From the NCBI GenBank assembly GCA_019744975.1, contig JAIETP010000014.1:1-64000 (forward strand): a stretch of DNA of 64,000 nucleotides. Reading direction: 5' to 3'. Shown piece after piece: positions 1-64,000 of the stretch. This stretch comes from Burkholderiales bacterium (GTDB lineage Bacteria > Pseudomonadota > Gammaproteobacteria > Burkholderiales > SG8-41). The notes below the pieces were generated by a model, which was given only the letters and a program-made list of their open reading frames with translations, was not told the DNA's origin and ran no database searches. Positions within the stretch are counted from its first letter, which is position 1; each line of letters starts with the position of its first letter. The translations under genes were made by a program, and so were the position numbers.

Positions 1-15
1 TCGCTTGCCGCTCAT
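1..15 (-). CDS. 5' end of a gene leaving the window
   Basis: On the minus strand an ATG at 15-13 opens the frame M-S-G-K-R and runs off the window. It is preceded by a textbook Shine-Dalgarno sequence (AGGAGG, 5 bases upstream), which is why I believe a real gene starts here. Five codons are not enough to name a product. Confidence 0.5.
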
Positions 16-45
16 AACACCTCCTGTTAGCCTCAAGTTTAAGGC

Positions 46-195
46 TCAAAGGTGTCTATCAAACCGGGGGCGATTCACACGCTTATTTTCTGGTTGATGT
101 CGAAGTACCGCTCCGTTATCACGGACGGAATAACGTTCATCTTCATATACGCACTGTTTTTCAAGACTGAAATCGTTAACATCAACAGCCTTCAT
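46..195 (-). pseudogene. Short remnant resembling an HNH/NUMOD-type endonuclease N-terminus
   Basis: This 49-codon frame is too short for the ORF track. It contains ERYSVRDNGAVLRH, which resembles the N-terminal beta-hairpin seen in phage-like HNH/homing-endonuclease proteins. Such proteins normally continue for another 100 or more residues; here the frame ends at TGA just after that segment, in sequence clearly more AT-rich than the rest of the window. I read it as a truncated remnant of an acquired gene. A genuine small protein of unknown function is the alternative. The family assignment is from memory of the motif. Confidence 0.4.
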
Positions 196-239
196 ATTGC
201 TCACTCATCTCGTTTTCTCTCATAACCAGCTATATACGA

Positions 240-265
240 CAAAAACTCCGGAAACATCCCGGAGG
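240..265 (-). terminator. Rho-independent terminator-like hairpin
   Basis: Read on the minus strand, CTCCGG and CCGGAG form a 6-bp stem around a short loop and are followed by TTTTTG. No intact minus-strand gene lies immediately upstream, so it may belong to the decayed sequence at the window edge. Confidence 0.45.
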
Positions 266-343
266 GCTGAGTAACATAGAAAAAGAATAGCCGAAATCCG
301 TTTTAACCGTAGTTATTGGCGCAAAACTCGCGGTGTTACCCCT

Positions 344-612
344 TGTGAGCCGCCGAGTAGCGCAGCGTGGCCGGGAGGCAGTCGGCGAGCACTGTGCGAG
401 CGCGCAGGAGCTCCAACGCCACAAGTCGTTCACACCCAAGCCAATATCCAGAAATAGATAAGGTGCGCGAGTTGCGCAGCCGCCCGGCCGCGCGAGCAAC
501 GCAGGGAAGTCCGAAGGACCGGCGAACCAGGGTGCCCTTTTCTTTGGTGACTTTCTTTTGGGCAAGCAAAAGAAAGTTACCAGCCGCCGGGCTGCCCCCG
601 GCGAAGTTGAGG
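344..612. repeat. Dispersed intergenic repeat, copy 1
   Basis: This stretch has no credible gene; the ORFs called over it are on both strands and low in complexity. It matches 9093-9306 block by block: the shared segments include GTGAGCCGCCGAG, CAGTCGGCGAG, GCAGCCGCCCGG, and TAGCCGCCGGGCT/CAGCCGCCGGGCT followed by CCCCCGGCGA. It also carries a CTTTTGG/CAAAAG inverted pair. The two copies share order and orientation but differ in inserts. Function is unknown; similar elements are common between genes in Burkholderiales. Confidence 0.7.
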
Positions 613-640
613 CACGAAAAACTGACTGGTGGTGACACGC

Positions 641-665
641 CCTTCGACAGGCTCAGGGCGAACGG
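641..665. repeat. Common dispersed palindrome-like repeat
   Basis: The sequence TTCGACAGGCTCAGGGCGAA, with its flanking bases, is a short repeat recognised from many proteobacterial intergenic regions; spurious ORFs through it read PFALSLSKG. Within 15-70 bases comes a second common repeat beginning TGGATTCCGG and ending GGAATGAC (about 680-732), also present at 9342-9371. Neither encodes protein. Confidence 0.6.
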
Positions 666-768
666 TTGTTTTTGACTTCCTGGATTCCGGCTTGCCCCCA
701 AGGGGACTTCCTCCGGGGCGCGCAGGAATGACGAATGTTTGATCGTGAGTTTGGGAGTTTTCAATCAA

Positions 769-801
769 CCAAAAACAAAACCCCGCCGCAGCAGGGTTTT
801 G
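769..801 (-). terminator. Terminator of the Bug receptor gene
   Basis: On the minus strand CCCTGC-TGCGGCGGGG forms a GC-rich stem flanked by ACAAAA and TTTTGTTTTTGG. It lies 23 bases beyond the stop codon of the Bug-receptor gene and fits a Rho-independent terminator. Confidence 0.7.
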
Positions 802-823
802 TCTCAGCAAATGATCAAACCGG

Positions 824-1795
824 TCAACCCGGTTTCGCCCCCGAAGCCTTAACCACCTTCGCCCATTTCTTGATCTCCGACTTGATGTAAGCCGAAAACT
901 GCTCCGGTGTGCCGTAGGTGATTTCAAAACCGACGCCTTCCAGCCGTTTCACCACTGCCGGATCCTGCAGCGATTTATGGATATCCGCATTGAGCCGCGT
1001 GATGATCGGCTTCGCCGTACCCGCCGGTGCCAGCACGCCGAACCACGAGCTCGACTCAAAACCGGGATAGGTCTCGGCGATGGTCGGGATGTCCTGCGTT
1101 GCCGGTGTGCGTTTGATGCCGGTGGTGACGATGCCGTTCAGCTTGCCCGAACGCACATGCGGCAGCGTCGATGCCATGCCGCTGATCATCACCTTGATGT
1201 GGCCGCCGACCAGGTCCGAGATCGCCTGGCCGCTGCCCTTGTATGGCACGTGCAGCATGTCGATGCCGGCCATGTCATTCAGCAGTTCACCGGTCAGGTG
1301 GCCGACGCTGGCCACGCCGGCCGTGGCGAAGGACACTTTTTTCGGATTGGCCTTGGTATAGGCGATAAATTCCTTGAAATTCTTCGCCGGCAGCGAGGGA
1401 TGCGTGACAAAAATATTGGAAGCACCCGCCACCTGGGTGATCGACGCAAAATCCTTCACCGGGTCGTAGGGCATCTTGTCGTACAGGCTGGGGCCGATGC
1501 CGAGATTGGCGATATAGCCGAGTACGATGCTGTAACCGTCAGGCGGTGCCTTGGCGACGATGGTCATGCCGATGTCGCCGTTGGCGCCGGGACGGTTGTC
1601 GACCACCACCTGCTGCCCCAGCAGTTCGGACAGTTTGCTGCCCATGGCGCGTGCCAGCGTGTCGGTGCTGCCGCCCGGAGCGTAAGGCACAACAAAACGC
1701 ACGGGGCGTGACGGATAGTTCTGCGCCATTGCCGTTGTGGTCGCGGCCAGCAAAGCCGCACCGAGGATGATGCACTGCCTCATACGCGCGCTCAT
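824..1795 (-). CDS. Bug/TctC-family tripartite tricarboxylate transporter substrate-binding protein
   Basis: A 323-residue periplasmic solute receptor of the Bug (TctC) family. The N-terminus has a signal peptide ending near TAMAQ, followed by the family-typical NYPSRPVRFVVPYAPGG, whose PGGxxD loop contacts the ligand carboxylate. Length is standard. Such proteins feed TctAB membrane components, which are not nearby; orphan Bug genes are the rule in Burkholderiales, and the ligand cannot be inferred. The start overlaps the stop of the upstream small gene (ATGA), implying translational coupling. A terminator follows at 769-801. Confidence 0.9.
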   Translation of the reverse strand: MSARMRQCIILGAALLAATTTAMAQNYPSRPVRFVVPYAPGGSTDTLARAMGSKLSELLGQQVVVDNRPGANGDIGMTIVAKAPPDGYSIVLGYIANLGIGPSLYDKMPYDPVKDFASITQVAGASNIFVTHPSLPAKNFKEFIAYTKANPKKVSFATAGVASVGHLTGELLNDMAGIDMLHVPYKGSGQAISDLVGGHIKVMISGMASTLPHVRSGKLNGIVTTGIKRTPATQDIPTIAETYPGFESSSWFGVLAPAGTAKPIITRLNADIHKSLQDPAVVKRLEGVGFEITYGTPEQFSAYIKSEIKKWAKVVKASGAKPG

Positions 1796-1998
1796 CGCTG
1801 CAGCCCCGAGGGATCGTTGCGCCAGCGTTCCCAGGCACTGCGCTGATCTTCGCGGATCGACTCGTCTTCGAGCAAGCGGCGCACCAGCGCCGTCACGTCG
1901 GACTCGTAGATGCCTTCACGTTTTTTGTAATCCCAGGTTTTCCCCTGGGGAAAAACGGGCGAAGGCACGGGGGACTGCGGATCTTTGTGATCACTCAT
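1792..1998 (-). CDS. Small hypothetical protein, DUF3460-like
   Basis: A 68-residue soluble protein. The central YESDVTALVRRLLED and C-terminal REDQRSAWERW with an invariant-looking Trp resemble the small betaproteobacterial DUF3460 family (YESDVTxF...), recognised from memory. No function is known for that family. It overlaps the following Bug receptor gene by four bases (ATGA), so the two are probably one transcript. The charged, helix-rich sequence has no signal peptide or membrane segment. Confidence 0.65.
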   Translation of the reverse strand: MSDHKDPQSPVPSPVFPQGKTWDYKKREGIYESDVTALVRRLLEDESIREDQRSAWERWRNDPSGLQR

Positions 1999-2036
1999 GA
2001 TGAATACCGGACGATGTTGAAAAGACAGCTTGGAAC

Positions 2037-2438
2037 TTACTGCGCCGCGGGGTCCGGCGTCAATTCGGGGTTACTGGCATAACAGGAACAGGTTTGCGAA
2101 ATATTGCCGGCGGGCAGGCGTTCAGCGCGCGGCGCAGCGGGCCGGAACCATTCGCCGATCGCATCGGCAAGCTCGATCATCACCAGCCCCGCAACCAGCA
2201 CGGCTGAGGCCCCCGAGGAAAATCGTACCTGGCCACCCGTTGCATTCAGCGGAGGCGGCGTGCCGAAGGAAGCACCGACGCGTGTATTGCCGAATTGTTT
2301 GCCGGCCTGCAGGCTGCTGCTGGTGGTGCTTGCCGTGCCGCCTGGACCCGTGGTCTGGTTGCCGTGCAAGGTGACCGCGCAACCGGGCAGCAGCCCCAGC
2401 GCAACAATCACCGTCAGTGCATTCAGCAAACGTTTCAT
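2037..2438 (-). CDS. Putative lipoprotein of unknown function
   Basis: I start at the internal Met (MKRLLNALTV) because it gives a standard lipoprotein signal peptide with lipobox LLPGC, Cys at about residue 20; the ORF-track start adds seven residues. The mature protein, roughly 110 residues, is rich in Gly, Thr and Ser, has a hydrophobic stretch (ASAVLVAGLVMIELADAI), then a short C-terminal tail containing CSC. I recognise no family. It lies 50 bases downstream of the DUF4340 gene and could be the last gene of that operon. Confidence 0.65.
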   Translation of the reverse strand: MKRLLNALTVIVALGLLPGCAVTLHGNQTTGPGGTASTTSSSLQAGKQFGNTRVGASFGTPPPLNATGGQVRFSSGASAVLVAGLVMIELADAIGEWFRPAAPRAERLPAGNISQTCSCYASNPELTPDPAAQ

Positions 2439-2478
2439 GCGCCCAGTATAGCGCTGCAAAGCCTTATATAAAAATCAA

Positions 2479-2493
2479 TAAAATCAATTACTT
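2479..2493 (-). repeat. AT-rich 15-mer motif, variant copy
   Basis: Minus-strand AAGTAATTGATTTTA differs at one position from AAGTATTTGATTTTA, the form repeated exactly at 13070, 31757 and 51394. This copy spans the stop codon of the DUF4340 gene and is followed by TTGATTTTTATATAAG. Confidence 0.55.
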
Positions 2494-3645
2494 ATGGTTG
2501 TGCTGCGCAGGCGCTGCAGTAGCCACCATCTGCTCGCGTTTGAGCAGCAGCGGCGCCACCTGTTTGCCCGGTACCACATAGGCCCACTGCGAACGCGCCT
2601 GTTCCAGCATCACCCGCGCTTCAAGCCGCTGCCGGTTCTCGGCAAATTCCTTGTCGAGCTTCGCCGCGTCTTCGGCTTTTTCCTTCGGCTCCGGCTTGCG
2701 TGTTTTCGGCGGCGTGCCGGCGACACTGAAGCGCAGCACATAATCACCATCGGTGTGCGGCGCAAGTTTCACCGTGTACGTCAGATCGTCGAAGGTTTGC
2801 GCCGTGAATGTGACGGCTTTGTCGGTGCCGGTTTTGTCATCGAGGATTACGTCGGTAAACGCCAGCCCGGACCAGGCATTGTTCACGGTCACCGCGGCAC
2901 TGGGGTGGAGTTGGCCGCCGCCCGTGGCAAATTTCCACTGGCCCCATTCCTCGTCACGGGTGATTTTCCACGACGATGCAGCCGCATTGACGCCACCATC
3001 AGCGGCGAGTTGCAGCGTCTTGATGCGATCGATCTTGAAAAAGTCCTTGGCCAGCCAGGCGCCGGGACGCGCCACCGCTTTTTCCAGCGGATCGGACACC
3101 ACGAACACGTTGTCGCCCTTGCCCGCCACCAGAATATGCCGGCCGGCCGGCACACCGTCCTTGGCATTGGGCAGCGGATTCATCGGGTCCTTTTTCAGCG
3201 ACACCTTGCCGAGCACCATGCTGACCAGCACCTTGCCCGCGGCATCGCTCAGTTCGACCAGCGTGCCGGTGCCTTCCTTCGTATCCTTGCCCGGCGCCAG
3301 CAGGTTGAGGCGCCCATGCAGGCTCGCACCAACTGCTTCGGACTGCACCACTTTGACATCGAGCAGCTTCAGGATCAGCCCGCTGATCTCGGCGAAGTCC
3401 GCCGGGTAACCGCCGCGCTGCTCAACGCGCCAGACCTTGTCCTTCACCGCCAGCGTCACTTCCCCCGTCGCATCCTGCAGGCGCAGTTTGGCGACGTCGC
3501 TGACTTTCATCTGCGGCAGCAACTGGGCGCCAATTTTGGCACCACTGTCGCGGTAGGCGGTGATGTCCTGCCAGAACAGCGCAAAACCCGCGCCGCACAT
3601 GATGACGACGGCCAGCATCAGCCAGAGGAACTGTTTGCGGTTCAT
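2488..3645 (-). CDS. DUF4340-domain membrane-anchored protein
   Basis: A 385-residue protein beginning [17 protein letters not shown] chose this Met (residue 41 of the ORF) because its ATG overlaps the stop of the preceding gldG-like gene as ATGA and it yields an N-terminal membrane anchor. The body resembles the DUF4340 family, a beta-rich domain repeatedly found next to GldG-type ABC genes, with a Lys/Glu/Pro-rich linker near residue 315. Its role is unknown; by position it is probably an extracytoplasmic accessory of the ABC system at 3642-7078. Confidence 0.75.
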   Translation of the reverse strand: MNRKQFLWLMLAVVIMCGAGFALFWQDITAYRDSGAKIGAQLLPQMKVSDVAKLRLQDATGEVTLAVKDKVWRVEQRGGYPADFAEISGLILKLLDVKVVQSEAVGASLHGRLNLLAPGKDTKEGTGTLVELSDAAGKVLVSMVLGKVSLKKDPMNPLPNAKDGVPAGRHILVAGKGDNVFVVSDPLEKAVARPGAWLAKDFFKIDRIKTLQLAADGGVNAAASSWKITRDEEWGQWKFATGGGQLHPSAAVTVNNAWSGLAFTDVILDDKTGTDKAVTFTAQTFDDLTYTVKLAPHTDGDYVLRFSVAGTPPKTRKPEPKEKAEDAAKLDKEFAENRQRLEARVMLEQARSQWAYVVPGKQVAPLLLKREQMVATAAPAQHNHK

Positions 3646-5561
3646 GATGCGCGCGCCCCGCTTTGAATTCTCAGGTTGGCCTGGCGGCGCTTGATGATCG
3701 CCAGCGTGATGCCGAGCAACATCACCAGCAGCGGCACCAGGCCGATGTTGATGACCTTGGTCCACAGTTGCAGCGACTCGGTCTCCTCACGCAGGGTTTT
3801 GCGCACATCCTTCAGTTCCTTGCGCGTTTCCACCGATTTTTTGCGGAAGTTCTCCATCTCCGCCTGCTGTTCCGGCGTCAGGATCGCGCCACCGGTGGTG
3901 CTGCCGGAGGCACGCCCTTTCTGCAGCGCCTGCAGTTTTTCGGTGGTCTGGTTCAGCGTGTCTTCCAGCGCCTTGATCTTGCCGAGATAGGCTTCCTGCG
4001 CGCGGGCTTCCATCTGCTTGATCACGGTCAGCGGCCGGCTGAAGGCGGCACGGCTCCGGAGGTTGATCAGTGCACTGTCGCCGGCCATCTGTTCAACGAG
4101 GCCCTGCGCAAACGCCAAGTTGCCGTTGCGGGGCACGGCGACACGCTGGCCGAAGATTTCCTGGATGTCGACCGCGGCACCATCGGTCAGCATGTCGACG
4201 TCGCCGACGATGACCACGGTGTTTTCCGCAGCGGCTTCACGCAGATGTGATTTGCGGTCGGCCTCGAACTGCGCCGGATCCACCGGTTTGCCACGCGCAA
4301 AGGGATCGGCAGGTTTGCCGTTGGGGAACGCAGTCTTGAATTTACCGGTCAGGCGGAATGCCAGCGGCTCTTCCTTGCCCGAGGGCTGAAAACCGCGCGT
4401 CGACGGCTCGCCCGACAGCGTGGCAATGATCAGATCGGCCAGCATCGAGTTTTTCGAGGTATGCACCAGCGTGGTCTGTTTCAGGCCTTCCGGCAGCTTC
4501 AGCGTGAAACTGGCGCTGAACGGCATCAGCAAGGTGCCGACCTGGCTGGTCACCACGTCATCCAGGTTCAGCGCTTCGGTATTCAGCGACAGCAGCGTCG
4601 GCAGCAGGCGCGGGCCTTCGCCGCTGGCGAAGGTCAGGTCGGCGACGACCTTGCCGTTGCTCGGCTCCACGCCCCAGGCTTTGAACAGGTTGTACAGCGA
4701 GGACTGCCCGGCGGCGCTGCCGCCGAAGGGATTCTGCAGATCCGGTTGCTGGTCAAAATAGGCGTAGGTGTCGACGAAGGTGATCAGCTTGCCACCGCGC
4801 AGCACGAACTGGTCCAGCGCGTATTCCGTGGTTTCGAGAATGTCGCGTGGATGGATGACCAGCAGCACCTTGATGTCATCGGCGATTTTGGTCGCGTCCA
4901 ATTTGACTTCGCGCACGTCAAAAATGCGCTTCAGTTCGGAGGCCAGCACCCAGGGCTCGGTGGGCTGCTGCTTTTTCACCGGATCCAGCGAGCGGCCGAG
5001 CACCGGCAGGTTGCTCATGATGCCGATCACCGGCTTTTTCGCCTGGGCGACCTGCGAGATCGAACGCGTGATGTCGTATTCGAGCAGGCGTTCGCGATCC
5101 GGCGTCAGCACCGGAATCGAGGACTTCTGATCGAGGAAGGACACCGCGAGGCCGAGATAGAATTTCTCGCCGGTGTTGGTCATCTGGCCTTCGACGTTGT
5201 CCAGCGCCGCAGAATCCTCGGCGTCGGAATCCGGTTCAGGATTGAATTTCTCGATGATCACCTTGCCGTTGGACGCGGACTTGTATTCATTGAGCAGATC
5301 CTCGACACGGCCGGCGAAGGTTTTCAGCCCCGGCGGCACCGCGGCGCTGCCTTGGGTGTAATAGAGGCGGATTTTCACCGGCGCCTCGAGCCGCGACAGG
5401 ATCGAACGGGTGCCGTCGGACAGCGTGTAGACGCGACCTTCAGTCAGGTCAACGCGCGCGTTGAATGCGCTGAAAATGAAATTCGTGGCGATCAGGATCA
5501 GCGCCAGCGCGAGGATGCCGCCGGCCGAATACATCAATGTTTCAAGATTCTTGTTTTTCAT
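3642..5561 (-). CDS. GldG-like auxiliary component of an ABC transporter
   Basis: A 639-residue protein with N-terminal (about 12-32) and C-terminal (about 605-625) membrane segments bracketing a large periplasmic domain. [19 protein letters not shown] after the first helix is characteristic of the GldG/DUF4350-like family; a coiled-coil-like region (about 515-600) precedes the last helix. In Bacteroidetes, GldG with GldA and GldF supports gliding, but homologous sets occur in non-gliding proteobacteria with unknown cargo. It lies 6 bases after the permease gene and overlaps the DUF4340 gene. Confidence 0.85.
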
Positions 5562-5567
5562 GTTTTG

Positions 5568-6311
5568 TCACCCCGCGCGCTGGTTGCGGATGATCACGCC
5601 GGTGGTGAACAGCATGAAGCCGATCACCGAGGCGAAAAACACCACGTCACGCGTGTCGAGTACACCGCGCTGGAAACCTTCGAAATGCGTCATCACCGAG
5701 AACGCGGCGACGATATCCACCACCACCGGACTGGCAAAACGCGTCAGCAGGTCGGTCACCGGCGTGTAACCGGCGAGGATCAGGAACAGGCAGATCATCA
5801 CCGACAGGATGAAGCTGATCACCTGGTTGCGCGTCAGCGCGGAGGTCATGCATGTCACCGCGAGGTAGGCACCGGCCAGCATCAGGCTGCCGACATAACC
5901 GGCGAAAATCACGCCGTTGTCGGGGTCGCCGAAATAGTTGACGGTGATCGCCACCGGGAAGGTCAGCGCCAGCGCCAGCGCGAGGAACAGCCAGGAGGCG
6001 AGGAACTTGCCGACAATGGCCTGCCAGCTGGTGATGGGCATGGTCAGCAGCAGTTCCATCGTGCCGAGCCGTCGCTCTTCCGACCACAGCCGCATGCCGA
6101 CCGCCGGCACCAGGAACAGGTACAGCCAGGGGTGCCAGGTAAAGAACGACACCAGCGAGGCTTCGCCGCGCTCGAAGAAATTGCCGATGGTAAAGGTGAA
6201 AAAACCCGTCAACAGCAGGAATATGACCAGGAACACGTAGGCGATCGGCGAGGTGAAATAACCCGACAGCTCGCGTTTCATGATGGTGCGGATATTGGCA
6301 AAAGCGTTCAT
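5568..6311 (-). CDS. ABC-2 type permease (GldF-like)
   Basis: A 247-residue integral membrane protein with about six hydrophobic helices. [20 protein letters not shown] near the N-terminus and [20 protein letters not shown] are hallmarks of GldF/NosY-type ABC-2 permeases. Its ATG overlaps the stop of the ATPase gene upstream, so the two are translationally coupled. With the GldA-like ATPase and GldG-like protein it should form one transporter; the substrate cannot be read from sequence. Confidence 0.88.
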
Positions 6312-7078
6312 GCGTGCACCCCGTGTTTGACGGTGTCCGGCAGCGTGATCGCGCGGAATACCTCGTCCAGTTTGCCTTCCGGCGACCGCGCCTTCAGTTC
6401 CGCCGGCGTGCCGCTGGCGACAATGCGGCCGCGGTCGATGATGATCACTCGGGTGCAGGCCGCCTCGACTTCCTCGAGGATATGGGTCGAAAAAATCACC
6501 ACCTTGTTTTCACCGAGGCGCTTGATCAGGCCGCGCACTTCGTGTTTCTGGTTGGGGTCGAGCCCGTCGGTCGGTTCGTCGAGGATCAGCACATCCGGGT
6601 CATGAATCAGCGACTGCGCGAGGCAAGTCCGATGCTTGTATCCCTTCGACAGCGTGTCGATCGACTGGTAGAGCACGTTTTCGAGGAAGCAGAGTTCGAC
6701 CGCGCGGTGCACCGCGCGTTTGCGCGCGTCCCCCTGCAGGCCGCGCAGCTCGGCGCAGAAATTGAGAAAACCGTTGACCGTCATGTCGGCGTAACCGGGC
6801 GCATTCTCCGGCAGGTAACCGATCAGGCGTTTGGCGGCGATCGGATTTTCAACCATGTCGTGGCCGCCGACGGTGATCCTGCCCGAAGTCGGCGGATAGT
6901 AGCCGGTGATCATGCGCATGGTGGTTGATTTGCCTGCACCATTGGGGCCGAGGAACCCCAGCACTTCGCCGCGCTCGACGCTGAACGACACATCATTCAC
7001 CGCGAGTTTCGGGCCGAAGGCCTTGACCAGATGTTCGACACTAATCAATTTCTCTCTCCGTTCATGCACGTCCGTCAC
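6308..7078 (-). CDS. ABC transporter ATP-binding protein (GldA-like)
   Basis: A 256-residue ATPase. Walker A is [12 protein letters not shown] (about 42-53), the signature is the variant LSKGYKHR, Walker B is [13 protein letters not shown], and the H-loop is STHILEE. The LSKGY signature is common in GldA/NatA-like exporters. It is the first gene of the operon, with a roughly 175-base untranslated region between it and the tRNA gene that should hold the promoter, though I see no convincing consensus. Confidence 0.9.
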
Positions 7079-7254
7079 CTGCGGCCGCGCGTTTTTGTGG
7101 CGTGTTAGATAGGGCGGCTGCAGAAAAATTCAATACCGCCGCGTCACAACAAGACACTCATCGCCCGCTGCCGGGCGATTAACATAACCCATTGATTATA
7201 TTGGATTATTTGACATTACCGCCAATTCCTGCAGTCCCTCTGCGCCGGCGGCGG

Positions 7255-7330
7255 TGGTGCCGACAGTCTGAATCGAACAGACGACCTACCGCTTACAAGG
7301 CGGTTGCTCTACCAACTGAGCTATGCCGGC
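7255..7330 (-). tRNA. tRNA-Thr (anticodon TGT)
   Basis: The minus strand folds as a 76-base tRNA: acceptor GCCGGCA pairs with TGTCGGC (one G-T), the D-arm region is TAGCTCAGTTGGTAGAGC, the anticodon stem ACCGC/GCGGT encloses CTTGTAA so the anticodon is TGT, and the T-arm is GTCTGTTCGATTCAGAC. The discriminator is A and the CCA end is encoded. It reads ACA codons. Confidence 0.95.
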
Positions 7331-7415
7331 GCGAGGCGGGATTATAACGCCTAGCCGCAAGGTGAGGCCCCTATAATTGCGCGGATTCCACTCTGCACCG
7401 GCTTCCGCAAAAGAC

Positions 7416-8300
7416 ATGAACAAAACACCTGTGGGCATCATCGGCACCGGCCTGATGGGCACGGCTTGCGCGCGGCGCTTGCTCGCAGCCGGTCACAGCG
7501 TGGCCGGTTATGACGTTGATGCGGCAAAAGCATCTGCGTTTGCCGCACTGGGCGGCCACAACTCGCCTTCCATCGCCACCCTCGCCCGCGACTGCCATAC
7601 CGTGGTGCTCGCCGTATTCAACACCGATCAGGTCGAAGCCGCCTGCGACGCCCTGCTCGCCGCACGGCCCGCGGGTCTGCCGCCACTGACGGCGATCTGC
7701 GTTAGCACCTGCGACCCGGATCGCATCGCAGCCCTCGCGCAGCGCCTGCCGGTTGATCGCCTGCATTTTGTCGAAATGCCGGTGTCCGGCACCAGCGACC
7801 AGACGGCACGCGGCGAAGCGCTGGGCCTGGTCGGTGGTGATCCGGCTGCCGCCGATGCAGTGAAGGATGTACTCGATGCCATCTGCCCGCGCCGCCACCA
7901 CCTCGGCGCCGCCGGCAACGGCGGTCGCGCAAAGCTGGCGATCAATCTGATCCTCGGCATCAACCGCGCCGCCCTCGCCGAAGGCCTGGTGTTCGCCGAA
8001 CGCATGGGACTGCCTCTCGACGCCTTTCTCGGAGTCGCCCGGGATTCCGCCGCCTATTCGCAGATCATGGATATCAAGGGCAAAAAAATGATCGACGGCG
8101 ATTTCACGCCTCACGGCAAGATTGCGCAGACCCTGAAGGATTTTTCATTGATGCTGGAACTGGCGCAGCGCCTGCAGCAGCAGTTGCCGCTGGCGACGAC
8201 CTATACCGGCATCGTCGAAGGTTGTATGGCACAGGGCGAGGCTGAATTCGATAACGCCGCAGTTATCAACGAAATCCGGAGGCGTTCTAGAGCGAGCTAA
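7416..8300 (+). CDS. NAD(P)-dependent oxidoreductase, 3-hydroxyisobutyrate dehydrogenase family
   Basis: A 294-residue beta-hydroxyacid dehydrogenase. MNKTPVGIIGTGLMGTACAR opens with the Rossmann GxGxxG motif, EMPVSGTSDQTARGE is the substrate-binding loop, and GRAKLAINLILG carries the catalytic Lys region (usually GxxxKxxxN). I start at the Met directly before the Rossmann strand rather than the ORF-track Met 39 bases upstream. Related enzymes reduce tartronate semialdehyde, methylmalonate semialdehyde or succinic semialdehyde; the exact substrate is undetermined. It stands alone, with a foreign-looking gene downstream. Confidence 0.85.
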   Translation: MNKTPVGIIGTGLMGTACARRLLAAGHSVAGYDVDAAKASAFAALGGHNSPSIATLARDCHTVVLAVFNTDQVEAACDALLAARPAGLPPLTAICVSTCDPDRIAALAQRLPVDRLHFVEMPVSGTSDQTARGEALGLVGGDPAAADAVKDVLDAICPRRHHLGAAGNGGRAKLAINLILGINRAALAEGLVFAERMGLPLDAFLGVARDSAAYSQIMDIKGKKMIDGDFTPHGKIAQTLKDFSLMLELAQRLQQQLPLATTYTGIVEGCMAQGEAEFDNAAVINEIRRRSRAS

Positions 8301-8368
8301 TGATGCCCGGCAGACCCTTAAAAGATACTTGGCCGGCACAAATCAACCAACAGAGTTAGTTCAGTTTC

Positions 8369-9046
8369 ATGAACACAACTACGCTCACGATAGAGTCGTT
8401 CTCGGAGAAAATTCCCGTAAACTTACTCGCGAAATCTGGGAAGGTTTTTTACTCCGGTCGCAACGCGTTCTCAGCTCCATCCACTTTATATGTACTCGGC
8501 GTCAATCCGGGCGGCGATCCCGCCGACCATGAAGCAAATACTATAGAGAGCCACACCCAGACAGTTCTGCACGCTAAAGCCGCAGACTGGAGCGCATACC
8601 GCGACGAGTCATGGGAAAAGGCGCCCCCAGGCACTTACGGGATGGCTCCTCGCGTTTTGCATTTGTTCACCGAACTTGGTGTCAGTCCAGGGAACGTCCC
8701 TTGTAGCAATTTAGTGTTCGTGCGCTCACGTCGTGAGGGCGACCTTAAAGACAACATGTCATCACTCGCCGATCAATGTTGGTCATTCCACGCACATGCA
8801 ATCGAACGGTTGCATCCAAGAGTCATTCTCTGCTTTGGAAAAACCGCGGGCAATTATGTGCGAAAGAAAGTTTATGCCAACAAGATGATTGGTGAGTTTG
8901 TTGAGAACAACAATAGACGTTGGCGCAGTCAGGTGTTTTCTAATACCCAAGGCTTGAAGGTACTCGTCGCAACTCACCCAAGCATTGCGGACTGGACTGC
9001 ACCATGCACGGACCCCACCCAGTTGGTAAGAGAATCACTTCGATGA
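8369..9046 (+). CDS. Uracil-DNA glycosylase-superfamily-like protein, probably acquired
   Basis: A 225-residue soluble protein. TLYVLGVNPGGDP (about 39-51) resembles the GxNPG catalytic-loop motif of the UDG superfamily, PRVILCFGKTA (about 150-160) resembles the buried strand before its DNA-binding loop, and VATHPSIADW (about 200-209) resembles the HPS motif. It could excise uracil or another lesion, or be a catalytically altered member; the motifs support the fold more than the activity. Base composition is visibly more AT-rich than neighbours, and a dispersed repeat begins 46 bases downstream, consistent with horizontal transfer. Confidence 0.55.
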   Translation: MNTTTLTIESFSEKIPVNLLAKSGKVFYSGRNAFSAPSTLYVLGVNPGGDPADHEANTIESHTQTVLHAKAADWSAYRDESWEKAPPGTYGMAPRVLHLFTELGVSPGNVPCSNLVFVRSRREGDLKDNMSSLADQCWSFHAHAIERLHPRVILCFGKTAGNYVRKKVYANKMIGEFVENNNRRWRSQVFSNTQGLKVLVATHPSIADWTAPCTDPTQLVRESLR

Positions 9047-9092
9047 CGCAAAATTCCGAACTGGAAACAAGGACAGACTAACCACTCCCCCC

Positions 9093-9306
9093 TGTGAACC
9101 GCCGAGCAGCGCAGCCAAGCCGGGGGCAGTCGGCGAGGACTGTCTGAGCCCTCGCGCCGTTTGCGAGGGCGAGTTCCGCAGCCGCCCGGCTTGGCGAGCA
9201 GCACAGGGAAGCCCGCAGGGCCGGTGAGCCGGGGTCGCCTTCTTTTGGTTACTTTTCTTGGCGAGACAAGAAAAGTGACTAGCCGCCGGGCTACCCCCGG
9301 CGACCT
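9093..9306. repeat. Dispersed intergenic repeat, copy 2
   Basis: This is the second copy of the element at 344-612, same orientation and order of blocks (GTGAACCGCCGAGCAGCGCAG, CAGTCGGCGAGGACTG, GCAGCCGCCCGG, TAGCCGCCGGGCTACCCCC). It contains an inverted pair CCCTCGCGCCGTTTGCGAGGG and TTTTCTTGGCGAGACAAGAAAA. No gene is present between 9047 and 9425; the rest of the gap holds a short palindrome and a terminator. Confidence 0.7.
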
Positions 9307-9341
9307 TGTATTTGAGTTTGAAGTACTAAGACTACGCACAC

Positions 9342-9371
9342 CCTGGATTCCGGCTTCCGCCGGAATGACAG
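9342..9371. repeat. Short dispersed palindrome
   Basis: CTGGATTCCGGCTTCCGCCGGAATGAC contains a perfect TTCCGGC/GCCGGAA pair and is a very common proteobacterial intergenic palindrome (spurious translation GIPASAGMT). A degenerate relative lies at about 680-732. Confidence 0.6.
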
Positions 9372-9373
9372 CA

Positions 9374-9404
9374 TAAAAAAACGGCGCGGGATTTCCGCGC
9401 CGTC
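9374..9404 (-). terminator. Terminator of the amidohydrolase gene
   Basis: On the minus strand ACGGCGCGG and CCGCGCCGT form a 9-bp stem around a 5-base loop followed by TTTTTTTATGC. It lies 21 bases past the amidohydrolase stop codon. Confidence 0.88.
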
Positions 9405-9425
9405 AGTTGCAACCTCGCTTACCGG

Positions 9426-10934
9426 TCAGGTATTTTTTATCGCATACCCATAAGCCATGTTGGTGCGATCCCCACCTTCACGGTCATAGGCCTGCTTGGC
9501 CAGCGCAAAGCGGTCATTGACCAGCGACGCACGGTGCTGCGCCGTCACGCCGTAGAGCCGGGCATTGTTCTCGCCGAAAATCGCCCGTTTGGTCGGACCG
9601 TCGGCCGCGCCCAGCATCGGGAAGCCGTACTTCTTGCGCATGTCTTCCGGAATTTCCAGCCGGCGCAGCGCCTCGATCTGCCATTGCGGTGCGCCGGTCC
9701 ACACCGCGTCCGTGCCCCATACCACGTGATCTGCCCCCAGGCCCTTGACCAACTGGCCCATCATCGCCGCGCACAACCGCGGTTCAGCCACGGTACTCTG
9801 GGCAAACAGCTGGCCGACGTCACCATAGACGTTTTTCACGCCGAATTTCGCCGGAATCTCGGCGAGGTCGGTGACCCAGTCGATGCGCCCGGTCTGCTCG
9901 AACTGCTCCATGCCCACCTTGTACGCGCCGCCGGTGAAACGGAATGCCGAGTGGTAGCAGATGAAGTTCAGCTGCGGCCAGTCCTTCGCTGCCTTGCCCA
10001 CGTCGCGCACGTCGGCGTATTCCAGCAGGTGGGGGAATTCCTTGGCGGTGGCGGGCGGATAAAGGCCCTTGTGGAAACAGACGTTACGCAGACTCGGCGT
10101 GGTTTTCGACGCCTTGACCAGTTTTTCGTAAAACGGATACAGCAATTTCTCGTCGTCGAGGCGCCACGGATGCTTGGCAAGCTGCTTGTTGGTGTTGTCA
10201 CCTACGGTGTAACCCTTGAACGAATCAGGCTTGAGCCTCTCCAGATCCTGGTCAACCTTGTCCATCCAGCCCGGCATGCCCGGCATGAAAATGGCGTGGG
10301 AGTACATGCGCTTGGTGCCCGCCTCCTTGTTGACCTTGGTCCGCGCATCGTCCTTCATTTCGTTGGTCAGGAACCAGTCGCGCGGCTCTTCCGAACCGGA
10401 GCCGGAAATCAGCGCGATCTTGGTGTCGGAGTCGAGGTAAATTTCCTTGAAGTAGTTGGGGAACTTCAGGTCATCAATGGTCTGCGGCTTGCCGACCAGC
10501 AGCGGATTCCAGCCGGCCTTGCCCACCGCTTCGCGCTGGCGCACAAAACCCATGATGCGGGTGTCATCTCTCAGAAAATGGGTGTGCATGTCCATGATGA
10601 ACTGGCCCTTCAGCGCATTGGCGCGTTCATTGGCCATTTCCGGGGTCGCAGCCTCCGCACGGCTCACCGCGTAGAGCGGGCCGTAGGTGTCGTTCATCGC
10701 GACAAATGCCGCCGCCATGCCGGCCGCGCTTTTGAAAAAGCGGCGGCGCGTGGTGTTGTGTTTTTTTGACATTTCATCGCCGATGGCCTTGACCCGCGCC
10801 TCGAACTCGCGCTGCTTCTCGGTCTGCGGCGTCGGCATGTACTCGTCACTGGAAATACATTGTGTCGGTATCGGCGACGGAAAAACGCTGGTTTCGGCGG
10901 CAACGACCTGAGCCAGCTCTTCTGGGGTAAGCAT
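9426..10934 (-). CDS. Tat-exported amidohydrolase (Amidohydro_2 type)
   Basis: A 502-residue metal-dependent hydrolase. DMHTHF (115-120) is the first metal motif; HKGLYPP, YHSAF and WGTDAVW are later barrel motifs of the amidohydrolase_2/ACMSD-like group. A twin-arginine signal RRRFFKSAAGMAAAF lies at 63-77, unusually far from the N-terminus. I keep the long start because it has a strong Shine-Dalgarno (AGGAG, 6 bases away), while Met55 (MSKKHNTTRRRFF) would give a conventional Tat signal but has a weak ribosome site. Substrate unknown. A strong terminator follows. Confidence 0.82.
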   Translation of the reverse strand: MLTPEELAQVVAAETSVFPSPIPTQCISSDEYMPTPQTEKQREFEARVKAIGDEMSKKHNTTRRRFFKSAAGMAAAFVAMNDTYGPLYAVSRAEAATPEMANERANALKGQFIMDMHTHFLRDDTRIMGFVRQREAVGKAGWNPLLVGKPQTIDDLKFPNYFKEIYLDSDTKIALISGSGSEEPRDWFLTNEMKDDARTKVNKEAGTKRMYSHAIFMPGMPGWMDKVDQDLERLKPDSFKGYTVGDNTNKQLAKHPWRLDDEKLLYPFYEKLVKASKTTPSLRNVCFHKGLYPPATAKEFPHLLEYADVRDVGKAAKDWPQLNFICYHSAFRFTGGAYKVGMEQFEQTGRIDWVTDLAEIPAKFGVKNVYGDVGQLFAQSTVAEPRLCAAMMGQLVKGLGADHVVWGTDAVWTGAPQWQIEALRRLEIPEDMRKKYGFPMLGAADGPTKRAIFGENNARLYGVTAQHRASLVNDRFALAKQAYDREGGDRTNMAYGYAIKNT

Positions 10935-10983
10935 GCGCGACTCCTGATGGATTAAAACGCGCTGAGCATCCGCCGTCCGGGGT

Positions 10984-11003
10984 GCCGCTGACGCGGCTTT
11001 TTT
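10984..11003 (+). terminator. Plus-strand terminator-like hairpin without an upstream gene
   Basis: GCCGC-TGAC-GCGGC is followed directly by TTTTTT on the plus strand. Both flanking genes are on the minus strand, so nothing obvious needs terminating in this direction. It may stop antisense transcription or end an unannotated short RNA. Confidence 0.45.
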
Positions 11004-11086
11004 ATGGCAGAACGTGGCTGGTGAAACGGCGTCGGAGGATTCTGCGACGCGTGCCGAATCGTGTCAAACGGCGCGGCGTGGAACGC

Positions 11087-11521
11087 TTATTTGACGACCT
11101 GCAGCCGCGGCCGGCCGGCCGGCGCCGGTGCATCGGGTTTGGGGTCTTCGGGCCCTTCGGGCGCCGATGCCGGCGGCAACGCACCGGCCGGAGCGGTCAG
11201 CTGCACCGGTGATTCTTCAGGGAAAAACAGGCCCTGGCCGTTTTCACGGGCAAAGATGCCCTGAACTGCGGCAAGCGGAATCGAGCACTCGCGCGACACG
11301 CCGCCGAAACGCGCTGAAAACTGGATCAAATCAGGGCCGATGGTCAGCTTGTGCGTCGCGTCGTAACTCAGGTTGAGCACGATTTCGCCGTTTTTGACAT
11401 GCTCCATCGGCACCCGCGTGTTTTCATCGACCTTCACCGACAGGTACGGCGTCATGCCGCTGTCGCAGGCCCACTCGTGAATGGCGCGGATCAGGTACGG
11501 CTTGGTCGAACGCTCGTTCAT
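11087..11521 (-). CDS. sspB: ClpXP protease specificity-enhancing factor SspB
   Basis: A 144-residue protein. PYLIRAIHEWACDSGMTPYL and FSARFGGVSRECSIPLAAV are characteristic of SspB, the adaptor that delivers ssrA-tagged peptides to ClpXP. The acidic Pro/Ala-rich tail ends in RPRLQVVK, the conserved C-terminal ClpX-tethering peptide. It sits in the usual order petC-sspA-sspB, 92 bases after sspA; that gap contains a repeat hairpin. Confidence 0.93.
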   Translation of the reverse strand: MNERSTKPYLIRAIHEWACDSGMTPYLSVKVDENTRVPMEHVKNGEIVLNLSYDATHKLTIGPDLIQFSARFGGVSRECSIPLAAVQGIFARENGQGLFFPEESPVQLTAPAGALPPASAPEGPEDPKPDAPAPAGRPRLQVVK

Positions 11522-11530
11522 AAACCTAGC

Positions 11531-11603
11531 GCGGAGCGATGAGTGATGAATGATGAGCGAAAACCTGCACGCACCGGGTTTCGTTCATCATTCCGCGCTC
11601 CGC
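11531..11603. repeat. Repeat-bearing hairpin between sspA and sspB
   Basis: An imperfect inverted repeat: AATGATGAGCGAAAACC (11549) pairs with the sequence ending GGTTTCGTTCATCATT (11592), and GCGGAGCG pairs with CGCTCCGC outside it. The left arm includes GATGAGTGATGAATGATGAG (11538-11557), which recurs exactly on the opposite strand at 36177-36196. It could modulate sspB relative to sspA. Confidence 0.65.
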
Positions 11604-11613
11604 ATTCATCACT

Positions 11614-12213
11614 TTATTTACGCATGACCTTTTCGGAAGCGGTCAGCGCGTCGATGTAAGCCGGGCGACTGAACAGCCGCTCGGCGTATTTCATCAGCGG
11701 CGCGGCCTGCTTGCCGAGCTGGATGCCGTAATGGTCAAGGCGCCACAGCAGCGGCGCGATGGCCACGTCGAGCATCGAGAACTCCTCGCCCAGCATGTAT
11801 TTCTGCTTGGCGAATACCGGTGCGATCTGGGTCAGGCTGTCGCGGATGGTCTGGCGGCCCTTGTCGGCCTGCTTCTGCGTGCCCTTTTCGATGTGGATGA
11901 CATGCGAGAACATTTCCTGCTCGAAGCGGAACAGGAACAGCCGCGCCCGCGCGCGCATCACCGGATCCGCCGGCATCAGCTGTGGATGCGGGAAACGGTC
12001 GTCGATGTATTCGTTGATGATGTTCGATTCGTAGAGAATCAGATCGCGTTCGACCAGCACCGGCACCTGGTTGTACGGATTCATCACCGCGAGGTCTTCC
12101 GGCTTGTTGAACAGGTCGACGTCGATGATCTGGAAATCCATGTCTTTTTCGTACAACACGAAGCGGCAGCGTTGGCTGAAAGGACAGGTGGTGCCGGAGT
12201 AGAGTGTCATCAT
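11614..12213 (-). CDS. sspA: Stringent starvation protein A (GST-like)
   Basis: A 199-residue protein with glutathione-S-transferase fold. The N-terminal thioredoxin-like domain begins MMTLYSGTTCPFSQRCRFVL, and NQVPVLVERDLILYESNIINEYID matches the GST G-site region; the alpha-helical C-terminal domain follows. SspA binds RNA polymerase and acts in stress responses. Position directly downstream of petC and upstream of sspB supports the name. Confidence 0.93.
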   Translation of the reverse strand: MMTLYSGTTCPFSQRCRFVLYEKDMDFQIIDVDLFNKPEDLAVMNPYNQVPVLVERDLILYESNIINEYIDDRFPHPQLMPADPVMRARARLFLFRFEQEMFSHVIHIEKGTQKQADKGRQTIRDSLTQIAPVFAKQKYMLGEEFSMLDVAIAPLLWRLDHYGIQLGKQAAPLMKYAERLFSRPAYIDALTASEKVMRK

Positions 12214-12290
12214 GATGTTTTATCCGTAGCGGAACAGCAGGTCAGTCGGTAAGGCGGCCAGAGGAAGAAAAGGAACGTTGGGCAAGTGAC

Positions 12291-12320
12291 GGGCCGTGAC
12301 GCGATGAATGCGCACGGCCC
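12291..12320 (-). promoter_or_regulatory. Strong hairpin between petC and sspA
   Basis: GGGCCGTG and CACGGCCC pair, extended inward by CGC/GCG with one bulged base, around a 7-base loop. There is no T-tract, so this looks like an RNA-processing or stabilising stem rather than a simple terminator. Confidence 0.5.
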
Positions 12321-12336
12321 CGGCGGTCGACTGAAT

Positions 12337-13101
12337 TTAATGCACGTCTTTCCAGTACTCCTTCTTCAGGGCATAGACGAAAATGAACAGCAAGCCCAGC
12401 GCCATCAGCACAAAAAGACCGATGGTCTTGCGGTCGCTGCGCACCGGTTCAGCCATGAACACCATGTAGTTCACCAGGTCGGCAACCATTTCGTCATATT
12501 GGACGGGGGTCAGCAGGCCAGATTTATCGAGTTTCAGCGCCATTACGGATTTCATGTAACCCGCCCCTTGCACCTTGCGCTCGACCAGCACCTGCTCGCC
12601 CTGCAGCTCCCACAACACATGCGGCATGCCGACGTTGGCATACACGGTGTTGTTCCAGCCGGTGGGCCGTTCGGCATCGCGGTAGAAACCGCGCATGTAG
12701 GTATAGAGCCAGTCGGCGCCGCTGCCGTCGGCGGAAGCACGCGAACGCGCAATCACCGAAAGGTCCGGCGGCGCCGCGCCGAACCAGTTCTTGGCATCCT
12801 TCGGGTCCATCGCGATGCGCATCAGGTCACCGACCTTGACGCCGGTGAACACCAGGTTGTCACGGATCTGCGCATCCGTCAGGCCGATCTCCTGCAGCCG
12901 GTTGTAACGCATGTAGTTCGCGCTGTGGCAGTTCAGGCAGTAATTGGCGAAGTGCCGCGCGCCGCGCTGCAGAGATGCGTGGTCTTCTTCGTTGATCGGC
13001 GCACGATCCAGCTTGACCTCGGCACCGGCGGCCAGCGCGAGTGTCGGCACCAGCAACAGGGCCGCAAATAAGTATTTGATTTTATTCATGTTTTTGTTCA
13101 T
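12337..13101 (-). CDS. petC: Cytochrome c1 of the bc1 complex
   Basis: A 254-residue c-type cytochrome. A signal peptide (MNKIKYLFAALLLVPTLALA) precedes the haem site CLNCH (C55, C58, H59); the C-terminal helix IGLFVLMALGLLFIFVYAL anchors it. The ORF-track start is far upstream in another gene's frame; the real ATG is at 13101, overlapping the petB stop by one base (TGATG), with a second ATG at 13089. It passes electrons from the Rieske protein to soluble cytochromes. Confidence 0.95.
   Translation of the reverse strand: MNKNMNKIKYLFAALLLVPTLALAAGAEVKLDRAPINEEDHASLQRGARHFANYCLNCHSANYMRYNRLQEIGLTDAQIRDNLVFTGVKVGDLMRIAMDPKDAKNWFGAAPPDLSVIARSRASADGSGADWLYTYMRGFYRDAERPTGWNNTVYANVGMPHVLWELQGEQVLVERKVQGAGYMKSVMALKLDKSGLLTPVQYDEMVADLVNYMVFMAEPVRSDRKTIGLFVLMALGLLFIFVYALKKEYWKDVH
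13070..13084 (+). repeat. AT-rich 15-mer motif, exact copy
   Basis: AAGTATTTGATTTTA occurs on the plus strand inside the first codons of petC (antisense to Asn-Lys-Ile-Lys-Tyr-Leu). The same 15 bases recur exactly at 31757 and 51394. Confidence 0.7.
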
Positions 13102-14543
13102 CACATGGTCACCCGATCCGGTTCCGGCTTGGTCTTGTCCATCGCCGAATACCAGGGCATCAGCAGGAAGAAGGCGAAATAAATCAGTGTGCCGATCTGC
13201 GAAATGATGGTGCCCATCGGCGTCACCACCTGCACACCGTAGTAACCGAGCACGAGGAAGGTGATGACAAAAATGCTCAGCGCGGCCTTGGACAGCGGAC
13301 CCTTGTAACGGATCGATTTCACCGGGCTGCGGTCCAGCCACGGCAGCAGGAAGAAAATCAGCGTCGCGGCGCCCATCATCGCCACGCCCCAGACTTTCGC
13401 TTCGATCGGGAAGGTGACGCCGAGAACGGTGAACGCCGGGCCTTTCATCAGGAAGATCAGCGCAAGGCCGATGGCAAAAGCCGCGTATTTGACGCGCTCG
13501 CTGCGCACGGTCAGCCAGATCAGCACCACATAGGCGGCCACGCCGATCGCCAGCACCAGCATGAAGTCCTCGGTGATCGCGCGCAGGATCGAGTAATACG
13601 GCGTGAAGTACCACACCGGGGCGATATGCGCCGGCGTCTTCAGCGGATCAGCCGGGATGAAATTGTTGTACTCGAGGAAGTAGCCGCCCATTTCCGGCGC
13701 GAAAAACACCACCATGAAAAACAGGAACAGGAACACCACCACGCCGACCATGTCCTTCACCGTGTAATACGGATGGAAGGGGATGCCGTCGAGCGGCCGG
13801 CCCTGCGCGTCCTTGTGTTTCTTGATCTCGACGCCGTCCGGGTTGTTCGAGCCGACTTCGTGCAGCGCCATGATGTGCGCGGCAACGAGCCCCAGCAGCA
13901 CCAGCGGCAGCGCGATCACGTGGAACGCAAAAAAGCGGTTCAGCGTGGCGTCCGAAATCACGAAGTCGCCGCGGATCCAGGTCGACAGGTCGGGGCCGAT
14001 CAGCGGCAGCGCGTCGAACAGGTTGATGATCACCTGCGCGCCCCAGAACGACATCTGCCCCCAAGGCAGCAGGTAGCCGAAGAAGGCCTCGGCCATCAGG
14101 CACAGGTAGATCAGCATGCCGAATATCCAGATCAGCTCGCGCGGCTGGCGGTATGAGCCGTACATCAGGCCGCGGAACATGTGCAGATAGATCACGACAA
14201 AAAACGCCGAGGCGCCGGTCGAGTGCATGTACCGGATGAACCAGCCCATCGGCACGTCGCGCATGATGTATTCGACGGAAGCAAACGCTTCAGCCGCCGA
14301 CGGCTTGTAATGCATCACCAGGAAAATGCCGGTGACGATCTGGATCACCAGCACCAGCATCGCCAGGCCGCCGAAGAAATACCAGAAGTTGAAATTTTTC
14401 GGCGCGTAGTACTGCGACAGGTGGTCGCGCCACAGCGACATCAGCGGAAAACGTTGATCAACCCAGGTCAGCACGCCGCTGATCGGGGCGTTGAGCGGGC
14501 CGGCGCCGGTGAACTGTACGGGTTCTTTGGGGGTAGCAGCCAT
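13101..14543 (-). CDS. petB: Cytochrome b of the bc1 complex
   Basis: A 480-residue integral membrane protein covering both the b6-like and subunit-IV-like parts. Haem-ligand helices include YMHSTGASAFFVVIYLHMFRG and FAFHVIALPLVLLGLVAAHI, LLPWGQMSFWGAQVI lies at the quinol site, and a PDWY-like region is replaced by APVWYFTPYYSILRA. It lies 6 bases after petA and overlaps petC by one base, forming the petABC operon of the respiratory chain in the inner membrane. Confidence 0.95.
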   Translation of the reverse strand: MAATPKEPVQFTGAGPLNAPISGVLTWVDQRFPLMSLWRDHLSQYYAPKNFNFWYFFGGLAMLVLVIQIVTGIFLVMHYKPSAAEAFASVEYIMRDVPMGWFIRYMHSTGASAFFVVIYLHMFRGLMYGSYRQPRELIWIFGMLIYLCLMAEAFFGYLLPWGQMSFWGAQVIINLFDALPLIGPDLSTWIRGDFVISDATLNRFFAFHVIALPLVLLGLVAAHIMALHEVGSNNPDGVEIKKHKDAQGRPLDGIPFHPYYTVKDMVGVVVFLFLFFMVVFFAPEMGGYFLEYNNFIPADPLKTPAHIAPVWYFTPYYSILRAITEDFMLVLAIGVAAYVVLIWLTVRSERVKYAAFAIGLALIFLMKGPAFTVLGVTFPIEAKVWGVAMMGAATLIFFLLPWLDRSPVKSIRYKGPLSKAALSIFVITFLVLGYYGVQVVTPMGTIISQIGTLIYFAFFLLMPWYSAMDKTKPEPDRVTM

Positions 14544-14549
14544 TTTTGA

Positions 14550-15143
14550 TCAGGCTCCCTTGCTGTCTTCGCCGATCACGATGCGCGTGTCGGAGAGGTA
14601 TTTGTGCGGCGGCACCACCAGGTTGTCGGGCGCGGGCCGGTTTTTGTAAACACGGCCGGCCAGATCAAACAGCGAGCCGTGGCAGGGGCAGTAGAAGCCG
14701 CCCTGCCAGTTCGGATCAAAAGCTTCGGCCTGTTTGGCGAACTTGCCCACCGGCGAACAGCCGAGATGGGTGCAGATGCCGACGACGACCAGATATTCAT
14801 CCTTGATCGCGCGCATTTCGTTGGTGGCGTACGCCGGCTGCATTTTCTTTTTCGACTGGGGATCGGCGACATTGCCGTCATTGGCGCGGATGGTCTCGAG
14901 CATTTCCTTGGTGCGGCGGACGATCCACACCGGCTTGCCCTGCCATTCGACGGTGACGCGTTCACCCGGCGCCAGCGTTGTGAGATCAACTTCCACCGGA
15001 GCACCGGCGGCCTTTGCGCGTTCCGACGGCAACATGCTCGCCACAAACGGCACTGCTGCCGCACCTGCCGCAACACCTCCGGCGACGGTCGTGGCAGCGA
15101 CCAGAAACTGCCGTTTTCCCTGATCGGTCTCTTTCTCGGACAT
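14550..15143 (-). CDS. petA: Rieske iron-sulfur subunit of the bc1 complex
   Basis: A 197-residue protein. The 2Fe-2S ligands are in CTHLGC (C124, H126) and CPCHGS (C152/C154, H155), with C129 and C154 available for the usual disulfide. The N-terminus GKRQFLVAATTVAGG is a Tat-type signal-anchor with Lys-Arg in place of the twin arginine. First gene of petABC; the tat genes lie 7 kb away. Confidence 0.95.
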   Translation of the reverse strand: MSEKETDQGKRQFLVAATTVAGGVAAGAAAVPFVASMLPSERAKAAGAPVEVDLTTLAPGERVTVEWQGKPVWIVRRTKEMLETIRANDGNVADPQSKKKMQPAYATNEMRAIKDEYLVVVGICTHLGCSPVGKFAKQAEAFDPNWQGGFYCPCHGSLFDLAGRVYKNRPAPDNLVVPPHKYLSDTRIVIGEDSKGA

Positions 15144-15344
15144 GCCTGTAGTCCCCTTTAGTACTTGCAGCGCTAAAAAGGCGACATTTTACACGCGGAC
15201 AGGGGTAAAAGTTAAGCGGAACCTGAAAAAGTCCTACTGATTCAGCAGCTTACCGGTGGCGCCGCGCAAGCTTGCGACAACGCAGCGCGCCCCGCGGGCG
15301 CAGGGCGCGGTCGATACACGATTCGTCAGTGAAAAACCGCCGGT

Positions 15345-15785
15345 TTACTGCGGCGGCGGATGCGGAATCACGCGCTGCCAGGGCGATGCGCAGGTCTGCG
15401 CATACGGGTAATACGTTTGTGACTCCGCACAGAAATACCAGGCCGGCGTTCCGGACGGCGACGGCGATTGTGCGGGCGCCTGCGTTTGTGCCGGCGCCTG
15501 CGCCACCTGTCCCTGTGCCGGCACCGGATTGCCGCGCTCGTCGTAATAGACCAAAGGCTCCCGCACCACGACCCGCTCGCGTACCACCACCGGAGGCGGC
15601 GAGTAGTAATACGACGACGCATACGGGTAATACCAGGGCGCAAACAGCAGCGGCGCACCGATGTAGACGCCGACCCGCGCATGTGAATGGCCATGGCCAT
15701 GACGATGGCCACGACCGCCGGCATCAGCCGGCAGGCTTGCGATCAGCATGACCGCAGCGAATGTCAGTATCAGGAATTTGCGCAT
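15345..15785 (-). CDS. Small secreted Tyr/Pro-rich protein of unknown function
   Basis: I start at MRKFLILTFAAVMLI, which gives a clear signal peptide; the ORF-track start adds 33 residues with no leader character. The mature part has a His/Gly-rich segment (GRGHRHGHGHSHAR), a Tyr/Pro-rich region, VVVRERVVVREP, and a C-terminal AWYFCAESQTYYPYAQTC with paired Cys, a pattern seen in small envelope proteins of betaproteobacteria. The His-rich stretch could bind metal. The 200 bases between it and petA hold no gene. Confidence 0.7.
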   Translation of the reverse strand: MRKFLILTFAAVMLIASLPADAGGRGHRHGHGHSHARVGVYIGAPLLFAPWYYPYASSYYYSPPPVVVRERVVVREPLVYYDERGNPVPAQGQVAQAPAQTQAPAQSPSPSGTPAWYFCAESQTYYPYAQTCASPWQRVIPHPPPQ

Positions 15786-15920
15786 GGGTATTCCCAAAAA
15801 TACGCCCAAAACAAGCAGGATGCTGCAATCATAGACCTGCAGCGCTGCACCAGGGGCGGCTAATTTGTTACAGAGTGTAACCACTTGCGCCGCAGGTAAA
15901 TCCCCTTGGCCGCGGCAGTG

Positions 15921-16931
15921 TCAGTCCAGCCACTTCGAACCTGCCGCTTCGGCCAGCGCAAAAGCCTGGGTGCCCCCGCCGACCATCCCGGAATAACGCG
16001 AGAAAAACAGATAGCCGTCGAACGGCGCCACAATTTCCTCGATGACTTCGTAGGTGTACATGTCCACCACCTGCCCGAGTTTGGTCCCGCCGGTCACCAG
16101 CGTCCCGAGTTGTTCCGGTTTTTCATAATAGGATTCGAGGTAACCGCTGTTTTTCGGACGCAGTTCCCGCCTGGCTTTGGTATCGAAATCGATCTGTCGC
16201 GGCGGTTTGGCATCTCCTTCGAGCATGCCGAGATGGCGCATCATGCCTTCGAGGCCGCGCATCATCATCGCGGTATAGTACTGCGAGGTTTCCGGGCCGA
16301 GATAACAGCCGCCGACCTCGGGATTCACCGCCGGCACACCGCGCGTATTGAGGTAATGCGCCGCAGCGCCGGCAAATTCGTTCTCGTGCACGAAAGGCGC
16401 ACCAAAGGCGCGGGCCAGTGCAATGTTTTTTTGCTTCAAAGCGCCGGGCGCCTTGCTGTTGTGATCCACCCTCGCCTGCAGCCGCCCGCCGCTGCCGCCG
16501 GAGTGGAAGTCGATCAGCGCATCGACATGGTGCAGCACATTCGCGGTGATCACAGCCGCGATCATCTGCGTGGTGTTGCCGCGCGCGTTGCCGGGATAAA
16601 CCTCGTGCAGGTCGGTGCGACCGTGCTGTTCCGGCGTCAGACGTCCGAAACCTGCCGTCGCCATCGGGTTGGCCACCGACACCAGCACGATGCGCCCTTT
16701 CAGCTTCGCCGTGTCCAGGCCATGGATGAATTCGCGGATGGCCATGGTTGCGAGGAATTCGTCGCCATGGGTGTTGGTGATGATGCCGAACACCGGCCCC
16801 GGCTGCCGGCCGGTAATGACATGCAGCGGCACGGCCAGCGTCGCGCCGTTCAGCATGGTGGTGACGGGCATGCGGGTGAACCAGCGGCCTTCGGACTGGT
16901 TGTGCCACAGCGGAACGGAATCAGGATTCAC
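15921..16931 (-). CDS. Succinylglutamate desuccinylase/aspartoacylase-family zinc hydrolase
   Basis: A 336-residue protein of the AstE/ASPA family with a GTG start. NTHGDE supplies the Zn ligands H55 and E58, and ALIDFHSGGSG provides the third His. The C-terminal half ends in a lipoyl/barrel-like VEEIVAPFDGYLFF segment. These enzymes deacylate N-acyl amino acids or related amides. It lies 24 bases after an amidase in a minus-strand run led by a Bug receptor, pointing to catabolism of an unidentified amide. Confidence 0.82.
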   Translation of the reverse strand: MNPDSVPLWHNQSEGRWFTRMPVTTMLNGATLAVPLHVITGRQPGPVFGIITNTHGDEFLATMAIREFIHGLDTAKLKGRIVLVSVANPMATAGFGRLTPEQHGRTDLHEVYPGNARGNTTQMIAAVITANVLHHVDALIDFHSGGSGGRLQARVDHNSKAPGALKQKNIALARAFGAPFVHENEFAGAAAHYLNTRGVPAVNPEVGGCYLGPETSQYYTAMMMRGLEGMMRHLGMLEGDAKPPRQIDFDTKARRELRPKNSGYLESYYEKPEQLGTLVTGGTKLGQVVDMYTYEVIEEIVAPFDGYLFFSRYSGMVGGGTQAFALAEAAGSKWLD

Positions 16932-16955
16932 GGTCTGTCCTCTTTTGCGCTTTAA

Positions 16956-18584
16956 TCAAAAACGGAATACCAGCGAGGGTTCATCCATGCGGTCGCGGGG
17001 TTTGTGCATGCGTGCGGCCATTGCCAGCGCATGGGGCGCCGCCTCGAAGAGTATCTGCATCCGGCGTTCGTCCAGGCGCAGGCCGGCGCGCCGTGCCATC
17101 GTTTCCACGTGCGCGCGCGTCGTTGCATCGAGGTCGGCCGTTCCCGGTTCGTTGGCCCGGGTATCCACCGCCGGCGGCGAAACGCCGGGCGCAAGCAGGG
17201 GACGGCGCAGATGCCAGTCGGTGGCCAGCTGGTAGGCATGGCCGGCGCGCAGCACCTGCGCGTCGCCCGAAGGACGCGCCAGCAACTGCAGGCCCAGCGG
17301 CAGCCCGCTTTTTGAAAAACCGCAGGGCAGCACCAGCGCCGGCGTGCGCGCGACATTGGACGGCGTAAAGGCGTTGGAGCGCTGCCAGAAATTGAGCGTC
17401 TTGTGCGCATCCAGCCGCGGCGCCGGACCGAAACCGCAGGTGAGCAACACGTCATATCGTTCGACCAGCGGTTTCATTTCAGCCAGGTAGCGGCGATGCT
17501 CGCGCAGCGCCTGCACGTAATCCGCGGCCTGGAACAGGCAGGCGGGCAGGATGCGGCCGAGAAAATCGCGGCCGAAATCACCGGGCCGCGCGGCCAGCTG
17601 GTCCTGGTGAATCGCGAAGATCTCGCTCTCCGCGATGATGACCTTGATATCGAGTCCGTCCATCATCGGTCGCGCGCGGCAGTCTTCGACTTTTGCCCCG
17701 GCGCGGATGAACATCCGGATCGCCTCATCGAGCGCCGCCGCGTGCTCCGGGTGGGCAGGCAGATCCTCCTCCCAGTAATGGCGCAGTACGCCGACCTTCA
17801 AGCCACGGATGTCGGGGTTGAGTGCTGCGCGAAAATCAGGGATGTCCTGCCGGATGCTGCCTGCGTCCTGCGCATCGTAGCCGGCGATGGCCTGCAGCAG
17901 GATCGCGCAATCCTCCGCGCTGCGCGCCATCGGCCCGCAATGATCGAAGGTGAATGAATTGGGGATCACGCCGGCGCGGCTGACCAGCCCGTAAGTCGGC
18001 ATCAGTCCGGTAATGCCGCAGAACGACGCCGGTCCGCGGATCGAACCGCCGGTATCGGAGCCCAGCGCCGCCGGCGTCAGCCCGGCGGCGAGTGCCGCGC
18101 CGGCACCGCTGGATGAGCCGCCGGTGAAATGCGCAAGGTTCCACGGATTGCGCGATGGCGGCCACGGCAGGTCAAACGACGGTCCGCCGTGCGCGAACTC
18201 ATGGGTCTGCAGCTTGCCGAGCAACACCGCGCCCGCATCACGCAGTCTGCGGGTGGCGGTGGCATCCTCTGCGGGGATGTTGTCCGCGCAAATCCTGGAG
18301 CCGCCGGAAGTCAGGATTCCCCGTGTGTTGTAGATGTCCTTCAGCGCAAAAGGGATGCCGTGCAGCGGACCGCGGTAATCCCCGCGGGCGATTTCCTGCC
18401 CGGCCGCCGCTGCCTGCGCGCGCGCCATGTCCGCGGTGACCGTGATGTAGGCATTGAGCTGGGGATCCAGCGCGACGATGCGCGCCAGCATCGCCTCGGT
18501 CAGTTCAAGCGGCGAAAGTTTTTTCGCCTGAATCAGCCGCGCAATCCCGGCAATGCCGAGGAAATGCAGATCTGCTGTGCTCAT
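16956..18584 (-). CDS. Amidase-signature-family amidase
   Basis: A 542-residue enzyme. The Ser-cisSer-Lys triad is visible: Lys82 in FALKDIY, cis-Ser within TGGSSSGAGA (about 154-162), and nucleophile Ser181 in GSDTGGSIRGP. Length and motifs fit GatA/AtzF-like hydrolases, but no gatB/gatC lie nearby, so a catabolic amidase is likelier than tRNA amidotransferase. It sits between a Bug receptor and an aspartoacylase-like gene on one strand. Confidence 0.88.
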   Translation of the reverse strand: MSTADLHFLGIAGIARLIQAKKLSPLELTEAMLARIVALDPQLNAYITVTADMARAQAAAAGQEIARGDYRGPLHGIPFALKDIYNTRGILTSGGSRICADNIPAEDATATRRLRDAGAVLLGKLQTHEFAHGGPSFDLPWPPSRNPWNLAHFTGGSSSGAGAALAAGLTPAALGSDTGGSIRGPASFCGITGLMPTYGLVSRAGVIPNSFTFDHCGPMARSAEDCAILLQAIAGYDAQDAGSIRQDIPDFRAALNPDIRGLKVGVLRHYWEEDLPAHPEHAAALDEAIRMFIRAGAKVEDCRARPMMDGLDIKVIIAESEIFAIHQDQLAARPGDFGRDFLGRILPACLFQAADYVQALREHRRYLAEMKPLVERYDVLLTCGFGPAPRLDAHKTLNFWQRSNAFTPSNVARTPALVLPCGFSKSGLPLGLQLLARPSGDAQVLRAGHAYQLATDWHLRRPLLAPGVSPPAVDTRANEPGTADLDATTRAHVETMARRAGLRLDERRMQILFEAAPHALAMAARMHKPRDRMDEPSLVFRF

Positions 18585-18635
18585 GTTGCGGGAACGGGAC
18601 TCGATGGTTATGGCCGTCCCCGGATTGTCGCATGT

Positions 18636-19613
18636 TCAGTCGATGGTTGCGCCCGCCGCTTTCACCAACTTGCCCAGCTTGGCAATGTCGCTGCGCAGAT
18701 GTTCCGTGAATTTCGCGGGCGTCATCATTACCGGCGCCGCGCCGTAGCCCGTCCAGATGTCCCTGACCTTCTGCAGGGCGAGCATTTTTCCGATTTCACC
18801 GTTCAGCTGGGCAACAACGTCGCCGGGCATGCCGGCGGGCCCCATCATGCCGCTGTAGAGTACGATGTCAAAACCCTTCAGGGTTTCAGTCATCGCCGGA
18901 ACCTCGGGTACCACCGGTGAACGGCTCATGCTCGTCACTCCCAGTGCACGCAGCTTGCCGGCCTTGATGTGCGGCAGGGCAGCCGGCGTGGTCGAAAAGC
19001 TGATCGACGCCTCGCCACCCAGCACTGCCGCCACCGCCGGCGCGCTGCCCTTGTACGGGATGTGCACCATCTTGACCTTGGCCATCGATTTCAGCGTTTC
19101 ACCCGAGAGATGCAGAATGGTGCCGTTACCGGAAGACGCATAGTTGATCTCGTCGGGCCGCGCCTTCGCCAGCGCCACCAGTTCGGCAACGGATTTCACC
19201 GGCAGCGAAGGATGCACGATCAGGATCAGCGGCGTCTGCGCGACCATCGAGACCTGCGAGAAATCCTGCACCGAATCGAAGGGCAATCTGGAATAAAGCG
19301 ATGCATTGATGGCATGCGTGGTGACATCGGTGAAATAAAGCGTGTAACCGTCAGCCGGGGACTTCGCGACCTGCGCCGCGGCCAGCGTGGTGCCGGCGCC
19401 CGGACGATTGTCCACGACAAATTGCTGGCCCTGGGTGGTGCTCAGGTGCTGCACGATCACCCGCGCCAGTCCGTCGGAAATGCCGCCTGGCGGAAACGGC
19501 ACAACGACACGAACGGGACGCAGGGGATATTGCTGTGCGCTGACAAGGCCTGCGGGAACGAACAATGCTGCGCCGAATGCAAACAGGGCGCAAAAACGCA
19601 AATGGCTGTTCAT
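18636..19613 (-). CDS. Bug/TctC-family substrate-binding protein
   Basis: A 325-residue periplasmic receptor with signal peptide ending near GLVSAQQ, then YPLRPVRVVVPFPPGGISD, the family ligand loop. I start at MNSHLRFCAL (GGAG about 8 bases upstream) rather than the ORF-track Met. It heads the run Bug-amidase-aspartoacylase; by analogy with other Bug clusters it may bind the compound the two enzymes process. No TctAB genes are in the window. Confidence 0.88.
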   Translation of the reverse strand: MNSHLRFCALFAFGAALFVPAGLVSAQQYPLRPVRVVVPFPPGGISDGLARVIVQHLSTTQGQQFVVDNRPGAGTTLAAAQVAKSPADGYTLYFTDVTTHAINASLYSRLPFDSVQDFSQVSMVAQTPLILIVHPSLPVKSVAELVALAKARPDEINYASSGNGTILHLSGETLKSMAKVKMVHIPYKGSAPAVAAVLGGEASISFSTTPAALPHIKAGKLRALGVTSMSRSPVVPEVPAMTETLKGFDIVLYSGMMGPAGMPGDVVAQLNGEIGKMLALQKVRDIWTGYGAAPVMMTPAKFTEHLRSDIAKLGKLVKAAGATID

Positions 19614-19824
19614 GAGAACTCCGGAGAAAATGTTGTGATGTGATGCGTGGATTTGGCAATACGTCATGCTACAGACGAGCTACAACCGAGCAACAACCAT
19701 GCCACGAAGAAAAACCATCCGGCCGCAGGACGGACAGCGGCTGCAGCCGGTTGCTGATCCTTCTGTGCGCGTCGATGTGGTGCAAAGCGCGGCGGCTTTG
19801 CACCATTCAACATCAACCCGGCGG

Positions 19825-20571
19825 CTAAACGGGATTTTCAATGTCGATAAAGCGGTGATTCAGACCAAAACGCTGTGCCAGGTGTTCACCCAGCGCCTGC
19901 ACGCCGTAACGCTCGGTGGCATGGTGGCCGGCGGCGATGTAGGCAACGCCGGATTCGCGCGCGGCATGCACGGTCTGCTCGGAAATTTCGCCGCTGATGT
20001 AGGCATCGACGCCGAGCGCGATCGCCTGTTCGAACAGGCCCTGCGCACCCCCGGTGCACCAGGCGACGCGGCGCAGCGGACGCGCCGGATCGCCAATCAC
20101 CAGAGGCGATCGTGCGATTTTTTTACCGATCAGGTCTGAAAACTGTGACAGCGTAGTGGCAACCGCCGGCGTGCCGTGCATACCGACGTTCTGCTCGCCG
20201 AAACGGCCGGACGGTGTCAGGCCGAGGCGTTGTGCCAACAGGGCGTTGTTGCCGACTTCGGAATGCACATCCAGCGGCAGGTGATAGGCAAAAAGGTTGA
20301 TGTCGTGTTCCAGCAGCAGGCCGATGCGGCGACGGCGCATGCCGGTGATGCGTCCGTCTTCACCGCGCCAGAAATAGCCGTGATGCACGATCAGCGCATC
20401 GGCGCCGGCGGCAAGCGCAGCTTCGATCAGAGCCGCGGATGCGGTGACGCCGGTGACCAGGTTCGCGATTTCGGCGCGCCCTTCCACCTGCAGGCCGTTT
20501 GGGCAATAATCGCGAAAATCAGGGACTTGCAGGTAATCCGCCAGATAAGCGTCGAGCGCAGCGCGTTGCAT
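19825..20571 (-). CDS. Nif3-like dinuclear metal-centre protein
   Basis: A 248-residue Nif3/YbgI-family protein. [11 protein letters not shown] near the N-terminus, [22 protein letters not shown] and [10 protein letters not shown] provide the conserved His/Asp/Glu metal ligands. Three Met codons precede; I chose [10 protein letters not shown] because GGGAG lies just upstream and homologues begin there. Family function is unsettled (GTP cyclohydrolase-like or metal-storage hypotheses). The 211 bases before the Bug gene hold nothing I recognise. It is divergent from the Deg protease. Confidence 0.85.
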
Positions 20572-20644
20572 AAGCTCCCGTTCCACAAGCTTCATTGAAT
20601 TCATCAAACAGAAAACATTGTAACCGCGTCCGCGCGGCCCCTTC

Positions 20645-21811
20645 ATGCGAAAACTCTGGCTTGTATTCTGTCAAACAGCGACCGTCTGCCTGGCTGCGCT
20701 GTTCGTGGTCGGCACGCTGCGCCCCGACCTGCTGAACGGCAACACGCCGCAGGGCGCGGTGATCACCACCGTCAAACAGATGACGGGGGACGGCGCCGCG
20801 CCGCGCGCCGCCTCGTACAGCGATGCCGCGAAAAAAGCGATGCCGGCGGTGGTCAATATTTTCACGTCACAGGCGGTCAAGGCGCAGCAGCGGCATCCGC
20901 TGATGGATGATCCGGTATTCCGTTATTTTTTCGGCGACCAGGCCGAGGCGCAGAGCCAGCCCAGCACCAATCTGGGCTCCGGCGTGATCGTCAGCGAATC
21001 GGGTTACATCCTGACCAACAGCCATGTGGTCGAGGCTGCGGACAGCATCGAGGTCGCGCTGGCGGACACGCGGCGGGTCAACGCCAAGGTGGTCGGCACC
21101 GATCCCGAGTCCGATCTCGCGGTGCTGAAAATCGACCTGCCCAAGCTGCCGGCGATCACCTTCGCCCCGCCCGACGGCGCGCGCGTCGGCGACGTGGTGC
21201 TGGCCATCGGTAACCCCTTCGGCGTCGGGCAGACGGTGACCCTTGGCATCGTCAGCGCGCTGGGGCGCAGCCATCTCGGCATCAACACCTTTGAAAATTT
21301 CATCCAGACCGATGCCGCGATCAATCCCGGCAATTCCGGCGGCGCGCTGGTCGACATCAACGGCAACCTGCTCGGCATCAACACCGCGATTTATTCGCGC
21401 ACCCCCGGCGGCGCGTCACTGGGCATCGGCTTTGCGATCCCGGCCAGCACCGCAAAAACGGTGATGGAACAGATCATCCAGAACGGTTCGGTGCAGCGCG
21501 GCTGGATCGGCGTCGGTGTGCAGGAAATGACCCGGGAAATCGCCGAGTCGTTCAAATTGCCGGGCACGACGCGCGGCGCGCTGATCACCGAAGTATTCCG
21601 CGGCACACCCGCCGACCGCGGCGGCATGAAAGTCGGCGATGTACTGGTTGCCGTCGACGGCAAGACAGTCACCGACTCGTCAACCATGCTCAACCTGATC
21701 GCCGCACTGACCCCCGGCAGCCAGGCCACGCTGCGTGTCATCCGGGAAAGGAAGGAAATCGACCTGAAGGTGACGGTCGGCAAACGGCCGAAACAGCCGC
21801 GCAAAGAATGA
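20645..21811 (+). CDS. Membrane-anchored Deg-family serine protease (DegS/AlgW-like)
   Basis: A 388-residue trypsin-like protease. An uncleaved-looking N-terminal hydrophobic segment (about 5-24) anchors it; the triad is H127 (TNSHVVE), D157 (ESDLAVLK) and S231 ([11 protein letters not shown]). A single PDZ domain follows (about 285-385, [11 protein letters not shown]). One PDZ plus an anchor fits DegS/AlgW-type sensors better than two-PDZ DegP/DegQ, although betaproteobacterial homologues at this position are often called degQ. It acts in periplasmic protein quality control. Confidence 0.9.
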
Positions 21812-21848
21812 TCACTAAGCCGGTAACCCCGACCGGCGGCTCCAGCGG

Positions 21849-21867
21849 GCTAAGCCGTAGGCTTAGC
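21849..21867. terminator. Hairpin between convergent degQ-like and tatC genes
   Basis: GCTAAGCC-GTA-GGCTTAGC is a perfect 8-bp stem with a 3-base loop between convergently transcribed genes. It lacks a T-tract on either strand, so it is a possible bidirectional, weak or factor-assisted terminator. Confidence 0.5.
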
Positions 21868-21948
21868 CGGCAACAGCGGCCGGCACCTTAATCCGTGGCA
21901 AGTTCGACCGCGAATCCATCTGACCTGGTTTGTGCTTAACCAGCGATC

Positions 21949-22770
21949 TTAGTTGCCGGAACGCGAACGTTCTTCGGCGGCGATACGATCGAGTTCCGCT
22001 TCCTGCGCTGCATCCGACGGTGGGCTGTAGTTTTCCGCAGCATCGCCCTCCTCGCTGCGCGGGCGCGGCGGCACAAACCTCGCTGCGAACAAGCCCAGCT
22101 CGAACAACAGGCACATCGGTATCGCCAGCAGCAGCTGTGACACCACGTCCGGCGGGGTGACTATCGCCGCGATGATGAAGGCAATGACAATGAAATAGGG
22201 CCGGATGTCGCGCAACTGCTGCAGTGTCACGATACCCATGCGCGTCAGCATCACCACCACGATCGGGGTCTCGAAAGTCAGGCCGAAGGCCATGAACATG
22301 GTGAGCACGAAATTGAGATAGTTCTCGATGTCCGGCGCCACCGAAATGCTTTTCGGCGCGATCTGGTTGATGAAGTGGAACACGGTGTTGAATACGAAGA
22401 AATAACAGAACGCGATGCCGATCACGAACAGCACCGTGCTCATCACCACCAGCGGCAGCACCAGGCGCTTTTCGTGGTTGTAGAGGCCGGGCGCGATGAA
22501 CGACCAGGCCTGGAACAGCGTGTAGGGCAGCGTGATCATGAAGGCCACCATCATCGCCACCTTGACCGGCACCAGGAACGGCGTGATCACACCGGTGGCG
22601 ATCATTTTTGCACCTTCAGGCAAAGCGCTCATCATCGGCGTTGCCAGCAGGTCGTAGAGATCGGAGGCAAACGGGATCAGCACCAGCAGCACCAGGCCGA
22701 ACGCGATCAGCGCGCGCAGCAACCGGTCGCGCAACTCGACCAGGTGGGAAATAAAGGTGTCTTCGGTCAC
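21949..22770 (-). CDS. tatC: Sec-independent protein translocase TatC
   Basis: A 273-residue six-helix membrane protein. FISHLVELRDRLLRA is the TatC N-terminal signature and FETPIVVVMLTRMGIV is in the conserved periplasmic/helix region. An unusual acidic tail of about 40 residues (EEGDAAENYSPPSDAAQEAE) follows the last helix. TatC recognises twin-arginine signals; candidate substrates here are the amidohydrolase and the Rieske protein. Last gene of hisGDCBHAFIE-tatABC. Confidence 0.95.
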   Translation of the reverse strand: MTEDTFISHLVELRDRLLRALIAFGLVLLVLIPFASDLYDLLATPMMSALPEGAKMIATGVITPFLVPVKVAMMVAFMITLPYTLFQAWSFIAPGLYNHEKRLVLPLVVMSTVLFVIGIAFCYFFVFNTVFHFINQIAPKSISVAPDIENYLNFVLTMFMAFGLTFETPIVVVMLTRMGIVTLQQLRDIRPYFIVIAFIIAAIVTPPDVVSQLLLAIPMCLLFELGLFAARFVPPRPRSEEGDAAENYSPPSDAAQEAELDRIAAEERSRSGN

Positions 22771-22782
22771 TGCGCGTTTCTT

Positions 22783-23142
22783 TTATGCCGGCTTGACAGG
22801 GTCCGGCACGGCGGGAACTTCGGGTGCGGCCGGCGTGGCATCTGCGGTGGCTGCCGGCTTATCGGCCGTAATTTTGTTCATTTCGGTTTCAGCGGACTGG
22901 ACTTCGGCGGTCACCGACTGCTCGACCGAGCGCACGGTGTCCTGCATGCTTGATTGCAGCTTGCGCAGGTCGTCGAGCGCCATTTCGCGGCTGATGTCGG
23001 ATTTCACGTCGTTGACATAACGCTGCATGCGACCGAACAGGTGGCCAACGGTGCGCGCGACCTTGGGCAGTTTTTCCGGGCCAATGACGATCAGCGCCAC
23101 CACGGCAATGACCATCAGTTCGGAGAAGCCGATATCGAACAT
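22783..23142 (-). CDS. tatB: Twin-arginine translocase subunit TatB
   Basis: A 119-residue protein. MFDIGFSELMVIAVVALIVIGPEKLP is the TatB membrane helix and hinge; an amphipathic helix and an Ala/Pro-rich tail follow. TatB partners TatC in signal recognition. It lies 12 bases upstream of tatC and is separated from tatA by a repeat-rich gap. Confidence 0.95.
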   Translation of the reverse strand: MFDIGFSELMVIAVVALIVIGPEKLPKVARTVGHLFGRMQRYVNDVKSDISREMALDDLRKLQSSMQDTVRSVEQSVTAEVQSAETEMNKITADKPAATADATPAAPEVPAVPDPVKPA

Positions 23143-23145
23143 GAT

Positions 23146-23232
23146 GAGGCGTGAAGAGTGAAGGGGTGAATGCGTGAAGGGGTGCGACGGGCTCGGGAAA
23201 ATTCCCGGACTTAGCCTTTACCCTTCACCATC
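23146..23232. repeat. Degenerate GTGAAGGG-type repeats between tatA and tatB
   Basis: The gap contains GTGAAGAGTGAAGGGGTGAA and GTGAAGGGGTG, then an oppositely oriented TTTACCCTTCACC, leaving an imperfect inverted arrangement with CGGGAAAATTCCCG in between. It resembles the cleaner octamer arrays at 25153-25313 and 34198-34314. Confidence 0.5.
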
Positions 23233-23238
23233 AACCCG

Positions 23239-23469
23239 TCAGGACTTCGTGGTTTCCTTGCGCGCTTCGCCGTCGATGGTCTGCCCGGTCGAGGGCGGGA
23301 TTTCGGTCTTGGTTTCGGCGGACTTGTCGTCGCCGGATTTCACGCCTTCCTTGAAACCCTTGACCGCACCGCCGAGGTCGGAGCCGATGTTGCGCAGTTT
23401 TTTGGTGCCGAATATCAGAACCACCACCAGCAACACGATCAACCAATGCCAGATGCTGAACGAACCCAT
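23239..23469 (-). CDS. tatA: Twin-arginine translocase subunit TatA
   Basis: A 76-residue protein: [21 protein letters not shown] is the TatA/E membrane helix, [20 protein letters not shown] the amphipathic helix, then a charged tail. TatA oligomerises to form the translocation path. It follows hisE by 72 bases. Confidence 0.95.
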
Positions 23470-23541
23470 AACAAGCTCCTCATGATCCGTGCATGTGCAC
23501 GGGGTGGAAATCCATTTGCGCGATATCGCGCCCTGCCGCAG

Positions 23542-23877
23542 TCACGGCCCCTGCTTGCGCGACGCTTTTTCGGCCACGCCGGATACGCCTTCGCGCCGTT
23601 GCAATTCGGCGAGCACATCTTCCGGACCGGCACCATGCCAGGCCAGCAGTACCAGCGTATGAAACCACAGGTCGGCCGTTTCGCGGACCAGGTGCAGTTT
23701 ATCACCCTCCTTCGAGGCAAGAAGCGTCTCCGCCGCCTCCTCCAGCACCTTGCGCAGGATCGCATCCTCGCCCTTGGCCAGCAGGCCGGCGACGTACGAA
23801 CCCGATGCATCGGCGCCCTTGCGCGCGGTGATGGTCTCGCCCAGCCGCAGCAGTATGTCTTTGTCGATGTTGGCCAT
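23542..23877 (-). CDS. hisE: Phosphoribosyl-ATP pyrophosphatase
   Basis: A 111-residue all-alpha NTP-pyrophosphatase-fold protein: KVLEEAAETLLAS and RETADLWFHTLVLL carry the acidic Mg-binding residues (ExxE and ExxD). It catalyses the second step of histidine synthesis, PR-ATP to PR-AMP. It is a separate gene from hisI, 7 bases downstream of it. Confidence 0.95.
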   Translation of the reverse strand: MANIDKDILLRLGETITARKGADASGSYVAGLLAKGEDAILRKVLEEAAETLLASKEGDKLHLVRETADLWFHTLVLLAWHGAGPEDVLAELQRREGVSGVAEKASRKQGP

Positions 23878-23884
23878 TACAGTG

Positions 23885-24274
23885 CTACGGTTTCTTGTAA
23901 ATCATTTTGGGATCCTTCAACACCGGATCAACCTCGACCCAGTCGCCGTTGCGCAATTCATGAAAAAAGCAGCTGTGCCGCCCGGTGTGGCAGGCAATGC
24001 CGCCGACCTGCTCGACTTCGAACAGCAATACATCCGTATCGCAATCGAGCCGGATCGACTTCACCTTCTGCACATGACCGGACTCTTCGCCCTTGTGCCA
24101 GAGTTTTTTTCGCGACCGCGACCAGTAATGAGCCTCGCCGGTGGCCGCGGTCTGCTGCAGCGCTTCGCGGTTCACCCACGCGACCGTCAGCACCCGCCCC
24201 GAGCCCGTTTCCTGTGTCACCACCGGGATCAGCCCGTCGACGCCCCAGTGTATGCGGTTCAGCCAGTCTGACAC
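23885..24274 (-). CDS. hisI: Phosphoribosyl-AMP cyclohydrolase
   Basis: A 129-residue protein. [17 protein letters not shown] and [13 protein letters not shown] contain the metal-binding Asp and Cys residues of HisI. It opens the purine ring of PR-AMP, third step of histidine synthesis. The stand-alone (non-fused) hisI is usual in betaproteobacteria. It is separated from hisF by 100 bases containing an AT-rich motif. Confidence 0.95.
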
Positions 24275-24316
24275 CCTGTTCTCCTGTTGCCCGGGAAAGC
24301 TGACCCGGAAATTTAT

Positions 24317-24331
24317 AACTATTTGATTTTA
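24317..24331 (+). repeat. AT-rich 15-mer motif, variant copy
   Basis: AACTATTTGATTTTA in the hisF-hisI gap differs at one base from the exact copies and is followed by ATTGTATTTTTATTAAAC, making the most AT-rich island in the his operon. Confidence 0.55.
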
Positions 24332-24374
24332 ATTGTATTTTTATTAAACTTCAAATCAACGCTTCGAGTCCAGC

Positions 24375-25145
24375 TTATAAGCGGACCTCAATACCCCGCT
24401 GCGCCATACGCTCCTTGGCTTGGCGCACCGTGTATTCGCCAAAATGAAAAATGCTCGCGGCGAGCACCGCGTCGGCGTGGCCGATGGTAACGCCGTCGGC
24501 CAGATGGTCGAGGTTTCCGACACCACCGCTGGCGATGATCGGAATATCCAGCGCCGATGAAAACGCACTGGTCAGTTCGAGATCGAATCCGACACGCGTA
24601 CCGTCACGATCCATGCTGGTGAGCAGGATTTCGCCCGCGCCCAGCGCCTGCATTTTCTTGCCCCACTCCACCGCATCCAGTCCCGTGGCCTTGCGACCGC
24701 CGTGGGTATACACCTCCCAGCGCAAGGGTCCGTCTCCGGCAACACGTTTGGCGTCGACGGCGACGACGATGCACTGCGCACCATAACGGCCGCTGGCATC
24801 GGCAACGAGCTGCGGATTCTGCACTGCGGACGTGTTGATGCTGACCTTGTCGGCGCCGGCATTGAGCAGGCGGCGCACATCTTCCACCGAGCGCACGCCG
24901 CCGCCAACCGTCAGCGGTATGAACACTTGTGCTGCGACGGACTCGATGATGTGCAGGATCAGGCCGCGATCATCGCTGCTTGCCGTGATGTCGAGAAAGG
25001 TCAGTTCGTCGGCACCCTGGTCATCGTAGCGGCGCGCGATTTCGACCGGATCACCCGCATCCTTCAGCTCGACAAAATTGACACCCTTGACCACGCGGCC
25101 GGCGGTGACGTCGAGACAGGGAATGATGCGTTTGGCGAGGGACAT
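24375..25145 (-). CDS. hisF: Imidazole glycerol phosphate synthase subunit HisF
   Basis: A 256-residue TIM-barrel. [21 protein letters not shown] carries the catalytic Asp of CLDV, and IIASGGVGN the phosphate site with the second half-barrel Asp region. The ORF-track start is extended by 34 residues encoded by a tandem octamer array; I use the ATG at 25145, where homologues start. HisF with HisH forms IGP and AICAR. Confidence 0.96.
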
Positions 25146-25152
25146 TGACGGC

Positions 25153-25232
25153 GTGAACGGGTGAACGGGTGAACGGGTGAACGGGTGAACGGGTGAACGG
25201 GTGAACGGGTGAACGGGTGAACGGGTGAACGG
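25153..25232. repeat. Ten tandem copies of an 8-mer (GTGAACGG)
   Basis: Ten uninterrupted copies of GTGAACGG occupy the hisF leader, starting 7 bases from its ATG. If read through, it would encode the in-frame peptide PFTRSPVH on the minus strand, but homologue alignment places hisF after it. Copy number could vary by slippage. Confidence 0.95.
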
Positions 25233-25248
25233 GTATAACCCCATCACT

Positions 25249-25313
25249 CCCCCTCTCCCCCGTTACCGGGGGAGAGGGCCGGGGAGAGGGGGCTCACTCG
25301 TTCACCCGTTCAC
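25249..25313. repeat. CCCTCTCCCC/GGGGAGAGGG hairpin plus inverted octamers
   Basis: CCCCCTCTCCCC and GGGGGAGAGGG pair around CGTTACC, followed by a second GGGGAGAGGGGG. Then CTCGTTCACCCGTTCAC runs in inverse orientation to the octamer array. The whole 25153-25313 block can therefore form one long stem; the G-runs could also form quadruplexes. The hisA stop codon lies within its right end. Confidence 0.75.
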
Positions 25314-26062
25314 TTCTCACCGCCTTTGGACAGTTTGTCGGCCAGCTTCTGCGCCGCCCTGAAATCCAGCGTGCCCTGGTACACCGCACGGCCGGTAATG
25401 GCGCCGGTGATGCCTTCGGCTTCGACCGCGCAGAGTTTTTTGACGTCTTCGAGATCGGTGATGCCGCCGCTGGCGATCACCGGCACGTTCAACTGCCGCG
25501 CCAGCGCCACCGTGGCTTCGATGTTGACGCCGGTCAACATGCCGTCGCGGCCGATGTCGGTGTAGATCACGGCTTCAACGCCGTAATCCTCGAATTTTTT
25601 CGCCAGGTCAACGACATCATGCCCGGTCATTTTCGACCAACCGTCAACCGCAACCTTGCCGTCCTTGGCATCCAGCGCAACGATGATATGCCCCTGGAAG
25701 GCGGTGCAGGCCTCCTGCAGAAAGCCCGGGGTTTTTACCGCAGCCGTGCCAATGACAATGTAGCTGATGCCGGCGTCGATATAGGCTTCGATGGTGTCGA
25801 GGTCGCGGATGCCGCCGCCCAGCTGCACCGGCAACTCGGTGCCCACCGCCTGGACAATGGCGCGAATCGCCGGCTGGTTCTTCGGCTTGCCGGCCGCGGC
25901 GCCGTTGAGATCAACCACATGCAGGCGACGCGCGCCCTGATCCAGCCATTGTTTGGCCATGGCGCCGGGATCTTCAGAAAATACCGTGGCATCCTTCATG
26001 TCGCCTTGTTTCAGGCGTACACAATGGCCGTCTTTCAGGTCAATGGCGGGAATAATCAGCAT
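25310..26062 (-). CDS. hisA: Phosphoribosylformimino-AICAR ribotide isomerase HisA
   Basis: A 250-residue TIM-barrel: [21 protein letters not shown] holds the catalytic Asp of AIDL, and [14 protein letters not shown] the second Asp. It catalyses the fourth step of histidine synthesis. The stop codon sits inside a repeat arm shared with the hisF leader. Confidence 0.96.
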
Positions 26063-26284
26063 GGAATATGAACAAAGTGCGTGAGGGAAAGTGCGGGGAG
26101 GCGCGGCGAATTGCGAAACCGGGTTTGGCCGAAATGAGTGGGCGACAGATAAACCGGATCAAATTGGCATCAGAAGAATGCGTCACAAAAGCCGCGACTA
26201 AAAAGCATTGTTTGTGTGTATGTTCGTCAGGTATTAATCATACTACAGCGGCAGCAATTGCAAGCCGATGATTGCAAGCCGGTT

Positions 26285-26968
26285 TCAGGCCGCTGCCGCC
26301 GCACTGCCATTGGGTGTTGCATGCACCACCGGCTGCCACGCCACAAAGTTCGACAGCAGTTGCAGGCCCGCGGTGTGGCTTTTTTCGGGATGGAACTGCA
26401 CCGCGAACACATTGCCGCGCGCAGCGGCGCAGGCAAAACGGAAGGGATAGGCGCTCCAGCCGGCGACCAGCCCAGGATCGGCGGGCTCCGGATAATAACT
26501 GTGCACAAAATAAAAGCGGCTGCCGTCGGCGATGCCCTGCCACAGCGGATGCGGCATGGCCTGCATCACTTCATTCCAGCCCATGTGCGGCACCTTGAGT
26601 TTTTCTCCCCGCGCATCCACCATCCGCGCCGCCGGAAACCGCCGCACCATGCCGGGCAGCAGGCCGAGGCCGGGGGTGTCACCTTCTTCACTGTGCTCGA
26701 ACAACATCTGCAAACCGATGCAGATGCCGAGGAAGGGTTTGTCGCGCGCGGCATTGATCAGCGCGCCGCGCAGACCACGGGATTCCATTTCTCGCATGCA
26801 GTCGGGCATCGCGCCCTGTCCGGGAAACACCACACGGCCGGCCTTGGCCACATCATCGGGGTTGCCGGTCACCACCACCTTGCGGCCGGGCGCGACATGT
26901 TCGATGGCCTTGGACACCGAACGCAGGTTGCCCATGCCGTAGTCGATTACTGCGATGTCGATGGTCAT
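26285..26968 (-). CDS. hisH: Imidazole glycerol phosphate synthase glutaminase subunit HisH
   Basis: A 227-residue class-I glutaminase. The nucleophile Cys is in LGICIGLQ and the His/Glu pair in QFHPEKS. VIDYGMGNLRSV is the N-terminal signature. It supplies ammonia to HisF. The C-terminus is extended by VVHATPNGSAAAAA, beyond the usual end. The 222-base gap before hisA is unusually long for this operon and contains no gene I can support. Confidence 0.95.
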   Translation of the reverse strand: MTIDIAVIDYGMGNLRSVSKAIEHVAPGRKVVVTGNPDDVAKAGRVVFPGQGAMPDCMREMESRGLRGALINAARDKPFLGICIGLQMLFEHSEEGDTPGLGLLPGMVRRFPAARMVDARGEKLKVPHMGWNEVMQAMPHPLWQGIADGSRFYFVHSYYPEPADPGLVAGWSAYPFRFACAAARGNVFAVQFHPEKSHTAGLQLLSNFVAWQPVVHATPNGSAAAAA

Positions 26969-27056
26969 CGTGAAACTGTCAGCGGATCAGTGTGATGAAA
27001 GCTTGATTCAATGCGTGGGACGCAAGGCAAGGGTCGCGAAGCGCGCCGGAAAAAGC

Positions 27057-27644
27057 TTATAACTTTCCCTTGGTCGACGGCACGCCCTTCACCCGCGGAT
27101 CGAGTTCCACCGCCATGCGCAATGCACGACCGAAGGCCTTGAACAGGGTCTCCACCTGATGATGGGTGTTCGCGCCCTTCAGGTTGTCGAGGTGCAGCGT
27201 GACCTGGGCGTGGTTGACAAAACCCTGGAAAAATTCGCGCACCAGATCAACATCGAATTCACCGACGCGCGCACGCGTGAACTTGCCGGTCATTTCCAGC
27301 CCGGGACGCCCCGAGAGATCGACCACCACGCGTGACAGCGCCTCGTCGAGCGGCACATAAGCGTGGCCGTAACGGCGTACGCCTTTTTTGTCGCCGACCG
27401 CCTTGGCCAGCGCCTGACCGAGCGTGATGCCGATGTCTTCAACCGTGTGGTGGGCGTCGATATGCAGATCACCCTTGGCTTTGACCTCAAGGTCGACCAG
27501 TCCGTGACGTGCAATCTGGTCGAGCATATGGTCGAGGAAAGGCACACCACTGGCGAGTTTGGCGCGGCCACTGCCGTCGAGATTGATCTTGACGGTGATC
27601 TGCGTTTCCTGGGTGTCGCGGGTAATCTGTGCCTGCCGTGCCAT
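27057..27644 (-). CDS. hisB: Imidazoleglycerol-phosphate dehydratase
   Basis: A 195-residue His[22 protein letters not shown] and a second His cluster ([19 protein letters not shown]) provide the two Mn sites. It is the monofunctional form, without the histidinol-phosphatase domain found in enterobacteria. Sixth step of histidine synthesis. Confidence 0.96.
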
Positions 27645-27723
27645 GATTGCCTGATCGTTTAGGTAAATCGTTCAGTAACTTGTTGATTACAGAGTATAAA
27701 CGAATTCGCGCTGACCCGCCGCT

Positions 27724-28791
27724 TCAGGCTGGCCCGAGAATTTCACGCAAGGCTTCGACCAGTCCTGCACATTGTTCGTCGGTGCCGACGGTAATGCGCA
27801 TGAATTCGGCAATGCGCGACGGTTTGCGGAAATGGCGGACGATGATGCTGCGTTCGCGCAATTTCGCGGCGATCCCGCCGCCGTCGCGGCCCGGTATTCG
27901 CGCGAATACAAAATTGGCGGCGGACGGCAGCACTTCGAAACCGAGGCCCTGCAGGTCCTGCACCAGCTTTTGTTTGGTAACAATAACCTTGCGGCACATC
28001 GCCTGAAAGTATTCGTCGTCTTCAATCGCCGCGGTGGCGCCGGCCTGGGCAAAACGGTCCAGCGGATAGGAATTAAAACTGTCCTTGACCCGGTTCAGCG
28101 CCTCGATAAAATCGGGGTGGCCGATGGCGTACCCGACGCGCAGCCCTGCCAGCGCCCGCGACTTCGACAAGGTGTGGGTCACCAGCAGCTGCGGATAACG
28201 GCTGACCAGCGGCACCACCGACTCGCCGCCGAAATCGACATAAGCCTCGTCGACCACCACCACTGATCCGCTATTCGCGCGCAGCAGGCGTTCGATTTCG
28301 GCGACCGGCACCAGGCAGCCGGTCGGCGCATTGGGATTCGGAAACACGATGCCGCCATTGGGTTTCAGGTAGTCATCGATAGCGATCTCAAAACCCGCGT
28401 TCAGCGGTACTTGTTCGTACGCAATATCGTAAAGACCGCAGTACACCGGATAAAAACTGTAGGTGATGTCCGGGAACAGCACCGGTTTGTCGTGTTTCAA
28501 CAGGCCGAGGAATACATGCGCCAGCACTTCATCGGAACCGTTGCCGACAAACACATGATCCGGTGTCAGGCCGTGGCGTTTGGCGATCGCGGTGCGCAGC
28601 CGGTCGCTGGCAGGGTCGGGATACAAGCGCAGCGAATCGCCAATTTCGGCGCGCAAAGCCTCCAGCACACGACGGCTGGGGCCATACGGACTTTCATTGG
28701 TGTTGAGCTTGATCAGATTGGCCAGCTTCGGCTGCTCGCCCGGCACATAGGGCGTCAGCCCCTGCACCACCTTGCTCCAGTAAGGATTCAT
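27724..28791 (-). CDS. hisC: Histidinol-phosphate aminotransferase
   Basis: A 355-residue PLP enzyme. [17 protein letters not shown] carries the Schiff-base Lys210, PNPNAPTG the substrate loop, and VVDEAYVDF the PLP-ring Asp. The ORF-track start lies in hisD's territory; the ATG at 28791, 8 bases after hisD, gives the family N-terminus [15 protein letters not shown]. Confidence 0.95.
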
Positions 28792-28799
28792 CGCGTCAA

Positions 28800-30092
28800 T
28801 CAGGGGCGAAAACGCATCGCGGCCGAACGGGCGTGCGCGGTCAAGCCCTCGCCTTCCGCGAGTTCCACTGCAACCTTGCCGAGTTTCGCGGCACCGGCCT
28901 GCGATACACGAATCACGCTGGAACGTTTCTGGAAATCGTAAACACCCAGCGGCGAAGAAAAGCGTGCGGTGCGTGACGTCGGCAGCACATGGTTCGGTCC
29001 CGCGCAATAATCGCCCAGCGCTTCCGAGGTGTACCGGCCGAGGAATATCGCGCCGGCATGGCGGATTTTCGGCAGCAAGGCCTGCGCATTTTCCACCGAC
29101 AGCTCCAGATGTTCCGGCGCGATGCGGTTGATCAGTGCGCAGGCCTCGTCGAGATCGCGCACCTGAATCAGTGCGCCGCGCCCCTTGAGCGAAGCCTCGA
29201 TCACCGCGCGCCGCGGCATGTCCTGCAATTGCCGCGTGATGCTGGCGGCAACGGCATCAAGATATTTTGCATCCGGCGCGAGCAGGATGGCCTGCGCCAG
29301 TTCATCGTGTTCCGCCTGGGAAAACAGATCCATCGCCACCCAGTCGGGGTCGGTGCTGCCATCGCCGACCACGAGGATTTCCGACGGCCCGGCCACCATG
29401 TCGATGCCGACCACGCCGAACACGCGGCGTTTTGCAGCAGCGACATAAGCATTGCCGGGCCCGACAATCTTGTCCACCTGCGGAATCGTCGCCGTGCCAT
29501 AGGCCAGCGCCGCGACGGCCTGCGCACCACCGATGGTGAATACGCGGTCCACGCCGCAGATCGCCGCAGCCGCCAATACCAGATCGTTTTTTTCTCCGCG
29601 CGGCGTCGGCACCACCATGATGATCTCGGTGACGCCGGCGACTTTCGCCGGCACCGCGTTCATGATCACCGACGACGGATACGCGGCCTTGCCGCCGGGC
29701 ACATACAGGCCGGCGCGGTCGAGCGCGGTGATCTGCTGGCCGAGCTCATTGCCCTCGGCATCGGTGTAGCCCCAGGACTGTGCGCGCTGCCGTTCATGAT
29801 AATCGCGCACGCGTGCGACAGCAGCCTCAAGGGCTTCGCGCCGGACGGCCGGAATACGTTTGAGCGCGGCCTGCAATTCAGTATGGGGGATTTCGAGTTC
29901 AGCCAAGGTGTTTGCGCTGACCCCATCGAATTTCCTGGTGTATTCCAGCACCGCGGCATCACCGCGTGCTTTTACGTCGGCCAGGATTGCAGCGACCGTG
30001 ACATCGACCTGCGGGTCCTGCGCAGCCTCAAACGCCAGCAGCCCGGCAAGCTGCGCGTCAAAATCGGCCTGGGTTGTAGCGAGGCGACGCAT
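28800..30092 (-). CDS. hisD: Histidinol dehydrogenase
   Basis: A 430-residue Zn enzyme oxidising histidinol to histidine with NAD. Conserved segments include [51 protein letters not shown] and the C-terminal [14 protein letters not shown] with its metal-binding His. It lies 11 bases after hisG. Confidence 0.96.
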
Positions 30093-30103
30093 GATCAGTT
30101 TGC

Positions 30104-30742
30104 CTAGGAAAATACAGCGCGGCCAAAAGCGTCGATCAGCGGCTGGATCTCCGCGCGTTTCAGTTTCAGCGCAGCCTGATTGACGATCAGCCGCGAACTC
30201 ACCTGTGCGATTTCCTCAACCGCCACCAGGTTGTTGGCTTTCAGCGTGCCGCCGGTACTGACGAGATCGACGATGGCATCGGCCAGCCCGGTCAGCGGCG
30301 CCAGTTCCATCGAACCGTAGAGTTTGATCAGGTCGACATGCATGCCTTTGGTCGCAAAGTGTTCACGCGCGGTCTGCACGTACTTGGTGGCGACCTTCAG
30401 CCGCGCGCCCCGGCGCACCGCGCCGGCATAGTCAAAATCCTTGCGCACCGCGACCATCATCCGGCATTTGGCGATTTTCAGGTCGAGCGGTTGATACAAG
30501 CCCGCGCTGCCGTGTTCATCGAGAATGTCCTTGCCGGCCACACCGAGGTCGGCGCCGCCGTATTGCACATACGTCGGCACATCGCTGGCGCGCACGATGA
30601 GCAGGCGCACGTCACGGCGGTTGGTGGCGAGGATCAGCTTGCGTGAGGCCTCGGGATTCTCGCGCGCAACGATGCCAGCGACCTTCAGCAGCGGCACGGT
30701 TTCGTCAAAAATGCGGCCCTTGGAGAGCGCAATGGTGATCAT
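30104..30742 (-). CDS. hisG: ATP phosphoribosyltransferase, short form
   Basis: A 212-residue catalytic subunit starting [15 protein letters not shown]; the ORF-track adds 24 upstream residues with no homology. It lacks the C-terminal regulatory domain of long HisG, so it should need HisZ, which is not in this window. [17 protein letters not shown] is the C-terminal family motif. First gene of the operon and the committed step of histidine synthesis. Confidence 0.95.
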
Positions 30743-30912
30743 GGTTGTAGTCAGGCGAAAAGTCAGGCGAAAGATTGCACAAAAAAGTCTGCTGGCGTAC
30801 GCGCGGAAAGTCATGAATTGTAACGTATTTCAGTCGGAAGCCGGGGTGTCCGCGGTTCACGAAACCCGCCTCAGCGGTTACACTTCAGGCTTAATTGCCG
30901 ACCGCCGCCTTC

Positions 30913-30960
30913 ATGACCACCCGCATTTATGACCACCCGCATTAATGACCACCAATAACA
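30913..30960 (+). repeat. Triplicated 16-base start-codon segment
   Basis: ATGACCACCCGCATT occurs at 30913 and 30929, and a third ATGACCACC at 30945 is the start of the mlaF-like gene. Because the period is 16, the three ATGs lie in three different frames: the first two open minigenes of 10 and 9 codons ending at TAA within or just past the real start. It may be a duplication that created upstream ORFs. Confidence 0.85.
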
Positions 30961-31748
30961 TCGTAGAAATCCGCGATCTCGCCTTCTCTTATGGATCGCG
31001 CGAGATTTTCAAATCCGTCAACCTGACGATTCCGCGCGGCAAGGTGGTCGGCATCATGGGCGCCAGCGGCAGCGGCAAATCCACGCTGTTGCGGTTGATC
31101 GGCGCTCAACTGCATCCGTCGCGCGGCTCCGTCAACGTGCTCGGCCAGAACATCCATGCGCTCGACCGCGACGCGTTGTATCAACTGCGCCGCAAAATGG
31201 GCATGCAGTTCCAGCAGGGCGGCTTATTCACCGATCTGTCGGTGTTTGAAAACATCGCCTTCCAGATGCGCGAGAAAACCAGCCTGCCCGAAGACATGAT
31301 CAATGACCTGGTGCTGATGAAATTGAACGCCGTGGGCCTGCGCGGCGCGGCGCGGCTGATGCCCGCCGAATGTTCGGGCGGCATGGTGCGGCGCGTGGGC
31401 CTGGCGCGCGCGATAGCGCTCGATCCCGACCTGATCATCTACGACGAACCCTTCGCCGGGCTTGATCCGATATCCTGCAACGTCGTCGGCAAACTGATCC
31501 GCCGCTTGAACGACGCGCTGGGCGTTACATCGATTGTTGTCTCTTATGACGCGCAGGAATCGCTGAAAGCGATCGACTATGTTTATTTCCTGGCGGACGG
31601 CAAAGTTGTTGCTGAGGGCTCGACTGAAGACGTGAAAAAATCAGACGACCCGTTTGTGAAGCAATTCATCCGCGGTCTGCCCGATGGCCCGGTGCCCTTC
31701 CATTACCAGCACAACGCCTATGCCGCAGACCTCGATCTGACGGCATAA
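30945..31748 (+). CDS. MlaF-like ABC ATPase paralogue lacking the H-loop histidine
   Basis: A 267-residue ATPase aligning without gaps to MlaF at 37600-38439 through the first 210 residues. Walker A is GASGSGKST (39-47), the signature ECSGGMVRRVGLARA, Walker B LIIYDEP. At position 201, where MlaF has the switch His (VVTHDVQE), this protein has Tyr (VVSYDAQE; TAT versus CAT). It ends in the GPVPFHY tail of betaproteobacterial MlaF proteins. It stands alone between hisG and murA, without permease, so it may serve the mla system or be a degenerating copy. Confidence 0.85.
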   Translation: MTTNNIVEIRDLAFSYGSREIFKSVNLTIPRGKVVGIMGASGSGKSTLLRLIGAQLHPSRGSVNVLGQNIHALDRDALYQLRRKMGMQFQQGGLFTDLSVFENIAFQMREKTSLPEDMINDLVLMKLNAVGLRGAARLMPAECSGGMVRRVGLARAIALDPDLIIYDEPFAGLDPISCNVVGKLIRRLNDALGVTSIVVSYDAQESLKAIDYVYFLADGKVVAEGSTEDVKKSDDPFVKQFIRGLPDGPVPFHYQHNAYAADLDLTA

Positions 31749-31784
31749 ATAATAAATAAAATCAAATACTTACGTATTTATGCC
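31742..31784. terminator. AT-rich hairpin between convergent genes
   Basis: GGCATAAATA and TATTTATGCC form a perfect 10-bp stem between the convergent mlaF-like and murA genes, starting at the last codon of the former. The loop contains an exact AT-rich 15-mer (31757-31771). It may act as a bidirectional terminator. Confidence 0.5.
31757..31771 (-). repeat. AT-rich 15-mer motif, exact copy
   Basis: Minus-strand AAGTATTTGATTTTA, here placed in the loop of the convergent hairpin. Confidence 0.7.
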
Positions 31785-31792
31785 GATGTGTG

Positions 31793-33061
<1,269 letters not shown>

Positions 33062-33063
33062 TT

Positions 33064-33159
33064 AGCCACAGAGTTCACAGAGAACACAGAGAAAAACAGA
33101 ACCAGAGAGGAACCGAATTGCATTTGATGTTCTCTGTGCACTCCGTGTCCTCTGTGGCT
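33064..33159. repeat. CACAGAG/CTCTGTG inverted repeat between bolA and murA
   Basis: AGCCACAGAGTTCACAGAG and ACACAGAGAA on the left are mirrored by TTCTCTGTGC and TCTGTGGCT on the right. This is a familiar dispersed proteobacterial repeat able to form a long hairpin in the bolA-murA transcript. Confidence 0.8.
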
Positions 33160-33167
33160 CAGGGTTT

Positions 33168-33407
33168 TCAGGTTTTTTCCACCCATTGCTCCGGCGTCAG
33201 CGTTTTCATCGACAGCGCGTGGATTTCCTCGCGCATGCGGTCGCCCAGCGCCTTGTACACCAGCTGATGCTGCTGGACCTTGTTTTTGCCCTGGAAGGCC
33301 GTACTGACGATCACCGCTTCCCAGTGATGGCCATCGCCCGCGACTTCAACATGCTGGCAGTCGAGTCCCGCCAGGATGGACTGTTTGATGCTGTCTGGTG
33401 TAACCAT
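33168..33407 (-). CDS. BolA/IbaG-family protein
   Basis: A 79-residue protein: VEVAGDGHHWEAVIVSTAFQGK and QHQLVYKALGDRMREEIHALSMKT match the IbaG/BolA class, which lies beside murA in many proteobacteria. BolA proteins bind glutaredoxins through an Fe-S cluster and some bind DNA. The conserved ligand His near the C-terminal IHALSMKT is present. Confidence 0.92.
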   Translation of the reverse strand: MVTPDSIKQSILAGLDCQHVEVAGDGHHWEAVIVSTAFQGKNKVQQHQLVYKALGDRMREEIHALSMKTLTPEQWVEKT

Positions 33408-33432
33408 TTTTATTGCCTCTTCAAAGTCTCAA

Positions 33433-34188
33433 TTAATGCCGGAGCTTATAACCCGACTTCAGCAAAACCAGCGTCAGCCATGATAAGGCGATAAAACTGC
33501 CGCCGACAATCGCCATACTCAGCCACGGCGAGGTGTCGGAAGCGCCAAAAAAGCCGTAACGGAAGCCGTCGATCATGTAGAACACCGGGTTCAAGTGGGA
33601 CGCCGCCTGCCAGAATGCCGGCAACGACTGGATCGAATAAAACACGCCCGACAGGAAGGTCAGCGGCAGGATGATGAAGTTGGTGAACGCCGCCAGCTGG
33701 TCGATCTTGTCGGAGTAGATGCCGGCGACGATGCCCAGCGCGCCCATCGCCGCAGCGCCGGCGATGCCAAACAGCAGCACCCACAGCGGATGCGCCATCG
33801 GCAGTTGAATAAACCAGATCGACGCAAACAACACACCGACGCCGACGATGACGCCGCGAGCGACAGCGGCCAGCAGGTACGCCAGGAAAAACTCGCGATG
33901 CGACAGCGGCGGCAGCAGCACAAACACGATGTTGCCGGTCATTTTCGACTGCATCAGGCTGGAGGAGGCATTGGCGAAGGCATTCTGCAGCACCGACATC
34001 ATCGCAAGGCCGGGAATCAGGAAAGTCGCGTAATCGACGCCGGGAAATACCTCGATGCGGTCGCGCAGCGCGTGGCTGAACACCAGCAGGTAGAGCAGCG
34101 CCGTCAGCACGGGGGCGAGCACGGTCTGCACGCTGACTTTCCAGAAGCGCAGCCATTCCTTGTAGAACAGTGTGTAGAAGCCGGTCAT
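33433..34188 (-). CDS. ABC-2 type exporter permease
   Basis: A 251-residue membrane protein of the YadH/NodJ type with six helices; PLTFLSGVFYSIQSLP and the GFRYGFFGASD motif near the C-terminus are typical. I start at MTGFYTLFYKEW; the ORF-track's first 17 residues come from the octamer repeat upstream. Partner of the ATPase at 34312-35211. Located between mlaB and bolA as in other betaproteobacteria; cargo unknown. Confidence 0.9.
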   Translation of the reverse strand: MTGFYTLFYKEWLRFWKVSVQTVLAPVLTALLYLLVFSHALRDRIEVFPGVDYATFLIPGLAMMSVLQNAFANASSSLMQSKMTGNIVFVLLPPLSHREFFLAYLLAAVARGVIVGVGVLFASIWFIQLPMAHPLWVLLFGIAGAAAMGALGIVAGIYSDKIDQLAAFTNFIILPLTFLSGVFYSIQSLPAFWQAASHLNPVFYMIDGFRYGFFGASDTSPWLSMAIVGGSFIALSWLTLVLLKSGYKLRH

Positions 34189-34197
34189 CGCACCCCT

Positions 34198-34314
34198 GTG
34201 AACGAGTGAACGGGTGAACGGGTGAACGAGTAAAAGCACGCGAGCAACGCCAGCGCGATGGTTCTCAACCCGTTCACCCGTTCACTATTCACTCGTTCAC
34301 CGCTTTCACGTTCA
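34198..34314. repeat. Inverted octamer array between ABC ATPase and permease genes
   Basis: GTGAACGGGTGAACGGGT (34206-34223) is matched by its exact reverse complement at 34268-34285, an 18-bp perfect inverted repeat. Further degenerate octamers lie on both sides, reaching the stop codon of the ATPase gene. It is the same octamer as in the hisF leader. Confidence 0.85.
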
Positions 34315-35211
34315 CGCCTTTCGCATGATCTGCACAAACACTTCCTCCAGATCGGGCTGCATGATTTCCATTTCCTTGACAGCCACCCGCCCCTCGCGCA
34401 GCGCCGCCATCACCCGCTCCACCTCCGCGTATTCCGGGAGTGCCAGGCGGATCGCGCCGTCATCACGCCGTTCCGCGACCAGCGGCTCCAGTTGTGGCGG
34501 CAGTAAACCAGCCAGCCGCAGTTCGACATAACAGCCGGAATGCAGCCGCAGCAGGTTCTCTGTTTTATCCAGCGCGACGATACGGCCCTGTTTCAGCATC
34601 GCCACCCGGCCACACAGCGCCTCGGCCTCTTCCAGGTAATGCGTGGTCAGCACGATGGTGTGACCATCATGATTAAGACGGCGGATGAACCGCCACAGCG
34701 CCTGACGCAGTTCAACATCGACCCCGGCGGTGGGTTCGTCTAGCACGATCACCGGCGGCTTGTGCACCAGCGCCTGCGCCACCAGCACGCGGCGTTTCAT
34801 GCCGCCGGACAACGCGCGCATGTTGGTGTCGGCCTTGTCGCTCAAGTCGAGGTTGTCGATGACCTCGTCGATCCATGCGCGGTTGTCGCGCAGTCCGAAA
34901 TAACCGGACTGGATGGTCAACGCCTCGCGCACCGTGAAAAACGGATCAAACACCAGTTCCTGCGGCACCACGCCCAGTGCGCGCCGCGCCTCGCGATACG
35001 CGCCGTTGACGTCATGGCCCATGATGCGCGCCGTGCCGCTGCTCGGGCGCGTCAATCCGGCGAGGATGCTGATCAGCGTGGTTTTACCGGCGCCGTTGGG
35101 GCCGAGCAGGCCGAAAAATTCGCCCGGCGCGACACTCAGGCTGACGCCCGCGAGTGCCTGCAGGCTGCCGTAACGCTTGGTAACGTCGGTGACTTCGATT
35201 GCTGGGGTCAT
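34312..35211 (-). CDS. ABC exporter ATP-binding protein (YadG-like)
   Basis: A 299-residue ATPase. Walker [13 protein letters not shown] (about 34-45), signature LSGGMKRRVLVAQAL, Walker B VIVLDEPTAGVD, H-loop TTHYLEEAE. A C-terminal extension of about 80 residues follows, as in YadG/DrrA-type exporters. Paired with the permease downstream across a 123-base repeat-rich gap. Confidence 0.92.
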   Translation of the reverse strand: MTPAIEVTDVTKRYGSLQALAGVSLSVAPGEFFGLLGPNGAGKTTLISILAGLTRPSSGTARIMGHDVNGAYREARRALGVVPQELVFDPFFTVREALTIQSGYFGLRDNRAWIDEVIDNLDLSDKADTNMRALSGGMKRRVLVAQALVHKPPVIVLDEPTAGVDVELRQALWRFIRRLNHDGHTIVLTTHYLEEAEALCGRVAMLKQGRIVALDKTENLLRLHSGCYVELRLAGLLPPQLEPLVAERRDDGAIRLALPEYAEVERVMAALREGRVAVKEMEIMQPDLEEVFVQIMRKA

Positions 35212-35244
35212 TGCTGCGGTCGGCGGGTGAACCCGCGCAACACT

Positions 35245-35526
35245 TTATTCCGCGCTCACGATTTCCGTGACGCCGTAGAGCTTTGCCAGGCTGGTGAGAT
35301 TGTCCGGAAGATTGACGTAACGAATGCGGCGGTTGGCGGCAAGCGCCGCGCGACGCCATTCAAACAGCAGGCTGACCGCGGCGGAATCGACTTCAGTGAC
35401 GCCGGAGAGATCCAGCGTGGTTTCCTGTTCCGTAAAGAGCCGCAGGCCGTCCTCGCGCAGCGCTAGTGCGTTTTCCAGGTTGACGGCGCCTTTCAGCGTA
35501 CAGCGCCCCTTGTTGCATTCAATCAT
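35245..35526 (-). CDS. mlaB: STAS-domain protein MlaB
   Basis: A 93-residue single-STAS protein: TTLDLSGVTEVDSAAVSLLFEW holds the STAS loop with its conserved Ser. MlaB stabilises the MlaFE core of the phospholipid transporter on the cytoplasmic side. Position after mlaC, 10 bases away, supports the name. Confidence 0.88.
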   Translation of the reverse strand: MIECNKGRCTLKGAVNLENALALREDGLRLFTEQETTLDLSGVTEVDSAAVSLLFEWRRAALAANRRIRYVNLPDNLTSLAKLYGVTEIVSAE

Positions 35527-35536
35527 GGGCAGCAGA

Positions 35537-36163
35537 TCATTTGACAGACTGCTGCGCCATCAGCGTGCGGTTTTTGTCGCGCAGGGTCTTGATCAGACCA
35601 TCCACGCCGTTTTTCTGGATCTCGGTGTTGAACGTCGTGCGATAACTCTCGACCAGACTGATGCCGCCGATCTTGACGTTGTAGACTTTCCAGCCGGAAT
35701 CGGTTTTTTCCATGCCGTAATCGACCTGCACCGGTTCACCGCCGCCGGACTGTCGGACCAGCGAACGAACCAGCACGTCAGTGTCATCGGCCGCCAGTTT
35801 CAGCGGGCGGTATTCGATTTTCTGATCCTTGTAGAGCAGCAGCGATGCGGTATAGGTCTGCACCAGCAGCGCGCGGAATTCCGCAACCAGCGCCTTGCGC
35901 TGCTCGGGATTCGCAGCACTCCAGTTTTTGCCCACCGCCAGTTGCGCCATGCCGGCAAAATTGAAATGCGGCGCGATCCTGCTCTCGATCAGTTCGCGCG
36001 CTTTTTTCTGATCACCGGCCTGGATCGCCTTGTCGTTGCGCAACGCCACCAGCACTTCGTCGGTGACGCTGCGTGCCAGCACATCGGGTGCGATCATCGC
36101 CTCAGCCGCATAAGCAGGCCAGGCAAATAATGAAAATATCAATAAAATCAAGTATTTATGCAT
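35537..36163 (-). CDS. mlaC: Periplasmic phospholipid-binding protein MlaC
   Basis: A 208-residue protein starting MHKYLILLIFSLFAWPAYAAE, a signal peptide cleaved after AYA; the ORF-track start lies in a repeat. The Tol/Ttg2D-type domain includes HFNFAGMAQLAVGKNW, GWKVYNVKIGGISLVESYR and a C-terminal helix. It ferries phospholipid between MlaA and MlaFEDB. No mlaA (vacJ) gene lies between mlaD and mlaC as it does in many Burkholderiales. Confidence 0.93.
   Translation of the reverse strand: MHKYLILLIFSLFAWPAYAAEAMIAPDVLARSVTDEVLVALRNDKAIQAGDQKKARELIESRIAPHFNFAGMAQLAVGKNWSAANPEQRKALVAEFRALLVQTYTASLLLYKDQKIEYRPLKLAADDTDVLVRSLVRQSGGGEPVQVDYGMEKTDSGWKVYNVKIGGISLVESYRTTFNTEIQKNGVDGLIKTLRDKNRTLMAQQSVK
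36143..36157 (-). repeat. AT-rich 15-mer motif, variant copy
   Basis: Minus-strand AAATACTTGATTTTA in the mlaC signal-peptide codons differs at two bases from the exact form and is followed by TTGATATTTTC, as the copy at 2479 is followed by TTGATTTTTA. Confidence 0.5.
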
Positions 36164-36176
36164 ATATCGCTCCGCA

Positions 36177-36196
36177 CTCATCATTCATCACTCATC
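36177..36196 (-). repeat. 20-mer shared with the sspA-sspB gap
   Basis: Minus-strand GATGAGTGATGAATGATGAG is identical to 11538-11557. Both sites also have GCGGAGCGAT next to the 20-mer, but on opposite sides. Both lie between cistrons. Confidence 0.75.
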
Positions 36197-36197
36197 A

Positions 36198-36352
36198 TTA
36201 TTTTTGCGCCGGCGCCCCTTCAGCCGCCTTATTTTTTAGCCGGCGCCCCTTCAGCCGCCTTATTTTTTAGCCGGAGAACCTTCGGCTGCCTTATTTTTTA
36301 GCCGGAGAACCTTCGGCTGCCTTATTTTTTAGCCGGAGAACCTTCGGCTGCC
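36198..36352. repeat. Five tandem 31-bp units covering the mlaD stop codon
   Basis: Five head-to-tail 31-bp units fill the mlaD-mlaC junction. Three are identical in reading AGCCGGAGAACCTTCGGCT, an 8-bp stem with AAC loop; the two nearest mlaC are diverged (AGCCGGCGCCCCTTCAGCC). The unit includes TTATTTTTT, so on the minus strand the first unit supplies the last codons and TAA of mlaD, and on the plus strand each stem is followed by a T-rich tract like a terminator. Confidence 0.95.
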
Positions 36353-36795
36353 TTATCAAACAGGAACTGACTGATCAGTTTTTCCAGCACCACCGCCGAC
36401 TGGGTCAGCCGGATATTATCGCCGGCCTTCAGCATCTGGTCGTCACCACCGCCCTCGAGCCCGACGTACTGCTCACCAAGCAGGCCGGAGGTCAGGATCG
36501 ACGCCGTGGTGTCCTTGGGAAATTTGTAGCCCTGATCAACGGCCAGGGTTACCTTGGCGGTAAACCGTTCGTTGTTGAACGTGATTGCGGTCACGCGACC
36601 GACGACCACGCCGGCGCTCTTGATCGGCGCGCGCGGCTTCAGGCCCCCGATGTTGTCGAAGTTGGCGGTGATCTGATAGGTCTCGCCGCCACCCAGGCTC
36701 GACATGTTGCCGACCTTGAATGCCAGGATCACCAGCGCGGCTACTCCCGCGACCACGAACAGACCCACCCATAAATCCAGCATTGAACGTTCCAT
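36322..36795 (-). CDS. mlaD: MlaD, MCE-domain phospholipid transport protein
   Basis: A 157-residue protein with an N-terminal anchor (LWVGLFVVAGVAALVILAF) and one MCE domain (about 38-115, YQITANFDNIGGLKPRAPIKS, TSGLLGEQYVGLE). It forms the hexameric ring on MlaFE. The last residues KAAEGSPAKK and stop are encoded by the first unit of a 31-bp tandem array, so the C-terminal tail is repeat-derived. Confidence 0.94.
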   Translation of the reverse strand: MERSMLDLWVGLFVVAGVAALVILAFKVGNMSSLGGGETYQITANFDNIGGLKPRAPIKSAGVVVGRVTAITFNNERFTAKVTLAVDQGYKFPKDTTASILTSGLLGEQYVGLEGGGDDQMLKAGDNIRLTQSAVVLEKLISQFLFDKAAEGSPAKK

Positions 36796-36815
36796 AATTA
36801 AGCACCTTTGTAAAT

Positions 36816-37610
36816 CTAAATACCTCTGAACATAAAGGAGGTCAGAATGAAATCCAGAGCCAGTACCGCCAGCGACGAAGTTACCACGGTGCGCGTCGTG
36901 GCGCCCGAAACGCCCTCTGCGGTCGGCGGCGCGTCATAACCCTCGAACAATGCAATCCAGGTAATGGCGACGCCGAACACAAAACTCTTGATCACGCCGT
37001 TGACGATGTCCTCGCGGACATCGACCGCGCTCTGCATTTGTGACCAGAACGAACCCTCATCGACGCCGATCAGCACCACGCCGACGACATAACCGCCGAA
37101 CACGCCCATCGCGCTGAACATCGCCGCCAGAAGCGGCATCGACAACACGCCGGCCCAGAACCGCGGAGCCACCACGCGCGCGATCGGATCGACCGCCATC
37201 ATTTCCATCGCCGACAGCTGTTCGGTGGCCTTCATCAGGCCGATCTCGGCGGTCATCGCCGAACCGGCGCGGCTGGCAAACAGCAGCGCCGACACCACCG
37301 GCCCCAGTTCGCGCACCAAAGACAGTGCGACCAGCACACCCAGCGCCGATTCGGAGCCGTAGGTAGTCAGCGTCTGGTAACCCTGCAGGCCGAGCACCAT
37401 GCCGACAAACAGCCCGGACACCAGGATGATCACCATCGACAACACCCCGGTGTAATAGAGCTCGCGAATGATCAGCCGCGGCCGCGCGAAGCTGGTCCCG
37501 GAATGTGCCAGCGTCAACCCGATGAAACGCGCCGCGTAACCGAGCCGCAGTACATTGTCGATGGCATTGGCGCCGATGCTGCGCAGCGAAGGCAGGGTTC
37601 TATGCGGCAT
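36816..37610 (-). CDS. mlaE: MlaE permease
   Basis: A 264-residue membrane protein with five helices: [38 protein letters not shown] and [13 protein letters not shown] are MlaE hallmarks. The ORF-track start at 37622 is a TTG; I take the ATG at 37610, which has GGGGGA just upstream and overlaps the mlaF stop by 11 bases. Core of the retrograde phospholipid ABC transporter. Confidence 0.94.
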
Positions 37611-38439
37611 GGCGTCCCCCAAGAGGAGCTTCGCCGCGCCCGCCCAGCTTCAGCTCTGCGGCGTAATCACCACTCGGATACTGATAGGCCACCGGCCCCT
37701 CGGCCTCGCCACGCACAAACTGGCGCACCAGCGGATCCGCGTTGGCACGCAACTCTTCCGGCGTGCCGTGCGCCTTCATCTTGCCGTCAGACAGGTAATA
37801 CACATAATCCACCACGTCGAGCGCCTCCTGCACATCATGCGTTACCACCAGCGAAGTCGTGCCCAGCGTGTCATTCAATTCGCGCACCAGGTTGGCGATC
37901 ACGCCCAGAGATATCGGATCCAGCCCGGTAAACGGCTCGTCATACATCATGATCATCGGATCCAGCGCAATCGCCCGCGCCAACGCCACCCGCCGCGCCA
38001 TGCCGCCCGACAGTTCCGCCGGCATCAGCTTGTGCGCACCGCGCAGGCCCACCGCATGCAGTTTCATCATCACCAGGTCGCGGATCATGCTTTCCGGCAG
38101 ATTGGCATGTTCACGCATCTGGAACGCGACGTTGTCGTACACCGACAGGTCGGTGAACAGCGCGCCGAACTGGAACAGCATGCCCATGCGCCGGCGCATT
38201 TTGTAGATGCCTTCCTGGTCCAGCGCGCTGGTACACACGCCGTCCACCCAGACTTCGCCGGAAGTCGGCTTCATCACGCCGCCGATCAGCCGCAGCAGCG
38301 TGGTTTTGCCCGAACCGCTGATACCCATCAGCGCCACGACCTTGCCGCGGGGGATGGTCATGTTGATGCCGGTGAGTATCGGACGCCGCCCGTAGGCGAA
38401 ATTGACGTCCTTGATTTCAATCAGGTTTGCGGGGGGCAC
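37600..38439 (-). CDS. mlaF: MlaF ATPase of the phospholipid transporter
   Basis: A 279-residue ATPase with a GTG start. Walker [10 protein letters not shown], signature [14 protein letters not shown], Walker [13 protein letters not shown] and intact switch His201 (VVTHDVQE). First gene of mlaFEDCB. A 12-residue C-terminal extension ([12 protein letters not shown]) overlaps the mlaE start. A paralogue with Tyr201 lies at 30945. Confidence 0.94.
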
Positions 38440-38565
38440 GGAGGGCCAGTTAAAGCCGGAAATAAAGAGCGGATTCTAAACGAGAACGCCAGGGCCTGTT
38501 AACCATCATTTCATGGGCGCAACGCGGTGTTTACCCCCGAGGCGCTTTCGGCTAAGTTACACCGC

Positions 38566-39285
38566 ATGTCAGCATTCGCACTGCGCATCAGCAATCTGCA
38601 CAAATCCTATGGCAAGGCCGTCGCGCTGGCGGATTTATCGCTGGAGATTGCCGCCGGCGAATTTTTCGGCCTGGTCGGTGCCAACGGGGCCGGCAAAACC
38701 ACACTGATCAAGTGTGCCCTCGATTTCTGCGACATCAGTTCAGGCGCGATTGAAATTTTCGGCACGCCGCACCGCCAGACCGCCGCGCGCAGCCGGCTGG
38801 GCTTCCTGCCGGAACGGTTTGTGCCGCCCCACTACCTGAACGGCCGCGACTTCCTGCGTTACCTGGCCGAACTGCATCGCCGGCCCTACGACGAAACCCG
38901 CGCCAGCAGCATGCTCGCGGCCCTGGAACTGGACGGCAACGCCCTCGACAAACCGGTGCGGGCCTACTCCAAGGGCATGACCCAGAAACTCGGCCTCGCC
39001 GCCTGCCTGCTCTCCGGCAAGGACATGCTGATCCTCGACGAACCGACCAGCGGCCTTGACCCCAAGGCACGCGCGTTGTTGAAGCGCGAATTGAAGGCCC
39101 AGCATGACGCCGGACGCACCGTGCTGATGACCACACATGCGCTGCACGACGTCGGCGAAATGTGCAGTCGCATGGCGGTGGTGCATCGCGGGCAACTGCG
39201 GTTTGCCGGTACCCCCGCGGAATTCACCGCACTCTACCGCAGCACCGACCTGGAGCAGGCTTATCTTGCCTGTATTGCCGAATGA
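38566..39285 (+). CDS. ABC transporter ATP-binding protein at the start of the pilus locus
   Basis: A 239-residue ATPase. I start at MSAFALRISNLHKSYG. Walker A GLVGANGAGKTT, signature variant YSKGMTQKLGLAACL, Walker B MLILDEPTSGLDP, H-loop TTHALHD. No permease is adjacent; the only unpaired ABC-2 permease nearby is at 54967, at the far end of the pilus locus, so these may be a split pair (inference). Similar ATPases occur in exopolysaccharide and exosortase-associated loci. Confidence 0.87.
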   Translation: MSAFALRISNLHKSYGKAVALADLSLEIAAGEFFGLVGANGAGKTTLIKCALDFCDISSGAIEIFGTPHRQTAARSRLGFLPERFVPPHYLNGRDFLRYLAELHRRPYDETRASSMLAALELDGNALDKPVRAYSKGMTQKLGLAACLLSGKDMLILDEPTSGLDPKARALLKRELKAQHDAGRTVLMTTHALHDVGEMCSRMAVVHRGQLRFAGTPAEFTALYRSTDLEQAYLACIAE

Positions 39286-39302
39286 GTTGCTGATGCCTGT
39301 GA

Positions 39303-39320
39303 ACCGCGGCCCGCCGCGGT
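39303..39320 (+). terminator. Hairpin after the ABC ATPase gene
   Basis: ACCGCGG-CCCG-CCGCGGT is a perfect 7-bp stem 17 bases past the stop codon. There is no T-tract directly after it, so termination strength is uncertain. Confidence 0.4.
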
Positions 39321-39398
39321 ATCAAGAGCACCGGCAATCTGGCACAATGCCCAATAATTTCAGCAAGTTAGAATATTTTTGATTTTCTGGACAAACGC

Positions 39399-40826
39399 AT
39401 GGCGGATCCGGCAAAACCCGAACTCCTGATTGTCGATGATGACGCCACGATCATCGACACGCTGAGTTATGTACTGGGCAGCGATTTCACCGTGATCACC
39501 GCAGAATCACGACCACACGCCAAAGCCCTGCTGCGCCAGCGCGACACACCGCCGCAACTGGCACTGATCGACCTCGGCCTGCCGCCGCGGCCGCACCGCC
39601 CCGACGAGGGTTTTCAACTGATTGCCGAACTGATCGCTGCGGCGCCGGCAATGAAAATCATCGTGCTGTCGGGTCAGAACGACGAAGCCAACGCCCGTCA
39701 CGCACGCACGCTGGGCGCCATCGATTTTGTCGCCAAACCAGCCGAACCCGCACAACTCAAGGCACTGCTGAAACAGGCGCTGAGCGTCACCTCCGCCGAA
39801 ACCGGCGGCGGCGTGTCCGGACTGCTCGGCAACAGTTCTCCGATGCAGAAGCTGCGCCAGCAGATCACGCAGTTCGCCGACGCACCATTCCCGGTGCTGA
39901 TCGAAGGTGAATCGGGCAGCGGCAAGGAACTGGTCGCGCAGGCACTGCACAAACAAAGCCGGCGTGCCGGCAAACCCTTTCTCGCATTGAACTGCGCGGC
40001 GATTTCGCCGACGCTGGTCGAACCGACGCTGTTTGGTTACGCCAAAGGGGCCTTCACCGGCGCCGTCACGGCGCGCGCCGGTTATTTCGAAGATGCGGTC
40101 GATTCGACGCTGTTCCTCGACGAAATCGGCGAATTGCCGATGGAACTGCAGGCCAAGCTGCTGCGCGTGCTCGAAAACGGCGAATTCCAGCGCGTCGGTG
40201 AAACCCAGAGCCGGGTGTCCAACGCGCGCGTGGTCGCCGCGACCAACCGCGACATGCGCAACGAAATCCGCCACAACAATTTCCGCGCCGACCTCTACCA
40301 CCGGCTGTCGGTGTTCACCATCAGTGTGCCTTCACTGCGCGATCTCGGTGAGGACAAACAACTGCTGCTCGAGCATTACCGTCAGTTTTATGCGGCGCAG
40401 ATCGGCACGCAGCCGGTCGAACTCGACCCTGATGCGCTGCGCCTGTGGCGCGAATACCCCTTCCCCGGCAATGTCCGCGAACTGCGCAACATCGTCATCA
40501 GGCTTTGCACCAAATATGCCGGCACCCGGATCACGCCGGACCTGCTGCAGGGCGAACTTGACCGCGAAAGCCTGGCGCCGGGCGGCGCGGGCATGCCCTC
40601 GCTGTCCGACGAAAGCGTGCTGCTCGACGCGGCCCGCCGCCAGCTCGAAGCCGATCCCGACTTCAGCCTGGACGAAGTGCTGAAACGCTGGGAACGCGGC
40701 TTCGTCGAGGCCGCGCTGGCACTGACCAACGGCAACCTGTCGCAGGCCGCCAAACGCCTCGGCGTACACCGCACCACGCTCTACAGCCGCATGCAATCCC
40801 ACGGCGAAGCCGGCGAGGTCAAATAA
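39399..40826 (+). CDS. Sigma-54-dependent response regulator, PrsR-like
   Basis: A 475-residue NtrC-class activator. Receiver domain (about 8-125): acidic pair DDD at 13-15, phosphoacceptor D58 in LIDLGLPP, Lys in FVAKP. AAA+ domain (about 145-380): Walker A GESGSGKE, the sigma-54 contact GAFTGA, Walker B FLDEIGE. Fis-type HTH at the C-terminus (NLSQAAKRLGVHRTTLYSRM). The receiver's LGLPP-plus-insert resembles PrsR regulators of exosortase systems. Probable partner kinase: 53181-54914. Probable target: the promoter at 56641. Confidence 0.88.
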   Translation: MADPAKPELLIVDDDATIIDTLSYVLGSDFTVITAESRPHAKALLRQRDTPPQLALIDLGLPPRPHRPDEGFQLIAELIAAAPAMKIIVLSGQNDEANARHARTLGAIDFVAKPAEPAQLKALLKQALSVTSAETGGGVSGLLGNSSPMQKLRQQITQFADAPFPVLIEGESGSGKELVAQALHKQSRRAGKPFLALNCAAISPTLVEPTLFGYAKGAFTGAVTARAGYFEDAVDSTLFLDEIGELPMELQAKLLRVLENGEFQRVGETQSRVSNARVVAATNRDMRNEIRHNNFRADLYHRLSVFTISVPSLRDLGEDKQLLLEHYRQFYAAQIGTQPVELDPDALRLWREYPFPGNVRELRNIVIRLCTKYAGTRITPDLLQGELDRESLAPGGAGMPSLSDESVLLDAARRQLEADPDFSLDEVLKRWERGFVEAALALTNGNLSQAAKRLGVHRTTLYSRMQSHGEAGEVK

Positions 40827-40828
40827 GC

Positions 40829-42331
40829 ATGTATTACGAACATTTCGGACTGACGCAGGCGCCGTTCAAGATCACGCCCAACACCGATTTCTTTTTCGGC
40901 GGCGGCAACCGCGGCCCCATCCTTGAAGCGCTGATTTACGCGATCACCCAGGGCGAGGGCATCGTCAAGGTCACCGGCGAAGTCGGCAGCGGCAAAACGA
41001 TGCTCTGCAGCATGCTGCAGAGCCGGTTGCCCGAGCAGGTGGAGACCGTGTACCTGGCCAACCCCAGTGTCTCGCCCCAGGAAATCCTCCACGCCATCGC
41101 CTTCGAAATGCAGCTCGACATCGCCCGCGATGCCGGCCGGCTCAGCGTCATGCATGCGATCCAGGACTATCTGCTGCAGCGCCACGCCGAAGGCAAACGC
41201 GTGGTGCTGTTTGTCGAGGAATCGCAGGGCATGCCGATCGAAACGCTGGAAGAAATCCGGCTGCTGTCCAATCTTGAAACCAAATCCGACAAGCTGCTGC
41301 AGATCGTACTCTTCGGCCAGCCGGAGCTCGACGATAACCTGCGCGAAAACCGCATCCGCCAGTTGAAGGAACGCATCACCCACAGCTTCCGGCTGGAACC
41401 GCTGACCGCGCCGGAAACCCGCGAGTACCTGATGTTCCGTCTGCGTGCCGCGGGTTACCGCGGTCCCGACCTGTTCACCGATGCCATGGTCCGCGAAATC
41501 GCGCGCATCTCCGGCGGGCTGACCCGGCGCATCAACCTGATCACCGACAAGGCACTGCTCGCCGCCTTTTCGGAAAATACCCACAGCATTCGCCAGAAAC
41601 ATATCGATGCGGCCGTCCGCGACAGCGAGTTTGCGCAAAAACACCTGCCGCCGGCAGCACGCCCGCGCATGGCCCAGGGCATCGTGCTGCTGGGAGTTGG
41701 CATGGCCGCGGGTGCGGCGCTGTACGCGGTATTGGGCGTCAGCGGCAAACCCGCCACCGTCGAACCTGCTGTGACCCAAGCTGCGCCCGCCGCGCCGGTT
41801 GTAATTATTCCGGCGGTGCCGGCCGCACCGGCCCAGGCTGCCATAGTGGCACCCGCAGCACCGGTCGCGCCCAAGGAAGATGATAAAAAATCAGTAGAAA
41901 CAACAACTTATGAAGCAGCCCCAGCCGTATCTGCGGCCCCAGCCGCTGCGCCGAGCGGGGCAGCACCTGCTGTCGCCGCGCCCGCCGGCAGCAGCGCGCT
42001 ACTTGAAAGCCGGCTCGCAGCTACCACCGCTTGGCTGGCCGGCGCCAAGCCCCAGACCTACACCATCCAGCTGCTCGGATCGACCGACGACCAACAGCTT
42101 AACCAACATCTTAAATTCCTCTCCAACAGCATTGAAATTAATAGTCTTTTTGTGTATCGTACCCTCGCTAAAGGTGCGCCGGCACTGACTGTTGTCTGGG
42201 GTAGTTTCGACAGCCAGCGCGAAGCCCGTGAGGCAATGGCAAAATTACCGCCATTCCTGAAGGCTTACAGGCCGTTGTTGCGCACCGTGCAGGGGATCAG
42301 AGCGGAAGTCCGGAACCATAAAGCATCGTGA
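40829..42331 (+). CDS. MshM/ExeA-like AAA ATPase with SPOR domain
   Basis: A 500-residue protein 2 bases after the regulator gene. MYYEHFGLTQAPFKITPNT is the ExeA/GspA/MshM signature; Walker A is GEVGSGKTML (about 50-59) and the Walker B equivalent VVLFVEES. A membrane helix (about 285-308) is followed by an Ala/Pro-rich periplasmic linker and a SPOR-like domain (about 408-495, QTYTIQLLGSTDDQQL) that should bind denuded peptidoglycan. ExeA-type proteins help assemble secretins through the cell wall, fitting the adjacent secretin. Confidence 0.88.
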   Translation: MYYEHFGLTQAPFKITPNTDFFFGGGNRGPILEALIYAITQGEGIVKVTGEVGSGKTMLCSMLQSRLPEQVETVYLANPSVSPQEILHAIAFEMQLDIARDAGRLSVMHAIQDYLLQRHAEGKRVVLFVEESQGMPIETLEEIRLLSNLETKSDKLLQIVLFGQPELDDNLRENRIRQLKERITHSFRLEPLTAPETREYLMFRLRAAGYRGPDLFTDAMVREIARISGGLTRRINLITDKALLAAFSENTHSIRQKHIDAAVRDSEFAQKHLPPAARPRMAQGIVLLGVGMAAGAALYAVLGVSGKPATVEPAVTQAAPAAPVVIIPAVPAAPAQAAIVAPAAPVAPKEDDKKSVETTTYEAAPAVSAAPAAAPSGAAPAVAAPAGSSALLESRLAATTAWLAGAKPQTYTIQLLGSTDDQQLNQHLKFLSNSIEINSLFVYRTLAKGAPALTVVWGSFDSQREAREAMAKLPPFLKAYRPLLRTVQGIRAEVRNHKAS

Positions 42332-42400
42332 CCACGAGCGCATGTTGATGTCTGCGGGATAAGTACAACAGTCCGCAATCCAAGGGGAGTAAGCAGAAAA

Positions 42401-44275
42401 ATGTCTGAACGGTCGTCCGACCAGAGGCAAGTCCAGCAGGACGGCCTGCGGAAAACCGGGGCTTCCTGTCCGGCAGCCGCTATTGTCCTAGCCTGCAGCG
42501 TCATGCTGCTCGCCGCTTGCGCGCCGTTCCAGACCAAAGTGACGCCTTCCGAGGGGCACATCACCACGCCGGCAGCCGCAAAAAAACCTGACTCAGCGAT
42601 TCCGCAGACCGCCCGCGTACCCACGCTGGTGCCTCCGCCCACGGCACAGATCAAACCGCAGACCTACAGCGTAGTCGTGCATGAAGTGCCGGTGAAGGAA
42701 CTGCTGCTGGCGCTCGCCCGCGACACCAAGCAGAACATCGACATCCACCCCGGCCTCAACGGCCTGGTCAGCCTGAACGCCATCAACGAGACGCTGCCGG
42801 CGATCCTTGAGCGCCTGACCAAACAGGTCAACCTGCGTTACCGGACCGAAGGCAACACCATCATCGTCTCACCCGATACGGCATACGTAAAAACCTATCG
42901 CGTCAACTACGTCAACATGACGCGTGACACCACATCGAACATCGGCGTCTCTGGTGAAATCTCCACCACATCCGCTGGTGGCACCGGTGGCGCCGCCGGC
43001 GCTACCACCTCGGGCTCCAACACTTCGGTCCGCTCGACCTCGAGCAACAATTTCTGGGATGAACTGCGCAACAACATCCGCGCCATCCTGAACTCGACCC
43101 GCCTGCAGACGCTGAGCGCCGATGCGCGCAGCGAGCGCCTTGCCTTGGTCAAACAGGAACAGGACAACCGAGTACGGCAAATCGAGGCCGCGAGCAAGGC
43201 CCTCACCGGTGCCGCGCCCCTGGCTTCCACCGTGATCAGCGCCTCCAGCACCAACCCGCAGCAGGCTTCTCTGGTCCCGGATGACGTCGTGGTCAACGCT
43301 GTCACCGGTACAGTCACCATCAATGCCACGGACAACCAGCACCAGTTGATCCAGCGCCATCTCGACAGTGTGACCTCAGCAATCCAGCGCCAGGTGCTGA
43401 TCGAAGCCACCATCGTCGAAGTCATCCTGTCGGACGCCTTCCAGGCCGGCATCGACTGGAGCCGGCTGCCGATCAGCGGCGGGCTGTCGATCACTCAGGC
43501 GCTGCTGGGAGGCTTCAACGCTGCTGCCACAGGCTCCGGTGCAGCCGCGGGCAATGCCCTGACAGTTGCATACACCAACCCGACGACCAATGTCGGCAAC
43601 ATCAGCGGCACCGTGAAACTGCTCGAGACATTCGGCGACTCGCGTGTACTGTCCAGCCCGAAGCTGATGGCGATGAACAACCAGACCGCGCTGCTCAAGG
43701 TCGTCGACAACCTGGTCTATTTCGAGATCAAGGCCGACACCACCACGCCGACCACCGGCCCCACCCTGACCACGTTCAACACCACCGCCAAAAGCGTGTC
43801 CGTCGGCGTGGTGATGGGCGTCACACCGCAGATCAACGAGGACGGCCGTGTACTGCTGAACGTGCGGCCCACGGTCACCCGGCTGAACTCGCAGCAGCCC
43901 TTCGTCAACGATCCCAATCCGAGCCTGTGCGACGCAACCCGCACCAACTGCATTGCCAACCCGGTCCCGCAGATCCAGGTCCGCGAAATGGAGTCGGTAT
44001 TGCAGGTCGTCAGCGGCCAGACAGTCATTCTCGGCGGTCTGATGCAGGATAACGCCAGCGTCGCTCGTGAGCAGATACCGGGCACCGACAGTCTGGGCGA
44101 ACCCCTGGCCAACCTGTTCCGCTTCCGCGACCAGCGCGCCAGAAAAAGCGAACTGGTGATCTTCCTGCGCCCGACCGTTGTATCCAATCCTTCGCTGGAC
44201 AGCGAAGAGCTGAAATTCTTCCAGCGTTTCCTGCCGCAACCCGAATCCGCTCCTGCGCCGCCCACTGCCCGATGA
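42401..44275 (+). CDS. MshL-like secretin lipoprotein
   Basis: A 624-residue outer-membrane secretin. The leader ends in lipobox LLAAC; an N-domain (about 85-165) precedes a Gly/Ser/Thr-rich insert (about 185-215), and the secretin core (about 320-605) has VLIEATIVEVILSDAFQAGIDWS, RVLSSPKLMAMNNQTALLKV and VILGGLMQDN. It forms the pore through which the pilus exits. Start ATG follows AAGGGGAGTAAG. It overlaps mshN by ATGA. Confidence 0.9.
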   Translation: MSERSSDQRQVQQDGLRKTGASCPAAAIVLACSVMLLAACAPFQTKVTPSEGHITTPAAAKKPDSAIPQTARVPTLVPPPTAQIKPQTYSVVVHEVPVKELLLALARDTKQNIDIHPGLNGLVSLNAINETLPAILERLTKQVNLRYRTEGNTIIVSPDTAYVKTYRVNYVNMTRDTTSNIGVSGEISTTSAGGTGGAAGATTSGSNTSVRSTSSNNFWDELRNNIRAILNSTRLQTLSADARSERLALVKQEQDNRVRQIEAASKALTGAAPLASTVISASSTNPQQASLVPDDVVVNAVTGTVTINATDNQHQLIQRHLDSVTSAIQRQVLIEATIVEVILSDAFQAGIDWSRLPISGGLSITQALLGGFNAAATGSGAAAGNALTVAYTNPTTNVGNISGTVKLLETFGDSRVLSSPKLMAMNNQTALLKVVDNLVYFEIKADTTTPTTGPTLTTFNTTAKSVSVGVVMGVTPQINEDGRVLLNVRPTVTRLNSQQPFVNDPNPSLCDATRTNCIANPVPQIQVREMESVLQVVSGQTVILGGLMQDNASVAREQIPGTDSLGEPLANLFRFRDQRARKSELVIFLRPTVVSNPSLDSEELKFFQRFLPQPESAPAPPTAR

Positions 44276-45471
44276 GCCTGTTGATGAAGGCCTTGGAAAA
44301 GGCCGCCAAGGATCGTGGCGAAGCGCAGCTGCCGGCAACAGAAGCTGCTCCAACGGCACCAGCCGCCGCATCTCCGGCCATGGAATTGTCGCTAGAGCCG
44401 CTGCAGGCTGACGCGCCCGTGTCACCGCCACCTGAGCCCACGCCAGCGCCTGGTGCTGCTGCAAACAAACGCAACGACCGCACTCAGCAGGCGCATGCTG
44501 CGACTGTAATGCAGGCGAGTTCGCGCGCACCGGCAAGCACTGCTGGGCCGCGTATCCGTCCGGTGATGGCGCTCGGACTGCTGGCGGGGGTCGTGACGCT
44601 GGGCTTTGCAATTTACGTCTACCTGCAAATCACCAATCCCGGGATGTTCATCCGCCAGCCCGCAACCGCGGCGAAACCGCCGGCGCCACTGGGACAAACC
44701 CCCGCACCGAAACAAGCGCCGATTGCCACAGGTAGCGTAATCGCGCCTGCAGATGCTGTTGCGCAAAATCGCGCTTCTGAACAACCAGCGCAAACCGCGC
44801 GGGCGACGGCCCCTGCGCCCGAACCGGCGCGACAGGCTGGTGCCACGGAAGCGCCGCGCAACATCATTCAGGTCAGCGCAACTGCCGCCGAACCGCAACT
44901 CAACCCGCAACTGAGCCAGGCTTATTCCGCGCTGCAGTCGGGAAAACTCGACGCCGCGCGCCAGCTCTACAGCGACGCTGCGCGCAATGAGCCGCGCGAC
45001 ATCAATGCGCTGCTCGGCCTGGCGACCATTGCCATGCAGGAAGGCCGCACCGAGGACGCCAACAGGCTGTACTTAAACGTACTCAATCTTGAACCACGCA
45101 ACCCGTATGCGCAGGCAGGACTGATCGCGATGATGGGCCGTGCCGATCCGGTGGCCGCTGAATCCAGGCTCAGACAGCTGATCTCCCGCGATCCGCTGCC
45201 CTCGCTTTATTTCACACTCGGCAACCTGTACGGCGACCAGTCGCGATGGGCCGAAGCGCAGCAGGCTTATTTCCAGGCACATCAGCTGGAACCGGCCAAT
45301 CCCGATTACGCCTACAACCTTGCAGTCGGACTCGAACATGTCGGCCAGCCAAAACTGGCCGCCAACTTCTACCAGCGCGCGGTCGATCAGGCCAAAACCA
45401 CAGGCCGCATCGGCTTCAATCTGGCCCAGGCACAGGACCGCATCCGTCAACTCGCCGCGCAGCCGCAATAA
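44272..45471 (+). CDS. MshN-like TPR protein
   Basis: A 399-residue protein: cytoplasmic Ala/Pro-rich N-terminus, one membrane helix (about 98-118, PVMALGLLAGVVTLGFAIYVYLQI), a low-complexity linker, then TPR repeats (about 215-395; LSQAYSALQSGKLDAARQLY, INALLGLATIAMQEGRTEDA). Sequence order after the secretin and translational coupling (ATGA) match MshN of MSHA pilus loci, whose precise job is unclear but probably scaffolding. Confidence 0.8.
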   Translation: MSLLMKALEKAAKDRGEAQLPATEAAPTAPAAASPAMELSLEPLQADAPVSPPPEPTPAPGAAANKRNDRTQQAHAATVMQASSRAPASTAGPRIRPVMALGLLAGVVTLGFAIYVYLQITNPGMFIRQPATAAKPPAPLGQTPAPKQAPIATGSVIAPADAVAQNRASEQPAQTARATAPAPEPARQAGATEAPRNIIQVSATAAEPQLNPQLSQAYSALQSGKLDAARQLYSDAARNEPRDINALLGLATIAMQEGRTEDANRLYLNVLNLEPRNPYAQAGLIAMMGRADPVAAESRLRQLISRDPLPSLYFTLGNLYGDQSRWAEAQQAYFQAHQLEPANPDYAYNLAVGLEHVGQPKLAANFYQRAVDQAKTTGRIGFNLAQAQDRIRQLAAQPQ

Positions 45472-45479
45472 CGGGACCT

Positions 45480-45664
45480 AGTGTCCTGAGTCTGGAATTC
45501 GAAGCATAAATGGCGGGCCGAATGAAACAGTATATGAATTTTTTTGCATGCGCGGCGCGGCGCGAAGTGCGACGAGACAGGGTTGGGCACCCGTCGAGGA
45601 GCACGACAAAGCTGCGGCGTGCAGGCAAAGAAATTCTGCGAGCAATTTCAGACTCAGGACACTG
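45480..45664. mobile_element. MITE-like element with 20-bp terminal inverted repeats
   Basis: AGTGTCCTGAGTCTGGAATT (45480-45499) is matched by its reverse complement at 45645-45664 with one mismatch. The 185-bp interior has no gene and contains GGGTTGGGCACCC. I see no clear target duplication. The right end lies 10 bases before the mshE start codon, so the element now supplies the leader of that gene; the only upstream AGGA is in the terminal repeat, 14 bases from the ATG. Confidence 0.75.
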
Positions 45665-45674
45665 AGCTACCGCA

Positions 45675-47384
45675 ATGGCCGAACAACGGAAAAAACTGCG
45701 GCTGGGTGAACTGCTGGTGCAGCAGGGGCTGATCACCAAGGATCAGCTCGCGATCGTTCTCGCCGAACAGCGTAACAGCAACATCCCCCTAGGCCGCCTG
45801 CTGGTCAGACTCGGTTTCGTCACCGAAACCGCAATCCGCGACATCATGGCGCGCACCGTCGGCCAGGAATCGATCGACCTCGCCCAGGTCGTCGCCGACT
45901 CGGAAGCATTGAGCCTGGTACCCGAGGATTTCGCGCGGCGCAACCACGTGCTGCCGATCGCCTACGATCCCGCCGACCAGGTGCTGACCATCGCGACGAC
46001 AGAAATTTTCAACGTCGTCGCACTCGACCAGCTGCGCGCACTGCTGGGGCCCCAGGTGGAACTCAAGGCGCAGCTCGCCGCTGAGGCACAGCTCAGCGAC
46101 TATATCGACCTGTTCTACGGCCATGAACTGTCGGTCGACGGCATCCTCACCGAAATCGAAACCGGTGAAATCGACTACGAAAGCCTGCAGGCCGGCGGCG
46201 ACGACGAGTACACCCAGCCGATGGTGCGGCTGGTCAACGCCATCTTGGTTGATGCCGTCAAACGCGGGGCCTCCGACATCCATTTCGAGCCGGAATACGC
46301 GTTCATGCGTATCCGCTACCGCATCGACGGCGTGCTGGAAACCGTGCGCAGCCTGCACAAGACCTACATGCCCGGCATCACTGTGCGGGTCAAAGTGGTC
46401 AGCGACATGAACATCGCGGAGACCCGCGCCCCGCAGGACGGACGGCTGTCACTGACGTTGAACGGACGGCCGATTGATTTCCGCGTTTCCACCCAGCCAA
46501 CGATCTACGGCGAGAACATCGTGTTGCGCGTGCTGGACCGCGAAAAATCCATCGTCAATCTGGATCGCATGAACCTGCCCGCCGACACCATGACCAAGCT
46601 TGAGGTCATGCTGGCGCGGCCGGAAGGCATCCTCGTCGTCACCGGCCCCACCGGCAGCGGCAAAACCACCACGCTGTATTCGCTGCTGGCCCAGGTCAAT
46701 GACGAGACCGTCAACATCATGACGCTGGAAGACCCGGTCGAATACCCGCTGACCCTGATGCGCCAGACTTCGGTCAATGAAGTGGCGCGCATGGATTTCG
46801 CCAACGGTATTCGTTCAATCATGCGCCAGGACCCGGACATTATCCTGGTCGGCGAGGTGCGCGACCGCGAAACCGCGGAAATGGCCTTCCGCGCCGCAAT
46901 GACCGGTCACCAGGTGTTCACCACGCTGCACACCAACTCGGCGCTGGGCGCCTTCCCGCGGCTGCTCGACATCGGGATACAACCGGACATCATGGCCGGC
47001 AACATCATCGGCATCATTGCGCAACGCCTGGTGCGCCTGCTATGCATCCATTGCAAGGAAGCCTATGCGCCGTCCCAGGAAGAACGCGCACTGCTGGGCG
47101 TCGCTGCGGACTCCGCGTCCTTCCTCTACCGCCCGGTGGGCTGCAAACACTGCTCGAACAAGGGTTACCGCGGCCGCACCCCGATCATGGAACTGCTGGT
47201 GATGGATGCGGACATAGACGAACTGGTGGCGCGCCGCGCCACCGCCAAGGAACTGCGCGCCGAAGCCGTCTCCAAGGGTTTCCGCTCACTCGCCGAAGAA
47301 GGCATCGGCCGGGTGATTGACGGCAGCACCAGCCTCGCCGAAGTTGCACGCTCCGTCGACCTGACCGGAAGGCTGCGCCAATGA
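45675..47384 (+). CDS. MshE/GspE-like pilus assembly ATPase with c-di-GMP-binding N-domain
   Basis: A 569-residue hexameric ATPase. Tandem MshEN motifs open the protein: RLGELLVQQGLI...LAEQ (9-32) and, after five residues, PLGRLLVRLGFVTETAI (38-54); this arrangement binds cyclic-di-GMP in characterised MshE. Walker A GPTGSGKTTT (324-333), Asp box, Walker B DIILVGEVRD, His box, and a tetracysteine Zn site (C457, C460, C490, C493). It powers pilus extension, and its activity is probably gated by c-di-GMP. Confidence 0.92.
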   Translation: MAEQRKKLRLGELLVQQGLITKDQLAIVLAEQRNSNIPLGRLLVRLGFVTETAIRDIMARTVGQESIDLAQVVADSEALSLVPEDFARRNHVLPIAYDPADQVLTIATTEIFNVVALDQLRALLGPQVELKAQLAAEAQLSDYIDLFYGHELSVDGILTEIETGEIDYESLQAGGDDEYTQPMVRLVNAILVDAVKRGASDIHFEPEYAFMRIRYRIDGVLETVRSLHKTYMPGITVRVKVVSDMNIAETRAPQDGRLSLTLNGRPIDFRVSTQPTIYGENIVLRVLDREKSIVNLDRMNLPADTMTKLEVMLARPEGILVVTGPTGSGKTTTLYSLLAQVNDETVNIMTLEDPVEYPLTLMRQTSVNEVARMDFANGIRSIMRQDPDIILVGEVRDRETAEMAFRAAMTGHQVFTTLHTNSALGAFPRLLDIGIQPDIMAGNIIGIIAQRLVRLLCIHCKEAYAPSQEERALLGVAADSASFLYRPVGCKHCSNKGYRGRTPIMELLVMDADIDELVARRATAKELRAEAVSKGFRSLAEEGIGRVIDGSTSLAEVARSVDLTGRLRQ

Positions 47385-47427
47385 CCTCCCGCCTGTTGCA
47401 TCCCCTCTGCGCCTGATCCACTGAGCC

Positions 47428-48639
47428 GTGCCCTCCTTCCAATACAAGGCGATCGACAAAGTTGGCCAGCCCGCCCGTGGCGGCCTCGACGCGGTCAACG
47501 AAGTCGATCTGGAACTGCGCCTGCGCCGCATGGGGCTGGACCTGATCACCTGCAAACAGGTGGACCGGCAGACCTCGACCACGCTGGCCGCCGGTGGCGC
47601 CGTCACCCGGCAGGATCTGGTCAATTTCTGCTTCGACATGGAGCAGATGGTCCGCTCCGGCATCCCGATCATCGACGGCCTGCGCGACATGCGCGATTCC
47701 ATCGACTCGCCTCGCTTCCGCGAAGTGCTGACCATCATGACCGAGGACATGGAGGCCGGTAATGTGCTGTCGCAGTGTATGGCGACACATCCCGATGTCT
47801 TTGATCGCGTGTTCATCAGCCTGATCCGCGCCGGCGAACAATCCGGCCAGTTACCCGAAATCTTCAAGAACCTCTCGGAGAGCATCCGCTGGCAGGACGA
47901 ACTGATTTCGCAGACCCGGCGGCTGCTGATGTACCCGACGCTGACGCTGGTGGTGGTGCTCGCGGTGATGGCTGCCCTGCTGATATTCCTGGTACCGCAG
48001 ATTGCACAGCTCTTTAAATCCATGGGCATGGAATTGCCGATGCAGACAAGGGCATTGCTGGCAGTCTCCAGTGTCGCCAAGGATTTCTGGCTGCCCATCC
48101 TGCTGCTGCCGGTGGTTGCCGTGATCACGCTGGTGGTAACCGTCCGCCGATCCAACAAGGCGGCCTATCTCTGGGACTACGCCAAACTGCGCTTGCCCAT
48201 CGTCGGCCCGATCATCCAGAAAATCATCCTCTCCCGGTTCACCAATATTTTCGGTCTGATGTACCGCTCCGGGATCACCGTCCTCGACGCCATCCGCATC
48301 AGCGGCGAAGCAGTCGGCAACCGCGTGGTGGCCGATGGCCTGAACCGCGCCGTGCAGCAGATCGCTGCCGGCGACGGCATGACCGAATCCTTCAACAATC
48401 TGGGGCTCTTCCCTCCGCTGGTGATCCGTATGCTGCGGGTCGGCGAAGCCACCGGCGGGCTGGACGTGGCGCTGGCCAACGTGACCTATTTCTACAACCG
48501 GGATGTCAAGGATGCGGTAGACAAGGGCATGAAAATGCTCGGGCCGGCACTGACGCTGATTCTCGGCGGGATGATCGCCTTTGTGATCTGGGCGGTGCTC
48601 GGTCCTGTCTATGATATTCTCGGCAAACTGAAATTTTAG
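47428..48639 (+). CDS. MshG/GspF-like inner-membrane platform protein
   Basis: A 403-residue protein with a GTG start, MPSFQYKAIDKVGQ matching the GspF/PilC family N-terminus. Two homologous cytoplasmic four-helix domains alternate with membrane helices (about 165-195, 220-240, 375-395); FCFDMEQMVRSGIPIIDGL and LSRFTNIFGLMYRSGI are the repeated signatures. It couples the ATPase to pilin insertion. Confidence 0.93.
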   Translation: MPSFQYKAIDKVGQPARGGLDAVNEVDLELRLRRMGLDLITCKQVDRQTSTTLAAGGAVTRQDLVNFCFDMEQMVRSGIPIIDGLRDMRDSIDSPRFREVLTIMTEDMEAGNVLSQCMATHPDVFDRVFISLIRAGEQSGQLPEIFKNLSESIRWQDELISQTRRLLMYPTLTLVVVLAVMAALLIFLVPQIAQLFKSMGMELPMQTRALLAVSSVAKDFWLPILLLPVVAVITLVVTVRRSNKAAYLWDYAKLRLPIVGPIIQKIILSRFTNIFGLMYRSGITVLDAIRISGEAVGNRVVADGLNRAVQQIAAGDGMTESFNNLGLFPPLVIRMLRVGEATGGLDVALANVTYFYNRDVKDAVDKGMKMLGPALTLILGGMIAFVIWAVLGPVYDILGKLKF

Positions 48640-48664
48640 CCACGGGATATCTCTAATCCCCATC

Positions 48665-50230
48665 ATGGCCAACAAACTCCTGCTCTGCATATCGGTGAAC
48701 GGCGCGACCGCGGCGCGCTGGAAAGGCGGGCGGCTGCACGACGTCGAAGTCTTCGCCAACGACGAAGCCGGCATCGCCGGATTCCGCGACTACGCCGCAG
48801 CCTCCGCGGGCACACCCGCGTTCATCATCGTTGACGCGGTCGAAGAGGATTATCGCTTCGAAACTCTGCCCCACGCCTCGGGCTCCGACCGTGCACAAAT
48901 GGTCGAGCGCAAACTGCGCCAGTATTACCGCTCATCGCCTTACTGCGCAGCCTCGCTGATCGGACGGGACGGCACCAAGCGCCGCGATGACCGTTTCCTG
49001 TTCTCGGCACTGACTAATCCGGAAATTGTCGCGCCCTGGCTGACGGTACTGACGCAAGCAGAATTGCCGGTGGGCGGCATTTACCTGCTGCCGATGGTGA
49101 TGCCCGGGCTGGTCGATGTTCTGGATGCAAAATCCGACAACCTGCTGCTGGTCGCCGTCCATCCGGCCGGTATACGGCTGACTTTTTTCCGTGAGGGTGC
49201 CTTCCGGCTGAGCCGGCTGAGCCGGGGCGATGCCACGGCGGGGCCGCAGGGCCGCGCCCTCGTCGACGAAATCTCCAATACCCGGCTCTACCTGCACGCA
49301 TTGCGCGCCGCAACGCTCGACGAGCCGGTCAACGTCGTGCTGCTCGATCATGCCGACCGGCTGGGCGAAACCGCCAAACTCATCGGCACCGACAATCCCA
49401 GCCTGCACTGCACGCGGCTCGGCCGGGGGGACATCGCCGCGCGCCTGAAACTCGATCCGATCCTGATCGAAAAATCGCCGGCCGCCATTTATCTGCATTT
49501 GCTCGGTGCAAAAATCCCGGGCAACAATCTGGCGTCCCCTGCCGTAATAGCGGGTTACAAACGTTATCAGTCGCGCCGTCAGCTGCTCGCGGCGAGTATT
49601 GCCGCGGCAGCGATCGGCATCATCTGGTCCGGATTCAACCTGTGGCAGCAGTACTCGATAGGCGATGAAACCGCTACAGCAACGCAGAGAACCGCGCAGG
49701 TCAATGCCGATTACCAGGTCGCCACCGGAAAATTCCCGTCCGCGCCAACCACTGCCGACAACCTGAAAAAAGCCACCGAGATTGCCGAAAAGCTGCAGTC
49801 CTCCGCGATTACTCCGGAGCGTTTTTTCCTGATCATCGGTCAGGCGCTGACCCCCAGCCCGGAAATCGCCATCACCGAACTCGACTGGCAATACAGCAAT
49901 TCAGAATTTGAACCTGGTGCCGCGGCAGGGGCTGCAGGCGCAGCACGCACGCCACCGCAAGCTGCTTCGGCCGCCTCAGGTCGCAAACAAAGTGGGCTGA
50001 TTGCGGGGCAGGTTCGGGATTTCAAGGGCGACTTCCGTGTTGCCATCAATTCGATTAACGCGCTGGCCGAGCGCCTGCGCAACGATCCCGCCGTCGATAA
50101 CGTGCGCGTCGTGCAATTGCCGCTCAACGTCAGCCCGACGCTTACGCTGTCGGGCAACACCTCCGACAACCCGGCGCAGGCGGGTGCAGCCGAGTTCAAG
50201 CTGGTCCTCGTACTCAAACAACCGTCATGA
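48665..50230 (+). CDS. MshI-like (PilM/PilN-type) assembly protein
   Basis: A 521-residue protein. The N-terminal ~290 residues are cytoplasmic and could adopt the actin-like GspL/PilM fold (LLLCISVNGATAARW opening); a membrane helix at about 303-322 (LLAASIAAAAIGIIW) is followed by a periplasmic domain with Ala-rich insert and a PilN-like end (NDPAVDNVRVVQLPLN). The fusion of PilM- and PilN-like parts is longer than MshI of Vibrio. Assignment rests mainly on gene order. Confidence 0.65.
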   Translation: MANKLLLCISVNGATAARWKGGRLHDVEVFANDEAGIAGFRDYAAASAGTPAFIIVDAVEEDYRFETLPHASGSDRAQMVERKLRQYYRSSPYCAASLIGRDGTKRRDDRFLFSALTNPEIVAPWLTVLTQAELPVGGIYLLPMVMPGLVDVLDAKSDNLLLVAVHPAGIRLTFFREGAFRLSRLSRGDATAGPQGRALVDEISNTRLYLHALRAATLDEPVNVVLLDHADRLGETAKLIGTDNPSLHCTRLGRGDIAARLKLDPILIEKSPAAIYLHLLGAKIPGNNLASPAVIAGYKRYQSRRQLLAASIAAAAIGIIWSGFNLWQQYSIGDETATATQRTAQVNADYQVATGKFPSAPTTADNLKKATEIAEKLQSSAITPERFFLIIGQALTPSPEIAITELDWQYSNSEFEPGAAAGAAGAARTPPQAASAASGRKQSGLIAGQVRDFKGDFRVAINSINALAERLRNDPAVDNVRVVQLPLNVSPTLTLSGNTSDNPAQAGAAEFKLVLVLKQPS

Positions 50231-50838
50231 ACGCCGAAGAACTCAAGGCCCTGCGCGGGCCGCTGATCCTGCTGGTCGCGGTCCTGATCGCGGCCGCCGG
50301 CAGCATTTATTACACGCATCAGCTGGGTCAGCAGGAGCGCAGCAATCTGGCAAAACAACAAAGCCTGCTGCGGGACGCCCAGGCGCGGATGCGGCGCTCC
50401 GGTGACGAGGAAGTCATCATCACCCAGTACGTCGACAAGTACCGCCAGCTCCAGCAATCCGGCTTTATCGGTAATGAACAGCGCATCGAATGGCTCAATG
50501 CCTTGCGCCTGGCCAACGAACGCACGGATCTGTTCGGCGTCAATTACGGTATCGACGCCCAGCAGCCCTACGCCTACGCCGCGGAAGTCAACCCCGGACA
50601 GTTCGCGCTGCGCCAATCGGTGATGAAGCTGGAGTTTCAGTTGCTGCACGAACTCGACCTGCTGCGGTTTTTTGACGCACTGCGCGCCCAGAACAGCGGT
50701 TTGTTCCAGCTGGACCAGTGCATGATGCGCCGCACCGAAATCACGGCAGCCATCCGTTACCAGCCCAACATAGCCGCGAAATGCCAGCTGACCTGGATTA
50801 CCGCGACACCTGATGTCGTCTCGGGGGGGAAACCATGA
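50227..50838 (+). CDS. MshJ-like (PilO-type) assembly protein
   Basis: A 203-residue bitopic protein, overlapping the previous gene by ATGA. One N-terminal helix (GPLILLVAVLIAAAGSIYYT) precedes a coiled-coil segment (about 30-80) and a small alpha/beta periplasmic domain, the PilO/GspM plan. It ends with a conserved-looking pair of Cys (QCMMRR, KCQLTW). Named by position and topology. Confidence 0.65.
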   Translation: MNAEELKALRGPLILLVAVLIAAAGSIYYTHQLGQQERSNLAKQQSLLRDAQARMRRSGDEEVIITQYVDKYRQLQQSGFIGNEQRIEWLNALRLANERTDLFGVNYGIDAQQPYAYAAEVNPGQFALRQSVMKLEFQLLHELDLLRFFDALRAQNSGLFQLDQCMMRRTEITAAIRYQPNIAAKCQLTWITATPDVVSGGKP

Positions 50839-51368
50839 GCGCCATGAAATGGCTGACTGTCATTGTTCTGGGCACGGTGGCGATGTCTGCCCGTGCAGCA
50901 GATTCCGCAGCGGGAAGAATATTTTTTACCCCGGAGCAGCGCACTCAGCTCGACCTGCTGCGCAAACAGAAAGCGATCGCCTCGCAGGTACGCGACGAAC
51001 CGGTGCCGGAAACCGTCACCTTCAACGGCATCGTCCGCCGCAACGATGGCAAAACCACGGTTTGGCTCAATAACGAAGCGCTGTCGGAATCAGATCTGCG
51101 GAACAAACAATCCATCGTTGGCCGGATCGGGAAGGACGGACGGGTTACGCTGAGTGCGCAGCAGTCGGCGGTGGAACTCAAGGTCGGACAAAGTGCGACC
51201 CTGTTCTCGGGCAAGGTCGATGAGTCGTTTACCCAGCGTCCTGCCGCCGACAAAAAGAAACCGCAAGCCGACAGCAAATCGCCTTCCGAGCCCGGCATAA
51301 AGCCAGAAGCGCGCAGTGCCACCGATGCCCCGCAACTGGAAGGCGCACAAAAACCGCCGCCCAGATAA
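50835..51368 (+). CDS. MshK-like (PilP-type) periplasmic protein
   Basis: A 177-residue secreted protein, again overlapping its predecessor by ATGA. Signal peptide ends MSARAAD; VTFNGIVRRNDGKTTVWLNNE is a beta-rich stretch resembling MshK/GspC-type secretin-contact domains; the tail is Lys/Pro-rich and disordered. It probably links the inner-membrane platform to the secretin. Confidence 0.65.
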   Translation: MSAMKWLTVIVLGTVAMSARAADSAAGRIFFTPEQRTQLDLLRKQKAIASQVRDEPVPETVTFNGIVRRNDGKTTVWLNNEALSESDLRNKQSIVGRIGKDGRVTLSAQQSAVELKVGQSATLFSGKVDESFTQRPAADKKKPQADSKSPSEPGIKPEARSATDAPQLEGAQKPPPR

Positions 51369-51378
51369 ATGCCCAATC

Positions 51379-52410
51379 ATGCGGAAATACGGTAAGTATT
51401 TGATTTTAAACAATTATTTTGAGCGTCAGCGAGGCCAGGCCCTGCTGGTGCTGCTGATATTGCTGGTCCTGGGCGGAGGCGCGGCATTCTACTTTTTCCT
51501 GAGTCCGAACAGTGCCGCCATTGAAAAAGACAAAATTACTGCTGCGGCACTGGCCCAGGCCAAGGCTGCGCTGATCGGGTACGCCGCGGGAGTTACTCTG
51601 TCCGGTGCCAGTCGCCTTGGGGATCTTCCCTGTCCGGACACCGATGACAGCGGACAGTCGGGCACCTCCTGCGGTAACGCTGCGGGCACCACAGGGCAGA
51701 CCTCGCGCATTGGCCGCTTGCCGTGGAGATCTCTCGGATTGCCTGATTTGCGGGATGGTGATGGCGAAAGGTTGTGGTATGCCGTATCCAGGAATTTCAA
51801 AAACAACTTTCGTTCCACATGCGCATCACCTGGCGACGCCGGCTGCCTCAACAGCGACACCCGCGGCACGATCACGGTGCGGAACAATACGGGCATCACG
51901 CTCCATGACGGTTCAAATCCGGACGCCCACACGCCCAGCGGCGTAATCGCAGTGATATTCGCTCCCGGCGGTGTTCTGCAAAGGCAGGGCGCGGTAACGG
52001 CACAGGATCGCAGTTGTAACGGTGGCAGTTGTTCTGCAGCCGGTGTTTGCACCAGCGCCCCCCTGACCGATACAGCGAAATGCAATCCAGCCAACTATCT
52101 CGACGTGGTCGGCCCCCCTGCACTCACGGTGACGGACGCAACCGCCTGTAACGGGACGGCGGGCGACTACGATTGCCTGGCGGTCAGCCCTCCCACCGCC
52201 AGCACCGTCGACAACAAACGTTTTGTCGTGGTCGTCGCCGGCAAAAGACTGTCAACCGTCGCGGGCGGGCAACCCCGCACCGCCGGAAACAAGGACAATC
52301 CCGCCAATTACCTCGAGGACGAGAACGGCAATAATACGGGGACATCCAATATCTACGGCCAGCAACTGCCAACCACGACGTTTAACGATACCCTGTTATT
52401 CCTGCAATGA
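51379..52410 (+). CDS. Pilin-like/secreted protein with atypical N-terminus
   Basis: A 343-residue protein. I start at MRKYGKYLIL because it gives a short charged leader followed by RQRGQALLVLLILLVLGGGAAF. That looks like a prepilin helix but lacks Phe1 and Glu5 of class III signals. The rest is Cys-containing and Gly/Thr/Asn-rich (LPCPDTDDSGQSG), sharing the LPCP motif with the next gene. Its codons 6-10 include an exact AT-rich 15-mer. It could be a minor pilin or tip protein analogous to MshO-Q. Confidence 0.6.
   Translation: MRKYGKYLILNNYFERQRGQALLVLLILLVLGGGAAFYFFLSPNSAAIEKDKITAAALAQAKAALIGYAAGVTLSGASRLGDLPCPDTDDSGQSGTSCGNAAGTTGQTSRIGRLPWRSLGLPDLRDGDGERLWYAVSRNFKNNFRSTCASPGDAGCLNSDTRGTITVRNNTGITLHDGSNPDAHTPSGVIAVIFAPGGVLQRQGAVTAQDRSCNGGSCSAAGVCTSAPLTDTAKCNPANYLDVVGPPALTVTDATACNGTAGDYDCLAVSPPTASTVDNKRFVVVVAGKRLSTVAGGQPRTAGNKDNPANYLEDENGNNTGTSNIYGQQLPTTTFNDTLLFLQ
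51394..51408 (+). repeat. AT-rich 15-mer motif, exact copy
   Basis: AAGTATTTGATTTTA encodes Lys-Tyr-Leu-Ile-Leu here, in the leader of the pilin-like gene, and is followed by AACAATTATTTTG. Confidence 0.7.
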
Positions 52411-53165
52411 CGCGACCCAACAACATGAATGCCCGCCTGAACCCCAAAAAGCGCCCGGCAGACCTGCGTGGTTTCTCGCTGATTGAAGTTGCCGTAGTAC
52501 TTTTCATCATGGTGTTGCTGCTCGGCAGCATCCTGGTGCCGCTCGCGACGCAAGTCGATCAGCGCCAGATCAGCGATACCCGCAAAACCCTGGATGAAAT
52601 TCATGACGTGCTGATCGGTTATGCGGTCACCAATGGAAACCTGCCTTGCCCCGCAATATCGGCAACCAACGGACTGGAAGCCCGTACCGCCGGGGCCTGC
52701 ACCAGCGGAACACGCGCCGGTTATCTTCCCTGGCAGACTCTGGGTGTTACCAAATCGGATGCATGGAACCACCTCTACCGCTACAGCGTCACACCCGCTT
52801 ATGCCAGCAGCACAGCACTGTTCACCCTGAGCACAAATCCCGACATCACTATCCAGACCAGAAACTCCGCCGGCGCGCTGGTCGGCCTCACCAACGCCAA
52901 CAGTGTGCCCGCTGTGATCATTTCCCATGGGAAAAACGGCTATGGATCCGTCGACGTCAATGGAACCGCGCAGGCATTTCCCGTCGGATGGCCGGCAAAC
53001 AATACTGACGAAAACACCAACACCACCGGCACTATCACTTTTGTCAGCCGCGACGCGCAGGGAACAAACGCCGGCGGGGCAGGCGGCGAATTCGATGACA
53101 TTGTGGTCTGGGTGTCGCGTTACACACTGGTCAACCGCATGGTATCCGCCGGCCGACTGCCCTAG
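52407..53165 (+). CDS. Minor prepilin
   Basis: A 252-residue type IV prepilin. The class III signal is RGFSLIEVAVVLFIMVLLLG: cleavage after Gly22, with Glu5 of the mature protein. The N-terminal helix leads to GNLPCPAISA and a Gly/Asn/Thr-rich globular part with VVWVSRYTLVNRM near the end. It overlaps the preceding gene by ATGA. No prepilin peptidase gene lies in the window. Confidence 0.85.
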   Translation: MTRPNNMNARLNPKKRPADLRGFSLIEVAVVLFIMVLLLGSILVPLATQVDQRQISDTRKTLDEIHDVLIGYAVTNGNLPCPAISATNGLEARTAGACTSGTRAGYLPWQTLGVTKSDAWNHLYRYSVTPAYASSTALFTLSTNPDITIQTRNSAGALVGLTNANSVPAVIISHGKNGYGSVDVNGTAQAFPVGWPANNTDENTNTTGTITFVSRDAQGTNAGGAGGEFDDIVVWVSRYTLVNRMVSAGRLP

Positions 53166-53180
53166 GGGCCGTTAAAAAAC

Positions 53181-54914
53181 CTAACGCAAGCGCGCCAGTT
53201 CGAAACACACGCTGCCCTTGCGGTTTTCCGCCAGGGCCAGCGTATAACCGGACTGTTCGGCAAACTTCGCGGCCTGGAACAGGCCCACGCCAAGACCGCT
53301 TTCCGAAGCAACCGGCGCCTCGAGTATTTGATCAAGGATGGCCGGCGGCACCGGCATCCCGGTATCGCAGACGCGCAGCCGCGGTCCGGCCCCCAGCGTC
53401 ACCGTGACCTGCAAGCCGGCATCCGCCGCCACCTTGTAGAACGCGTTTTCGATCAGCGTGGCTGCCGCGCTGTCGAACAATTCCGTCGGCAAGCGCATGT
53501 CCGCCAGCCCTCCGGTTTCACGAAAAGTGATCGCCCGTCCGCTGTAACGCTGCTGCAGTCCCTGCCACCAGACTGCCGCATCCATTTCATTGGCCGCAGC
53601 GGCCACCGGCGACTTCAGTTTGTCGAGTGTGGTCCCCAGCCGCTGCGCAATCTGCGGCAGCTGGCGCTGCACCAGCGCGCGGAACGCCACATCATCATCC
53701 ACGCCGCGCATCTCCGCCGCCGCGCAGATCGAACGCAGCGACTGCAGCAGGTTTTTCACGTCATGGGTCAGCCGCGCACCCGTCTCATAAATGGCCTGGG
53801 TGTACGCCGACTGCTGGCGCAACTGCTCCTGGCGCAGGGCCTCGTAAAAATGGCCCACCATCTGCATCAGCAGCTTCAGGTGCAACAGCACCGCCGGTGA
53901 AAACGCCCGCGGTGCATACACGGTCAACTGGAGGGTGTCGGTTTCGAACTGCTCGGCGTGTGCACCCCTGGTCCCGACCGTGCCGTAAGACCATGCCGTG
54001 CTCCAGCCAAAACCGCTGACCCAGGGCAGTTCCAGCATGTATTCGAGCGCTTCGCGCAAAAACTGTTCGGGGCGGGTTTCAGTTCTCGCCAGTTCCGCCA
54101 GGTGCCGCATGCGCTGTTCGAACGGTAACCCCAGGCCGAGCAGGTAACTCGACAGCAGCGTGCCGAGGCCGCCGAAGCCCGCGTGCGGATTCCACAGCCA
54201 CGACAGCCCGAAGAGCAGGGAGGCAATGACCATCAGCACCTGCGCCAGGCCGAGCAGGTACTGACCGTGCGACACCTCCTGGATCACGAAACTGCCGAGC
54301 ACCAGCGCCACGACCAGCAGAAACAGCACCACGCTGTAGAACAGGTCGACCACCACCGGATTGCCCCGCCGGCGCTCGTCCTTGGGAATCGCCAGGATCA
54401 TCAGCGGCAGCAGCGGCATGCCGTAACGCACGAACCCGCCAACCCCCGACATCACGACGTACGAGGTAAACAACTGCGGCACCACCCACATCAGCAGCAT
54501 GGTCACCAGATAAACCGCCGCCAATATGGCCACAAAACGGTCGCCGCGGCCCACCGTTCCCGGCACACCGCCGCCGATCAGGCCGAACAGCACCGCCATC
54601 CAGGTCGCGATCAGCCACCAGTTACCGGCAACGGCAAAAAAGACGCCGACACCCAGCACCAGCAAGCCCCGGAGCATCGGGATCTGCCGCTCACCGCGCC
54701 ATACCGGCTGCCAGATCAGGAACAGGCCGAAATGCGCCAGCAACAAGCCGCGCGCCCACCACTCAAACACGTCCCAGGCGATCGCGCCATGCAGCGTCAG
54801 CAACATGGCCGCCAGCAGCAGGTTCAAATGCCGGGTCGGCGCCGTCGGTGCCGCCTGGCCGGCGGAAGACTGCGCGGGTGGCTGTGCGGCCGGGTGCAGC
54901 AATTCTTCAGGCAT
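53181..54914 (-). CDS. PrsK-like membrane histidine kinase
   Basis: A 577-residue kinase on the strand opposite the pilus genes. About six to eight helices (30-245) precede a possible GAF-like segment (270-365); the phosphoacceptor is H384 in ARLTHDVKNLLQSL, then N-box LIENAF (488-492), G1 CDTGMPVP and G2 SGLGVGLFQAAKFAE. The H-box with D-x-K-N-L and the membrane-GAF layout recall PrsK of exosortase loci, though shorter. Most likely partner of the regulator at 39399. Divergent from the ABC permease, 52 bases apart. Confidence 0.82.
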   Translation of the reverse strand: MPEELLHPAAQPPAQSSAGQAAPTAPTRHLNLLLAAMLLTLHGAIAWDVFEWWARGLLLAHFGLFLIWQPVWRGERQIPMLRGLLVLGVGVFFAVAGNWWLIATWMAVLFGLIGGGVPGTVGRGDRFVAILAAVYLVTMLLMWVVPQLFTSYVVMSGVGGFVRYGMPLLPLMILAIPKDERRRGNPVVVDLFYSVVLFLLVVALVLGSFVIQEVSHGQYLLGLAQVLMVIASLLFGLSWLWNPHAGFGGLGTLLSSYLLGLGLPFEQRMRHLAELARTETRPEQFLREALEYMLELPWVSGFGWSTAWSYGTVGTRGAHAEQFETDTLQLTVYAPRAFSPAVLLHLKLLMQMVGHFYEALRQEQLRQQSAYTQAIYETGARLTHDVKNLLQSLRSICAAAEMRGVDDDVAFRALVQRQLPQIAQRLGTTLDKLKSPVAAAANEMDAAVWWQGLQQRYSGRAITFRETGGLADMRLPTELFDSAAATLIENAFYKVAADAGLQVTVTLGAGPRLRVCDTGMPVPPAILDQILEAPVASESGLGVGLFQAAKFAEQSGYTLALAENRKGSVCFELARLR

Positions 54915-54966
54915 CGTGTTTGGCTATACTCTGTTAGGCCCTGATCAAAAGAATGATCCACAAAAA

Positions 54967-55731
54967 GTGCACATCAACACCATCTGCCGTTACACCGCGC
55001 TTGAAGCCATCCGCACCCGCGTCCCGGCAACCGCCTTGCTGACGCTGGTGGTGCTGCTAGTCGCCAGCCTGTTCATCCGCGAACTCGCGGTCACCGAAAC
55101 CACGCGTTTCCAGATCGGCTTTTATGCCACGGCCGCGCGCCTGTGTGCAGTGTTCATCGCCAGCCTCTATGTCCTGTCCAGCATCAGCCGCGAATTCAGC
55201 GACAAGGGCCTCGAAGTGCTGCTCGCGCTCGACGTGCCCCGCTCGCATTATATCTGCGGGAAGCTCGCCGGATTCATGCTGACTGCATGCGCCATCGCCG
55301 TCGTGCTCTCGCTGCCCTTGTGGATGCTGGCGCCGGCCGCCGCGGTGGCGATGTGGACGGCCTCGCTGGCGATTGAACTGGCGCTGGTGATCGCACTGTC
55401 GCTGTTCTGCATCGTCACGTTCACCCAGCTGCTGCCGGCAGCCGGCTTTGTCGCCGCCTTCTACCTGCTCGCACGCAGCGTGACAGCGATGCGCCTGATG
55501 GGCGGCAACCCGGTTGCCGGTCAGGATACCCTGTCGCACCAGGTCAGCCGCGGGCTGGTGGAGGGCCTCGGTTACCTGATGCCGGCACTGGACCGCTGGA
55601 CAGACACCGCCTGGCTGGTCAATGCCGCGCCCGAAGCCTCCGTGTTGCTGGGCATCGGCATACAAGGCGCCGTCTATATTGCACTGCTGGCAGCTGCCAC
55701 CCTGTTCGATTTTTACCGGCGGAGCCTGTAG
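54967..55731 (+). CDS. ABC-2-like permease
   Basis: A 254-residue membrane protein with a GTG start (the ORF-track extension runs antisense through the kinase gene). Six helices; ISREFSDKGLEVLLALDVPRSHYICGKL is the ABC-2 permease intracellular loop. It is the only unpaired permease in the locus and may use the ATPase at 38566. The TPR gene follows immediately. Confidence 0.8.
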   Translation: MHINTICRYTALEAIRTRVPATALLTLVVLLVASLFIRELAVTETTRFQIGFYATAARLCAVFIASLYVLSSISREFSDKGLEVLLALDVPRSHYICGKLAGFMLTACAIAVVLSLPLWMLAPAAAVAMWTASLAIELALVIALSLFCIVTFTQLLPAAGFVAAFYLLARSVTAMRLMGGNPVAGQDTLSHQVSRGLVEGLGYLMPALDRWTDTAWLVNAAPEASVLLGIGIQGAVYIALLAAATLFDFYRRSL

Positions 55732-56475
55732 TTGAAACTGGCCGGGCTTACCGATGAGCGGACTCTGCGCGCCGTGCCGCCTGCTGTCGCCGCGTTTTTC
55801 GTCATCATGTTCGCCCTGCAGTTGTTCCTGCACAGCCTGCAGCCGGCACCGCTTGCCCGCGCTTCAGCGCTGCCGCCGGCACCGGAGATTGCAGGATTAC
55901 GTGCCGCAAGTTTTGGTGAACCCGTCGCCACGGCGCAAATGCTGCTGCTCTACCTGCAGGCCTTCGACAACCAGCCCGGCATCAGCATCCCCTTCCGCGA
56001 CCTGGATTACGACCGTGTCACCGCCTGGCTGGACGCCGCATTGCGCCTTGATCCACACAGCGGGTATGCGCTGATGATGGCGTCCCAGCTGTATGCCCAG
56101 GTGCCCGACGCCGGCAAACAGCGCGCAATGTGCGAATTCGTCCATGCGCGATTCATTGAGGCGCCGGACGCGCGCTGGCGCTGGCTCGCCCACTGCGCGA
56201 TCATGGCCAAACACCGGCTGAAGGATCCGGCGCTGGCACTGCTTTATGCCGCTGACATCACCCGCCGCACCGGCCGCGCCTCCGGCTGGGCACGCCAGAT
56301 GCAGATTTTCATCCTCGAAGACATGGGAGAAACAGCCAGTGCCAAAGTGCTGCTAGGCGGCCTGCTGGCGACCGGCGAAGTCACTGATCCGAGCGAGCTC
56401 AATTTTCTGACCGAAAGGCTGCAAACACTCGAAAATGGCGAAAATCCGTCAGCAGCGTCGAAATCACGACAGTGA
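55732..56475 (+). CDS. Membrane-anchored TPR-like protein
   Basis: A 247-residue protein with an apparent TTG start directly after the permease stop. One N-terminal helix (PPAVAAFFVIMFALQLFL), then helical repeats (DAALRLDPHSGYALMMASQLYAQ, ETASAKVLLGGLL). I do not recognise a family. Zero spacing from the permease suggests one functional unit, perhaps an export accessory. Confidence 0.7.
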   Translation: MKLAGLTDERTLRAVPPAVAAFFVIMFALQLFLHSLQPAPLARASALPPAPEIAGLRAASFGEPVATAQMLLLYLQAFDNQPGISIPFRDLDYDRVTAWLDAALRLDPHSGYALMMASQLYAQVPDAGKQRAMCEFVHARFIEAPDARWRWLAHCAIMAKHRLKDPALALLYAADITRRTGRASGWARQMQIFILEDMGETASAKVLLGGLLATGEVTDPSELNFLTERLQTLENGENPSAASKSRQ

Positions 56476-56591
56476 TGCCGGATTCCTGGCACGCCTTGTC
56501 GCGGGCACTGATGGCTGGGAATGCCTGTCACCAGGCAGAATCAAAAATAATTCAATAAAAACAATATGTTATGTTACTATTTGCCATCCAC

Positions 56592-56630
56592 CCGGCGCTT
56601 GGCAGAGTACGGCAAAGCAACCGGCGCTTG
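56592..56630 (+). promoter_or_regulatory. Candidate upstream activator sites (direct repeat)
   Basis: CCGGCGCTTG occurs at 56592-56601 and again at 56621-56630, starts 29 bases apart and about 47-76 bases upstream of the start site predicted from the -24/-12 promoter. They could be binding sites for the sigma-54 regulator. This is inference from spacing only. Confidence 0.35.
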
Positions 56631-56640
56631 ATGACTTCGA

Positions 56641-56656
56641 TGGTACGGAGTTTGCA
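56641..56656 (+). promoter_or_regulatory. Sigma-54 (-24/-12) promoter of the pilin gene
   Basis: TGGTACGGAGTTTGCA matches the RpoN consensus TGGCACG-N4-TTGCA at all positions but one, with GG and GC exactly 10 bases apart. It lies 49 bases before the pilin ATG. A GAFTGA-containing activator and rpoN itself are both in the window. Confidence 0.82.
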
Positions 56657-56704
56657 TATTCAGAGGTATCTAATTTTCCGCCCATGGGGCGGCGAGGGGA
56701 AAAA

Positions 56705-57385
56705 ATGAAACGTCAACAAGGGTTTACGCTAATCGAGATCGCCATCGTGCTGGTCATTATCGGCCTGCTGCTGGGCGGTGTGCTCAAAGGCCAGGAACTG
56801 ATCACCAGCGCCCGCGTGCGCAACATGATCACCACGCAGGACGGCATCAAGGCTGCCTACTTCGGCTTTCTGGACCGCTACCGCGCACTGCCGGGCGATT
56901 ACAATCAAGCCATTGCCAATATCCCCGGTTGCGGTACATGCACCAACGGCAATAACAACGGTCAAGTCCGATTTATCGCCGCCGGCGATACAGTCGACGA
57001 ACCCAATAACGTATGGGAACACCTCTCCAAGGCTGGGTTCATTACCGGAACCTATGTTTACGGCGCCGGCGCATCAGGAGCCGCACCCGCTGGATCGACA
57101 CCAGCCAATCCCTACGGCGTACCGATCCAGCTGGCTTTTGATGCCGTCTATCAAGACGCCGCGCCCACTCTCCGGCATAACCTGAAAACCGGCGCCAACG
57201 TTCCTTCGGACATCGCGGCAGAAGTGGATCGAAAAATTGATGACGGCCTGGCCACCGGCGGGCAAATGCGCTACTCCAGCTTTGGCGGCGCTTCGGCAGG
57301 CAGCGGCACTTGTTATATAGCAGTAGGGGGGGCTTGGCAGTCAGCCACCCCCAACTCCAACTGCGGCGCCGCTACGCTGTTCTGA
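56705..57385 (+). CDS. Type IV prepilin, probable major pilin (MshA-like)
   Basis: A 226-residue prepilin. The leader MKRQQG is cleaved before FTLIEIAIVLVIIGLLLGG (Phe1, Glu5). The globular part has GCGTC and GTC-NC cysteine pairs, probably a C-terminal disulfide loop. I use this ATG (AGGGG 6 bases upstream), not the ORF-track Met 270 bases earlier, because homologues start here. Own sigma-54 promoter and strong terminator suggest separate, high-level expression from the assembly genes. Confidence 0.88.
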   Translation: MKRQQGFTLIEIAIVLVIIGLLLGGVLKGQELITSARVRNMITTQDGIKAAYFGFLDRYRALPGDYNQAIANIPGCGTCTNGNNNGQVRFIAAGDTVDEPNNVWEHLSKAGFITGTYVYGAGASGAAPAGSTPANPYGVPIQLAFDAVYQDAAPTLRHNLKTGANVPSDIAAEVDRKIDDGLATGGQMRYSSFGGASAGSGTCYIAVGGAWQSATPNSNCGAATLF

Positions 57386-57398
57386 TACTGCAAGCCTG

Positions 57399-57429
57399 AA
57401 AAAAAGCCCGCTGAAGCGGGCTTTTTTTA
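57399..57429 (+). terminator. Strong terminator of the pilin gene
   Basis: AAAGCCCGCT-GA-AGCGGGCTTT followed by TTTTATT, 14 bases past the stop codon. The A-tract on the other side may also terminate the convergent antiporter gene. Confidence 0.92.
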
Positions 57430-57466
57430 TTGCTTCCTGTTGCTTACTTTTCGTCGTGCCGCCGGA

Positions 57467-59428
57467 TTAACCCTGCAGAAGTTTCATTTCCGCCGCCGCC
57501 ACCGCGGTCTCCGGCCCCAGCAGCACCACCACATCACCTTCCTCTATACGCATCTCCGGCGCCGGTGTCGTGGTGCGTACGTGGCGACGCCGCACCGCAG
57601 TAACTTCAACCCCGTCCAGCCCCAGTTCCAGCAGTTGCCGGCCGATGGCTTTGGCGCCGGTGGTGACCAGCACCGAATGCAGGCGCTGCTGCAGCGCCTG
57701 ATCTTCAATGTCGCTTTCATCGGTGATACCGCGGAAAAAACCGCGGAACAGATGATAACGGTGCTCCCGGGTCTCGCGGATGCGGCGCAATACCCGGTTC
57801 AGCGGCACCCCCGTCAGCATCATGGTGCTGGAGGCCAGCATCAGGCTCGCCTCCATCAGGTCTGCCACCACTTCAGTTGCCCCGGCGTTTTTCAGTTTTT
57901 CGACATCGCTGTCATCCAGCGTGCGCACCACCACCGGCAGTCCGGGCCTGGCCTCCTGCACCAACGCGATGATGCGCAGCGCCGACGCGGTATCGGTGTA
58001 AGTCACGATGACCACGCGCGCCCGCATCAGACCGGCAGCCAGCAGCACTTCGCGGCGCGCCGCATTGCCGTACACCACCCGCTCCCCCGCCGCGGTCGCC
58101 TCGCGGATGCGCTGCGGATCGTTGTCCAGCGCAATGGAGGGGACGCCTTCCTGGTCGAGTAGCCGCACCAGATTCTGGCCGCTGCGCCCATACCCGCAGA
58201 CCAGCACATGGGCGTCCGCCGCCATCGACTGCACGGCAATGTTGTGCAGCTGCATCGCCCGGCTGGTCCATTCCGTTGCACTCCAGCGGCGCACGATGGC
58301 TTCGCTGCGTTCAATGACGAAGGGGGCGATCAGCATCGACAGCACCATCACCGCCAGCACCGGCTGCAACACCTCTGGCGCCAGCAACCTGCTGCCGGCG
58401 GCATGGGCAAGAATCACGAAACCGAACTCACCGCAGGCACCAAGCGCGAGCCCGGCACGCAAGGCGACGCCGCTGGGCGCGCCAAACAGGCGGCTCAGGC
58501 AGAAAATCAGCGCGGTTTTCACCAGTACCAGCGACACCAGCAGCACGCTGACCCAGGCGTTGTCGATGACCACCCGCACATTGAGCAGCATGCCGATGGA
58601 AACAAAAAACAACCCGAGCAGTACGTCGCGGAAAGGTTTGATGTCCTCCTCGACCTGATAACGGTACTCGGTCTCGGAAATCAGTACGCCTGCGACAAAC
58701 GCCCCGAGCGCCAGCGACAGACCCGCCAGCTCGGTCATGTACGCGACGCCCAGCGTCACCAGCAGCACATTAAGCACGAACAATTCGGATGATTTCTGCC
58801 GCGCCACCACGTGAAACCAGGCACGCATCAGGCGCTGTCCCACGAACAGCAGCACGGTCAGCAAGACCACGGCCTTGACCAGTGCAAAACCGAGTGTGGG
58901 CAGCAGATTCTCCGGCGGCGCGCTCAATGCCGGGATCAGGATCAGCAAGGGCACCACTGCGATGTCCTGGAACAGCAGGACACCGATGATCTGCTGGCCG
59001 TGCGGCGAGTTGAGTTCGAAACGTTCAGCCAGCAGCTTGGCGAGGATGGCGGTGGACGACATCGCCAGCGCGCCGCCGAGCACGATGCCGCCCTGCCAGC
59101 TGAGGCCCAGGCCGGTGGCGATACCGAGTACCAGCAGCAGGGTAATCATCACCTGGGCTCCGCCCAGTCCAAACACGATGCGGCGCATCGTCACCAGGCG
59201 CGACAGGCTGAATTCGAGGCCGATGCTGAACATCAGGAACACCACGCCGATCTCGGCGAGGTCACGCACCTCATCCGTCGTGGTAATCCAGCCCAGCGCA
59301 TGCGGGCCGATCATCACGCCGACAATCAGGTAGCCGAGCAGCGGCGGCAGCTTGAGCGAGCGGAAGACCACCACCACCAGCACGGCGGCAGCCAGCAGCA
59401 CAAGGACGGGTTGCAGGGCAGTTTGCAT
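57467..59428 (-). CDS. CPA2 monovalent cation:proton antiporter (KefB-like)
   Basis: A 653-residue protein. About 12 helices (1-385) include GYLIVGVMIGPHALG and FLMFSIGLEFSLSRL; an RCK/TrkA-N nucleotide-binding domain follows (about 400-520, HVLVCGYGRSGQNLVRLL), then a TrkA-C domain (about 565-650). I start at MQTALQPVLVL; the ORF-track start is a TTG 45 bases upstream. It exchanges K or Na for protons. Antiporters of this type commonly precede kdsD. Confidence 0.9.
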   Translation of the reverse strand: MQTALQPVLVLLAAAVLVVVVFRSLKLPPLLGYLIVGVMIGPHALGWITTTDEVRDLAEIGVVFLMFSIGLEFSLSRLVTMRRIVFGLGGAQVMITLLLVLGIATGLGLSWQGGIVLGGALAMSSTAILAKLLAERFELNSPHGQQIIGVLLFQDIAVVPLLILIPALSAPPENLLPTLGFALVKAVVLLTVLLFVGQRLMRAWFHVVARQKSSELFVLNVLLVTLGVAYMTELAGLSLALGAFVAGVLISETEYRYQVEEDIKPFRDVLLGLFFVSIGMLLNVRVVIDNAWVSVLLVSLVLVKTALIFCLSRLFGAPSGVALRAGLALGACGEFGFVILAHAAGSRLLAPEVLQPVLAVMVLSMLIAPFVIERSEAIVRRWSATEWTSRAMQLHNIAVQSMAADAHVLVCGYGRSGQNLVRLLDQEGVPSIALDNDPQRIREATAAGERVVYGNAARREVLLAAGLMRARVVIVTYTDTASALRIIALVQEARPGLPVVVRTLDDSDVEKLKNAGATEVVADLMEASLMLASSTMMLTGVPLNRVLRRIRETREHRYHLFRGFFRGITDESDIEDQALQQRLHSVLVTTGAKAIGRQLLELGLDGVEVTAVRRRHVRTTTPAPEMRIEEGDVVVLLGPETAVAAAEMKLLQG

Positions 59429-59515
59429 GCGTTCGGGGGGTTGTGGGCGTTCTGAATATTGCCTTTTCTTCAATGAATTGCAAGCAACATCACCCCGGGT
59501 CCGGTGTCATCCCTT

Positions 59516-59524
59516 TGTTATAAT
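59516..59524 (+). promoter_or_regulatory. Extended -10 promoter placing kdsD as leaderless
   Basis: TGTTATAAT is a perfect extended -10 element. Its end is only 7 bases from the kdsD ATG, so transcription should begin at or next to the start codon; no Shine-Dalgarno sequence precedes the ATG. Confidence 0.55.
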
Positions 59525-59531
59525 TTCAGCG

Positions 59532-60536
59532 ATGAAGACTCCCTCCGATGCCACCGCAGTCAGCCCTGTAGTCAGCCCGGCGATTGCGGCTGCCCGGGAA
59601 GTCCTCGCGATCGAGGCGCGGGCCATTACCGACCTCATCCCGCGGGTCGATGCCGGATTCGAACAGGCGATCCAGATCATCCTGCTGTGCCGGGGACGCG
59701 TCGTCGTCAGCGGTATCGGCAAATCCGGCCACATCGCGCGCAAAATCGCCTCGACCCTGGCCAGCACCGGAACCCCTGCGTTTTTTGTGCACCCTGCCGA
59801 AGCCAGCCACGGCGACCTCGGCATGGTCACCCGCGATGACGTGTTCCTGGCGCTGTCCAATTCCGGCGAAAGCGCCGAACTGCTGACCCTGATCCCGGTG
59901 CTCAAGCGCCAGGGCGCAAAACTGCTGGCGCTGACCGGCAATGCCGCGTCCACGCTGGGCCGCGAAGCCGATGTACATCTCTACGCCGGCGCCGCGCAGG
60001 AGGCCTGCCCGCTCAATCTGGCGCCCACCGCCAGCACCACGGCCGCGCTGGCACTGGGTGACGCGATTGCAGTGGCGCTGATGCGTGCACGCGGTTTTAC
60101 GCAAGACGAATTCGCACTCTCCCATCCCGGCGGGGCGCTTGGCCGCAGGCTGCTGACACTGGTCCGCGATGTGATGCGCTCCGGCCCCGATGCGCCGCGC
60201 GTGTCCGCCAAGGCCACACTGACCGATGCCCTGCTTGAAATGTCACGCGGCCGGATGGGTATGACCGCCGTAGTTGATGAAACCCAAATCGTCGAAGGCA
60301 TTTTTACCGACGGTGACCTGCGCCGGGCGATTGAAAAAGGCCAGGATCTCCGGAAGACGGCGATCACCGACATCATGTCGCCGAATCCGCGCACCATCGG
60401 CCCGGACCGACTGGCCGCGGAAGCCGTCGAGATCATGGAACGCGGCAAAGTCACCCAGCTGCTGGTGGTCGACGACGGCAAACGGCTGCTGGGCGCATTG
60501 AACATCCATGACCTGTTCCGCGGCAAAGTAGTCTGA
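59532..60536 (+). CDS. kdsD: Arabinose-5-phosphate isomerase
   Basis: A 334-residue enzyme: SIS domain (about 35-175; VVSGIGKSGHIARKIASTLASTGTPAFF, SNSGESAE) and tandem CBS domains (about 205-334). It makes arabinose-5-phosphate from ribulose-5-phosphate for Kdo synthesis. The ORF-track start is 180 bases upstream, inside the antiporter; the ATG at 59532 matches homologue length. Confidence 0.94.
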   Translation: MKTPSDATAVSPVVSPAIAAAREVLAIEARAITDLIPRVDAGFEQAIQIILLCRGRVVVSGIGKSGHIARKIASTLASTGTPAFFVHPAEASHGDLGMVTRDDVFLALSNSGESAELLTLIPVLKRQGAKLLALTGNAASTLGREADVHLYAGAAQEACPLNLAPTASTTAALALGDAIAVALMRARGFTQDEFALSHPGGALGRRLLTLVRDVMRSGPDAPRVSAKATLTDALLEMSRGRMGMTAVVDETQIVEGIFTDGDLRRAIEKGQDLRKTAITDIMSPNPRTIGPDRLAAEAVEIMERGKVTQLLVVDDGKRLLGALNIHDLFRGKVV

Positions 60537-60559
60537 CTGCCAGGTCACGAAAAACGCCC

Positions 60560-61132
60560 TTGGACCACACCTTGGATCGCAGCTTGGATAATTTTACAAA
60601 AACCCGTTCCACAAAAGCCCGGCCCATCCGGCTCGTCGCATTCGACATTGACGGCGTACTGACCGACGGCCGCTTGTATTACTCGGAAACCGGCGACGCG
60701 ATGAAGGCTTTCGACGTACGCGACGGCATGGGCATGAAACTGCTGCAGGACGCGGGCATCGAACTGGCCATCATCACCAGCCGGCGCGCGCCCAGCGTGC
60801 TGCTGCGCGCAAAGGACCTCGGCATCCGCCACGTGCAGCAGGGTGTTGCCGACAAACGCAGCGGTTTTGATGCATTACTCACCGAATTGGCGATTGCTCC
60901 GGAAGAAGCCGCATTCATGGGCGACGACCTGGTTGACCTGCCGGTGTTCCGCCGCTGCGGATTTGCCGTGACGGTGGCCAATGCACCGGCGCTGCTCAAA
61001 CGCCATGCCGATTACGTGACCCGCGCCACGGGCGGCCGCGGGGCGGTCCGCGAATTCTGCGAAATGCTGCTGCACAGCCGGGGCATGCTGGCGGCACAAA
61101 CCCGCCGCTTCCTTGACGCCACAGCGCACTGA
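60560..61132 (+). CDS. kdsC: 3-deoxy-D-manno-octulosonate 8-phosphate phosphatase
   Basis: A 190-residue HAD phosphatase: FDIDGVLTDG holds the nucleophile and acid Asp, TSRRAP motif II, and FMGDDLVDLP motif IV. It dephosphorylates Kdo-8-P. The start appears to be TTG; a second TTG lies 30 bases later, and no ATG precedes the catalytic strand. Confidence 0.93.
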   Translation: MDHTLDRSLDNFTKTRSTKARPIRLVAFDIDGVLTDGRLYYSETGDAMKAFDVRDGMGMKLLQDAGIELAIITSRRAPSVLLRAKDLGIRHVQQGVADKRSGFDALLTELAIAPEEAAFMGDDLVDLPVFRRCGFAVTVANAPALLKRHADYVTRATGGRGAVREFCEMLLHSRGMLAAQTRRFLDATAH

Positions 61133-61140
61133 AGCACACC

Positions 61141-61722
61141 GTGACCCGGTTTTCACAATTCTTTCCGCTGCTGCTGCTCGCCGTGCTGGCCAGTCTGACG
61201 TTCTGGCTGGACCAGGCAGTACAGCAGGGTGCAACGGGCAGCGGGACGGAACGGCATGATCCGGATTACATCGTCGACAAAATCGTCGCCCACCGCATGG
61301 ATGCCAATGGCGACGTCAAACACACGCTGTACGCCGAACGCATGACCCATTACCCGGATGACGACACCACGCACCTGGTGGCGCCGCGCTTCATCAGCAA
61401 CGCCTCGGCACGCGCACCGATGAGCATCACCTCGCGCACGGCCCGGGTATCCAGCGGCGGCGAACATATTTACTTTGAAACCGATGTGCGGGCGACACGC
61501 GCCGCCTATGCCGACCACAGCGAGATGGTCATGGAAACCAGTTTTCTCCATGTCACGCCGGATCAACACATCGCCCGCACCGATCGCCCGGTCACCGTCA
61601 CCGACGCCCATACCGTTGCCCGGGCGATTGGCTTAGAATTGAACAGTGAAACCCGCACCGTCAAGTTCCTGTCGCAGTTCAGAGGCACCTACCATGACCC
61701 CGATCGCGCAACCCGCCGTTAA
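61141..61722 (+). CDS. lptC: LPS export protein LptC
   Basis: A 193-residue bitopic protein with GTG start. Membrane helix FFPLLLLAVLASLTFWL (about 7-23), then the beta-jellyroll typical of LptC (DPDYIVDKIVAHRMDANGD). It links LptBFG in the inner membrane to LptA. The lptA start lies 29 bases before its stop. Confidence 0.88.
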   Translation: MTRFSQFFPLLLLAVLASLTFWLDQAVQQGATGSGTERHDPDYIVDKIVAHRMDANGDVKHTLYAERMTHYPDDDTTHLVAPRFISNASARAPMSITSRTARVSSGGEHIYFETDVRATRAAYADHSEMVMETSFLHVTPDQHIARTDRPVTVTDAHTVARAIGLELNSETRTVKFLSQFRGTYHDPDRATRR

Positions 61723-62341
61723 GCTGCGGCAGCGGTGGCTGCGCGCCGGCGTTGCCGCGGCCGTGGCGGCGCTGGTGTTCACCACAACGCCTGCGCTCGC
61801 GGAAAAGGCCGACCGGGAAAAACCGATCAATCTCGAGGCCGACCGTGTCACTGTCGACGACGCCAAACAGATTTCCACCTTCGAGGGCAAGGTTGTGCTG
61901 ACCCAGGGTACGCTGATCATCCGCGGCGACCGCATGGAAGTGCGGCAGGATAACCAGGGTTTCAAGGAGGGCGTCACCTGGGGCAACCTCGCCTACTTCC
62001 GGCAGAAGCGCGATGGTTACGACGAATACATTGAAGGCTGGGCAGAACGCATTGAATACGACAGCCGAGCCGACAAGATGCAGATGTTCAACCGCGCCTC
62101 GATGAAAAAAGGCACCGACGAAGTCCGCGGCAATTACATTTCCTACGATGCCAAGACGGAATTTTTCCAGGTCATCGGCGGCGGCGCCAAGGCAGCTTCC
62201 GCGGAAAACTCCGACGGCCGCGTCCGTGCCGTGATTCAGCCCAAACCCAAGGACAAACCGGCCGCCCAGTCGCCGGTGCCACTCAAACCCGACACCAATC
62301 TCACCGCGCCACGCGGCGAATTGCAAGCGCCGCCAAACTGA
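61694..62341 (+). CDS. lptA: Periplasmic LPS transport protein LptA
   Basis: A 215-residue secreted protein; I start at MTPIAQPAVKLRQRW, giving a signal peptide ending TPALA. The OstA domain (about 42-165: INLEADRVTVDDAKQISTFEG, QGTLIIRGDRMEV) builds the LPS bridge. A Pro/Lys-rich tail follows. Overlaps lptC by 29 bases. Confidence 0.92.
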   Translation: MTPIAQPAVKLRQRWLRAGVAAAVAALVFTTTPALAEKADREKPINLEADRVTVDDAKQISTFEGKVVLTQGTLIIRGDRMEVRQDNQGFKEGVTWGNLAYFRQKRDGYDEYIEGWAERIEYDSRADKMQMFNRASMKKGTDEVRGNYISYDAKTEFFQVIGGGAKAASAENSDGRVRAVIQPKPKDKPAAQSPVPLKPDTNLTAPRGELQAPPN

Positions 62342-62356
62342 GCGCCGCCTTACACC

Positions 62357-63130
62357 GTGCAGCAATCACTGAATATCGAAACCCCGCAGGACGCCGCGAG
62401 GCCTGATACCTTCCTGCTGAAGGCGGAACGGCTCAGCAAACGTTACCGGGCGCGCACCGTGGTCAAAGACGTGTCGCTGGAGGTGCGCAGCGGTGAAGTC
62501 ATCGGTTTGCTGGGACCCAACGGCGCAGGCAAAACCACCTGCTTCTACATGATGGTGGGCCTGGTGGCGATGGACGGCGGCGAACTCTATCTTGACCAGA
62601 TGCGGCTGACGCATACGCCGATCCACCAGCGCGCACGCCTCGGCCTGAGTTACCTGCCGCAGGAAGCATCGATTTTCCGCCGGCTGTCGGTCGCCGACAA
62701 CGTACGCGCCATCCTCGAGCTGTACCACAGCGATGAGGCGGCCGTTGAAGCACGCCTCGATGAACTGCTGCAGGATCTGCACGTCGGTCATTTGCGCAAC
62801 AATCCGGCGATCAGCCTCTCCGGCGGCGAACGGCGGCGGGTGGAAATCGCCCGGGCACTGGCCACCGAACCCCGTTTCATCCTGCTCGACGAACCCTTTG
62901 CCGGCGTGGATCCGATCGCCGTCATTGAAATCCAGAAAATCATCGGTTTTCTGAGGGCGCGCGGCATCGGCGTGCTGATTACCGACCACAACGTGCGGGA
63001 AACCCTCGGCATCTGCGACCGTGCCTACATCATCAATGACGGCATGGTGCTCGCCTACGGCAAGCCCGACGAGATCGTTTATAATGAAAGCGTAAGAAAG
63101 GTCTATCTCGGTGAACATTTCCGCCTCTGA
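62357..63130 (+). CDS. lptB: LPS export ATPase LptB
   Basis: A 257-residue ATPase with GTG start. Walker [13 protein letters not shown], LptB-typical [14 protein letters not shown], signature [15 protein letters not shown], Walker [14 protein letters not shown]-loop ITDHNVRE. It energises LPS extraction with LptFG (not in window). Order lptC-lptA-lptB-rpoN is the standard one. Confidence 0.96.
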
Positions 63131-63236
63131 GATGGCCATTTCAGTTATTTCAGCTTATTCATTCAGCTTATCCAGAGTGAAAAGGCGCGCATAACCGCCC
63201 GCGCGCAACCCCGGCGATTCCCCTGTCCGGACCCCG

Positions 63237-64000
63237 ATGAAACATTCGTTACAGCTCAGACTCTCGCAACACCTGACGTTGACGCCGCAACTGCAGCAGT
63301 CGATCCGGCTGCTGCAGCTGTCCACGCTCGAACTCAACCAGGAAATCGAGAAGCTGCTGCAGGACAATCCGCTGCTGGAGCGGGAGGACGTGGAACCGCT
63401 GCCACCGCCGCCGCGTGACAGCACGGAGCAGACCGCCGCCGGTGAATCCTCGGCAACCACCGAAGCGGAAGCCACCGCACCCGGCGAGGATGGCGGCGCT
63501 TTTGATGCCATGGACGGCATCTCGTACGGCGGCAGCGGCGACGCCGAAGACGACGATTTTTCACCCCTGGCCGAGCAACCCGCCAGTCTGCGCGCCCACC
63601 TCGCCGGACAACTGTCACTGATGCACCTGTCGGACCGCGACAAACAGCTGGTTACGATGTTGATCGATTCACTGGATGACGGCGGTTACCTGCCGCAGTC
63701 GCTCGAGGAAATCGCGGCCATGCTGCCGCCGGAACTCGAAGTGGAACCGGAGGAACTGTCGATCGCGCTGCAGCACCTGCAACACCTGGAACCCACCGGC
63801 ATCGGCGCCCGCAGTCTCGCCGAATGCCTGAGTCTGCAGCTCGCCGTGCTGCCCGCCGATACACCGTACCGCGACGAGGCACTGGAAATCGTCCGCAACC
63901 ACCTTGACGCGCTGGCGACCCGGGATTTCGCCCGGCTGAAACGCGCGCTGAAATGCGATGACGCCTGCCTGCGCACGGTGCAAAAACTGATCGTCAGCCT
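63237..64000 (+). CDS. rpoN: RNA polymerase sigma-54 factor, 5' part
   Basis: Not in the ORF track because it has no stop in the window. From the ATG at 63237 the frame reads MKHSLQLRLSQHLTLTPQLQ, the activator-interacting region I of RpoN with its Gln/Leu repeats, followed by the acidic linker (region II) and the start of the core-binding region (QHLEPTGIGARSLAECL). About 254 residues are present, roughly half the protein. It should drive the promoter at 56641. Confidence 0.95.
   Translation, partial: MKHSLQLRLSQHLTLTPQLQQSIRLLQLSTLELNQEIEKLLQDNPLLEREDVEPLPPPPRDSTEQTAAGESSATTEAEATAPGEDGGAFDAMDGISYGGSGDAEDDDFSPLAEQPASLRAHLAGQLSLMHLSDRDKQLVTMLIDSLDDGGYLPQSLEEIAAMLPPELEVEPEELSIALQHLQHLEPTGIGARSLAECLSLQLAVLPADTPYRDEALEIVRNHLDALATRDFARLKRALKCDDACLRTVQKLIVS

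Follow-up and report, generated by a model that had tools for sequence, protein, structure and literature searches.

A probable orphan IS630-type MITE in the mshN-mshE gap of a Burkholderiales bacterium

In the genome of this Burkholderiales bacterium, the mshN-like gene and mshE are separated by a palindromic sequence, and the question arises whether this sequence is a mobile element inserted in the msh operon or a conserved leader of mshE, and how it might influence the two genes. The locus lies in a window (i.e., the whole stretch of DNA that was analyzed) of 64,000 nucleotides, and its features are the following (window coordinates):

44272-45471, + strand: mshN-like gene (TPR protein), upstream of the element (ORF list, Pfam/NCBIfam)
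45478-45481, no strand: CTAG, left boundary, with the TA target duplication at 45479-45480 (sequence, flanks of relatives)
45480-45499, + strand: left terminal inverted repeat (TIR), whose first A is part of the TA target (TIR pattern, shuffle test)
45481-45662, + strand: 182-bp IS630-type MITE (paired TIRs, relatives elsewhere, empty sites in congeners)
45536-45636, + strand: inner hairpin, covarying stem (subfamily alignment, covariation, covariance model)
45560-45612, + strand: apical core GCGCGAAG...ACGACAAAGC, common to elements with other TIRs (covariance model, core pattern with control)
45644-45663, - strand: right TIR, whose outermost base is part of the target (TIR pattern, shuffle test)
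45663-45666, no strand: TGAG, right boundary, imperfect copy of the TA target (comparison with two empty sites)
45675-47384, + strand: mshE (T2SSE ATPase with MshEN domain), downstream of the element (ORF list, congener comparison, Pfam/NCBIfam)

The Pfam and NCBIfam models assigned to the MshE ATPase, besides the T2SSE and MshEN domains, a MshE-related c-di-GMP motif; a T2SSF protein is also encoded in the neighborhood, and the neighboring secretin is nearest to the MshL model, with a score slightly under that model's cut-off. The description of the operon as tightly coupled holds for mshL/mshN and several downstream gene pairs, which overlap by ATGA, but not for mshE and the next gene, which are 43 bp apart.

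The two TIRs, AGTGTCCTGAGTCTGGAATT (45480-45499, + strand) and AGTGTCCTGAGTCTGAAATT (45644-45663, - strand), are identical at 19 of 20 positions, exactly as the original prediction had it, and the TIR pattern has no match in shuffled windows. The element had been placed at 45480-45664 (185 bp); its existence is confirmed, even though the proposed end lies one base too far and the mobile unit corresponds to 45481-45662, i.e., 182 bp. In the same way, the 10-base gap from the mshE ATG is correct if counted from 45664, while the distance between the end of the TIR and the ATG is 11 bp. The sequence is indeed non-coding, since it lies between the stop of mshN (45471) and the start of mshE (45675) and contains no internal genes; thus, it is short, non-coding, and bounded by TIRs, as a MITE should be. 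On the left, the flank (TA, within CTAG) is preserved; on the right, it is TGA (TGAG). The corresponding empty sites of two congeners, CTAGCTACC in G020 and GAGCTACC in G018, are compatible with two histories of this right end, and on sequence grounds the target duplication is best regarded as imperfect.

In order to discriminate between a mobile element and a leader, the mshN-mshE junction was compared among the 15 congeners in which it is readable, whose MshE sequences share 90-98% identity. In all of them, the two genes are separated by just 15-27 bp, versus 203 bp in the window, so that these junctions represent empty sites; the one of G020, the nearest organism by MshE, is CGGACCCGGGCGCTACTAGCTACCGCG and contains CTAG. 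The TIR is absent from all 20 congeners scanned. Among more distant relatives, the mshN-mshE gap is also long in G029 (locus L144; 236 bp) and G023 (L142; 93 bp), in both cases without the element. The host genome itself (3.69 Mb, 99% complete) harbors a single copy, according to both BLAST and a TIR pattern search allowing up to three mismatches, and homologous elements are found at other sites in other genomes, some of which carry several copies (as an example, five in G455). Several copies per host are usual for MITEs but not strictly defining, and the mobility of the element is witnessed by the 15 empty junctions together with the relatives at other sites. No copies were found in a search of plasmids and phages.

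These data bear directly on the possibility that the sequence is a conserved regulatory leader of mshE, such as a riboswitch-like element or an attenuator, rather than mobile DNA. Its position immediately upstream of mshE and its high degree of structure, which covaries in the relatives, would fit such a leader; however, the sequence is missing from this junction in the 15 congeners, its relatives occupy unrelated, TA-flanked sites, and an Rfam search with the element and the wider core gave no credible match. A sequence conserved at this site and found nowhere else would have pointed to a regulatory region; since the congener junctions lack it and homologues occur elsewhere, this interpretation can be practically dismissed.

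When genomes were scanned, one for each species, the TIR pattern turned up in at least 117 stretches, which belong to Betaproteobacteria, Acidobacteria, Methylomirabilota, Streptomyces, and other groups. Among the matches listed, the distance between paired ends is about 100-320 bp in most cases, and 1134-1148 bp in a second group. Among 73 distinct short insertions in other genomes, TA is present on both sides of 46, and the arrangement CTA[element]TAG is found in 43; these flanks represent an IS630/Tc1-mariner type of TA duplication, which is imperfect in the window copy, at a CTAG target. The relatives of the 182-bp element are 73-82% identical to it over most of its length, and the lengths within this subfamily range from 181 to 193 bp. 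The long forms (1.13-1.15 kb) sharing the same ends encode proteins of 363-369 amino acids with HTH_32 and DDE_3 (PF13358) domains, and the one at L055 reaches 273 bits against the NCBIfam IS630 transposase model NF033545 (cut-off 100). These 1134-1148-bp forms, among which is L166, thus represent cognate autonomous elements, which share the ends of the MITE and encode a DDE transposase. L166, from a member of the same bacterial family (G425), is complete in size and has CTAG at either end, the second end being more divergent, and its transposase shares 61% protein identity with the Streptomyces one. Full-length IS630-family ISs with the same ends are also present in actinobacteria (L055:4644-5790, L079:4914-6060, L080:4242-5389, L088:1461-2595, and L011:432-1575), where the inverted repeat itself encodes the C-terminus of the transposase. 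The MITE-like nature initially proposed is therefore supported by the TIRs, the TA duplication, the CTAG target, and the cognate IS630-family IS.

Neither a DDE_3 protein nor an autonomous IS630 was found in the host genome, a draft of 44 contigs; since a matching transposase is lacking in this draft, as is a second copy, the window copy is considered an orphan MITE, of which a transposase in the host is not required. Two further observations concern the family as a whole. The first one is a 319-bp element of Cupriavidus necator (L057:1433-1751) in which the two ends and the final 98 codons of the IS630 transposase are retained, so that it looks like an intermediate between an IS and a MITE that arose by internal deletion. 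The second one is a palindromic element of 136-137 bp (139 with the target bases) with the same ends, present in many near-identical copies in the Acidimicrobiaceae MAG SB0673_bin_3 (loci L031, L039, L081, L082, L086, L102, and L120), which suggests recent activity outside Proteobacteria. A literature search with the TIR or core strings returned, among the matches listed, unrelated ones only; the data reported here document a widespread group of CTAG-targeting IS630 MITEs for which no relevant paper was found by its TIR string. The element is a further, unnamed MITE of the established IS630 type, whose identity as mobile DNA is genuine but ordinary.

The location of the element at a gene end might be taken as a sign of function, and the distribution of CTAG was analyzed in this respect. 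In the window, CTAG occurs 15 times versus 225 expected from base composition and 22 expected under a second-order Markov model. It often lies within a TAG stop codon, and in the loci examined it is enriched at TAG stops; depletion and enrichment together steer CTAG-targeting elements toward gene ends. An exact coincidence with the stop of an ORF (minimum length, 120 codons) was observed for 28 of 139 element sides (20%). The remaining CTAG sites of these loci show an equal rate (72/353, 20%), versus 5 of 2720 random positions. Functional selection is therefore unneeded in order to explain the position; the proximity to gene ends follows from the CTAG target and provides no evidence of function.

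Folded as RNA, the element has a predicted free energy of -92.9 kcal/mol (z = -9.2), and the members of the subfamily, folded individually, are alike. In the alignment of the 182-bp subfamily (A2; members of 181-193 bp), covariation was evaluated on 13 distinct sequences, in which one structure stays paired in 94.5% of the cells. Changes affecting both sides of a pair were 19, versus a mean of 9.7 in shuffled alignments, none of which (0/500) reached 19; when the partner was slid by 1-3 columns, just 2-6 such changes remained. Hence, the palindrome is maintained through sequence change. What maintains it may be selection acting at the RNA level, on a hairpin of the DNA, or on transposition itself, and the data are compatible with all three. 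Among the effects on mshE that had been suggested, i.e., a promoter, a structure, or a ribosome site, the structure is the one that fold prediction and covariation support.

As to the other two, neither a sigma-70-like promoter nor an intrinsic terminator was found in the region 45300-45800, so that a sigma-70 promoter is not supported, and the ribosome site is at most weak, consisting of a GAG (45664-45666) that precedes the ATG by 8 nt and does not belong to the element itself. It is known that IS and MITE insertions can be sources of promoters (PMC9208149), and the short distance from the mshE ATG, together with this GAG 8 nt upstream of it, might suggest that the MITE has been co-opted to drive mshE. 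Nevertheless, the lack of a sigma-70-like promoter, the position of the GAG outside the element, the fact that a single recent insertion is involved, and a CTAG target that alone explains insertions near gene ends render such a co-option improbable.

When the region 45400-45760 was folded, the element was predicted to close on itself as a separate arm, and its removal in silico left the flanking helices unchanged. The start region (-11 to +13) has a mean pairing of 0.39 in the presence of the element and of 0.34 in its absence; the only stretch gaining pairing is that from -20 to -1 (0.69 versus 0.32), as a result of the replacement of the old flank by the TIR. According to this model, the insertion may be tolerated because it loops out. 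It could also be mildly harmful, breaking the translational coupling between mshN and mshE and lowering mshE expression, given that the mshN stop and the mshE start are 203 nt apart versus 15-27 nt in the relatives, and that the stem covers positions -31 to -12; yet there is no terminator, mshE is intact and up to 98% identical to its counterparts in congeners, and the start region is predicted to be paired almost as before (0.39 versus 0.34), which makes a harmful effect rather unlikely, if less so than co-option. The likeliest effect would be mRNA processing in the stem of the element, which is a candidate target of RNase III if it behaves like the Correia elements, cleaved by this enzyme; for ERIC, RNase E effects are described (PMC10969869, PMC2229807).

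On the whole, the locus is very likely to harbor an orphan IS630/Tc1-mariner MITE, mobilized in trans into the mshN-mshE gap, that is predicted to loop out and to contain a possible RNase III site. The GTGTCCTGAGTC ends would have been recognized by a transposase of the IS630 family working in trans, and the 182-bp unit would have inserted at a TA, probably within CTAG, between mshN and mshE. The insertion, documented by the comparison with the sequenced congeners, would have occurred after the species split from them, and the orphan state might derive either from horizontal acquisition or from the loss of the partner transposase. In the msh mRNA, the element would fold as one closed arm, whose TIR stem would restore about the old distance between the mshN stop and the mshE start, and operon function would probably be kept; the long double-stranded stem, a likely RNase III-type site on the Correia analogy, could uncouple the mRNA levels of mshN and mshE. 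Counting against this scenario are the right target, which reads TGAG and not TAG, and the absence of both a transposase and a second copy from the host genome, although the latter is a draft of 44 contigs. The locus offers a natural test, with clean empty sites within the genus, of whether a closed hairpin between two co-transcribed genes alters their coupling.

The most interesting lead comes from the inner hairpin, and concerns what keeps its core while the ends change. A covariance model of this hairpin (R1) has matches in 24 of the 399 genomes of the order, several of which lie in palindromic elements whose ends differ from GTGTCCTGAGTC, namely GTGCTCCGACACA, AGGGCCTGTTCACAC, AGGCTCTGTTGACG, AGGGCGAATCGACATT, AGAGTCTATTTCAG, GGAAGCCCTGAACAAGTC, GGAACCTCTGATTAAGTCC, and AGAAACCTCAGTTG. 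The R1 scores of these other-end elements (40-58 bits) are by themselves no proof of homology, given that true members reach about 34-41 bits even on their reverse strands. Since palindromes alone can score on R1, an asymmetric core pattern with a reversed control was used: GCGCGAAG-N30..60-GCGACAAAGC gave 168 matches in 54 of the 399 genomes of the order, versus 12 for the reversed control. The matches mostly span 52-58 nt, and some genomes contain many copies (41 in G060); those lacking a stem are probably due to chance. The core carriers include G060, G199, and G229, as well as loci L243-L271. In the window copy, the second motif of the core is altered (CACGACAAAGC). To judge from these sequence patterns, one hairpin core sits in palindromic elements with many different ends. 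Tentatively, the inner hairpin might be a transferable structured module, made up of an asymmetric GCGCGAAG/GCGACAAAGC core and a variable stem-loop and associated with many TIRs (at least eight others), in which the hairpin and not the ends is conserved. Selection would act on such a module at the level of RNA or of folded single-stranded DNA, e.g., as a protein-binding or replication-linked hairpin.

Among the known systems, RUP of Streptococcus pneumoniae, a MITE of IS630-Spn1, is likewise short and non-coding, with IS630-like TIRs and TA insertion, and is thought to be moved in trans; it differs in TIRs, length, and host, and is present in many copies in its host, unlike the single orphan described here (PMC2229807). 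The Correia/NEMIS and ERIC elements are similar in being palindromes of 100-200 bp with TA ends and long stems that are co-transcribed with genes (PMC2229807, PMC10969869); however, their sequences are unrelated, and the RNase III or RNase E processing that is proposed here has been demonstrated for them. The Chunjie MITE of Geobacter uraniireducens, from its description as cited in PMC10969869, is a precedent for a MITE inside an operon. The Beta-proteobacterial repeat element (BRE; Hot et al. 2011), a GC-rich repeat of about 90 bp from Betaproteobacteria, recalls, as described, the inner hairpin core in size and range, although BREs are described as occurring in tandem (PMC3110155). Lastly, the REP/BIME sequences of RAYT transposases are short intergenic palindromes too, whereas the element of the mshN-mshE gap has long TIRs and the TA target duplication of a DDE transposase (PMC2817692).
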